A stretch of DNA of 32,282 nucleotides from a virus: positions 1 through 32,282 of the IMG/VR virus record IMGVR_UViG_3300004154_000029; one strand, given 5' to 3'. Position numbers and translations under genes: made by a program. Position 1 is the stretch's first letter. Each line of letters begins with the position of its first letter. Below, one piece after another: positions 1 through 32,282 of the stretch. The notes beneath the pieces were generated by a model that saw only the letters and a program-made list of their open reading frames with translations, was not told the origin of the DNA and ran no database searches.

Positions 1-1
1 A

Positions 2-1540
2 ACCACCACTTCGACTTCCTCGTCTACAACCACCTCCACCACCACGACATCAACCTCGTCGACCACAACTACGTCAACTTCGACAACCACCACTTCTACA
101 TCTTCTTCAACTAGTAGCACTACATCAACGACTACCACATTACCAGCGACATGTATCGTAGATCAACATCAGGACAATGTTAGTGCTGGTTGGTATATCG
201 GAATTGCTGGGGCAGAAAAACTGGCACAATCTTTTACACCATCCGTTAGTGGAAAAATTTGTCACTTCAAAGCTAAATTATCTGTTTATTTTGGAGATCC
301 AGCGGACAACATGGTATTTAGTGTATATAGTGATAGTTCTGATTCTCCTGGGACATTACTTGGAAGTGCTGATAATCAATGGCCAGCCACATCAATTGTT
401 GACTATGCTGGGATAACAACCTGTGGATTTTCGTTTTCTGATGGTCCGAATTTGACGTCTGGGACGAAGTATTGGGGTGTTTTATCTAGGTCTGGTGTTC
501 TTGATGATAATAACTACTATATAGCACATTCATACACTGATGAAGTAACTGATCCATACACTGGTGGTAGTGCAAAAAGTCTTGATGGTGTCACATGGTA
601 TGGCGTTCCGTTTGATGGGTATACAGATTTATGGTTTGCAGAATACTACGATACAACTACAGCAACAACTACTTCTACCTCTACTACCACAACGTCTACA
701 TCGACTTCTTCTTCGACCACGACTTCAACCACGACAACATCTACTTCTAGTACGACCTCTACATCCAGTAGTACCACAACAACATCCACTTCTACCTCAA
801 CAACAACCACGTCAACTTCGACCTCATCATCAACCACCACGACTTTGACCAGTTCCACTTCTTCGACAAGTACAACTACAACGCAGTCAGTTACTACCTC
901 CACCAGTACCACTACGACGAGCACGTCGTCAACAACGACTACATCGACTAGTAGTTCGACAACCACAACTTCCACCTCAACTTCCAGTAGCACAACGACG
1001 ACGAGCACGTCGTCAACAACCTCTACCTCTAGTAGTACAACAACAACGAGTACTTCTACCTCCAGCAGTACGACGACAACTTCAACCAGTACTTCTAGCA
1101 CGACTTCTACCACCACAACCTCGACCTCTACCTCTAGTACGAGTTCGACTTCCACGTCTTCTTCTAGTTCCACGACGACAACATCCACCTCGACATCTTC
1201 CTCTACGACGACCACTAGCACAAGCACGTCCTCTTCAACCTCGACGACTACGACCAGTACAAGTACTTCTACCTCGTCTTCTACGACCACGACTTCGACA
1301 TCTACCTCGTCTTCAACCACTACCTCGACTAGCACCACTACAACATCGACCTCGACTTCATCATCAACAAGTAGCACAACGAGTACTTCGTCAACCACTA
1401 GCACCTCAACAACTACAACATTTGAATACTATGGGTCTATAGATGGGTATGAAATGCCGTCGGGTTCAGTTAGTGAATATATGACACCTACTGGAGGTAT
1501 CGACGAGCCACAAACTCCATCTGGATCGGTCGAGTGGTAG
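2..1540 (+). CDS. Thr/Ser-rich virion or fibre protein, 5' end cut by the window
   Basis: The frame is open from base 2, so the first in-frame ATG (311) is internal and the gene starts upstream. The order is a Thr/Ser tract (bases 2 to about 150), a globular beta domain (about 150-650), a second Thr/Ser tract of about 256 residues (653-1420) and a 39-residue tail with the near-repeats YEMPSGSVSEY, YMTPTGG and PQTPSGSVEW. The globular part (AQSFTPSVSGKI, NLTSGTKYWGVL) resembles the jelly-roll 'choice-of-anchor' class of surface domains. Long Thr/Ser linkers joining such modules are seen in phage and metagenomic surface proteins. The adjoining tail genes favour a virion fibre or adhesin. The role is inferred from context; the open frame is seen directly. 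Confidence 0.75.
   Translation, partial: TTTSTSSSTTTSTTTTSTSSTTTTSTSTTTTSTSSSTSSTTSTTTTLPATCIVDQHQDNVSAGWYIGIAGAEKLAQSFTPSVSGKICHFKAKLSVYFGDPADNMVFSVYSDSSDSPGTLLGSADNQWPATSIVDYAGITTCGFSFSDGPNLTSGTKYWGVLSRSGVLDDNNYYIAHSYTDEVTDPYTGGSAKSLDGVTWYGVPFDGYTDLWFAEYYDTTTATTTSTSTTTTSTSTSSSTTTSTTTTSTSSTTSTSSSTTTTSTSTSTTTTSTSTSSSTTTTLTSSTSSTSTTTTQSVTTSTSTTTTSTSSTTTTSTSSSTTTTSTSTSSSTTTTSTSSTTSTSSSTTTTSTSTSSSTTTTSTSTSSTTSTTTTSTSTSSTSSTSTSSSSSTTTTSTSTSSSTTTTSTSTSSSTSTTTTSTSTSTSSSTTTTSTSTSSSTTTSTSTTTTSTSTSSSTSSTTSTSSTTSTSTTTTFEYYGSIDGYEMPSGSVSEYMTPTGGIDEPQTPSGSVEW
653..1420 (+). repeat. Long Thr/Ser low-complexity tract
   Basis: About 256 consecutive codons encode almost only Thr and Ser, in TTTTSTSTSSS-like runs. 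The codons are mixed: ACA, ACC, ACG, ACT, TCA, TCC, TCG, TCT, AGT and AGC all occur, so the protein is repetitive while the DNA has few long perfect repeats. Related tracts are at 2 to about 150 and 3062-3157. An antisense frame also lacks stops here (646-1404), but this is a by-product of composition. Confidence 0.9.
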
Positions 1541-1562
1541 TAAATGTAATATAATTAATTAT

Positions 1563-2861
1563 ATGAGACGATTATTAATCCGCAACCCAGATCTTAAAAA
1601 CGAGGAGAGAGTTTTTTTATCATCTGCCTATGCGGTAGCCGACGGGACATCAGTATCAGTTGTAAATAGTTTCGCACTAGCAGATAACACCTTTGGAGTT
1701 TTTGGAAACCCAGGTGAAGAAAAGACTGAGGTAAAACTAATTAGTACCATTGTCAGCAGGACAAGTATTACATTAGCATCGGCTCTTAGTTTCCCTCACC
1801 CCAAAGACACTGTAATTATCAGAACTCCCTGGGACCAGGTAGAAATATCTCGTTATACATCTGGGGCATGGTCTATAATCTCGACATCAGGACTTCAATT
1901 CGATAAACAATTTACTGTATATATTGATTATGATGGTGTAGCAACTGATAGCTATAGATGGAGATTTGTTAATAGCAACCTCAGTGACTACTCAGAGTAT
2001 TCACCTACATTTAGTGGAGGTGGATTCGAAAGGAACCAGGCAGGACAAATTGTACAGAATATAAGAAAAGTAACAAAAACTGATGGTGACACTAAAACAG
2101 TAACCGACATCGAGCTATTAAGACAAGTAAACACCGCCCAAGAAATAATCTATGCTACAAGAAGAGATTGGTGGTTTTTGAGATTTCCAACAGATCATTC
2201 TCTAACTACGACTGGTGATACATATTCATACAACCTAGACCTTCTCGGTGCTGGTACGGCAGGATTACCGGCTGCTGGATATAATCTTGGATACATCAAG
2301 AATATTAAGTATCAACTAAATGACGGTGCTAGTAATGACTGGTGGAACTTAGTTTTCAAAAGCGAAGTAGAATTTGACGACTTAATTAGAGACAAGGATA
2401 GGACATCTGACGACGAAGTGAAAGTATATACACTTAGACCAGGTGACTCCAGCTCGAAGAATGGATATCTGGAAGTGTATCCCACACCAAAGACAACTGG
2501 ATACGGTACATTTTACATTGACGGATTCCAAAAACCAGACGACCTAGACGACTTCTCTGATGAAACTCTTATCCCTGTCCCATCAGTGCTAGAACTATTT
2601 GGAATCTCATATGTCGAGAGGATCAGGGGCAATGACACCAAGGCTGAATACTATGAGGAACTATTCTATGGACCTGCACCAGATGCAGAGGACCGTAGAA
2701 GACTAACTGGAATTGCACTACTTGAACAACTAAACGATCAAAAACGACCCACAACTCAGCCCAGACAACTAGTTAAGTTCATGGGACAAAGAGGCCTCAG
2801 AAGATTGTATGGTGATTCAAGGAGATCAAGTAGAGACTACCTAGCCGAAAATTATTTCTAA
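1563..2861 (+). CDS. Virion structural protein, probable adaptor or head-closure protein
   Basis: This 432-residue protein has no clear catalytic motif. The N-terminal ~150 residues are beta-rich. A helical segment from about residue 175 (IELLRQVNTAQEIIYATRRDWWFLRF) and the region ending in a 'tail' rich in Arg (RGLRRLYGDSRRSSRDYLAENYF) resemble adaptor-type connector proteins of podoviruses, which sit below the portal. The start ATG follows a TATAAT box by seven bases and has no Shine-Dalgarno. The gene lies 22 bp after the Thr/Ser-rich protein and 9 bp before the next gene, in one plus-strand run. The assignment is tentative and rests on context and general layout. Confidence 0.5.
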   Translation: MRRLLIRNPDLKNEERVFLSSAYAVADGTSVSVVNSFALADNTFGVFGNPGEEKTEVKLISTIVSRTSITLASALSFPHPKDTVIIRTPWDQVEISRYTSGAWSIISTSGLQFDKQFTVYIDYDGVATDSYRWRFVNSNLSDYSEYSPTFSGGGFERNQAGQIVQNIRKVTKTDGDTKTVTDIELLRQVNTAQEIIYATRRDWWFLRFPTDHSLTTTGDTYSYNLDLLGAGTAGLPAAGYNLGYIKNIKYQLNDGASNDWWNLVFKSEVEFDDLIRDKDRTSDDEVKVYTLRPGDSSSKNGYLEVYPTPKTTGYGTFYIDGFQKPDDLDDFSDETLIPVPSVLELFGISYVERIRGNDTKAEYYEELFYGPAPDAEDRRRLTGIALLEQLNDQKRPTTQPRQLVKFMGQRGLRRLYGDSRRSSRDYLAENYF

Positions 2862-2870
2862 TTAAAAACT

Positions 2871-3161
2871 ATGCCCGAAACAGCTAAAGACGCCAGCGAA
2901 AAAGTCTTTCCCATAGAGGATATGAGTGGTGGCATGCAGGCCGCAACTACCCCATTTATGAGACAGGCAAACCAAATCGCCGAATCGCAAAATGCAGATT
3001 ACGGTGAAATCGGTGGTGTTGGAAAGTCTGCTGGCTACTCCCAGAGGGCAAATGACTTAACAAGTACCAGCTCGACATCCACGTCGTCTTCTACTACAAC
3101 TACATCGACATCCACATCAACGTCATCTAGTACTTCAACGTCAACAACTACTACAGCATAA
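2871..3161 (+). CDS. Short tail protein with Thr/Ser tail; apparent N-terminal piece of the next gene
   Basis: The protein has 96 residues. Residues 1-63 carry an 'SGGMQAATTPFMRQANQIAE' stretch followed by an NADYGEIGGVGKSAGYSQ motif, the type of sequence that opens the long tail-closure proteins of podovirus-like phages (D.SGG...N...DFGE.G...KR.GY). It then runs into about 33 Thr/Ser residues and stops. Its TAA overlaps the ATG of the 527-residue tail protein by one base (TAATG), so translation is probably coupled. The start context is a 15-base string (TAATTAAAAACTATG) that recurs exactly at the RNA ligase start. Either the family's single protein is split here or the tract allows a frameshift fusion. 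Confidence 0.65.
   Translation: MPETAKDASEKVFPIEDMSGGMQAATTPFMRQANQIAESQNADYGEIGGVGKSAGYSQRANDLTSTSSTSTSSSTTTTSTSTSTSSSTSTSTTTTA
3062..3157 (+). repeat. Short Thr/Ser tract at a gene junction
   Basis: About 32 codons of Thr/Ser end the 96-residue protein just before a TAATG stop/start overlap. The downstream gene's frame is closed by a TAG at 3128-3130, so a frameshift joining the two proteins could only happen in the last 30 bases of the tract. No classical slippery heptamer is visible there. Confidence 0.8.
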
Positions 3162-4744
3162 TGGCAAATGTCGAATCAATCATTGGTTTCAACAGAATAA
3201 TACCAACAGAGATAAATAAACTGTTGGCCGCATATGGTAATGATGTCATAGACCTTGATGCTGGCACTGGATACGGATTGAACTTAACTAACTCAGATGA
3301 ATCGGTAATGAGACAAATGCTTGATAGTGTTTTCTATCAGGATTACGCCAAAGCCCCCATAACCTTCAACGGCGTCTCCTGGAGCAAGAAACATGTATCT
3401 AATCCCCCCATTGCTAAAAGCATGTTTCCCTTTAAAAACAGAATGTATCTGGGGTACTGTGCTTTTAATTATGCCGGTGATGCTACAAGTGTATTGCAAG
3501 ACCAAGATGGAAATACATTGATATATCCATCCAGAGTATTTTATCCTGAATTACCAACAGCATCCTCTTCTGCCTCCAGAGCTGACAGTATCAAGTGGGG
3601 ACTCGAGTGGGGCACAAATGGAAAGATAAATGCAAACTCAGACATTTTTATGATTGCCTCTCCAGTAGGTAGACAGAACTTTGAAGACAATGGCATAAAA
3701 GTAGGAGATCCATTATTTATAACCAAGGCAACTTCTGCCAGTACTGTTGGAAAATATACAATACTAGAAGTAAAAAGCCCATACTCTGTCAGATTAGACA
3801 AAACATTTGATACTGCTGATACATCCGTCCATTTTTGGTCTGGATCTAATTGGTTTGATGTGGGAGAAGACAACGGAGATTATCACATGGGGTTTGAGGA
3901 AAACGATGATGCCCTACTAAACTTTAAAAGATTTTCATTATGGCGGTACAACATTAGTTCTATAAAGAAAATTAGCAATGCTCCTGGGACGACATCAAGA
4001 AAGTCTGTAATTACTATAGGCCGTTATACATTCTACTTTCATGGATCAAATACAAATACAAGAAGGACGGGTATATGGATGTATTCTGGCGGTAATTCTG
4101 TACTAGCAACTAGAGGAATTCAGGACTACATTGATGGTATACCAGCCAGCTCATACGACGATGCTGTAGCTTGGCAGGAGGGTACTAAGTTGAGGATGTT
4201 TGTGGGAACTGTCACTAACGTACCAAAAGATATTTCAATGACCAACGCCGTTATTACTTATGACACTGAGGGTGGGCAAATTGACATTGGGCCTATTGCT
4301 GATGTCGTTACATGCTCAACTCGCTTTGTGGAATCCAGTGCTGAAAAAATGTTTATCGGTACATCCGATGGTGAGGTAATGGAGACTCCAAGCGGTAACG
4401 ATCACAATGGTACACCTATAGAATGGTCAATGACATTGGGCCATAGATATCCCAGTGGCAGTGAAGTGATAAATGAGTTCACTAGAGTTCAGATAGTTTC
4501 CAGTGGCGGCAGAGGGATAGGCGTGTCTTATAAACTACTTGGAACGCCAGATGATGACGACGATAAATGGAATCCAATAGGAGATATTTCCCACAATAAC
4601 CAGGAACTTATAATTCCAGGGAACCACTCAATGGCCAAAGGAATTGACATAAAACTCTACAGTTCCGATGGAAATGCAAATAACTATAGGATAAGAAAAA
4701 TAAGTATTTTCTATGTCCCCAGATCAACAAATAATAGAGTATAA
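3161..4744 (+). CDS. Tail tubular or stabilisation-type virion protein
   Basis: This 527-residue, mostly beta-strand protein has repeating short blades such as GRYTFYFHGSNT, RTGIWMYSGGNSVLATRGIQDYID, GTKLRMFVGTV and EKMFIGTSDGEVME. This is the look of the propeller-like tail closure proteins (T7 tail tubular B or P22 gp10 type) in podoviruses. The usual N-terminal SGG..N..YG.....GY segment is missing and sits instead in the preceding small gene, which overlaps by one base. The next gene follows after 2 bp. The propeller reading is inference from repeat appearance and gene order. Confidence 0.55.
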   Translation: MANVESIIGFNRIIPTEINKLLAAYGNDVIDLDAGTGYGLNLTNSDESVMRQMLDSVFYQDYAKAPITFNGVSWSKKHVSNPPIAKSMFPFKNRMYLGYCAFNYAGDATSVLQDQDGNTLIYPSRVFYPELPTASSSASRADSIKWGLEWGTNGKINANSDIFMIASPVGRQNFEDNGIKVGDPLFITKATSASTVGKYTILEVKSPYSVRLDKTFDTADTSVHFWSGSNWFDVGEDNGDYHMGFEENDDALLNFKRFSLWRYNISSIKKISNAPGTTSRKSVITIGRYTFYFHGSNTNTRRTGIWMYSGGNSVLATRGIQDYIDGIPASSYDDAVAWQEGTKLRMFVGTVTNVPKDISMTNAVITYDTEGGQIDIGPIADVVTCSTRFVESSAEKMFIGTSDGEVMETPSGNDHNGTPIEWSMTLGHRYPSGSEVINEFTRVQIVSSGGRGIGVSYKLLGTPDDDDDKWNPIGDISHNNQELIIPGNHSMAKGIDIKLYSSDGNANNYRIRKISIFYVPRSTNNRV

Positions 4745-4746
4745 AC

Positions 4747-5163
4747 ATGAGCTACTTAGATTCTGGATACAATCAATTTTTCACCAGAGAGCTGTCACAG
4801 ACGGAAGAGTCAGAGAGGGAAATTAGCGAGATAGAGTTTGATACTAAATACGCAGGTATCCCAGCAGACAAACTTGTTGGCGGATCATTTAAGTCAGAAG
4901 ATGGTAGCCTAGAATTTAACCTACAGGAGGGATACTTTGTCGTGAATTCTAAACAAATAGAAAGAATTAGGATTGGCAATCTTGGTGACGAGGGGTCTGG
5001 AATGATAATTAAAGATGTAAATGGAAATGTCATATTTAAAATATCAAACATTGAAAACTACATCTCTTCACCAGATGGACAAACTAAGTTCAATTTTGAT
5101 AAAAACAGAATTGAAGTCTTTGATTTTGGCTTCTTACAAACTATTATTGGGAAAATAAAATGA
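4747..5163 (+). CDS. Small tail-region protein of unknown function
   Basis: The protein has 138 residues and no recognised family. A charged N-terminal stretch (residues 12-45, many Glu) is followed by short beta repeats (DGSLEFNLQEGYFVVN, GSGMIIKDVNGNVIFKIS) like those in fibre connectors and short tail accessory proteins. It begins 2 bp after the 527-residue tail protein and ends 1 bp before the next gene, so it belongs to the tail operon. No Shine-Dalgarno precedes its ATG. Confidence 0.6.
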   Translation: MSYLDSGYNQFFTRELSQTEESEREISEIEFDTKYAGIPADKLVGGSFKSEDGSLEFNLQEGYFVVNSKQIERIRIGNLGDEGSGMIIKDVNGNVIFKISNIENYISSPDGQTKFNFDKNRIEVFDFGFLQTIIGKIK

Positions 5164-5164
5164 C

Positions 5165-6082
5165 ATGGCAAATGAATACGATTATGTGGCTGCAAATTCT
5201 TCTAGTAACTTCTATAATTCATATTATACAGAGACACCAAATTTAACTTTTAACGCAGGAAAGATCGGAAGTAGCGGCAGCGATGGAGCATTAAGATTTA
5301 CTGGAGTGACGATTCCACAAGGTGAGGATATTGTTACCGCATCTCTAAACTTATACAGGGATTCGTCTAATGATGCCAGTAATGGAGACCTCACTCTATA
5401 TGTCGCTGGTATTGATGAAGATAATACATCTGCTTTTAGCGGTAGTCCAATGGGAAGATCTCGGACAACAGCTTCATATACACATACTATAGGTCTACCA
5501 TCAGTCAATAATGGAATTGGTTTAGATGTTACTGACTGCGTTCAGGAAATAGTCGATCGTTCTGGCTGGTCAAGTGGGAACGCAATGGGGTTTGTAGTAC
5601 TAGATAACGCATCTCAAACAAATGTGAATATAAATGATACGATGCTGGGAACCAATAGCTATTTAACCGTCTTACAAGATGCCAGACCAGACTTCACTCC
5701 AACACCAATCAAGTTAAATGCAAGTACTTCCGTTCCAGAAAACACTCATGGAATTATAATTGCAAAGAGTGGTAAAACTGCTGACTTATCTAAGTTTAAT
5801 GAATTAAACTTTACCAATATTAGACACATTCTAAAGGCAAAAATATTTGGGAATATAGGTAGAAATGTTGACAAGGTGCATGGATTTGGATACATGCCAA
5901 TGTTTTCATCCTATGTAATTTTTAACGGAGAGGCCTTTAAAAATCCTATTTTAAATGGTTATGGTGGTGGCGGACAAACAAATCAATACGATTTTTATGC
6001 AATGGTTGATCCTAACTTCGGAGTCGGAGAATCAGTTGACCAGTTTTATTATGTGTTTGTAGATGACTTCTTTTCAATATGA
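5165..6082 (+). CDS. Tail fibre or receptor-binding protein with jelly-roll domain
   Basis: In this 305-residue protein, residues 40-170 (ALRFTGVTIPQGEDIVTASL, then LDVTDCVQEIVDRSGWSSGNAMGFVVLDN) match the general pattern of carbohydrate-binding-like jelly-roll domains often found in phage fibres. From residue 195 a module begins with HGIIIAKSGKTADLSKFNELNF. The same kind of module occurs twice in the next gene, suggesting a shared fibre repeat or attachment unit. Residues 260-305 are Gly- and aromatic-rich. Its TGA overlaps the next ATG (ATGA), typical of coupled translation. A receptor-binding role is inferred. Confidence 0.55.
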   Translation: MANEYDYVAANSSSNFYNSYYTETPNLTFNAGKIGSSGSDGALRFTGVTIPQGEDIVTASLNLYRDSSNDASNGDLTLYVAGIDEDNTSAFSGSPMGRSRTTASYTHTIGLPSVNNGIGLDVTDCVQEIVDRSGWSSGNAMGFVVLDNASQTNVNINDTMLGTNSYLTVLQDARPDFTPTPIKLNASTSVPENTHGIIIAKSGKTADLSKFNELNFTNIRHILKAKIFGNIGRNVDKVHGFGYMPMFSSYVIFNGEAFKNPILNGYGGGGQTNQYDFYAMVDPNFGVGESVDQFYYVFVDDFFSI

Positions 6083-6996
6083 GTACTGCAATATCAGTTT
6101 CTAGTAGAGGTAAAGATATAGAAGTAATAAATGACAAAGATTTGTCATACAAAAGCGATTTCCTTAGTTTTAAAATTTACAAGAAAGGTTTTATCTCGGG
6201 AACCACTGATGGGTCTGGAAATAAGACGATTAGAATTGCTCATGGATTAAACTTCACACCGACGTTTAGAGTATGGAGACTTGGCACTGCTTCACTACTA
6301 AAATCAAAGGTATCAGACCTGGACGCAAATAGTTACACAAATTGTTTTTTTCCAGATCCAGGTAATACCCATGAATGGATCTCCAAACATGACAAAATAG
6401 AGTGCAAGACAGATGCCGAGAATCTAATCATAACAATATCTGGGGCAGATGCCAGCACAACATACAATTTTAAATATTATATTTATTCCGATCTATCCAG
6501 ATTTTTTTCAGGTAGATCATTTAAAACAAATTCGACACATGGAATAAGTATTTCAAAAGAAGGTAAGGCGGCCGACGACGTTGAGATATATGACAAAAAC
6601 TTTTCCAGTGAGTTTGATTATTTAAAATATAATCCATACAAGAAAACTACAGCCAAACTTAGTTTACCAGCACTGTTTGGTAGCACAAGAACAGATCCTC
6701 TACCAGAAGAAATGACCTATGTTGATATTTTCCATTATCAGAAGTTTCCCCCCAACTACCTTGTATTTATAGAATTCAACAATTATTTGTTGGAGGAGCC
6801 TTATCAACAATATAACGGGGAATTTGGAGCTGTCTGCTCAAAGACGTCTAGTTTCTGTGATAAGGATAGAATTAGAATATCGTGGTGGAGGCAGGCTGAT
6901 GCTAATGGTACTGCCCCATTTGTTGACCCAATAGAATTTATTGCATCGTCATTAACTTTTAGAGTTATTATTTTTGACGAAGACCTCAGACTCTAA
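6079..6996 (+). CDS. Tail fibre-type protein with two copies of the HGI..GK module
   Basis: The 305-residue protein starts inside the stop of the preceding fibre gene (ATGA overlap). Residues 4-37 (AISVSSRGKDIEVINDKDLS) and 154-190 (HGISISKEGKAADDVEIYDK) are two diverged copies of one module, and a third is in the preceding gene (from residue 195). Between them is a beta domain (KTIRIAHGLNFTPTFRVWRL), a pattern common in phage fibre tips where HGL.F.P contacts are repeated. The C-terminal third is aromatic-rich. Paralogous fibre genes in tandem suggest duplication and divergence of receptor-binding modules. Confidence 0.5.
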   Translation: MSTAISVSSRGKDIEVINDKDLSYKSDFLSFKIYKKGFISGTTDGSGNKTIRIAHGLNFTPTFRVWRLGTASLLKSKVSDLDANSYTNCFFPDPGNTHEWISKHDKIECKTDAENLIITISGADASTTYNFKYYIYSDLSRFFSGRSFKTNSTHGISISKEGKAADDVEIYDKNFSSEFDYLKYNPYKKTTAKLSLPALFGSTRTDPLPEEMTYVDIFHYQKFPPNYLVFIEFNNYLLEEPYQQYNGEFGAVCSKTSSFCDKDRIRISWWRQADANGTAPFVDPIEFIASSLTFRVIIFDEDLRL

Positions 6997-7044
6997 ATCA
7001 AAAAAAACGCATTATTTGACACCATTGTTATATAATTATATTAT

Positions 7045-8019
7045 ATGGGACAATTCTTCTCATCTATACTAGACAAAGGAAAGAACTTTATCTCTTCGTT
7101 GTTTTCTCCGGCGACCACCACAAAACCATCTTCGACAACTGGTAATAATATAGGCTCATGGTTTACTTCACAACCTCAGCAAAACTACCTCACCAACTAT
7201 ATATCTGGGGGCCAGTTACCATCGGAGAAAAAGATAATAGACCAAAGTAGGACCACAAATAATACTACAAACACATCGCAAAACAATGGTTTGGGAAACT
7301 TTTATGGGTCTTCTACCACATCATCTATCGGTGGACAAACTCAGTCGGTTACAGCAGATACAATTATCTCTGCTGCTGCCGATAATTTTAAGAAGATGGT
7401 GGACGATTTTGAGGCTAGAGGTCAAGAGTTTGACATTAGGAATCCATTCGTATTTGATGAAGTCTTACAGCAAAAGAAAACTGAGGTGTCATCCAGGTTA
7501 GATCCATACTACAACAAGATTCTCGACGACTATATTTCAGGTATAAATGTAAAAAGATCAAGAAGCCTAGAAGACGAAAAAAGAATCTTAGCAGATACAA
7601 CCCAGGATATGGACACATTTACTGGTAGGCAAAAGAGACTAACTCAGGAGGCCATCCTTGCCTCAAACGAGGGTATGGCAGACTCAAACCTATTTTTCTC
7701 AGGCAAACGCCTAAAATCATCTGGAGACATTTCTGTTAAATCTGGTGAATCACTACAAGATTTCCTAAGCACAAAAGAAAGAGGAACCAGGGATTTGAAA
7801 CTACAAACACAAAGAAACTTACAAGATTATGATTTATCCTCAAGACTTAAAAAGGAAGAGGTAACAAGAGAGAAAACATATCAAACAGAAGCTCAGGCAC
7901 TCAAAGAGGCCAATCTGGCCAGACTCACTAGGGACTTTGAAAAGTCCCAGTATGTCGGCTCGCCTTTCTCAGGCAACGCCATGAATCAGTTTGCTACTAG
8001 TTTCTCATCAATGGTATAA
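7045..8019 (+). CDS. Helical virion protein, candidate internal or ejection protein
   Basis: In this 324-residue protein, residues 1-110 are low-complexity and rich in Thr, Ser, Asn and Gln with Gly. The rest is strongly helical and highly charged (VDDFEARGQEFDIRNPFVFD, then Lys/Arg/Glu-rich heptads to about residue 300). The N-terminal MGQFFSSILDKGKNFISSLF is amphipathic. It is followed directly by two more helical proteins, so the three form a set like the internal virion (DNA-ejection) proteins of podoviruses. No enzymatic motif is seen. A TATAAT box ends eight bases before the ATG. Confidence 0.5.
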   Translation: MGQFFSSILDKGKNFISSLFSPATTTKPSSTTGNNIGSWFTSQPQQNYLTNYISGGQLPSEKKIIDQSRTTNNTTNTSQNNGLGNFYGSSTTSSIGGQTQSVTADTIISAAADNFKKMVDDFEARGQEFDIRNPFVFDEVLQQKKTEVSSRLDPYYNKILDDYISGINVKRSRSLEDEKRILADTTQDMDTFTGRQKRLTQEAILASNEGMADSNLFFSGKRLKSSGDISVKSGESLQDFLSTKERGTRDLKLQTQRNLQDYDLSSRLKKEEVTREKTYQTEAQALKEANLARLTRDFEKSQYVGSPFSGNAMNQFATSFSSMV

Positions 8020-8023
8020 ATAT

Positions 8024-8935
8024 ATGGATTACAACACCGCACTATCAACATTCGAAACAAAACAAAGAGCTGCTAACCAAGCCAGTTCAAGTGTACTAAC
8101 TCTCGGTGATGAGTTAAAACAAGTACTTAATGAAAAATTAGCTAATAGTCAATTTGTTACTGATCGTAGCAAGGCAGCAGAAGACTTCCTAACGGCTTCT
8201 GGAGCTGCACCCACTACTGTCATGCCACAGAACCAGGGCGGTGTCATACTTGACCCAGCCCAGCAGGCCAATCTCATCTCTGCTCGTCGTGCATCGGCAC
8301 TATCTCCACTCATGACTGCCAATCAGAGGTATGACCTAATGACTGGCAGTATTTCAGATATTATTGGCTCTGGCACAAAGGCGGCACAGGCACAAGCCAG
8401 CATGTTACAAGGCGAAGCTGATCTGGCAGATAAAATGCTAGATAAGATATTAAAAAGAGAAGAATTAAATATAGCAAAAAGCAAGGCGTCATCCACGGTT
8501 AGTAAACAAGTTCAGGAGATATTAGATCAAGCAAAAAGTGTCAAAGGCACAAAGGGATATGTCCAACAGGCCATTGACTTATTAAGCAGAGCAAAAGACA
8601 AGGGCATTTCTGGCGGAATTGGTAATGTTGGAATAGTTAGAGGGGCAAAGAAGAGTTTCGGTGGATTAAGTAATGAGTCCGTTCAACTCGAATATTTGTT
8701 ATCGCAAATAAACAAAAACATCTTTGAAACGGCAGGTAAGGCTTTGACTGGTACAGAGAAACAACTACTTGCCGGTGGAATACCAGAAATATACATGAAT
8801 TCAGATACATTAAAACAAATATTGCAGCAAAAGTTAACAGCACTGACTAACGAAGAAATGTCGCTTGTCACTAGCATGGTCGGTGGTGGAGAGATGACGG
8901 ATTACCAATCTGACGATGGGTTCGTCCCAGACTAA
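8024..8935 (+). CDS. Helical virion protein, second of the putative ejection set
   Basis: I chose the ATG at 8024, which follows the previous stop by 4 bp and gives MDYNTALSTFETKQRAANQ. An upstream in-frame ATG at 7991 would overlap the previous gene for no visible reason. The 303 residues are almost entirely alpha-helical and rich in Ala, Gln, Lys and Ser (LDPAQQANLISARRASALSP, GTKAAQAQASMLQGEADLAD), with no Cys or signal peptide. Composition and position match internal virion proteins that pass through the tail on infection. The function is inferred from context only. Confidence 0.5.
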   Translation: MDYNTALSTFETKQRAANQASSSVLTLGDELKQVLNEKLANSQFVTDRSKAAEDFLTASGAAPTTVMPQNQGGVILDPAQQANLISARRASALSPLMTANQRYDLMTGSISDIIGSGTKAAQAQASMLQGEADLADKMLDKILKREELNIAKSKASSTVSKQVQEILDQAKSVKGTKGYVQQAIDLLSRAKDKGISGGIGNVGIVRGAKKSFGGLSNESVQLEYLLSQINKNIFETAGKALTGTEKQLLAGGIPEIYMNSDTLKQILQQKLTALTNEEMSLVTSMVGGGEMTDYQSDDGFVPD

Positions 8936-8936
8936 T

Positions 8937-16380: not shown

Positions 16381-16718
16381 TTATCTTTCTCTAATTGAGA
16401 TAATGCTTCTAAAATAAGTTTCCTTTGGAGTTCTGGGTTGTTTCCGCAAAGAATACAACTTCTTTTACCAGAAAAAATCTCTAAGTTATCGCCTAGCTTT
16501 TTAGCAAAATCTTTATCCATTAGTTTTTTTACGGCCTCCTCATCCTCTCTCCTTTGTTCTACCTTGGCTTGGGAGACTAATTTACGAATGTTCTTTTTTA
16601 TTTCCTCTCCAGTCTCTTTTATAGCAGCTCGTTCAATTACCGTTCCAAGTAGCTCGTTCCAATATTTATCAAATTTCTCTTCCCATACTCCTTCTATTTT
16701 CTGTGGTTTAGGGGTCAT
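16377..16718 (-). CDS. Hypothetical protein with a CxxC pair, adjacent to RNA ligase
   Basis: The protein has 113 residues. A long charged helix (EEIKKNIRKLVSQAKVEQRR, EDEEAVKKLMDKDF) precedes SGKRSCILCGNNPELQRK, a CxxC that could bind zinc. It is coupled at both ends: its ATG overlaps the TGA of the RNA ligase by four bases (ATGA), and its own TGA overlaps the next ATG. No family is recognised, but the coupling suggests it works with the ligase. Confidence 0.5.
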   Translation of the reverse strand: MTPKPQKIEGVWEEKFDKYWNELLGTVIERAAIKETGEEIKKNIRKLVSQAKVEQRREDEEAVKKLMDKDFAKKLGDNLEIFSGKRSCILCGNNPELQRKLILEALSQLEKDK

Positions 16719-17704
16719 AGCTCGTTTAGTAGGTACTTATTACTGATTGCCTTAAAAGATAATCTTTGCCCCTTGTAAGATTGTTCTACCTTTGGGCGTA
16801 TAACAATTCCCTCCCTTTCCTCGTTGATATTTAAGACACTTTTGCCTTCCGCTATTAAAAGCAAATCGTCTACAGTTTTTGGTAGAGAAAAATTATCATC
16901 TAGTATCGGGACTGTCTTTATTCCAAGCCCTCCACAAAATCCAACAAAGTCTGAGTAGTTAAGATAAAAACCTCCGATATTGTAAACATTGAAGCAATAA
17001 ATATCCTGCCCCTTTTGTTTAAGTGGGTTGCCTTGAACTCCTTCTCCTATCAGTTCGCATTGAATAGCAAAGTTGTCTAGTAGTTTATTTGCTAAGTCAT
17101 ACTGTTTAGCCAGTCTCCACTGTGTCGTTTCACCCTCTGCCAGTTCTAAGTTGCGACTACACACTCCGAATACTCCATCTTTTTTGAAATAGGTTGTACT
17201 TGTGCCGTCTAACTTTTCTGAAATGTAAAATCCAGAAAGTATCTCTGACATATTTTGAATACGCTCCTCGTCTGTCTTTGGAAGAAAAGATGGGAATGAA
17301 CCCTTGGCCTTTCCTGAAAGTTCGTGAGGTATGGGCATTTCGTATTTAATAACTCCTAGTTGTTCAGATACATCATCACCAATATCTCCTAGAATGTCAC
17401 CAACTGGCAACACAAGCCCCTGAGATAGTTGTCCTCTGAGTTTAATAGTCTTTAGCAAGATACCTTCGGTGTCTTTTCCGTCAACAATCATCTTTTTAGG
17501 GTGTTTTCCATTAAGTAAAAACTCGTACTCTGGCTTAATGGGTAAAAAGCTGTCTACTTCAAAGTACAGACACTTACTACCGACCTCAAACTCGTCTTTT
17601 TTAGATACGACCCACCAACTTCTTACTCGGACAGCTTCAATTCTATCTGCTCCCTCAATAGGTTTCTTTTCTTGTATGGTTTCAATGGTAACTAGTTTTC
17701 TCAT
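16715..17704 (-). CDS. ATP-dependent RNA ligase, DraRnl/Rnl5 type
   Basis: In this 329-residue protein an OB-like N-terminal domain (residues 1-125, WWVVSKKDEFEVGSKCLYFE) precedes the nucleotidyltransferase domain, the inverse of most ligases and a mark of the Deinococcus Rnl5 group. The motifs present are I, EKLDG (Lys164, the adenylated residue), III, CELIGEG (Glu217-218), IIIa, CFNVYNI, IV, EREGIVIRP (Glu298), and V, SFKAIS (Lys318). It seals RNA 3'-OH to 5'-P nicks. The start ATG follows TAATTAAAAACTATG, the same 15 bases as at 2859-2873. It lies 13 bp after a membrane peptide gene that itself follows rtcB. Confidence 0.85.
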   Translation of the reverse strand: MRKLVTIETIQEKKPIEGADRIEAVRVRSWWVVSKKDEFEVGSKCLYFEVDSFLPIKPEYEFLLNGKHPKKMIVDGKDTEGILLKTIKLRGQLSQGLVLPVGDILGDIGDDVSEQLGVIKYEMPIPHELSGKAKGSFPSFLPKTDEERIQNMSEILSGFYISEKLDGTSTTYFKKDGVFGVCSRNLELAEGETTQWRLAKQYDLANKLLDNFAIQCELIGEGVQGNPLKQKGQDIYCFNVYNIGGFYLNYSDFVGFCGGLGIKTVPILDDNFSLPKTVDDLLLIAEGKSVLNINEEREGIVIRPKVEQSYKGQRLSFKAISNKYLLNEL

Positions 17705-17717
17705 AGTTTTTAATTAT

Positions 17718-17822
17718 TTAATAATGCACTACATCATTGATAACATCTACTATCAGTACAAATAAGACTATTGGTGTAAGAATAATTAGTATGAGTGCTA
17801 GTAGGGTTAGAAGAAGGTCCAT
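17718..17822 (-). CDS. 34-residue membrane peptide between rtcB and the RNA ligase gene
   Basis: Read on the minus strand from ATG 17822 to TAA 17718. Residues 1-25 are almost all Leu, Ile, Val, Ala and Thr (MDLLLTLLALILIILTPIVL), a single membrane span, followed by an acidic-then-neutral tail (DVINDVVHY). The ATG begins one base after the rtcB stop (TAAC then ATG), and the RNA ligase starts 13 bp later, so all three genes would be co-transcribed. Its length and build resemble type I toxins and small phage membrane regulators, but its role is unknown. Confidence 0.55.
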   Translation of the reverse strand: MDLLLTLLALILIILTPIVLFVLIVDVINDVVHY

Positions 17823-17823
17823 G

Positions 17824-19023
17824 TTATCCTTTAATCACACCAAGGGGGCGAAGTTCAACTAAAATCTTAACTAAGTCTTTTTGGTTATCCATTACTACGT
17901 CAATATCCTTGTAAGCACCAGGAGCTTCTTCTAAGTCCTGTTGAGTCCTCGGTTTACCCAAGACACCCTCCATCTTGGCTTGCTCTTCTTCAAGATTAAG
18001 ACTCCTGATTGCTTCTCCTCTGCCCATTTTCCTACCAGCTCCATGACTACAAGATTCGAAAGACTCTTTGTTTCCTAGACCCTCAACAATATATGATTTA
18101 GTTCCCATTGAACCAGGAATAATGCCGACAGTTCCTTCTCTTGCCAGAGTTGCCCCCTTGCGATGGATAAACACATTCTTTCCAAAGTGATTTTCAAGTG
18201 AAGCGTAGTTATGAGCGATATTTATCATAGGGTCATGCTCTACCCCAAAGATATCTAATATTCTATCCATCATCAGTTTCCTATTAGCCAATGCAAAGTC
18301 TACGCAGTAGTTCATTTCAGTCATGTATTCTTTTCCCAACTGACTGTCCACTGGTAGGAAAGCCAACTGATGTTCTTTTGGAACGCTAGTATGCCATTTT
18401 TCGTTCAACTCGTTAGCTTCTTCATTGTATTGATTGGCTACTTTGTATCCTAGGTTGCGACTGCCTGAGTGAATCATTACCCAGATATGTCCATCAGAGC
18501 CTTTCTGAATTTCAATAAAATGATTACCACCACCGAGGGTTCCAAGCTGATACAATGAGTTTTCAAACTCTTTGCTTATCTTGGGGAATGTGTCAGGGCG
18601 GAAAGAATCGAACTTTCGGTCTCCTGGTTCCAAACCAGGCAGGGTGACCAACTCCCCCACGCCCTGTGGCATATATTTTATATCTTGTTTCTTCTGATGG
18701 TGTCCAAATCCAACTGGCACTTGTTTCCTAATTTCTCCCATAATCCTTTTTAGTTCGTCTTGGGATATATCGGTTAAAGATGTTTTTACGGCACACATTC
18801 CACAACCGATATCTACACCCACGGCATTTGGAATAATTACTCCCTCTGTGGCGATGACACCACCTATGGGCATACCATATCCCTGATGAGAGTCTGGCAT
18901 AATAGCCACATGGCGATAAAGAAATGGAAGATTGGCGAGATTTTTGGCTTGTTCTAAAGCTCCGTCCTCAATGTCATTTAACCAAAGTTTAATAGGTTTT
19001 TTTTCAGTTGATATTACTTTCAT
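17824..19023 (-). CDS. rtcB: RtcB RNA-splicing ligase (GTP-dependent, 3'-phosphate), with embedded tRNA-Pro
   Basis: RtcB joins 2',3'-cyclic or 3'-phosphate to 5'-OH RNA ends, as in tRNA repair. Metal and guanylate ligands are all present: Asp71 and Cys74 (VGVDIGCGM), His168 (GGGNHF), His185 (HSGSRN), His271 (AHNYAS), and His327, the guanylylated residue (SCSHGAGR). I chose ATG 19023 (399 residues); an upstream ATG at 19050 overlaps the previous gene and adds nine non-conserved residues. Residues about 120-144 (QGVGELVTLPGLEPGDRKFD) are encoded by a complete tRNA-Pro cloverleaf in the same strand and frame. Motif content says the enzyme is intact. No archease gene is seen nearby. Confidence 0.9.
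   Translation of the reverse strand: MKVISTEKKPIKLWLNDIEDGALEQAKNLANLPFLYRHVAIMPDSHQGYGMPIGGVIATEGVIIPNAVGVDIGCGMCAVKTSLTDISQDELKRIMGEIRKQVPVGFGHHQKKQDIKYMPQGVGELVTLPGLEPGDRKFDSFRPDTFPKISKEFENSLYQLGTLGGGNHFIEIQKGSDGHIWVMIHSGSRNLGYKVANQYNEEANELNEKWHTSVPKEHQLAFLPVDSQLGKEYMTEMNYCVDFALANRKLMMDRILDIFGVEHDPMINIAHNYASLENHFGKNVFIHRKGATLAREGTVGIIPGSMGTKSYIVEGLGNKESFESCSHGAGRKMGRGEAIRSLNLEEEQAKMEGVLGKPRTQQDLEEAPGAYKDIDVVMDNQKDLVKILVELRPLGVIKG
18593..18666 (-). tRNA. tRNA-Pro(UGG) embedded in the sense strand of rtcB
   Basis: Reading the minus strand from 18666, all arms fit. Acceptor CAGGGCG pairs perfectly with CGCCCTG. The D-stem is GGGG/CCCT (one G-U) with loop AGTTGGTCA (A14, G18G19 and A21 present). 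The anticodon stem is CCTGG/CCAGG with loop TTTGGAA (U33, anticodon UGG), then variable AGACC, T-stem GAAAG/CTTTC with loop TTCGATT, and discriminator A73. C1-G72 and A73 are the bacterial tRNA-Pro identity marks. A37 is unusual, since bacterial tRNA-Pro has G37. No CCA is encoded. The whole tRNA lies inside the rtcB frame. It is unlikely to arise by chance; whether it is processed is unknown. Confidence 0.85.
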
Positions 19024-19033
19024 GGAAGTCAAT

Positions 19034-19354
19034 TTATTTATCTTCGACAAATTTACTAATATCTATTGTTCTCTTTCTACCATTCGCATAAGTGATAATT
19101 ATTGATAAATCACTGCCATAATATCCATTTTGGTCGTTGTAACATGGAATAAAGTAACCATCTATTTTTATTCCCGAGTCCTTGATGCCTTTAACTATTA
19201 GTTTCTCTGGAAAATCGTGTGACATAACATCGGTATCTTCTAGTTGTTTCCAGTCGGCATAAACCATTTCGCAACAGTCTTGTTGGTGAAGGTCCTCCAC
19301 TACGGTTCCGTTGTCAAATTGTAATCCTTTTTCTGAAAATTTTGTTAGTTTCAT
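19034..19354 (-). CDS. Hypothetical protein with a conserved QDCCEMVYADW motif
   Basis: The protein has 106 residues. The HQQDCCEMVYADWKQLED segment is a recognisable signature of a small family of uncharacterised phage and bacterial proteins (I recall this as a DUF, function unknown). The second half is beta-rich (KIDGYFIPCYNDQNGYYGSD, LSIIITYANGRKRTIDISKF). It lies 10 bp before the rtcB start and 1 bp after the upstream gene, all on the minus strand. Three Cys residues (27, 28 and a later one) may bind metal. Confidence 0.5.
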   Translation of the reverse strand: MKLTKFSEKGLQFDNGTVVEDLHQQDCCEMVYADWKQLEDTDVMSHDFPEKLIVKGIKDSGIKIDGYFIPCYNDQNGYYGSDLSIIITYANGRKRTIDISKFVEDK

Positions 19355-19355
19355 T

Positions 19356-19625
19356 TTAGTTTTTATTTAATAATTTACCAAGTGACACATCGTAACTAAC
19401 AGAAGTTGATGTACCAACGCTGGTTCTAAGATCTACGTTACCAGCACTTTCAAAGGAATTATAATCTACTTTTTTTATAGCTTGCATCATTTTGATAGCT
19501 TCTTCCATTGATCTATGCCTAATTAGGCTGGCACATTCCACTATAACAAACTCCAAATCAACTGACGTAAGTTGTGGTAGAAGTCTCTTAACTCTCAAAA
19601 CTGAAATATCACTGACTTTTCTCAT
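19356..19625 (-). CDS. Hypothetical protein, 89 residues
   Basis: The N-terminal 55 residues are helical (LPQLTSVDLEFVIVECASLI, then EEAIKMMQAIKKVD); the C-terminal third is Ser/Thr-rich (RTSVGTSTSVSYDVSLGK). It overlaps the upstream 80-residue gene by 17 bp and ends 1 bp before the next. No family is recognised. Confidence 0.5.
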   Translation of the reverse strand: MRKVSDISVLRVKRLLPQLTSVDLEFVIVECASLIRHRSMEEAIKMMQAIKKVDYNSFESAGNVDLRTSVGTSTSVSYDVSLGKLLNKN

Positions 19626-19851
19626 CTGTATGTTTTTTATTTATTAATCTTACTACTTCTCTAATTACATTTTCGAAGAAATATAGTGGGAGATCAATTT
19701 TATAAACAAAAAACGTATACATCTTTATCTTTATCAACGCCTTGATGATGCTACTGTACTCATCAATTGATCCACCTAACATGTCCGACAACATGTTGTT
19801 TAGATTCTGGTCGTTCTTGATGAATTTGTTAGTGGATACTTTTGCACTCAT
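19609..19851 (-). CDS. Hypothetical protein, 80 residues, with its own promoter
   Basis: The start ATG at 19851 lies six bases after a TATCAT -10 box, with TTGACA 17 bp further upstream, so the predicted transcript begins at or near the A of the ATG. The protein is basic with a hydrophobic middle (IKALIKIKMYTFFVYKIDLP, LYFFENVIREVVRL) that may touch a membrane. It overlaps the next gene by 17 bp. Function unknown. Confidence 0.55.
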   Translation of the reverse strand: MSAKVSTNKFIKNDQNLNNMLSDMLGGSIDEYSSIIKALIKIKMYTFFVYKIDLPLYFFENVIREVVRLINKKHTDEKSQ

Positions 19852-19857
19852 GACAAC

Positions 19858-19886
19858 ATGATACCATGAAACATAACAGGTGTCAA
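19858..19886 (-). promoter_or_regulatory. Sigma-70-type promoter with possible leaderless start
   Basis: Minus strand: a perfect TTGACA (19886-19881), a 17-bp spacer, and TATCAT (19863-19858). A transcription start 6-7 bases beyond the -10 would fall on or beside the ATG of the 80-residue gene (19851-19849). This is the best-formed promoter in the window. It drives the run of genes leading to rtcB and the RNA ligase. Confidence 0.7.
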
Positions 19887-19895
19887 GCGTATAAA

Positions 19896-20126
19896 TTAAA
19901 ACAAGTTCTTACTCTCTTCTTCTGCTTTCTCTTCATTATTTATGATCTCCAAAAGCTCTGGGATTTTCCTTGAGCAACCAACACATAGAGCCGTTCCTCT
20001 TATTATTTCCTCCGAGTCCCTATAATCAAAACCATAGTGAGTTCTCTTCTTACATTGGAAACATTTAAATACCATCCTGGAGTGTCTAATGCCTTTTCTT
20101 TTGTTTTGTGGGCGGGCAGGGTTCAT
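19896..20126 (-). CDS. Small zinc-ribbon protein
   Basis: The protein has 76 residues. Two Cys pairs, FKCFQCKK and LCVGCSRK, about 27 residues apart, form a zinc ribbon. A basic N-terminus (PARPQNKRKGIRHSR) and an acidic C-terminus (NNEEKAEEESKNLF) flank it. It probably binds nucleic acid or a protein partner, possibly as a transcription accessory. It begins 3 bp after the 53-residue membrane-type gene on the same strand. Confidence 0.6.
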   Translation of the reverse strand: MNPARPQNKRKGIRHSRMVFKCFQCKKRTHYGFDYRDSEEIIRGTALCVGCSRKIPELLEIINNEEKAEEESKNLF

Positions 20127-20129
20127 ATA

Positions 20130-20291
20130 TCAACGCTTTAGCAACCTCCCTATTGCCATGTCCTGGTAGTGTGAGACCGTGTAACAGCCCTCAAGACGTT
20201 TCTCATAGCTAGCACTAGTAGATGTATAGGTGAGATAAAGCATGGCAAAAGCAATGGCAAATAGCAAGTGCAGCAATAGTTTAATTATCAT
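20130..20291 (-). CDS. 53-residue membrane or secreted protein, first gene of the minus run
   Basis: Read from ATG 20291 to TGA 20130 on the minus strand. Residues 1-22 (MIIKLLLHLLFAIAFAMLYL) form a signal-anchor or signal peptide, followed by a short polar, Ser/Thr-rich tail with one Cys. Its first bases are the 3' side of a strong hairpin (20290-20326), so the start codon is partly inside a stem. It is the first gene of the minus-strand run that leads through the zinc-ribbon gene toward the RNA-repair genes. Function unknown. Confidence 0.5.
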   Translation of the reverse strand: MIIKLLLHLLFAIAFAMLYLTYTSTSASYEKRLEGCYTVSHYQDMAIGRLLKR

Positions 20292-20326
20292 ACTGCCAGG
20301 GATACGGAAACGATCCCCAGCAGTAT
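20290..20326 (-). promoter_or_regulatory. Hairpin covering the start codon of the 53-residue gene
   Basis: ATACTGC (20290-20296) pairs with GCAGTAT (20320-20326), and GGGAT (20299-20303) pairs with ATCCC (20313-20317), with a CA/CA internal loop. On the opposite strand the tip is CG-GAAA-CG, a GNRA-like loop. The minus-strand ATG (20291-20289) has two of its bases in the stem. It could hide the start in RNA or be a palindromic operator in DNA. Confidence 0.5.
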
Positions 20327-20357
20327 AACAACTAATCTGTTAATGTATTCACCTTAA

Positions 20358-20386
20358 AAGGTACCACAAAACAAACCGCTTGTCAA
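20358..20386 (-). promoter_or_regulatory. Possible promoter of the minus-strand run
   Basis: TTGACA is present on the minus strand (20386-20381). A hexamer 17 bp downstream (TACCTT, 20363-20358) is a poor -10. It lies in the same short region as the plus-strand TATAAT (20392-20397) that ends seven bases before the small-terminase ATG, giving a divergent switch. Confidence 0.35.
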
Positions 20387-20404
20387 TGGTATATAATAAA
20401 AACT

Positions 20405-20872
20405 ATGAGAGATCCAGAAGCCTTGACCTTAAAACAGAAGATGACAGCCCTGAAATATGTAAAGAATGGATTCAACAAAACGGGTGCAGTATTCTCAATA
20501 TATAACACCAAAAGCAGACGTAACGCTAATCAGATAGCTGACAATCTATTCAAAAAGCCCAAGATGCAAAGGGAAGTTAATAAATTGCTAGAAAAGGCTG
20601 GACTGACAGATGAGACAATAGCTAATAAATGGAATGATGCAGTAGCTACAGGATGGGGAGAGAAGGCTACCCATAAAGACGCACTCAAAGCTCTTGAGGT
20701 AGTATCAAAGATTAAGGGATGGATTGGTAAAGAGACTGCACGAGTTGAAACTGATGAAGGTAGAATGATAAAAGCACTAACATTTAAGGAGTTGAAGAAG
20801 AAGTATATGAGTCAAATGAAGTTAGCTAAGCAATTTATGGGTGAGGCAGAAGAGGGACAAGTATTGGAGTAA
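20405..20872 (+). CDS. terS: Terminase small subunit
   Basis: This 155-residue protein recognises phage DNA and recruits the large terminase. The N-terminal part (LTLKQKMTALKYVKNGFNKT, then NQIADNLFKKPKMQREVNKL) is the helix-turn-helix typical of small terminases, followed by LLEKAGLTDETIANKW and a KATHKDALKALEVVSKIKGW oligomerisation helix. The start lies seven bases after a TATAAT box and has no Shine-Dalgarno. Unusually, the large subunit is 3.2 kb further on, with a tRNA-like element, three reverse genes and a non-coding region between them. Confidence 0.8.
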   Translation: MRDPEALTLKQKMTALKYVKNGFNKTGAVFSIYNTKSRRNANQIADNLFKKPKMQREVNKLLEKAGLTDETIANKWNDAVATGWGEKATHKDALKALEVVSKIKGWIGKETARVETDEGRMIKALTFKELKKKYMSQMKLAKQFMGEAEEGQVLE

Positions 20873-20899
20873 AATATTGATATACCCGCTATTTTTACT

Positions 20900-20987
20900 G
20901 GAGACATAGTATAAGTGGCAATTACACACACCAGTAGCCTCACTTTACTATTGGAATGAAATTTTGGTTCGACTCCAAATGTCTCCT
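20900..20987 (+). tRNA. tRNA-like element with abnormal anticodon arm
   Basis: A perfect 7-bp acceptor (GGAGACA 20900-20906 with TGTCTCC 20980-20986), a 5-bp T-stem (TTTGG/CCAAA) with loop TTCGACT (20963-20979), and a 3-bp D-stem (GTA/TAC, 20909-20925) with GG in the loop are all seen. The central part is odd. One fold gives AGTAG/TTACT around CCTCACT (anticodon UCA, but C instead of U33) after a seven-base linker where one base is normal. The other gives a 7-bp CCAGTAG/CTATTGG stem with a ten-base loop. No CCA is encoded. It is either a decayed or divergent tRNA or a tRNA mimic. Confidence 0.5.
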
Positions 20988-21152
20988 CCCTTTTGGAATG
21001 TGCCCTGGAAAACGCCATAAATGTCAGTTTTCAATGTAATCGTTCCCTATTAAGCCCAGAAGAGATGTGTATGTATATCTTATAGTATTTTATATACTGT
21101 CATTTTCGCCGTGTTTTTTAGTGTGTTTTGCCCTACTCACACATCACAAAAA

Positions 21153-21191
21153 ACCCACCCTTTACAGTGTTTTACTCTGTATTAAGTGGGT
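21153..21191 (+). other. Two-part hairpin in the terS downstream gap
   Basis: ACCCAC (21153-21158) pairs with GTGGGT (21186-21191), and TACAG (21163-21167) pairs with CTGTA (21177-21181), with a four-by-four internal loop. No T-run follows, so it is not a simple terminator. It lies just before the stop of the reverse gene ending at 21214. Confidence 0.4.
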
Positions 21192-21213
21192 CTTCCGTCT
21201 AGCGGTTGGCCTC

Positions 21214-21414
21214 TTATTTGCCTCTAAGATAACTGAGGAATTTGATTGAATCAAATGTCTGGTTATCCTTCTTTATCTGCTTGGTAATGGCTGAAATAAT
21301 CAAGAAAATGATATCATCATCTTCAATTATCCCGCAACTGCTTTGATAGTCCATCTGTTCTTGATAGAATGGTCTAAGTGCCTTGGCAATAGTGATATAG
21401 TCTTTTTTAGTCAT
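21214..21414 (-). CDS. Small helical protein, 66 residues
   Basis: I chose ATG 21414 because the shared MTKK start follows the stop of the upstream gene by 1 bp. The upstream in-frame ATG at 21498 would overlap that gene. The protein is helical (KDYITIAKALRPFYQEQMDY, then FLIISAITKQIKKDNQTFDS). It is the last of three tightly spaced reverse genes (21935 to 21214) that appear to be one operon. No family is recognised. Confidence 0.5.
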   Translation of the reverse strand: MTKKDYITIAKALRPFYQEQMDYQSSCGIIEDDDIIFLIISAITKQIKKDNQTFDSIKFLSYLRGK

Positions 21415-21415
21415 T

Positions 21416-21577
21416 TTAGTTGAGTTTTGTTGATGTATACATTTCGTAGATAGCGGCATAATAGCCGTTATCTGAAAATGTTTCGTTTTTATAATCATTG
21501 GCTACACTTAGTTCTTCAGCCCTTTTGACTAACTCTAGTAAAATACTTTTGATTAGGTTTTTTTCTTTTTTAGTCAT
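21416..21577 (-). CDS. Small helical protein, 53 residues
   Basis: Read on the minus strand from ATG 21577 to TAA 21416. It begins MTKKEKNLIKSILLELVKRA, sharing the MTKK start and helical build of its downstream neighbour, so the two may be distant paralogues. It is one base after the 118-residue gene's stop and one base before the next start. Function unknown. Confidence 0.5.
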   Translation of the reverse strand: MTKKEKNLIKSILLELVKRAEELSVANDYKNETFSDNGYYAAIYEMYTSTKLN

Positions 21578-21578
21578 G

Positions 21579-21935
21579 TTAGTTATTATATCTAATTGAT
21601 GATATATCCCCGTAGAGATAGGCTTGATAGACTGTCTCGGCCTGCTCGTCTGTTAGTTGACTGTCGGAGTATGTACCCCAATCAGCAAACCAGTAGACGC
21701 CACCGAGTAACTCGTTGTCTTTATCAAACCTTAGCTTGTAGCCGTCTGATGGGCCGCCCCAGGAAAGTAAAATATTTACTTCCTTGGTTATATCTAGTGA
21801 CAGGGGGTCTCTGTAGTCTTCTAGTTCATCTATAGACTTATCTGACTTGCTAGCTTTCTTAACTAACTTGGCTAGGTCTTTGACTTCATCCTGTGCCATG
21901 TCATATATGGCATTGTTTAACTCTTCTTGAGTCAT
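21579..21935 (-). CDS. Conserved-looking hypothetical protein with WGGPSDGY motif
   Basis: The protein has 118 residues. The second half (LLSWGGPSDGYKLRFDKDNE, then GVYWFADWGTYSDSQLTDEQ) is a recognisable pattern of small uncharacterised phage proteins; I know of no defined function. The first half is charged helix. It opens a tight three-gene reverse operon. Confidence 0.5.
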   Translation of the reverse strand: MTQEELNNAIYDMAQDEVKDLAKLVKKASKSDKSIDELEDYRDPLSLDITKEVNILLSWGGPSDGYKLRFDKDNELLGGVYWFADWGTYSDSQLTDEQAETVYQAYLYGDISSIRYNN

Positions 21936-22842
21936 ATGCTTTTTGTTGTTATTGTATTAATGCTTGTTAAGGTACTACCTCCACCACAACTCACCATGCT
22001 TGTTGACTGATGAGCTGATGTGGCTACTCTATTGGTACTTGGATAGAGTAGAAATGAATGTACGGCTAGTTTTATTGATGTACTAGCAAACTTACAAGGA
22101 CTGTAGAGATAGGAGCGTATCGGTATATGATGATTTACAGATTGTCATGGCTGTATTAATGGCACGAGTCAAATGAGAACATCTTAACAGTTTATAACGC
22201 CTTCCAGCTAGGTAGCGGATAATATAGCCATCTGTTGATTTGTAGATGGCGCACAGTGTTTTCTTGATCATCTTTCCGTGTGATGATTAATAATGTATAG
22301 GTTATAGCCTCAAGTATCATTGATAGGTATAACTATAGTTGAATAGTAGCATGGTGGGTGATAGTTGTCAAGTAATGAGTTTTACAATCATTCATATGAA
22401 CTTGAGTGGAAGAGTTGTGAGGTATGAGAGGTGATGGGAGGGATGATGGGTGATGGGATTGATACATCGTGCAAATCTAATATATTAAAGAGGCATATTT
22501 CATGCAGTAATGTCGTGTAACATATCATTCACGACACTAAATTGATTGGTGTTTGAGGCTAGATGACTATTGATGTGGTCATGTATGCCTATTGCTTATC
22601 CTATAACATTAATAAGAGGGGGGGTATACCACCCAAATCTTTCTGTAATTTTATTTAATTAACCACACTTAAATCCCCAGCATATTTTTCCAAAATCCCA
22701 CCCCACAAAACAATTACCTACAGCACAAAACTCAGTTTTTACACCACAGAAAAAAATACCAAATCTAAGCCCTTGTAATGGTCTTAAATTAGCCTTTGGT
22801 ATTTAAAAAAACAACACTCGGAAAAGTGGGCACGTTGAAGAT
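21936..22842. other. Non-coding stretch rich in hairpins with a strand-composition switch
   Basis: No gene is seen here. Hairpins include CTACTCTAT/ATAGAGTAG (22024-22032 with 22043-22051), GCTAGT/ACTAGC (22065-22070 with 22082-22087), GCCATCT/AGATGGC (22227-22233 with 22244-22250), TGATCATC/GATGATTA (22265-22272 with 22282-22289) and a TCAAGT-AATGA/TCATT-ACTTGA set (about 22366-22413). The plus strand is G-rich and nearly free of C at 22401-22460, then C-rich and G-poor at 22631-22760, with GGTATACC (22623-22630) at the switch. This may be a replication or packaging region or part of a long structured RNA. Confidence 0.5.
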
Positions 22843-23182
22843 AATACTAGGAGTATTTAAAAGATAAATAAATACTCATGTAGCATTGTTTATTGAGCTT
22901 CCTTACAGGGGTTTTCTCTCCCTAGCTCTCACTCTTGTCTATCATTGTCGGAGAATACTCCGATGTCTGTCGGGTCGTACAAGAGGACAGAATCCCAATT
23001 TGTCAATTACGGATACTCGTTTAAAGCGTTGTATCGAAGCGTAATTTATCTTGTCGGTTTTTTGTAGAGTTGTCCGTTGACTCTCAGTCCAAGATGGGAT
23101 ATACTCTTAAATATTGGTTATTCAAGAGCATATCTCTAGGTAACTGCTAGGTAGCTATCTCCCCCTCTTTTGAGGGGGTTTT
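22843..23182 (+). ncRNA. Candidate structured non-coding RNA ending in a terminator
   Basis: Consecutive stems are seen: AATACT/AGTATT or, alternatively, GAGTATTTA/TAAATACTC (22843-22877), TCGGAG/CTCCGA (22948-22963), TCTGTC/GACAGA (22966-22991), AATTACG-GATAC/GTATC-CGTAATT (23005-23046), AGAGT/ACTCT (23066-23084) and GATAT-CTCTT/AAGAG-ATATC (23098-23134). A clear plus-strand terminator (23161-23182) then closes the set. There are no genes. This order suggests a plus-strand RNA of up to ~340 nt, with 5' and full length unknown. The first two stems are mutually exclusive and could form a switch. Confidence 0.55.
23161..23182 (+). terminator. Rho-independent terminator
   Basis: CCCCCTC (23161-23167) and GAGGGGG (23172-23178) form a 7-bp stem with a TTTT loop, followed by TTTT. 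No plus-strand gene ends nearby, which supports a plus-strand non-coding transcript or long read-through from the small terminase. Confidence 0.75.
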
Positions 23183-23198
23183 AGTTCCTAGATAAGTA

Positions 23199-23282
23199 CT
23201 AGCCAGAATTAGGCTAGACACAAAATATATTTTTAAATTTTCGGCTACCTAAATCCTCGCCAATATTAAATCCCCTCTAGGG
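23199..23282. other. Two short hairpins after the terminator
   Basis: CTAGCC (23199-23204) pairs with GGCTAG (23212-23217) around a 7-base loop, and CCCC-TCTA-GGGG lies at 23271-23282. The second is just beyond the stop of the reverse zinc-finger gene and might weakly end its transcript, though no T-run is present. Confidence 0.35.
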
Positions 23283-23283
23283 G

Positions 23284-23523
23284 TTATCTGGGATAGCTCC
23301 CAAAAACCTCAAGAATTGCTTCCTGATGAGGATCTAATTGCTGACGGTATTCTTTGGCCCACTGTAATAGCTTTGCTTGCATTTCTGTAATTGATAGTTT
23401 ATGATGTCGTTTCTCACTGCCCATATTGTTTGGACCCCAGTACGTTACTCTACAGGCCTCGCTGCAAAAGTAACTGTCAGGCAGGGTTGGTTTTTTGCAT
23501 ACTCTACAAATTTCCGTGGACAT
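23284..23523 (-). CDS. Small zinc-finger protein
   Basis: The protein has 79 residues. A Cys4 motif (CRVCKK, 12 residues, CSEAC) like those in phage HNH-type and zinc-ribbon proteins occupies residues 5-25, followed by WGPNNMGSEKRHHKLS and a helical tail. The full HNH catalytic residues are not visible. It probably binds DNA. It reads away from the packaging genes and is a single-gene unit. Confidence 0.55.
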   Translation of the reverse strand: MSTEICRVCKKPTLPDSYFCSEACRVTYWGPNNMGSEKRHHKLSITEMQAKLLQWAKEYRQQLDPHQEAILEVFGSYPR

Positions 23524-23554
23524 TAATTAAGCTTACCAAATCGTAATGTATACC

Positions 23555-23560
23555 TGTCAA
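23555..23560 (-). promoter_or_regulatory. TTGACA box upstream of the zinc-finger gene
   Basis: A perfect -35-like TTGACA lies on the minus strand 32 bp before the ATG at 23523. A good -10 at 17 bp spacing is not evident; TAAGCT, at a longer spacing, lies 6 bp before the ATG. It is treated as a weak promoter. Confidence 0.35.
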
Positions 23561-23621
23561 GTGGCAAAATGCTATAGGATAGAAAACAACAGATATTAAT
23601 AAAAAATTGTATAATAAGGGC

Positions 23622-24152
23622 ATGAAGGGAAAGGCAAAGGAAGATAAGATTATATCCACGATAAATGTAATTGACAAAAAGACTCTAGGCATAGCTGATG
23701 CTATTGATAAGGTTGATGCTATGGGTCAGGAGAATGAAGTCAAGGCAGCGGCGTATGTAATTGAGGAAGGGAAGGAAAGGAAGAGGGAAGAGGAAAACAA
23801 AAAAGACCAGTTAGTTTCAGATCTTGAGAGAGCTAATAGATGGAAAATCAAAGACTACAAACAAAAACTAGTAGATATCATGGCAGAGGTGATGACCAAG
23901 AGAATAGAACTCCCCAAGGACTGGGCCTGGGAACTAGAGAGTAATCGCAAGGGAGTAGTTTTGAGAGTCAGACAGCCTGATGGTCACTTGGTAGCCTGGG
24001 GGATTGCCCCCTGCCATGTACCTGATATTGATTTGAGTGCAGCGGCGGAGTTATGTGAGAGGGCAGAGACTCTCTTTAATGAATATGAGCAAAAGAAAGC
24101 TGACGATATTATCAGACAGGAAACCGATGCCCAAAAAATCAGAGTCGATTAA
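23622..24152 (+). CDS. Hypothetical protein upstream of the large terminase
   Basis: I chose ATG 23622, which follows a TATAAT box by six bases; a TTG at 23607 is the only alternative in frame. The protein has 176 residues and is a charged coiled coil in the first half (EEGKERKREEENKKDQLVSD). A compact beta-rich middle (WELESNRKGVVLRVRQPDGH) and a helical end follow. Its end overlaps the large terminase by 26 bp, so the two are coupled. It may help DNA recognition, but this is not visible from motifs. Confidence 0.55.
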   Translation: MKGKAKEDKIISTINVIDKKTLGIADAIDKVDAMGQENEVKAAAYVIEEGKERKREEENKKDQLVSDLERANRWKIKDYKQKLVDIMAEVMTKRIELPKDWAWELESNRKGVVLRVRQPDGHLVAWGIAPCHVPDIDLSAAAELCERAETLFNEYEQKKADDIIRQETDAQKIRVD

Positions 24153-25662
24153 GCAGGAGGAGAATATAAATAACCGTGAGAACCTGGAGAGGGAGTATCT
24201 TAAAAGTGTAAACCTATACCAGGATCTACTAAAGCAGAAGACTAAGAAGAGTCTTTACTTATTCAACAAATTTATCCTTGGAGTTACTACTGGTGCCGGT
24301 AGAAAAGACCTGGGCACGTTTCATAAGGAGCTGTGCACATTTGTTCAAAACACCAGAGATAGAAAGAAACTTATCCTAGTTCCTCGAGGTCACTTAAAGT
24401 CTACCCTAGTTACTGTAGGTTACAGCTTATTCAGAATTGTTAACGATCCAAACATTAGAATCCTAATCCTAAATGCTACCTGGCAAATGGCGGTAGACTT
24501 TCTTTCAACCATTAAAGACCACTTGCAGAAAAATGATAACCTAATTAAAACATTCGGCAATATTTCCAAGGATCCCAAAGAATGGTCCCAGGATAGAATT
24601 ACACTTAACAGGCCGGATACTGGCGTTCGTGGTCCTACAGTTTGGGCTACGGGTGTTGAGAGTAACTTGACGGGATCTCACCCTGACTTAATTATTATGG
24701 ATGATCTTGTAAACAGGCAGATTGCTGAAAGCAAGGAGCAGATGGACAAGGTGATTCTAAGGTACAAGGATGCCCTGGACCTACTGGAGCCTGGTGGACA
24801 ATTGATTGTTATTGGTACCAGATGGGTTGATGGTGATTTCTATGAGTGGATCATGAATCCAGACAATGGAGTAATTCAAAATTACGATCTATTTATTAGA
24901 GCAGCCTTTGAAACAGATGCCTCTCTTAGCCAGGTATTTGCTCCAGGTGGAGACAGCTTAGTTAGGCAAGTACTTTGGGAAAACAAATTTAGTTTAAAAG
25001 AATTAAGTGAAAGATACGCCGAGAAAGGGGCCTACGAGTTTTCAGCCCAGTACATGAATGAGCCAGTGCCAGAGGAGGAGCAGACATTCAGACGAGATTG
25101 GTTTAAGTATGCAGAGTGGGGAGATTGGAACGGTAAACTGGTAAATAGATATCTGACTATTGACCCCGCAGTCAGTTTGAAAAAAACGGCGGACTATACG
25201 GCAATGGTTTTAACTGAGGTGGACCAGTACGGTAATATTTTAGTAAAACACATTGAGAGAGCCAGAATAACCCCATCGCAGTTAATTGAGGCGATGTTTA
25301 AATTGTATGATATTTATAGGCCTAAACTAATTGGTGTTGAGGATGTCGCTTTTCAGAAGACATTACAATATACTATTCGTGAGGAGATGCGTAAAAGAGG
25401 TAAGAGTTTGCCACTTGTTGAGATTGCTCCACATGACCGATCTAAAGATCAACGTATAAAGGCATTACAACCTCTCTATGCAAATGGTAAAATAGTACAT
25501 AGTAGGGGAATTAATAACCTTGCCTATCTGGAAGACGAACTTCTTCGTTTCCCCAGAGCAAAGCATGATGATGTTATTGATGCCCTATCTTATCAATTAG
25601 ATCTTATCGTCCCGCCTAAACAGCAGACAGGAAGATATAATCATCGTTACCTATATGGGTAA
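24127..25662 (+). CDS. terL: Terminase large subunit (ATPase and nuclease)
   Basis: I chose ATG 24127 (511 residues), because an in-frame ATG at 24037 would overlap the preceding gene by 116 bp. The protein packages DNA into the prohead. The ATPase domain has a Walker A variant VPRGHLKST (Lys91), a Walker B LIIMDD (Asp192-193) and a coupling motif GTRW (230-233). The nuclease domain has an acidic YLTIDPA (Asp346), LIGVEDVA (Glu405/Asp406) and HDDVIDAL (Asp481-482 and Asp485). Both domains are complete. The next gene, the portal, starts after 50 bp. Confidence 0.9.
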   Translation: MPKKSESIKQEENINNRENLEREYLKSVNLYQDLLKQKTKKSLYLFNKFILGVTTGAGRKDLGTFHKELCTFVQNTRDRKKLILVPRGHLKSTLVTVGYSLFRIVNDPNIRILILNATWQMAVDFLSTIKDHLQKNDNLIKTFGNISKDPKEWSQDRITLNRPDTGVRGPTVWATGVESNLTGSHPDLIIMDDLVNRQIAESKEQMDKVILRYKDALDLLEPGGQLIVIGTRWVDGDFYEWIMNPDNGVIQNYDLFIRAAFETDASLSQVFAPGGDSLVRQVLWENKFSLKELSERYAEKGAYEFSAQYMNEPVPEEEQTFRRDWFKYAEWGDWNGKLVNRYLTIDPAVSLKKTADYTAMVLTEVDQYGNILVKHIERARITPSQLIEAMFKLYDIYRPKLIGVEDVAFQKTLQYTIREEMRKRGKSLPLVEIAPHDRSKDQRIKALQPLYANGKIVHSRGINNLAYLEDELLRFPRAKHDDVIDALSYQLDLIVPPKQQTGRYNHRYLYG

Positions 25663-25712
25663 CTTGTAGATAAATCTTATAAGATAACAAATAACTTGGG
25701 TAAGGCCAAGAA

Positions 25713-27929
25713 ATGGAAACAAAACAACCAGGTATACGATTAGATTACCAGCCTGATGAAAAACAAGTAGAGGCTATTAAGCGAGTTTACACCCGTAAAA
25801 TACAGATGGAGGGTGGAACGGACTATCAAGAGGCTTCGAAACATTGGGATAAATGGAGAAAACAGTGGGAGGCGTACAGAAATCCCAAAGGTGAGGATGA
25901 CTGGCAATCAAACCACGTCTCTCCAGTGACAACTGCCGTAGTTCAGGCAGCTTTGTCAGAGATGGTTGACCAAACTCCACAGCCTATAATAATTCCACGA
26001 AGCAAAGAAGACATTCCACGCTCAACAGTAATGAAGCATATCTATAACTACACCTGGGAGCAGGGAAATGGAGACCTAAACCTAATGGATGTTATGCAGG
26101 AATCACTTATTTGTGGAACTGCCATTGCCCAAGAATACTACTTTCAGCAACCTAGAATCATCAAGCATATAAAGTTCGAAAAAAATAAGGAGACATACGA
26201 AGAAGAGAAGATCATGGAATACGATGGCGTCTACATGGAGCCAGTTAAGCTAGAAGATTTTAGAGTTGATGAGACAGCGACATCTTTTGACGGTCCCAAG
26301 GGGGCAAGAGATTGTATTCGCAGGTTTATCATGAACATAGACGATGCTAAACTATTTTTTAGCGGTCCATTTTGGAATCAATTTGACAATTTTAAATATG
26401 TAAAGGCCGGTGGCGACACCAACTACTATGAGTGGTATCAACCCCCACAGGGGATAGACAAGGATAAGCAGGTAGAAGTTCTTTGGTACTGGTCCAGGAT
26501 GCCCGATGATGCCTTAATTATAGTCTGTAACGACGTTGTACTTAGGTCTGGACCAAATCCATATAGACACAAGCAGCTTCCATTTGCCAGACTCGTTGAT
26601 GTCAAGAGGACATTCAGATTTTACGGCAAAGGTGAGCCAGAACTACTTGAGTCAATTCAAAACGAAAAAGACATGCTCCGTAGGATGACCCTAGATAGAA
26701 ACCATCTTGATATTGATAAGATGTTCTTGGTGTCAGACAGAGCTCAGCTAACAGAAGAAGATTTGGTGGCTGCACCGCACAATATGATACCTGGTGGTCC
26801 AGATGACGTTTCTCCAGTTGAATACAACGATATGCCCCGTTCAATTGAGTTAAGCTATAACAAACTTGATGAGGATGGAACCATCGTAACTGGAATTGAC
26901 CCTAGATTCACCTCCGCCCCACAAGCAGGTACCGCAACTGAGGCAGCTATTTTGAAAGAATCTGCACTCAAGAGAATAAGAATGAAGCTAAGACTACTCG
27001 AAAGAGAGTTCCTAGTTAGAATTGCCAGACTTAGAATCGCCAATATTATCCAATTTTACTCACAACCGAAGCTAGAAAGAATCGTCGGAGAGGACGACAC
27101 TATGCAATTTAATGCACAGGTGGAAAAACTAAAAGCTGAGGGTAAACTAGCCGTAGAAAACGGAGTTCCCTATCAGTTGAAGCCTAGAGAAATCAGACTT
27201 GAAGACAGAATGTTGGATTTTGATACTAAGGGTAAGATATTTGAGAAACCAATCAAGGGTTTTAGCTTCTTTGAGCTTGAACCAGAGTATTTTGTACCAG
27301 TAACTACTGGTGGATATGACATTCGAATCGCTGCTGGAAGCACACTGCCCATTAGTAAGCCTCTAATGCAGTCTAAGGCTGGTGAAATGTACGATAGACT
27401 CATTCAACTTGCACTAAATGGGGTTGGATATGATCCAGTTAAGCTAGGAGACATGCTACTTGAGGTAAATGACTATGATCCAGAAGACTACCATATTGAA
27501 CAAGAGGCTGAGACACCCGATGACAGCGAAGAAATGAACAAGCAGTTGATTGAGCTCGCAATGGAGGAAAACAAGATGTTAAGTAACGGCCAGGAGATTC
27601 CCGCAACAGCAAATGCCTCGCCTTCACATACAAGAATTCACATAGAATTCCTAAAGAGTCCAGATTCTCCAAAGGATCCGCAACTCTTACAGCTTTTTGC
27701 CAACCATATCGTTCCAGAGGTCATGAGTATTGAGCAAAGAGGTCAATCTGTTGAGGCCGGTGGCATGCCAGAGGCGTTAGCTGCTGGTGGAGATAGTAAT
27801 GTAACGTCGCAAACTGCATTTCAGACTGGTGAATCGCAAAGAAAGGCAGTTAGTCCTGGAAAAACTAAGATTCAAGATGTACTACCGTCCAAAATAACAG
27901 GCATGAGCACAATGGGTGGCATGGCTTGA
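25713..27929 (+). CDS. Portal protein
   Basis: This 738-residue protein is about the size of the P22-type portal. The typical stretches are a wing-like MDVMQESLICGTAIAQEYYF near residue 130 and a conserved GKGEPELLESIQNEKDMLRR stem region. Long helices (RIRMKLRLLEREFLVRIARL) form the core, and a low-complexity C-terminal tail ends in TQTAFQTGESQRKA-like residues. It forms the ring through which DNA enters. Its large size and podovirus-like neighbours point to a P22-like particle. It ends in TGA, with the next gene 18 bp further on. Confidence 0.85.
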   Translation: METKQPGIRLDYQPDEKQVEAIKRVYTRKIQMEGGTDYQEASKHWDKWRKQWEAYRNPKGEDDWQSNHVSPVTTAVVQAALSEMVDQTPQPIIIPRSKEDIPRSTVMKHIYNYTWEQGNGDLNLMDVMQESLICGTAIAQEYYFQQPRIIKHIKFEKNKETYEEEKIMEYDGVYMEPVKLEDFRVDETATSFDGPKGARDCIRRFIMNIDDAKLFFSGPFWNQFDNFKYVKAGGDTNYYEWYQPPQGIDKDKQVEVLWYWSRMPDDALIIVCNDVVLRSGPNPYRHKQLPFARLVDVKRTFRFYGKGEPELLESIQNEKDMLRRMTLDRNHLDIDKMFLVSDRAQLTEEDLVAAPHNMIPGGPDDVSPVEYNDMPRSIELSYNKLDEDGTIVTGIDPRFTSAPQAGTATEAAILKESALKRIRMKLRLLEREFLVRIARLRIANIIQFYSQPKLERIVGEDDTMQFNAQVEKLKAEGKLAVENGVPYQLKPREIRLEDRMLDFDTKGKIFEKPIKGFSFFELEPEYFVPVTTGGYDIRIAAGSTLPISKPLMQSKAGEMYDRLIQLALNGVGYDPVKLGDMLLEVNDYDPEDYHIEQEAETPDDSEEMNKQLIELAMEENKMLSNGQEIPATANASPSHTRIHIEFLKSPDSPKDPQLLQLFANHIVPEVMSIEQRGQSVEAGGMPEALAAGGDSNVTSQTAFQTGESQRKAVSPGKTKIQDVLPSKITGMSTMGGMA

Positions 27930-27947
27930 ATATAAATTAGCAATAAA

Positions 27948-28259
27948 ATGCCTAAAATAAAAAAGAGAATAAAATCTCCACCACTTTATATACAAAAATG
28001 GCTCAGAGAGGCTCCAATTAAGGAGATTGCCTTCTGGTCAGATCTATACGACAAGGGTGGTGAAGAGTATTTTGAGAAAATCATAGATGCACGGATAGAT
28101 GGCATCAAAAATGCTATTTTTAGGATTCCAGAAACGGACTCGACTCTTAATGTTCAAAAAGCATTATTTAGAGGAGGGGCCCTTGAGCTATTAAATATGA
28201 AGTTGATGGTTAGATGGGCTCGAAGTGAGTTTGAAAAACGAATATCAGTAGAGAAATAA
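27948..28259 (+). CDS. Small head-operon protein of unknown function
   Basis: The protein has 103 residues and is basic at the N-terminus (PKIKKRIKSPPLYIQKWLRE), then helical with a conserved-looking FRGGALELLNMKLMVRWARS end. Its position between the portal and the hydrolase-like gene suggests a head or portal accessory role. No family is recognised. It stops 1 bp before the next start. Confidence 0.5.
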   Translation: MPKIKKRIKSPPLYIQKWLREAPIKEIAFWSDLYDKGGEEYFEKIIDARIDGIKNAIFRIPETDSTLNVQKALFRGGALELLNMKLMVRWARSEFEKRISVEK

Positions 28260-28260
28260 G

Positions 28261-28977
28261 ATGGATACACTCGGAAACTATCTAAGTAACTTGATTTCAA
28301 ACGTCTTTGGCACAGTCAAAAGCGGTGCTAAAAATGTAGCTGCAGCACCAGGTAAAATTAAGTCAGGTTTAGGGCAAATGTTTGGTGGTGGTGAGCTATT
28401 AAACCCAGTTGGTGGCACAAACGTAAACCAAGATCTGTCAATGATTGGCAATGTCGTTCCACAAACCCCTGCACCAACACCGGCACCAGTGGTTACACCC
28501 ACTGCAACACCCACACAGGCATACAGGAGAGATGCAGAGTACTTACAGCCCATAATACAATCTGGATTATCTCAGTTTGCTAGTGGATCTGCTCCAATTT
28601 CTACAATGTCTGCTGAGCTTGCACAAGCAGGAGAGAAATTATCCCCAAATATAGATCCCTTACTACCAGTTATTTTATCGCTCATGGAAAGTAGAGGCCT
28701 ACTTGATAAAGTTCCAGCAGAGAGAAGTAATCCATATAATATTATCTCTAATGGTGGTGTCGTGAATTATCCAGACCCACAAACAGCAATTCTAGGCGGT
28801 GGAGATAAGCTCGGACTGCTAGGTTTACTAAGGGAGGGTGGCCTATATCAAGACTTTGCTGATTCTGGTAATTTATCTGACTTTTTTAGACGTTTTACTC
28901 CATCCAGTGATCCCCTCAATCCGTCCACAGATCAATTAGTTGAAAGATATCAAATTCTAAGAAAATTATTTGAATGA
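28261..28977 (+). CDS. Virion-associated muralytic-type protein (candidate)
   Basis: In this 238-residue protein the first ~50 residues are Gly/Ala/Lys-rich, then a Pro/Thr linker follows (TPAPTPAPVVTPTATPTQ). The C-terminal domain (VILSLMESRGLLDKVPAERS, NPYNIISNGGVVNYPDPQTA, SDQLVERYQI-like end) has the order of lysozyme-fold domains, with a candidate catalytic Glu in LMESRG. Such proteins sit in the virion and open the cell wall at entry. Its stop overlaps the ATG of a 30-residue membrane peptide. I see the domain pattern but cannot prove the family. Confidence 0.4.
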   Translation: MDTLGNYLSNLISNVFGTVKSGAKNVAAAPGKIKSGLGQMFGGGELLNPVGGTNVNQDLSMIGNVVPQTPAPTPAPVVTPTATPTQAYRRDAEYLQPIIQSGLSQFASGSAPISTMSAELAQAGEKLSPNIDPLLPVILSLMESRGLLDKVPAERSNPYNIISNGGVVNYPDPQTAILGGGDKLGLLGLLREGGLYQDFADSGNLSDFFRRFTPSSDPLNPSTDQLVERYQILRKLFE

Positions 28978-29066
28978 TGAAAAAACTGGGTAAGTTTAAG
29001 GCAGATGTTTTTATTTTGCTTTTAATTGTCATTTTTGACAAACTTGATAAAATAGACAATTGGTGA
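28974..29066 (+). CDS. 30-residue membrane peptide
   Basis: Read from ATG 28974, which overlaps the TGA of the muralytic-type gene (ATGA), to TGA 29064. A short basic start (MMKKLGKFKADV) precedes a Leu/Ile span (FILLLIVIFD) and a charged end (KLDKIDNW). The ATGA overlap suggests translation is coupled. Function unknown. Confidence 0.4.
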   Translation: MMKKLGKFKADVFILLLIVIFDKLDKIDNW

Positions 29067-29097
29067 TATTATCAAAGTAATATTAATTATAGGACAA

Positions 29098-29113
29098 CCC
29101 AGTATCTCCTGGG
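29098..29113 (+). other. Hairpin upstream of the scaffold gene
   Basis: CCCAG (29098-29102) pairs with CTGGG (29109-29113) around TATCTC, 12 bp before the scaffold ATG. It has no T-run. It may shape the leader of the scaffold message. Confidence 0.35.
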
Positions 29114-29125
29114 CCCAGAATACAA

Positions 29126-29926
29126 ATGGATAACACAAATAACCCTGGTGGCGACGACCAGATAAAAAATCAGTCTGCAAACGATCAGATTAATAATGGT
29201 GATAATAAACCGAATGGTGGTTTTACAGATGGTGACAAGGTAAATAACAAATCTGTTGAGGAAATTGCCAAAATGTATGCCGAAGCTAGTAAAAAGCTAG
29301 GTGAACAAGGGCAAGAGATTGGTCAATACAAGAATTTTATAGAAAAGACAAACATCCTTCTATCTGCTATATCAAAAGACCCAGAAAGAGAAAAAATGGT
29401 TAAAGAATGGGTAAAATCTCTTGAAGAGAAGGCTGAGGATAATGAATCTGACAATAAGAAGACTGATAATAGCGAACTTCTTGGTGTTAAAAGAGAAACT
29501 CACGAAAATAGACAAGTTCTTGAGCAAAATGTCGTTTCTGATTTTAGTAGAAAATATGGTATTGACAAGCTCGATTCTGACAAGAAAAAAGAGGTTAATT
29601 TAAAAATAGGTCAGGCCTTGTGGGAAATAGTTGACCCAGCAGGTAAATTCGAGAATTATCAAGACATGGTTGATAGTATTCCTCTTAGCAAGCTGCCAAG
29701 GGTCTTAGATAACGCCTATTTCCTAGCCAACAGGGATGCAATTGAAAAAGGTGACTTCAAAGTTCCAAACTTTACTGGTGCCATCGGGCAAATGGGTGGT
29801 CAATCAATTGATGCTTCATCAGCCGATGTAACTTTATCCGCCGACGAGAAAAAAGCGGCAGTTGGACTTGGAATAACAGAAGAAGAGTACATCAAGAGAA
29901 AGAAAGACATATTATCTGAAAAATAA
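29126..29926 (+). CDS. Scaffolding protein
   Basis: This 266-residue protein has an N-terminal Asn/Asp/Gln-rich low-complexity region (to about 45), then charged coiled coil (EEIAKMYAEASKKLGEQGQE, ERKMVKEWVKSLEEKAED-like segments) and a C-terminal short helix (LSADEKKAAVGLGITEEEYI) of the type that binds the capsid. Acidic, helical and located just before the capsid genes, it fits a head scaffold that shapes the prohead and then leaves. No protease motif is seen. Confidence 0.7.
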   Translation: MDNTNNPGGDDQIKNQSANDQINNGDNKPNGGFTDGDKVNNKSVEEIAKMYAEASKKLGEQGQEIGQYKNFIEKTNILLSAISKDPEREKMVKEWVKSLEEKAEDNESDNKKTDNSELLGVKRETHENRQVLEQNVVSDFSRKYGIDKLDSDKKKEVNLKIGQALWEIVDPAGKFENYQDMVDSIPLSKLPRVLDNAYFLANRDAIEKGDFKVPNFTGAIGQMGGQSIDASSADVTLSADEKKAAVGLGITEEEYIKRKKDILSEK

Positions 29927-29934
29927 TAAAACAT

Positions 29935-30423
29935 ATGATTAAAATAGTTAATCCGACTAATGTTGACATTAGTGAGTTTAATTTTAATGGGAAACTCTAC
30001 ACGATAAAAGCTAACTCTGAGACAGTTGTTGCAAACGATTCAGCAGCAGAATATATCTGTAGCATCTATGGATTCTTAAAGCAGTCAGTTGTCTCCCAAA
30101 ATGTAGACTCAAATGTGGAGAATGATTCTCCTATCTTCAAATGTCCCAAGTGCGAATACCAAAATAGAACTAAAATCGCAGTCTTTGCTCATATGAGAAA
30201 ACATCACCCAGGTGAAACAGAAAAAATAATAGAAATTATCCCAAAAGAGAAATTTATTGAAATTGAGAAGGAAGCAGAAGTCGGCGAACAACCAACTGGT
30301 ATTGGCAGCTTCTTTACTGGCAAAAGAAGTGTTATAAGCGAGTCTAGTTTGGATGGAACTGGCAAAGACAAGGATGGATATGAGTGGGTCGGTAGCGGTC
30401 TTGAAGAAGACAGCATCGAATAA
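29935..30423 (+). CDS. Virion-region protein with a C2H2-like zinc finger
   Basis: The protein has 162 residues. A small beta domain (residues 1-50, ISEFNFNGKLYTIKANSETV) is followed by CPKCEYQNRTKIAVFAHMRK with Cys70, Cys73, His86 and His90, a CxxC-12-HxxxH zinc finger of C2H2 shape. An acidic tail ends in EWVGSGLEEDSIE. C2H2-like fingers are rare in bacterial virus structural blocks. It lies 8 bp after the scaffold and before the terminator at 30481. It may be a head-completion or DNA-contact protein. Confidence 0.55.
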   Translation: MIKIVNPTNVDISEFNFNGKLYTIKANSETVVANDSAAEYICSIYGFLKQSVVSQNVDSNVENDSPIFKCPKCEYQNRTKIAVFAHMRKHHPGETEKIIEIIPKEKFIEIEKEAEVGEQPTGIGSFFTGKRSVISESSLDGTGKDKDGYEWVGSGLEEDSIE

Positions 30424-30480
30424 AATATTGTCTTATAATATTGACTTTTAGGTCTATTTGTTGTAATCTATACTAAGTAG

Positions 30481-30501
30481 GGTTCCTGCGGGGAACCTTT
30501 T
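30481..30501 (+). terminator. Rho-independent terminator between zinc-finger and decoration genes
   Basis: GGTTCC (30481-30486) pairs with GGAACC (30492-30497) around TGCGG, followed by TTTT. It would end the packaging-scaffold transcript, separating it from the capsid genes. A TATACT box at 30469-30474 precedes the stem, so a capsid promoter may also lie here. Confidence 0.75.
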
Positions 30502-30523
30502 AGTAATAATAATTAAAACAAAT

Positions 30524-31108
30524 ATGGCATATAGTGCTTCTACTGGTTTTAGACTCCGCAAATCTTTATATGGAATCGAGCAACCTGCGGTTGTCCAATT
30601 TAAAGTCAACGACTCAGAGACTTTAACAATTGGCGATGTTGTTCGTGTCGATGCCGACGGTTTAGTAACTCTTGCTGGTGCTGGTGCTCCAGTTTTGGGT
30701 GTTGTTGTCGGTTTGGTTGACAGCAAAGGAATTAACCCCTTTTCGCTAAGTTATTCTAATGGCACTGGAGCTACTCTAAGTGGTGATGACACAATCGTCT
30801 CTGCTTCTGACAACTCTACCCGAGCAGAATTTATTAACGCTGAGGTCATCATTGACCCCGCTGGCTCATTGTTATTCTATAACGATGCTGACGGTGCGTT
30901 GGCTCAAGCAAACTTGGGTCAATTATTCGATGTCGTAGCTGCTTCCGATCAAATTGATCAGAGCTCAGCTTCCGACACCTCTGGTCAATTCCAACTCTTA
31001 GGGTTGGATCCTAATGAAGACTCAGACGCTTCAACAGGATTATTCCGCATTGCTGAGACGCAACTAATTACTCAAGTCGGTAATTCTACCGCCGTTATTA
31101 GTGCGTAA
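30524..31108 (+). CDS. Head decoration or minor capsid protein
   Basis: This 194-residue, mostly beta protein is rich in Ala, Gly, Ser, Val and Asp (LTIGDVVRVDADGLVTLAGA, VLGVVVGLVDSKGINPF). This fits a small beta-barrel decoration protein like those found before capsid genes. It lies directly upstream of the major capsid gene (23 bp) and after the terminator, so the two may be transcribed together at high level. The function is inferred from order and composition. Confidence 0.55.
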   Translation: MAYSASTGFRLRKSLYGIEQPAVVQFKVNDSETLTIGDVVRVDADGLVTLAGAGAPVLGVVVGLVDSKGINPFSLSYSNGTGATLSGDDTIVSASDNSTRAEFINAEVIIDPAGSLLFYNDADGALAQANLGQLFDVVAASDQIDQSSASDTSGQFQLLGLDPNEDSDASTGLFRIAETQLITQVGNSTAVISA

Positions 31109-31131
31109 TTTATTAATAATATAAGAAAAAT

Positions 31132-32043
31132 ATGGCAAGACGTGCTGATTTCGGAGACATCCTAGAACCAGGTTTTAGGAAAATCTTTGACGACTCGTTC
31201 AAAGAGACCCCGATGCTAATGGAATCAATCTATAAGATTAATTCTAGTGGCAAACAAGACGAGAGAGATTCTGCCGTTTCAGGTTTTGGATATCTAAACC
31301 AAACTGATGAAGCTGAATCTATTACTTACGAAGATCCAGTGCAGATGTATGACAAGGTGTACAAACATCTTAAATACACCAAGGGATTCAAAGTTACTCG
31401 TGAACAATGGGAGGATGATCTCTATAATGTTATGAAGAAAAAACCTGCTGCTCTTGGTAGAGCTGCCCGCAGAACTGCTGAAAACGAAGCTGCACAGGTT
31501 TTAAACAGATCTTTCAATACCAGCTACGCTGGTGGAGATGCAAAACCTTTATGTTCTACTTTGCATCCTCGTGCTGATGGCGGAACTGCTCAATCAAATG
31601 CTTCCTCGACTGGTATAACACTAGGCGAAGAAAACCTTGAGACAGGAGTTTTGGCTGCACAGGGACAAGTTGACGATAAGGGAATGAAGATTGATATCAT
31701 GCCCGATACAATCATTGTTCCAATTGCTCTAAGAAAGACTGCCAAACTTATTGTCGATTCAGAGAAACGCCAAGGTACCGCTGACAACGATGTCAACGTC
31801 TACCGTGGTGAATTCAAGATCATCGACTGGATTTATCTTACTTCCAGTACCGCATGGTTCTTGGTTGATTCTAAAGCTCACGAACTTAATTGGTTCTGGA
31901 GAATTCGACCCGAGTTTAAACAAGATGAATCGTTCGATACCGATCAGGCCTTGTTCAAAGTTCGCACCCGATTTTCTGTCGGTTGGAGCGATTGGAGAGG
32001 TGTCTGGGGTAGTAAAGGCGATGGATCTGCTTACGCAAGTTAA
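31132..32043 (+). CDS. Major capsid protein, HK97 fold (gpT-like)
   Basis: The 303 residues show an N-terminal helix (FGDILEPGFRKIFDDSFKET), a central DEAESITYEDPVQMYDKVYK / TKGFKVTREQWEDDL segment typical of gpT-like or P22-type capsid subunits, and a C-terminal WFWRIRPEFKQDESFDTDQA ending in SVGWSDWRGVWGSKGDGS. It forms the icosahedral shell. It follows the decoration gene by 23 bp and precedes a strong terminator (32068-32090). No propeptide or protease cleavage site can be assigned by eye. Confidence 0.85.
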   Translation: MARRADFGDILEPGFRKIFDDSFKETPMLMESIYKINSSGKQDERDSAVSGFGYLNQTDEAESITYEDPVQMYDKVYKHLKYTKGFKVTREQWEDDLYNVMKKKPAALGRAARRTAENEAAQVLNRSFNTSYAGGDAKPLCSTLHPRADGGTAQSNASSTGITLGEENLETGVLAAQGQVDDKGMKIDIMPDTIIVPIALRKTAKLIVDSEKRQGTADNDVNVYRGEFKIIDWIYLTSSTAWFLVDSKAHELNWFWRIRPEFKQDESFDTDQALFKVRTRFSVGWSDWRGVWGSKGDGSAYAS

Positions 32044-32219
32044 ACTACAAACTGACATTGCAAAACTGGGACTCTTCGGAGTCCCTTTTTGCTGGTCATT
32101 TTTCTTATCCAGTTATTTTTTCTATGTGTCGGCTTGCAGTATATTTGAGTGCTTTCTTTACCCAATCTTGGGAAAAATCTTTTATTACAATATGGACATG
32201 TTTTTAATTCTCTTCTCAT
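32040..32219 (-). CDS. 59-residue zinc-finger protein, convergent with the capsid gene
   Basis: Read on the minus strand from ATG 32219 to TAA 32040. CPYCNKRFFPRLGKESTQIY followed by CKPTHRKNNWIRK gives a Cys/Cys plus Cys/His set typical of small phage zinc fingers. Its stop shares a TTAA with the capsid stop. A TATAAT box (32232-32227) ends seven bases before its ATG. The strong terminator of the capsid transcript lies inside its C-terminal part, and the last ~18 residues may only reflect that. A nucleic-acid-binding role is inferred. Confidence 0.5.
   Translation of the reverse strand: MRRELKTCPYCNKRFFPRLGKESTQIYCKPTHRKNNWIRKMTSKKGLRRVPVLQCQFVV
32068..32090 (+). terminator. Strong Rho-independent terminator after the capsid gene
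   Basis: GGGACTC (32068-32074) and GAGTCCC (32079-32085) form a perfect 7-bp stem with the stable TTCG tetraloop, followed by TTTTT. It is the clearest terminator in the window and ends the capsid transcript. Confidence 0.9.
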
Positions 32220-32259
32220 ATCTTATATTATAAGCCAAGACGCATTAAATAAATACCTA

Positions 32260-32282
32260 TTGACAAATATATAATAAAACTA
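32260..32282 (+). promoter_or_regulatory. Start-site motif at the window edge
   Basis: TTGACA (32260-32265) and TATAAT (32270-32275) are followed by AAAACTA, ending exactly at the last base. At 20392-20407 TATAAT is followed by AAAAACTATG, and TAATTAAAAACTATG is found at 2859-2873 and, reversed, at 17702-17716. The last A of the window is therefore probably the first base of an ATG. The TTGACA-TATAAT spacing (4 bp) is too short for an ordinary promoter. Confidence 0.5.

Follow-up and report, generated by a model that had tools for sequence, protein, structure and literature searches.

The central result of this analysis is that, as read from its sequence, a single stretch of viral DNA specifies on one sense strand both a complete tRNA-Pro(UGG) and 25 tolerated residues of the RNA-splicing ligase RtcB. 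The DNA analyzed, here called the window, is the whole 32,282-nt virus record IMGVR_UViG_3300004154_000029. Viral rtcB is recurrently paired with tRNA-Pro(UGG) carrying A37, as we show statistically, and this pairing is at its most compact in the window. The parts themselves, a phage tRNA and a phage RtcB, are ordinary; it is their union that is unusual.

A tRNA gene within the window's rtcB

The relevant features of the window are as follows.

16715..17704, minus strand: ATP-dependent RNA ligase (PHA02142 OB fold and RNA_ligase; Pfam)
17824..19050, minus strand: rtcB, RNA-splicing ligase (Pfam RtcB PF01139, E 3.6e-115; fold match 4dwq/1uc2)
18592..18666, minus strand: 25 RtcB codons formed by the tRNA bases, QGVGELVTLPGLEPGDRKFDSFRPD (translation; insert relative to homologues; AF2 pLDDT <50)
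18593..18666, minus strand: tRNA-Pro(UGG), 74 nt to discriminator A73 (ARAGORN; Infernal, 63.7 bits; 21/21 pairs)
18629, minus strand: A37 in place of the usual G37, 3' of the anticodon (sequence reading)
18630..18632, minus strand: anticodon UGG, in the loop UUUGGAA (sequence reading)

The initial annotation proposed a complete tRNA-Pro(UGG) cloverleaf in the sense strand of rtcB, and ARAGORN and Infernal agree on it. ARAGORN, run on the whole window, calls a single tRNA, tRNA-Pro(tgg), at 18592-18666 of the minus strand, and the full RF00005 model of Infernal matches 18593-18666 with 63.7 bits (cutoff 29; E 8e-12), a high score in the covariance-model check that the annotation had suggested. 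The record holds no tRNA other than this nested one. With regard to the marks of a bacterial-type tRNA-Pro, an NGG anticodon (UGG), C1-G72 and A73 are all present, and position 37 is A instead of G; these bases and U33 match the earlier description. A73 is followed by CAC, CCA not being encoded. For the unmodified transcript, the minimum-energy fold is one other than the cloverleaf (-34.9 versus -26.9 kcal/mol). Exact 23-mers of the tRNA gave no match in IMG/VR.

The rtcB ORF encodes 408 aa, and the ATG at 19023 is a likelier start than the TTG, because initiation at the TTG would make rtcB overlap an upstream ORF (19034-19354). In the 408-aa numbering, the tRNA corresponds to residues 129-153, without interruption of the frame; counted from the ATG, these are residues 120-144, as originally numbered. 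They lie in a loop after the motif LMP, the length of which varies among 80 viral homologues. The 25-residue peptide is missing from 79 of these 80, including relatives such as L002 and L035, which have a shorter, tRNA-free loop; the only homologue to have it, from a second phage contig (L003), has the tRNA as well. The earlier suggestion that the tRNA occupies a variable loop without breaking the frame is borne out, and the enzyme is left intact.

Indeed, it retains the catalytic motifs D80, C83, N176, H177, H194, H280 and H336, which do not vary across 54 aligned sequences. The AF2 model of the window RtcB has a confident RtcB fold (mean pLDDT 88.7), with 4dwq as the best solved match in Foldseek (E 1.5e-34, TM 0.81). 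Apart from the extreme N-terminus, its sole low-confidence stretch is the tRNA-coded peptide, within which pLDDT falls below 50 at residues 133-148, and the loop is predicted to be disordered. It is also unlikely that the rtcB message is spliced to remove the insert, since exact excision of 74 nt (to A73) or of 77 nt (with CCA, as in L003) would break the frame.

The ATP-dependent RNA ligase that adjoins rtcB on the same strand is the second RNA-repair enzyme of the window, an arrangement that fits an RNA-repair cassette. Close to these genes lies a calcineurin-like phosphoesterase (14446-15138, plus strand), which could be an RNA-end processing enzyme.

Recurrence of tRNA-Pro(UGG) at viral rtcB genes

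The second nested copy, in L003 (about 65% RtcB identity overall), is likewise a tRNA-Pro(UGG) (57.3 bits, CCA encoded) and shares both its starting codon in rtcB and its phase with that of the window. A third, L211, came from a scan of virus contigs for tRNA-Pro(UGG) with A37. Its in-frame tRNA-Pro(UGG) (66.3 bits, CCA not encoded) occupies another RtcB loop, flanked by LMMDNIQNIF and EPMINIAHNYA; the contig stops within rtcB and lacks the part that encodes the N-terminus. The use of two different loops implies at least two insertions into rtcB. A pattern search for a T-loop followed by GGGNHF, as at the window and L003 site, returned nine stretches and was true only in the L003 contig, and the equivalent search at the L211 site was true only in L211; when cultured phages were searched with the insert peptide, the matches listed were ordinary RtcB only. 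Among 1838 distinct tRNAs, nine are embedded in a sense ORF at a depth of at least 90 codons. For three of these, the ORF is rtcB; the frames around the other six, mostly GC-rich, were judged by eye not to represent conserved genes.

Nesting is one form of a wider association. In a viral sample chosen by rtcB (72 distinct rtcB-bearing loci, window excluded), 10 of the 12 tRNAs located inside rtcB or within 150 nt of it are Pro(UGG), versus 2 of the 60 located farther away (Fisher p 7.7e-9). The linked copies lie directly before, directly after or inside rtcB, on its strand; the majority stand free, outside the coding sequence, and CCA is encoded by most, that of L003 included. At 80 bacterial rtcB loci, tRNA-Pro was found within 150 nt in none. 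No tRNA was found within 1.2 kb of rtcB in 11 cultured phages, and the link is therefore characteristic of a mostly uncultured subset of phages. Changes between the linked and unlinked states number at least 13 on a quick tree that includes several loci chosen by their tRNA. Because the tRNA is nested in rtcB in three viruses and stands beside it in many relatives, RtcB and tRNA-Pro(UGG) seem to belong together.

Several other arrangements were observed. RtcB is the second largest of the families found beside viral tRNA-Pro(UGG), the largest being, as judged by eye, a GIY-YIG homing endonuclease-like family (start VYVAFNLVNGKTYVGQT; L142, L111, L195, L230, L282 and L283). At L007:7155-7230, another tRNA is joined to rtcB, a tRNA-Met(CAT) overlapping the final codons. 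Two rtcB-bearing contigs, L050 (120 kb) and L035 (102 kb), carry large tRNA arrays (32 and 26 RF00005 matches, respectively), and L050 has a partial RtcB N-terminal copy upstream of rtcB.

In bacteria, tRNA-Pro normally carries a G37 that TrmD methylates, and this is important both for keeping the reading frame and for charging (PMC8384417, PMC8643618). The A37 of the window was flagged from the start as odd for tRNA-Pro; it departs from the usual base, and it proved common to all 10 rtcB-linked tRNA-Pro of the rtcB-chosen sample. Among unlinked tRNA-Pro, one of four has A37 and three have G37 (p 0.011 against the linked copies, on small numbers). One linked copy, in L253, has G37, but it was retrieved by a G37 pattern.

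In the three nested tRNAs, each of the 21 cloverleaf pairs forms and 11 are changed on both sides; across 16 linked tRNAs (3 nested and 13 free), 98.5% of cells are paired and 18 of 21 pairs have changed on both sides (0/500 shuffles). The initial annotation had named a peptide sharer lacking the cloverleaf as evidence against its proposal, and none was found: in L003 the cloverleaf is retained, and its differences are paired. After random synonymous recoding, a tRNA-Pro call was kept in 211 of 20000 sequences for the window peptide and in 4 of 20000 for the L003 peptide, a rarity which argues that the peptide alone does not maintain the tRNA.

In a careful tree, the sister of the window is L002 (99/94) and that of L003 is L035 (99/93), both without insert, and a clade uniting the window and L003 is marginally rejected (AU p 0.048); in a larger, quicker tree, this clade is not rejected (p 0.89). 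The careful trees thus favor independent insertion into the rtcB of the window and that of L003. The nested tRNAs are no more similar to each other than to free tRNAs. If the insertions were separate, the paired differences may predate them, and selection on the nested RNA after insertion is therefore likely but not proven.

Possible roles of the nested tRNA

We consider it somewhat probable that tRNA-Pro and RtcB form a module, most likely a counter-defence against tRNA cleavage, which is at its most compact when the tRNA lies within the ligase gene. In the window, as its sequence shows, a tRNA-Pro(UGG) gene of the phage entered a flexible rtcB loop in frame. RNase P and 3' processing would then free the tRNA from some rtcB transcripts, and RtcB would be made from those that escape processing. 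RtcB joins 2',3'-cyclic-phosphate/5'-OH breaks. Were a putative host anticodon nuclease to cleave tRNA-Pro(UGG), RtcB could reseal it, and the phage tRNA, perhaps nuclease-resistant through A37, could refill the lost pool; the pair would be kept because both members counter the same cleavage. Probable tRNA-Pro(UGG) cleavage products of the PARIS nuclease AriB (PMC12409363) indicate that a threat of this kind exists.

It is conceivable, if unlikely, that rtcB is instead a hot spot for mobile elements, where recombination or homing-endonuclease repair recently brought a neighboring or invading tRNA-Pro gene into tolerant loops; it would have persisted only since the frame stayed open, with no special role. 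LAGLIDADG endonuclease ORFs lie just downstream of rtcB at L003:7645-8157 and L027:7287-7805 and end in a duplicate of the last ~27 residues of RtcB, and at L081:5283-5966 a truncated copy of the RtcB N-terminus (53 aa) precedes an endonuclease-like ORF, after which comes a complete rtcB. Moreover, the insert is absent from the sister sequences of the nested cases, and an open frame through a tRNA is cheap: 53% of A37-type tRNA-Pro(UGG) are open in frame 0. Such a history leaves unexplained, however, that the tRNA is nearly always Pro(UGG) with A37, that it adjoins rtcB on the same strand across the tree, and that three cloverleaves are perfect. As to the endonuclease genes themselves, the two LAGLIDADG ORFs look as if inserted at the 3' end of rtcB, bringing a replacement tail, and the L081 ORF is HNH-like by eye, with no Pfam match.

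A role in cis, with the tRNA fold staying in the rtcB message as a putative binding or cleavage site, through which RtcB would regulate itself or an anticodon nuclease would be sensed or decoyed, would suit its location, in two loops, in the message of a tRNA-joining enzyme, and the A37 class is distinct from the ordinary tRNA-Pro(UGG) present in the same genome (L003). We nevertheless find this role distinctly improbable, as the linked copies mostly do not lie in the coding sequence at all and, like ordinary tRNA genes, mostly encode CCA, as does that of L003.

Just as improbable, in our estimation, is a plain codon supplement placed in rtcB by an accident of genome compaction. The tRNA would read the abundant codon CCA, which accounts for 140 of the 252 Pro codons in 16 window genes; since CCA is the main Pro codon and the nested tRNA the only one of the 32-kb record, plain decoding help is conceivable. 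Decoding does not account for the link with rtcB in particular, nor for the separate, ordinary G37 tRNA-Pro(UGG) that the L003 phage carries elsewhere in its genome beside its nested A37 copy, which argues that the nested copy is more than a codon supplement.

Lower still we place the idea that the rtcB message is a damage-sensing tRNA precursor, in which a host nuclease directed at tRNA-Pro(UGG) would also encounter the nested tRNA and RtcB could reseal the message, ligase supply thereby being coupled to tRNA damage in a single RNA. Finally, although the record is a metagenome virus contig and a tRNA-Pro call survives in ~1% of the synonymously recoded versions of the window peptide, the probability of an assembly artefact or chance resemblance is negligible, chance being ruled out by the 63.7-bit covariance score and by recurrence on three separate contigs, L003 and L211 included, with the frame intact in each.

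Relation to known systems

The counter-defence module that we favor has partial counterparts. Phage tRNAs are a known means of escape from retrons and PARIS (PMC11555353, PMC12409363), and the likeness lies in a phage tRNA that possibly replaces a cut host tRNA. The present case differs in that the tRNA is a tRNA-Pro(UGG) with A37, located beside or inside rtcB. To our knowledge, the tRNAs that evade retrons and PARIS are ordinary stand-alone genes with no tie to a ligase gene. Phage T4 Pnkp and Rnl1 repair tRNA-Lys cut by PrrC and, as would RtcB, set a phage RNA-repair enzyme against anticodon cleavage; here, in contrast, the chemistry is that of an RtcB ligase and the tRNA is genetically coupled to it. 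The bacterial Rtc RNA-repair operon is regulated by damaged tRNAs, which signal through RtcR (PMC7790460), and so links RtcB functionally to tRNA damage. Unlike the linked viral loci, the 80 bacterial rtcB genes stand without a nearby tRNA-Pro. Genes also gain peptides from inserted structured elements in the case of the Rickettsia palindromic elements, which likewise place a structured nucleic acid in frame in a tolerant protein loop; in the window, that place is taken by a complete tRNA gene. A limited search of the open-access literature found no earlier report of the kind.

Against defences that cut tRNAs, phages are known to deploy both tRNAs and RNA ligases, two responses that are usually treated apart. 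The window offers a clear case in which a full tRNA and a protein are read from one DNA stretch on the same sense strand. The tie of A37 tRNA-Pro(UGG) to rtcB names a likely substrate of RtcB during phage infection, and predicts the existence of undescribed defences that cut tRNA-Pro(UGG).
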